Of a stretch of DNA of 5,313 bases, positions 1 through 5,313 are shown piece by piece (the stretch's first letter is position 1; each line of letters begins with the position of its first letter). The DNA is from Chthoniobacterales bacterium. GTDB lineage: Bacteria; Verrucomicrobiota; Verrucomicrobiae; Chthoniobacterales; UBA10450. The position numbers and the translations under genes were made by a program. The stretch lies in assembly GCA_003244125.1 (NCBI GenBank), contig QHBL01000215.1, positions 1-5,313 on the forward strand, in the 5' to 3' direction. Under the pieces are notes generated by a model. It ran no database searches and was not told the origin of the DNA. It saw nothing but the letters and a program-made list of their open reading frames with translations.

Positions 1-263
1 TCGTTCTTGCGCGTCTCGTATTGCTGCGTCTTCAGGCGCGTGATGCTGCTCTGCCGCGTGCCGACATCGAGCTCCAGTTTTTTGCGATCGACCTCGAGCT
101 GTTTCGCGCGCTGCTTGAGCGATTCGAGGCTGGCGGCGGTGGCGACGAGCTGCGCTTCAAGATTCTTGCGCTGTTGCGGCAATACCCTGATCTCGGCCTC
201 GATATGACGGATACGCTGATCGCGATCCTGCAGAATGAGCAATTGTTCCAGCTCAGCTTGCAC
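1..263 (-). CDS. DUF164-type coiled-coil / C4 zinc-ribbon protein, 5' part only
   Basis: Only the first 87 codons are in the window; the gene runs off the left edge. Read from a GTG at 263-261, the product begins MQAELEQLLILQDRDQRI and continues as an uninterrupted charged alpha-helical coiled coil rich in L, K, E, Q and R, with LEAQL, LESLKQRAKQLE and LELDV stretches. This opening and the following coiled coil are typical of the bacterial DUF164 family (long coiled-coil hairpin followed by a C-terminal four-cysteine zinc ribbon; chlamydial CdsZ is a relative). The zinc ribbon would lie outside the window, so it is not seen. An in-frame TAG at 275-273 lies four codons upstream and no ATG is available, so GTG is the best start. 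A TTG at codon 8 is the alternative. There is no convincing Shine-Dalgarno sequence. The role of non-chlamydial members is poorly defined. The frame is easy to miss because it is short, cut by the edge and lacks an ATG. Confidence 0.72.
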   Translation of the reverse strand, partial: MQAELEQLLILQDRDQRIRHIEAEIRVLPQQRKNLEAQLVATAASLESLKQRAKQLEVDRKKLELDVGTRQSSITRLKTQQYETRKN

Positions 264-500
264 GCGCGAACGCTATCGGCAGGCGCCAAGTGCGTCAACG
301 GCGCGCTTTTCTTGCGCGAGAGGCGGAATATGGATTTTCTCAATTTTTCTGGTGGACACCGGCGCTAACGCAGGAAGAGTAGAATTCAGAAGAAACCGGT
401 TGCACCGGAAACGAGGGCGAAGCTTTGCGCGGGAAGGAAGAGTCGCCGTAACGGTGTCTTTCTCGTCCGACAGTGTTGCAACCACAGCCCCAATTTAACG
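264..500. other. Divergent intergenic region
   Basis: This gap of 237 bases separates the minus-strand coiled-coil gene from the plus-strand secreted-protein gene. Short open frames cross it on both strands, but none has a family-like product or a ribosome binding site. One of them, the minus-strand frame 485-273, ends at the TAG just upstream of the GTG at 263. A compact perfect hairpin (stem CCGGT/ACCGG at 396-400 and 404-408, loop TGC) lies in the likely leader of the plus gene. I see no recognisable riboswitch or operator. The region must carry promoters for both flanking genes. Confidence 0.6.
270..298 (-). promoter_or_regulatory. Possible sigma-70-like promoter for the coiled-coil gene
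   Basis: On the minus strand, TTGACG (298-293, five of six matches to TTGACA) is followed after exactly 17 bases by TAGCGT (275-270, three of six matches to TATAAT). The -10 element ends six bases before the GTG at 263, so transcription would begin at or next to the start codon and give a leaderless or nearly leaderless mRNA. That agrees with the missing Shine-Dalgarno sequence. The -10 match is weak, so this is only a candidate. Confidence 0.25.
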
Positions 501-1904
501 ATGAAATTTACGCTTCTTTCCATGGTTTGCTCCGGTGTGGTGCTCAGTTCTTCGCCGCTTTTATGGGCCCAGGATCCTCTCGCGAGCACGGGACGGATCG
601 CCGTGAGCGAGGATGGCAATTATCACGACCGCGATGACATTTGCTCGGGCGCGTTGATCGTCGCGCAGTTCGCGCAAGCCGGGGCGGCAGCACGGCTTGT
701 TTACTACGGTTACGCTGATCACTACTGGCTGAGCGACCCGGCACGCGAAGAGCTGATGCGGCAGAGTGTGGTCAATACAGCCACGATGTGGGGCGGATTT
801 AATCTCGGTGTCTTCTACAACGTTACCCAGCAAACTTCAGCCGCGATCTCAGCCCTTACTGCAGAGATCAATCGATCGACCTCGAATGATCCCCTTACCA
901 TCGTGGCCGCCGGACCGATGCAGGTCATAGGCCAGGCTTTGGCGCAATCTGAGTCCAGCCGTCGAGCGTATGTGACGGTAATTTCGCATTCGACCTGGAA
1001 CGACACTCATGCCGCGGAGTATGGACCTAAAGAAGGGCTCTCCGGGCCAACCTACACATTCAACGAGCTTGGCCAGCTCGGAGCCAATGTTGTCCACATC
1101 CACGACCAGAACGCTGGGCTGGACAAGCCCTACGAGCAGTTTACCTGGCTACGCGACTCCGGCGATTCGCGGCTGGTTTGGCTATGGCTTCGCGCACAGG
1201 CGGCGGCGAAGAGCACATTCGATTGCTCCGACGCGGGGATGGTTTACTTCGCGCTGACCGGCGATGACAGCGCCACGCCCGCGAAGCTACAGGCACTACT
1301 TACCGCCTCATCTTCTACACCTACACCAACACCTACTCCTACACCTGTCCCCACCCCCTCGCCGACACCAATCACCAGTCCATCGCCAACCATCACCCCA
1401 TTGCCCACTGCTACTCCATCGCCGACGATTATTCCGACACCGACCGTTACGCCAGTTCCGACCGCAACCGTTACGCCTACTCCCAGTCCGAATCTCACTC
1501 CTACTCCGACACCGAAAATAACTCCCACTCCTCGCACTACTCCTACTCCGACAGCTACTCCTTCTCTTGCCGGGCTCAGCTTAGTTAATTTCGTCACCAA
1601 TGCTGATGTTGGCCCATTTATTAGCGGGATGACCATTGATCTGCAGGATGCGCTAAGTATCCGGGCCGATGCTGCGGCCCACGTGTCCAGCGTAGTATTC
1701 AAAGGGGAAGGTGCTGAAACGTTGCAGACGGAGAATGTTCCGCCCTTTGTTATCGGCGGCGATACAAACGGCGACTATTATCGGTGGCAGCCAGCCGTGG
1801 GCAGCCACGTTCTTTTTGTCACCCCCTACAGCGAGCAGGACGGCGGTGGCCAGGCAGGACCATCCATCATTGTGAGCTACACTGTTATTGACTCCAGAAA
1901 ATAA
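501..1904 (+). CDS. Exported nucleoside-hydrolase-like protein with Thr-Pro linker and C-terminal Ig-like domain
   Basis: A 467-residue three-part protein. Residues 1-23 look like a Sec signal peptide (Lys2, hydrophobic core, likely cleavage after Ala23 in LLWA-QDP), so it is probably periplasmic or secreted; there is no lipobox. Residues 30 to about 268 resemble the nucleoside hydrolase / Sde182-like fold: an Asp-rich motif DGNYHDRDD (38-46) after a beta strand, [15 protein letters not shown] (133-147), [11 protein letters not shown] (160-170), HDQN (201-204) and [13 protein letters not shown] (243-255). Residues 273-355 are a Thr-Pro linker. Residues 356-467 look like a beta-sandwich adhesion or Ig-like module, with the [17 protein letters not shown] stretch and the [11 protein letters not shown] pattern seen at the C-termini of many secreted Verrucomicrobiota and Bacteroidetes proteins. 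The likely role is a surface or extracellular hydrolase or sugar-binding protein. The substrate is unknown, and the Asp cluster differs from the classical nucleoside hydrolase DxDxxxDD, so catalysis is not assured. ATG 501 is chosen because it gives the signal peptide; no clear Shine-Dalgarno sequence precedes it. Confidence 0.8.
1317..1565 (+). repeat. Thr-Pro linker-coding low-complexity repeat
   Basis: About 250 bases of degenerate ACN-CCN codon repeats encode residues 273-355, mostly TP, TPSP, TPTA and TPV units with occasional I, L, K, R and N. Codons vary (act/aca/acc with cct/ccg/cca), so the tract is conserved more as protein than as DNA. The plus strand is strongly pyrimidine-biased. 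Such linkers separate catalytic and binding modules in secreted proteins and are usually flexible and extended. The minus-strand reading of this tract (Val-Gly repeats) is a shadow. Confidence 0.9.
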
Positions 1905-2007
1905 CGCCGTAATTCCCGTAGTCGACCTTTGCCAATCTGGCAGTGATATCAGAACTCGGATTGCGCTTACCGCGGCTTCACCGTGAGGCCGGCAAGTTCA
2001 AGACTCT
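1905..2007. other. Tail-to-tail intergenic gap
   Basis: A gap of 103 bases lies between the stop of the secreted-protein gene and the stop of the convergent nagZ. It contains a short GCCA-ATC-TGGC hairpin (1931-1941) and a longer hairpin at 1973-1991, but no T-tract and no open frame of note. Confidence 0.6.
1973..1991 (-). terminator. Possible terminator hairpin after nagZ, without U-tract
   Basis: An 8-bp stem (one G-T pair) with a 3-nt loop: CGGCTTCA at 1973-1980 pairs with TGAGGCCG at 1984-1991. It lies 16 bases past the nagZ stop codon, where a terminator for the minus gene would be expected. No run of T follows on either strand, so it is not a classical intrinsic terminator. It could instead stabilise the 3' ends of both convergent transcripts. 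Confidence 0.3.
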
Positions 2008-3108
2008 TTAGTACAGCTCGACTGGTGAGCGCGCGCCGTCCTCGGCACTGCGCTCAGCCGCGCGCTGCTTGCCCAGAATCGCGACGCGCAAATCCCAGAT
2101 CTCGTCGTCGATTTTCCGGAATCGTTTTTCGGAAAATGCGTCCGGCGGCATGAGCTTGGTTTTGAATCGCGCCACACCCTCGAGCGCGCGATCGATGTCG
2201 CGCCGCGGCAAACGATCGATCACCGCCAGCGCGTCTCCGATTTTCTCCACCCGATGACAAATCATCGCCAGGTCATTTCCAGCAGCGAAAGCGAGCCGCA
2301 GCATCTCGTCGAAAGGGTATTCGTTGAGAATCGCACCCATGTCGAGGTCGTCACTCATGATAAGCCCGTCGAAGCGCAGCTCGCCGCGAAGAAGATCGGT
2401 CACGACACGGCGGCTGAGCGAGGCCGGTTTTTTTCTGCGCTCGAAACAGGGATACCAGCCGTGGCAGATCATCATGCTATCGACCTGACCGGAAAACGCG
2501 CGAAACACCGCCAGCTCGTGCGCGTCGAGCTCGGCCCGCGTGCGCGCGATCTTCGGCAAATCGTGATGCGCGTCAAGCGTGGCGGCGGAGTAGCCGGGAA
2601 AATGTTTACCGCAGCTCGCAATGCCCGCGCCGCGGAGTGCATCGTTGAACGCGGCGGCGTTCCTCACCACCTCTGCGACATCGCGCCCGTAACAACGCCC
2701 GCGCAACGAATTGTCCGCCTCGTCATCAAACGAAATGTCGAGCACGGGACAAAGATCGAGATTGAACCCGAACAAACGCAGCAAGCGGCCAGTGATGTCT
2801 CCGTGTCTGCGGATGAGCGAGACATCCCCTTTATCGCGCAACTGTTGAGCATTCGGCGGCTCGTTGCCGATGAGCCGCAACCGCGAAACGCGTCCGCCTT
2901 CCTGATCGATGGTGATGATCGGCTCCGTCTTGCTCAGGTCGCGCAACGCGTCAGTCAGATCGCGCAATTGCGAGGCCGTTTTGATGTTGCGGCCGAAAAG
3001 GATGAAGCCGCCCGGTTGCACGCGCCGGAGGAGTTTCGCCTCGTCGCGCTCCAGCTCCGGGCCGCGCACGCCGACAAGGAGCAGTTGACCGGCTGAAGCG
3101 TGCTTCAT
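2008..3108 (-). CDS. nagZ: Beta-N-acetylhexosaminidase, GH3 family, NagZ-like
   Basis: The product (366 residues from ATG 3108) removes terminal beta-linked N-acetylglucosamine from peptidoglycan or muropeptide fragments and fits the usual single-domain NagZ length. GH3 landmarks appear in order: QPGGFILFGRN (31-41), DQEGGRVSRL (68-77, substrate loop), GFNLDLCPVLDI (114-125), KHFPGYS (168-174), TLDAHHDLP (177-185, containing the Asp-x-His catalytic dyad D179/H181) and SDDLDMGAI (252-260), whose first Asp (D253) should be the nucleophile. There is no signal peptide, so it is probably cytoplasmic. The common KHFPGHG is KHFPGYS here, and the usual H-[VI]-x-YP after DSMM reads HGWYP, suggesting a lineage subgroup. 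A GTG at 3117 would add MDV; ATG 3108 is preferred because GGA lies a few bases upstream in GTGGACGTT. The gene is divergent from namZ, which supports a role in cell-wall sugar recovery. General GH3 glycosidase activity on other beta-glycosides is the alternative. Confidence 0.9.
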   Translation of the reverse strand: MKHASAGQLLLVGVRGPELERDEAKLLRRVQPGGFILFGRNIKTASQLRDLTDALRDLSKTEPIITIDQEGGRVSRLRLIGNEPPNAQQLRDKGDVSLIRRHGDITGRLLRLFGFNLDLCPVLDISFDDEADNSLRGRCYGRDVAEVVRNAAAFNDALRGAGIASCGKHFPGYSAATLDAHHDLPKIARTRAELDAHELAVFRAFSGQVDSMMICHGWYPCFERRKKPASLSRRVVTDLLRGELRFDGLIMSDDLDMGAILNEYPFDEMLRLAFAAGNDLAMICHRVEKIGDALAVIDRLPRRDIDRALEGVARFKTKLMPPDAFSEKRFRKIDDEIWDLRVAILGKQRAAERSAEDGARSPVELY

Positions 3109-3127
3109 AACGTCCACGCTAAATTTG
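3109..3127. promoter_or_regulatory. Very short divergent nagZ/namZ start region
   Basis: Only 19 bases separate the nagZ ATG (3108, minus) from the namZ ATG (3128, plus), or 10 if nagZ starts at GTG 3117. No full -35/-10 pair fits, so each promoter must lie inside the other gene's coding sequence, or the transcripts overlap at their 5' ends. The AT-rich core AAATTT (3121-3126) stands out from the GC-rich surroundings. No operator palindrome beyond AAATTT is visible. Confidence 0.4.
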
Positions 3128-4324
3128 ATGGCTCGCGCGCGAAATCAATTTCTCCGCCTGCTCTTTCTGGTCGTGATGGCGGCGAATGCGCGCGGCGCGG
3201 TCGAGCTCGGCATCGATGTGCTGGCAAGCGATGATTACGGTTTGCTCAAAGGCAAACGCGTCGGGCTCATCACCAACCAGACCGGCGTTGATTCACATGG
3301 CGTTCGCACGCGCGTGTTGCTGAAAAAGCACTCCGATCTCGTTGCACTCTACACGCCTGAACACGGACTCGATGGCACCGAGAAAGCGGGGCGTTACGTT
3401 CCGAATCGCCGCGACCGCGTCACCGGTCTCATCGCGCATTCGCTTTACGGCCCCACCCGCAAACCGACACCGGCCATGCTGCGCGGCATCGACGTGCTCG
3501 TCTTCGATCTCCAGGACATCGGCTGCCGCAGTTACACCTACATCAGCACCATGGGCAAATGCATGGAAGCCGCCGCGGAAAACCACATCGAGTTCATCGT
3601 GCTGGATCGCCCGAATCCGCTCGGCGGTGTGCGCGTGGAAGGTCCGCTGGTCGAGCCACGCTGGATTTCTTTCGTCAGCCAATTTCCGGTGCCCTATGTG
3701 CATGGCATGACCTGCGGTGAGCTTGCGCGCATGATCAATGACAAAGGCTGGATCAATGGCCATTGCGAACTGCGGGTCGTTAGCATGCGCGGTTGGGCGC
3801 GACGTTATACCTGGGACGATACCGGACTGCGCTGGGTCGCCACCTCGCCGAATATCCCGCGCTGGAATTCCCCTTTTTACTACGTCGCGACAGGGCTGAT
3901 CGGCGAACTGAACGGCCCGGAAACTGGCGTGGGCGGAGCGCGGCCATTCGAGATTCTCTCCGCGCGCGGTGTGGACGCGGGAACGTTCACAAGCTATATG
4001 AATTCGCGCAATCTCGATCGTGTTTCCTTCACTCAATATCGCAGCGGAGATCGCGGTGGTAGCTATCTTCACATTGAGCCGGACAGCCCGGCGAACCTGA
4101 CCGCGATCAACGTTGACGCGCTGGCGGAGATGAATCGCGAGTTACGCACGAATTTGATCACTCGCAGCAGTGCGGGCAAACGCGAAATGTTTTTCAAATG
4201 CTACGGCAGCGCATCGATCGCATCGCAGTTAACTCGCGGCGAAGGACCTTCCGCCATCGTCGGCAGTTGGACGGATGACGTCGGCCGATTCAAAGCTGAG
4301 CGCAGTCCTTACCTGCTTTATTGA
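3128..4324 (+). CDS. namZ: DUF1343 / NamZ-type exo-beta-N-acetylmuramidase (GH171), exported
   Basis: A 398-residue protein with an N-terminal signal peptide (basic MARARNQFLR, hydrophobic LLFLVVMAA, likely cleavage after Ala21 in ANA-RG), so periplasmic or exported. Family hallmarks in order: GIDVL (28-32), GKRVGLITNQTG (42-53), LYTPEHGLDG (74-83, with the conserved Glu78-His), VFDLQDIGCRSYTY (125-138), RPNPLGG (161-167), VHGMTCGELA (191-200), SPNIP (230-234) and the terminal RSPYLLY. Bacillus subtilis YbbC/NamZ, the founding member, removes terminal N-acetylmuramic acid from peptidoglycan fragments; the same activity is inferred here. The region after the SPN motif reads GELNGPETGVGGARPFE, where NamZ itself has an EGTNxSxGRGT-like loop, so this belongs to a divergent subgroup whose specificity may differ. 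ATG 3128 is chosen over the adjoining TTG 3125; there is no Shine-Dalgarno sequence. It is divergent from nagZ and overlaps nadD by 4 nt. The family call is strong; the exact substrate is less certain. Confidence 0.88.
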   Translation: MARARNQFLRLLFLVVMAANARGAVELGIDVLASDDYGLLKGKRVGLITNQTGVDSHGVRTRVLLKKHSDLVALYTPEHGLDGTEKAGRYVPNRRDRVTGLIAHSLYGPTRKPTPAMLRGIDVLVFDLQDIGCRSYTYISTMGKCMEAAAENHIEFIVLDRPNPLGGVRVEGPLVEPRWISFVSQFPVPYVHGMTCGELARMINDKGWINGHCELRVVSMRGWARRYTWDDTGLRWVATSPNIPRWNSPFYYVATGLIGELNGPETGVGGARPFEILSARGVDAGTFTSYMNSRNLDRVSFTQYRSGDRGGSYLHIEPDSPANLTAINVDALAEMNRELRTNLITRSSAGKREMFFKCYGSASIASQLTRGEGPSAIVGSWTDDVGRFKAERSPYLLY

Positions 4325-4893
4325 CCTTGGAAAAAATCGGCGTTTACGGCGGCACCTTTGATCCGGTGCATCACGCGCATTTGATCCTGGCGCGCGAAGC
4401 GGCCGAGCAACACGGGCTGGACAAAGTCATCTTCATCCCGGCCGCGACCTCGCCCTTTAAAGCGCCGCCATTCGCGAACGCGAGTGCGCGACTCCAAATG
4501 CTGCGTGCGGGAATTGGCGACGAGCCCCGGTTCGAGATCGATGAATGCGAATTGCAACGGCCGCCACCTTCCTACACCGTGGACACGATTAAGGAGTTCC
4601 GACAGAAATATTCCGGCGCGCAATTGTTCCTGCTCATAGGCGATGACAACCTGGCTGGGCTGCCGCAATGGCGCGACTTCAGCCAATTGCGCGAGATGGT
4701 TATCTTCATCGTTTTGCCACGCGCAAAAACCGGAGTGCGGCACGATTATCTTGCGGTCAAGCGCCGGGTCGATATCTCCGCGACCGAGATTCGGGACCGG
4801 GTTAGCTCAGGACGCTCGATCTACTACTTCGTGCCGGGCACCGTGGAAGAGATCATCACAGCGCAGCACCTTTATAAGGAGGTAACAAGATAG
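4321..4893 (+). CDS. nadD: Nicotinate-nucleotide adenylyltransferase
   Basis: Transfers AMP from ATP to nicotinate mononucleotide to make deamido-NAD in NAD biosynthesis; cytoplasmic. Length is 190 residues, at the short end of the family. Seen in sequence: GVYGGTFDPVHHAHL (7-21), the nucleotidyltransferase signature with the (H/T)xGH motif as HHAH; FIPAATSPFK (38-47); PPSYTVDT (82-89); LLIGDDNLAGLPQWRDF (104-120), the substrate-pocket region; ISATEIRDRV (152-161), the SxTxxR ATP-binding motif; and the C-terminal VPGTVEEIITAQHLY. The start is TTG 4321, sharing TTGA with the namZ stop; a second TTG at 4327 is two codons later and equally plausible, since the domain begins at EKIGVYGG. Neither has a Shine-Dalgarno sequence, so translation is probably coupled to namZ. 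The stop TAG (4891-4893) overlaps the inferred rsfS start. The nadD-rsfS order is common in bacteria, which supports both calls. Confidence 0.95.
   Translation: MTLEKIGVYGGTFDPVHHAHLILAREAAEQHGLDKVIFIPAATSPFKAPPFANASARLQMLRAGIGDEPRFEIDECELQRPPPSYTVDTIKEFRQKYSGAQLFLLIGDDNLAGLPQWRDFSQLREMVIFIVLPRAKTGVRHDYLAVKRRVDISATEIRDRVSSGRSIYYFVPGTVEEIITAQHLYKEVTR
4876..4883 (+). promoter_or_regulatory. Perfect Shine-Dalgarno site that sets the rsfS start
   Basis: AAGGAGGT is fully complementary to the anti-Shine-Dalgarno end of bacterial 16S rRNA and lies inside the last codons of nadD. It is separated from the ATA at 4890 by six bases (AACAAG), an optimal distance. The next ordinary start codon in the frame, GTG 4959, is 75 bases away and cannot use this site. 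No other gene start in the window has a ribosome binding site of this strength. Confidence 0.85.
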
Positions 4894-5252
4894 ATTCAGA
4901 AGCATTAGCGAAACTTTGCGCCGAGTTCGCGGCCAACAAGAAAGCGGAGGAGATCGTCGTGCTCGACCTGCGCGCGATCTCGAGCTTCACCGATTTCTTC
5001 GTCATTTGCTCGGGAACCTCAGAGCCGCATTTGAAAGCGATCGCGGGTGAGATCGAGACGAAGTTAAAGCAGGACTATAACGTGCGCGCCGGCGCCATCG
5101 ACGGCTTTCCAGCGAGTCAATGGATGGTGCTCGATTACCTCCAAGTCATCGTCCACATTTTCCATCACACTAAGCGCGATTTCTACGCGCTCGAGGATCT
5201 CTGGGGCGACGCCCCGCGTCTGGAGTGGGAAACCGCGCAACCCACGAGTTAA
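4890..5252 (+). CDS. rsfS: Ribosomal silencing factor RsfS, with inferred ATA start
   Basis: A member of the RsfS/Iojap family (120 residues), which binds ribosomal protein uL14 on the large subunit and blocks subunit joining when nutrients are scarce. Core motifs: VVLDLRAISSFTDFFVICSG (23-42), GTSEPHLKAIAGEIE (42-56), DGFPASQWMVLDYLQVIVHI (71-90) and KRDFYALEDLWGDAPRLEW (95-113). The N-terminal helix typical of the family (DSEALAKLC, then AEFAANKKAEEI, residues 2-22) is encoded in frame upstream of the GTG at 4959. The frame is closed by TAA at 4875-4877, and between that stop and 4959 there is no ATG, GTG or TTG. The codon at the expected position is ATA 4890-4892, next to a perfect Shine-Dalgarno sequence. 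Starting at GTG 4959 would delete 23 conserved-looking residues. The start overlaps the nadD stop as ATAG. The family call is near certain; the ATA start is inferred, and a base-call error at 4892 is the main alternative. Confidence 0.92.
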   Translation: MDSEALAKLCAEFAANKKAEEIVVLDLRAISSFTDFFVICSGTSEPHLKAIAGEIETKLKQDYNVRAGAIDGFPASQWMVLDYLQVIVHIFHHTKRDFYALEDLWGDAPRLEWETAQPTS

Positions 5253-5272
5253 TCGGCTTTGTCCCTTTACCC

Positions 5273-5313
5273 ATGCACCGCAAAATGCTCAGGCGCGCGT
5301 ATCGTCCGCGCGA
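5273..5313 (+). CDS. Possible start of the next gene, cut by the window edge
   Basis: An open frame begins at ATG 5273, 20 bases after the rsfS stop, and reads MHRKMLRRAYRPR to the window end; a second ATG lies at 5285. The spacing and orientation would suit another operon member. The preceding bases (TTTGTCCCTTTACCC) hold no Shine-Dalgarno sequence, and 13 codons are too few to identify a family, so this is only a candidate. Confidence 0.2.
   Translation, partial: MHRKMLRRAYRPR

Follow-up and report, generated by a model that had tools for sequence, protein, structure and literature searches.

Background

Regulation of infC by IF3 is experimentally established, and pcnB of Escherichia coli, a gene unrelated to the one considered here (rsfS, for the ribosome silencing factor), is said to be limited in its output, at the level of translation, by an AUU start. 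The start codon of infC, which encodes IF3, is AUU, AUC or AUA (the three being designated AUH in the following), and its autoregulation is experimental according to the work cited in PMC13009471, while that of rsfS is putative and deduced in the present study. The two genes share a conserved AUH start, a strong Shine-Dalgarno (SD) sequence and a product acting on subunit association, and they do so in the same genomes; they differ in that IF3 reads its own start codon, while RsfS, on the 50S side, would act only indirectly.

The sigR gene of Streptomyces, with its IF3-repressed GTC start, resembles rsfS by a conserved non-canonical start, a strong SD, a misannotated start and a critical dose, and is described as a case where a non-canonical start is essential for regulation. 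It differs by its codon (GTC and not AUH), by the demonstration through mutation, by being an unrelated gene and by a conservation described within Streptomyces (PMC5472188). In Staphylococcus aureus, ccpN (AUA) and cvfC1 (AUU) share with rsfS conserved AUA/AUU starts and an extended SD, but they encode a metabolic regulator and a small protein, not ribosome factors, and were demonstrated using Ribo-RET and reporters. AUA and AUU starts in this species gave about a tenth of the AUG output in poor medium, a fraction that reached 30% for one gene when the medium was rich (PMC13009471).

The rsfS gene of E. coli is the same gene with a minor start codon, UUG (PMC10917681); that codon is however a standard start, and cobC is located between nadD and rsfS. 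In other species RsfS is reported to bind L14 and to impair subunit joining (PMC3400551), from which uL14 binding and a block on subunit joining are predicted for the RsfS protein encoded in the window (the whole stretch of DNA that was analysed, 5,313 nucleotides). No report of an AUH start for rsfS was found among the matches listed from the open-access literature searched.

Loci, samples and criteria

Relatives were collected by a contig scan with the 120-residue protein, from which the best 80 of 257 loci were read; one incomplete locus (L075) was dropped, leaving 79. Because the peptide patterns of the scan did not include the start codon, the sample was not selected for start type. The titles of the 80 loci are all of Verrucomicrobiota, mostly MAGs called Verrucomicrobia, Spartobacteria or Chthoniobacterales.

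Wider sampling covered three ranks around G003, the genome carrying locus L009 (its phylum, class and order), as well as the class of G213, which represents a second lineage. The rsfS gene was present in 371/387 genomes for the phylum, 109/113 for the class and 36/38 for the order of G003, and in 56/57 for the class of G213. Loci were read for 90 of the phylum, 70 of the class (30 + 40), 33 of the 36 of the order and 30 of the 56 of the class of G213. Removal of duplicates and of loci with insufficient sequence gave a set of 269 distinct loci. Phyla outside the group were represented by E. coli alone (rsfS TTG). The SD of an rsfS gene was considered as strong at or under -5.5 kcal/mol, taking the best value of any candidate start.

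The rsfS locus of the window

Gene order in the window is nadD then rsfS, both on the plus strand (Table 1). The last codon of rsfS is located at 5247-5249 and its stop at 5250-5252. The protein read from 4890 matches the TIGR00090 profile with 106.3 bits (cut-off 56.9) and the PF02410 profile with 106.8 bits (cut-off 21.6). The original prediction had placed the start at ATA 4890, six bases after AAGGAGGT, in a frame devoid of ATG, GTG or TTG before an internal GTG, and these coordinates were found to be right: no such codon is present in the rsfS frame between 4878 and GTG 4959, and this GTG, the first canonical codon of the frame, lies 23 codons in.

Table 1 Features of the nadD-rsfS region (positions in the window)
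Feature	Positions	Strand	Remarks
rsfS (ribosome silencing factor)	4890..5252	+	120 codons from ATA plus stop; TIGR00090 and PF02410 matches
Inferred rsfS start codon ATA	4890..4892	+	AUH at the aligned codon of relatives, numbering of RsfS chains, frame switch
Shine-Dalgarno sequence AAGGAGGT	4876..4883	+	Six-base spacer to ATA
TAA, in-frame stop closing the rsfS frame upstream	4875..4877	+	Four codons between TAA and ATA
nadD	4327..4893	+	Start TTG 4327 (or TTG 4321); stop TAG 4891-4893 overlaps ATA
TTA codon 6 of rsfS followed by G, giving UAG 4906-4908 in the +1 (nadD) frame	4905..4908	+	Co-conserved with AUH
Internal GTG, start chosen by gene callers on this contig	4959..4961	+	P0007, 97 aa

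Elsewhere in the window, genes for a GH3-family hydrolase (2008-3117, minus strand) and a NamZ-type exo-beta-N-acetylmuramidase (3125-4324, plus strand) are adjacent in back-to-back orientation, an arrangement suggestive of cell-wall recycling. Positions 501-1904 (plus strand) encode a 467-residue protein with a long Thr/Pro-rich stretch, for which no match was found in Pfam or NCBIfam.

Start codon among relatives and in wider samples

At the aligned start codon the 79 relatives carry ATA (53 loci), ATC (12), ATT (12), GTG (L063) and ATG (L070). The claim that rsfS starts at ATA is strongly supported by this alignment, in which 77/79 relatives have AUH; the class ATA/ATC/ATT is conserved, and the contig is not a lone exception among carriers of ATG. 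A sequencing error or a mutation private to this contig has a practically negligible probability, the same codon class being found in independent assemblies, and as a general account it is refuted by the 77/79 relatives. In 64 of 80 loci (window included) no in-frame canonical codon occurs from 43 codons upstream to 4 codons downstream, and in 13 others a canonical codon is present only at 25 codons or more upstream of the aligned start. The three loci with a canonical codon nearby are L063, L070 and L003, the latter having a TTG 11 codons upstream of its ATA.

The 269 distinct loci were classified as 111 AUH, 143 canonical, 11 with no start near and 4 ambiguous, fractions which are not unbiased since the loci read are mostly the best-scoring ones, and in which ambiguous starts were assigned by our own SD-energy rule. 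The AUH class (ATA 56, ATC 33, ATT 22) includes doubtful loci without a good SD (L131, L239/L378). The 33 loci of the order sample comprise 19 AUH, 12 canonical and 2 unclear starts. The class of G213 often shows AUC and AUU starts; the nearest named proteins to the RsfS of G213 itself, with about 60% identity, carry the label Verrucomicrobia or Verrucomicrobiota.

An RsfS tree built from 251 loci requires a minimum of 17 changes of start type, versus at least 68 in 200 shuffles; 18 changes were obtained with the set of 269 loci. Start type is therefore clustered by descent, yet it was gained or lost repeatedly. In six loci (L098, L119, L132, L144, L155 and L177) the rsfS ATG comes just after a TATAAT-like box, without SD, in a leaderless-like arrangement.

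Evidence bearing on the position of the start

Comparison of sequences and of solved structures indicates that translation of rsfS almost certainly starts at the AUH codon. The original prediction that the protein read from ATA has the full RsfS N-terminal helix was borne out by the numbering of solved chains: it matches 2o5a, 2id1, 6sj5, 6sj6, 9q40 and 30qz residue for residue, without offset (six of the 13 matched chains), while the remaining seven begin later or carry offsets. In 45 canonical loci, ATG, GTG or TTG stands in exactly the AUH column. SD-type tetramers (GGAG/GAGG/AGGA) are most frequent at -12 relative to the codon, where 72 of 93 AUH loci have one, and the next canonical codon is at least 12 codons downstream in 92% of the 111 AUH loci.

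Coding passes from the nadD frame to the rsfS frame at the AUH codon. In the 53 ATA loci, variability follows nadD wobble upstream of the codon (mean entropy by phase 1.09, 0.64 and 0.53) and rsfS wobble downstream of it (0.44, 0.25 and 1.16); these loci were picked for ATA, and the invariance of the codon itself is there by construction. Amino-acid identity in the rsfS frame, calculated on 77 close AUH loci, is 0.30 upstream, 0.70 for residues 2-22 and 0.74 beyond.

A start located elsewhere (the internal GTG, an upstream codon, or a frameshift fusion from nadD) is extremely unlikely. It would be in keeping with an rsfS frame that stays open for many codons upstream in many loci, and with databases that often annotate extensions; but the upstream identity of 0.30 corresponds to no conservation, purifying conservation begins at residue 2, and in-frame stops are found close upstream in five AUH loci, which leave just one or two open codons. 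A start at GTG would in addition delete the N-terminal helix seen in solved RsfS.

The overlap with nadD offers another account, in which AUH is a by-product, the sequence being ATAA, ATAG or ATTAA because a nadD stop is needed there. The third base does track the nadD stop, ATA occurring with a stop at +1 in 48 loci and ATT with a stop at +2 in 8. However, the nadD stop is at +16, +8, -2, -4, -5 or -6 in 11 of 69 loci where the codon is still ATC or ATT; ATGA or GTGA, found in L070 and L063, would serve nadD equally well; the nadD gene of the second lineage frequently terminates 14-18 bases upstream, in one of several frames; and L162 and L100 have no long frame ending nearby. Since AUH persists where the nadD stop lies elsewhere, the overlap was rejected as a full account, and we consider it very unlikely as the explanation. 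The nadD frame of L042 terminates 225 bases short of rsfS, which may reflect a frameshift or an assembly fault.

Shine-Dalgarno context and codon 6

A strong SD was found in 99 of the 111 AUH loci versus 46 of the 143 canonical rsfS loci. A rank test of SD strength against start type, using same-column codons, gave p ~1e-17 with kinship not removed, and a tree-based independent-pairs test of start type against SD gave a single supported pair, too few to free the association from kinship. In control genes, SDs at or under -5 were found in 36% of 28 frr, 17% of 29 HPF and 8% of 73 nadD genes. Strong SDs being uncommon in these controls, the strong SD goes with the weak codon.

These SD counts can be read as compensation: the AUH start would be real but non-regulatory, a strong SD restoring about normal output, with drift between AUH with SD and AUG without SD. 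Such compensation is described for GUG and UUG starts (PMC5622118), and the 17-18 or more changes of start type on the tree point the same way. Against this, AUH is retained in 77/79 close loci although one base away from ATG, and neutral switching hardly ever leads to starts of this type, with one AUG to AUU change among 61,358 ancestral AUG starts (PMC5622118). In reporters of other genes, moreover, AUA and AUU remained well under AUG despite extended SDs (PMC13009471). On balance a non-regulatory AUH start is unlikely.

A special sensitivity of canonical rsfS genes to IF3, through an SD-less overlap with nadD (36/143 loci), was also considered, IF3 being described as an inhibitor of SD-less re-initiation (PMC2268962); it was weakened by the observation that most frr, HPF and nadD starts are also without a strong SD.

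A second element co-conserved with AUH is located at codon 6. Where this codon encodes Leu, it is CTA or TTA in 86 of 98 AUH loci versus 10 of 85 canonical loci; these two codons make up about 11% of the Leu codons further on in the same rsfS genes. A UAG in the +1 frame at codon 6 is thereby found in 77% of the 111 AUH loci versus 7% of the 143 canonical loci. Among close loci it is present in 61/61 with nadD in the +1 frame and in 3/12 with nadD in the +2 frame, and it therefore looks there like the main or back-up stop of nadD. In the other AUH loci it is found in 18/34, also with nadD in other frames, and the nadD-stop account does not cover those loci.

Start codons of other genes in the same genomes

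The nadD start is canonical near the NadD motif in 69/69 of the same loci, 11 of the 80 having been dropped for a missing motif or missing upstream sequence. For frr and HPF, 30/30 loci read of each gene in the order sample have a canonical start, by a lenient test that accepted any canonical codon located between 25 codons upstream and 4 codons downstream of the profile start. The IF3 gene is present in 38/38 genomes of that sample, and of the 32 placed infC loci 24 show no canonical codon within 20 codons (5 of 37 were not placed). Two genomes were compared over 368 kb and 391 kb respectively, which gave 65 ortholog pairs: a canonical codon was found near the aligned start in both genomes for 53 pairs, in one genome for 5 and in neither for 7. 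The last seven comprise three pairs with a clear start further in, two whose alignment begins inside the protein and leaves the start undefined, infC and rsfS. Among the 65 pairs, infC and rsfS are thus the only two for which a canonical start is clearly lacking in each genome. AUH starts as a clade-wide habit, or altered decoding, were rejected on this basis, nadD, frr and HPF being canonical and infC and rsfS the sole clear exceptions among the pairs.

Two further observations concern the start codons of these genes. For infC (L081-L087 and L276-L305) the start is mostly AUU or AUC, with a few perhaps CUG. The placed nadD starts are TTG in 41/73, ATG in 28 and GTG in 4 (the TTG region of the window being 4321-4329); nadD starts being mostly TTG, the operon uses weak starts twice.

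Possible role of the AUH start

The best explanation of these data, and in our judgement a fairly probable one, is that the AUH start attenuates the dose of RsfS and is discriminated by IF3, as in infC. The dosage or feedback control suggested in the original prediction is thus plausible, with infC and sigR as near precedents. A strong, well-spaced SD would hold the 30S subunit on a codon poorly paired by the initiator tRNA, and IF3 would reject the AUH complexes unless the 50S subunit joins fast. Elevated IF3 is described as inhibiting initiation at non-canonical codons (PMC2268962). Attenuation of rsfS by AUH is likely: RsfS output from these starts would be low, and would be expected to vary with the balance of IF3 against subunit joining. 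RsfS would be a scarce protein, tied to IF3 and to how fast the 50S subunit joins, a step that RsfS itself slows.

True feedback on rsfS, exerted by IF3 or by RsfS, is conceivable but rather doubtful. As RsfS blocks subunit joining, its production from a weak start could limit itself, next to that of IF3, whose gene infC has the same kind of start in these genomes. In E. coli devoid of RimM, IF3 and RsfS are reported to rise together (PMC13246957). Reporters of rsfS in E. coli are most active during exponential growth (PMC10917681), which counts against a simple induction story. A more elaborate and somewhat unlikely scheme is that IF3 jointly sets infC and rsfS through their IF3-rejected starts, over much of this phylum, giving brakes on the 30S and 50S sides in proportion to free subunits; the UAG at codon 6 would be a second working part, for instance by causing an early pause or by terminating mis-set ribosomes.

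Points against attenuation are the canonical starts of L063, L070, 12/33 loci of the order sample and 143/269 loci overall; as canonical starts also occur, the weak start is not indispensable. The strong SD may also compensate for the weak codon, in which case net output would not be low.

Significance and annotation of rsfS

Conserved starts outside ATG, GTG and TTG are few, and some (infC, sigR) proved to be control points. The gene for the ribosome silencing factor now belongs to this small set in more than one lineage, and its AUH start is found in genomes where infC, encoding the policer of such starts, uses one too. The AUA, AUC or AUU start probably keeps the dose of RsfS low, and the setting of this dose becomes testable by a one-base change.

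Within one large group of soil and water bacteria, rsfS has an AUH start in many members, and gene-finding programs usually miss it. The original prediction that they would truncate the protein held for this contig, whose deposited protein (P0007) is a 97-residue truncation, whereas the database proteins compared are more often extended than truncated. An anchor was obtained for 116 of the 120 best database matches (which may include genes other than AUH ones): 99 are extended into the nadD overlap, 10 are exact and 7 are truncated, so that the N-terminus is off in 106/116. One NCBI protein, P0087, already begins at the ATA of L033.
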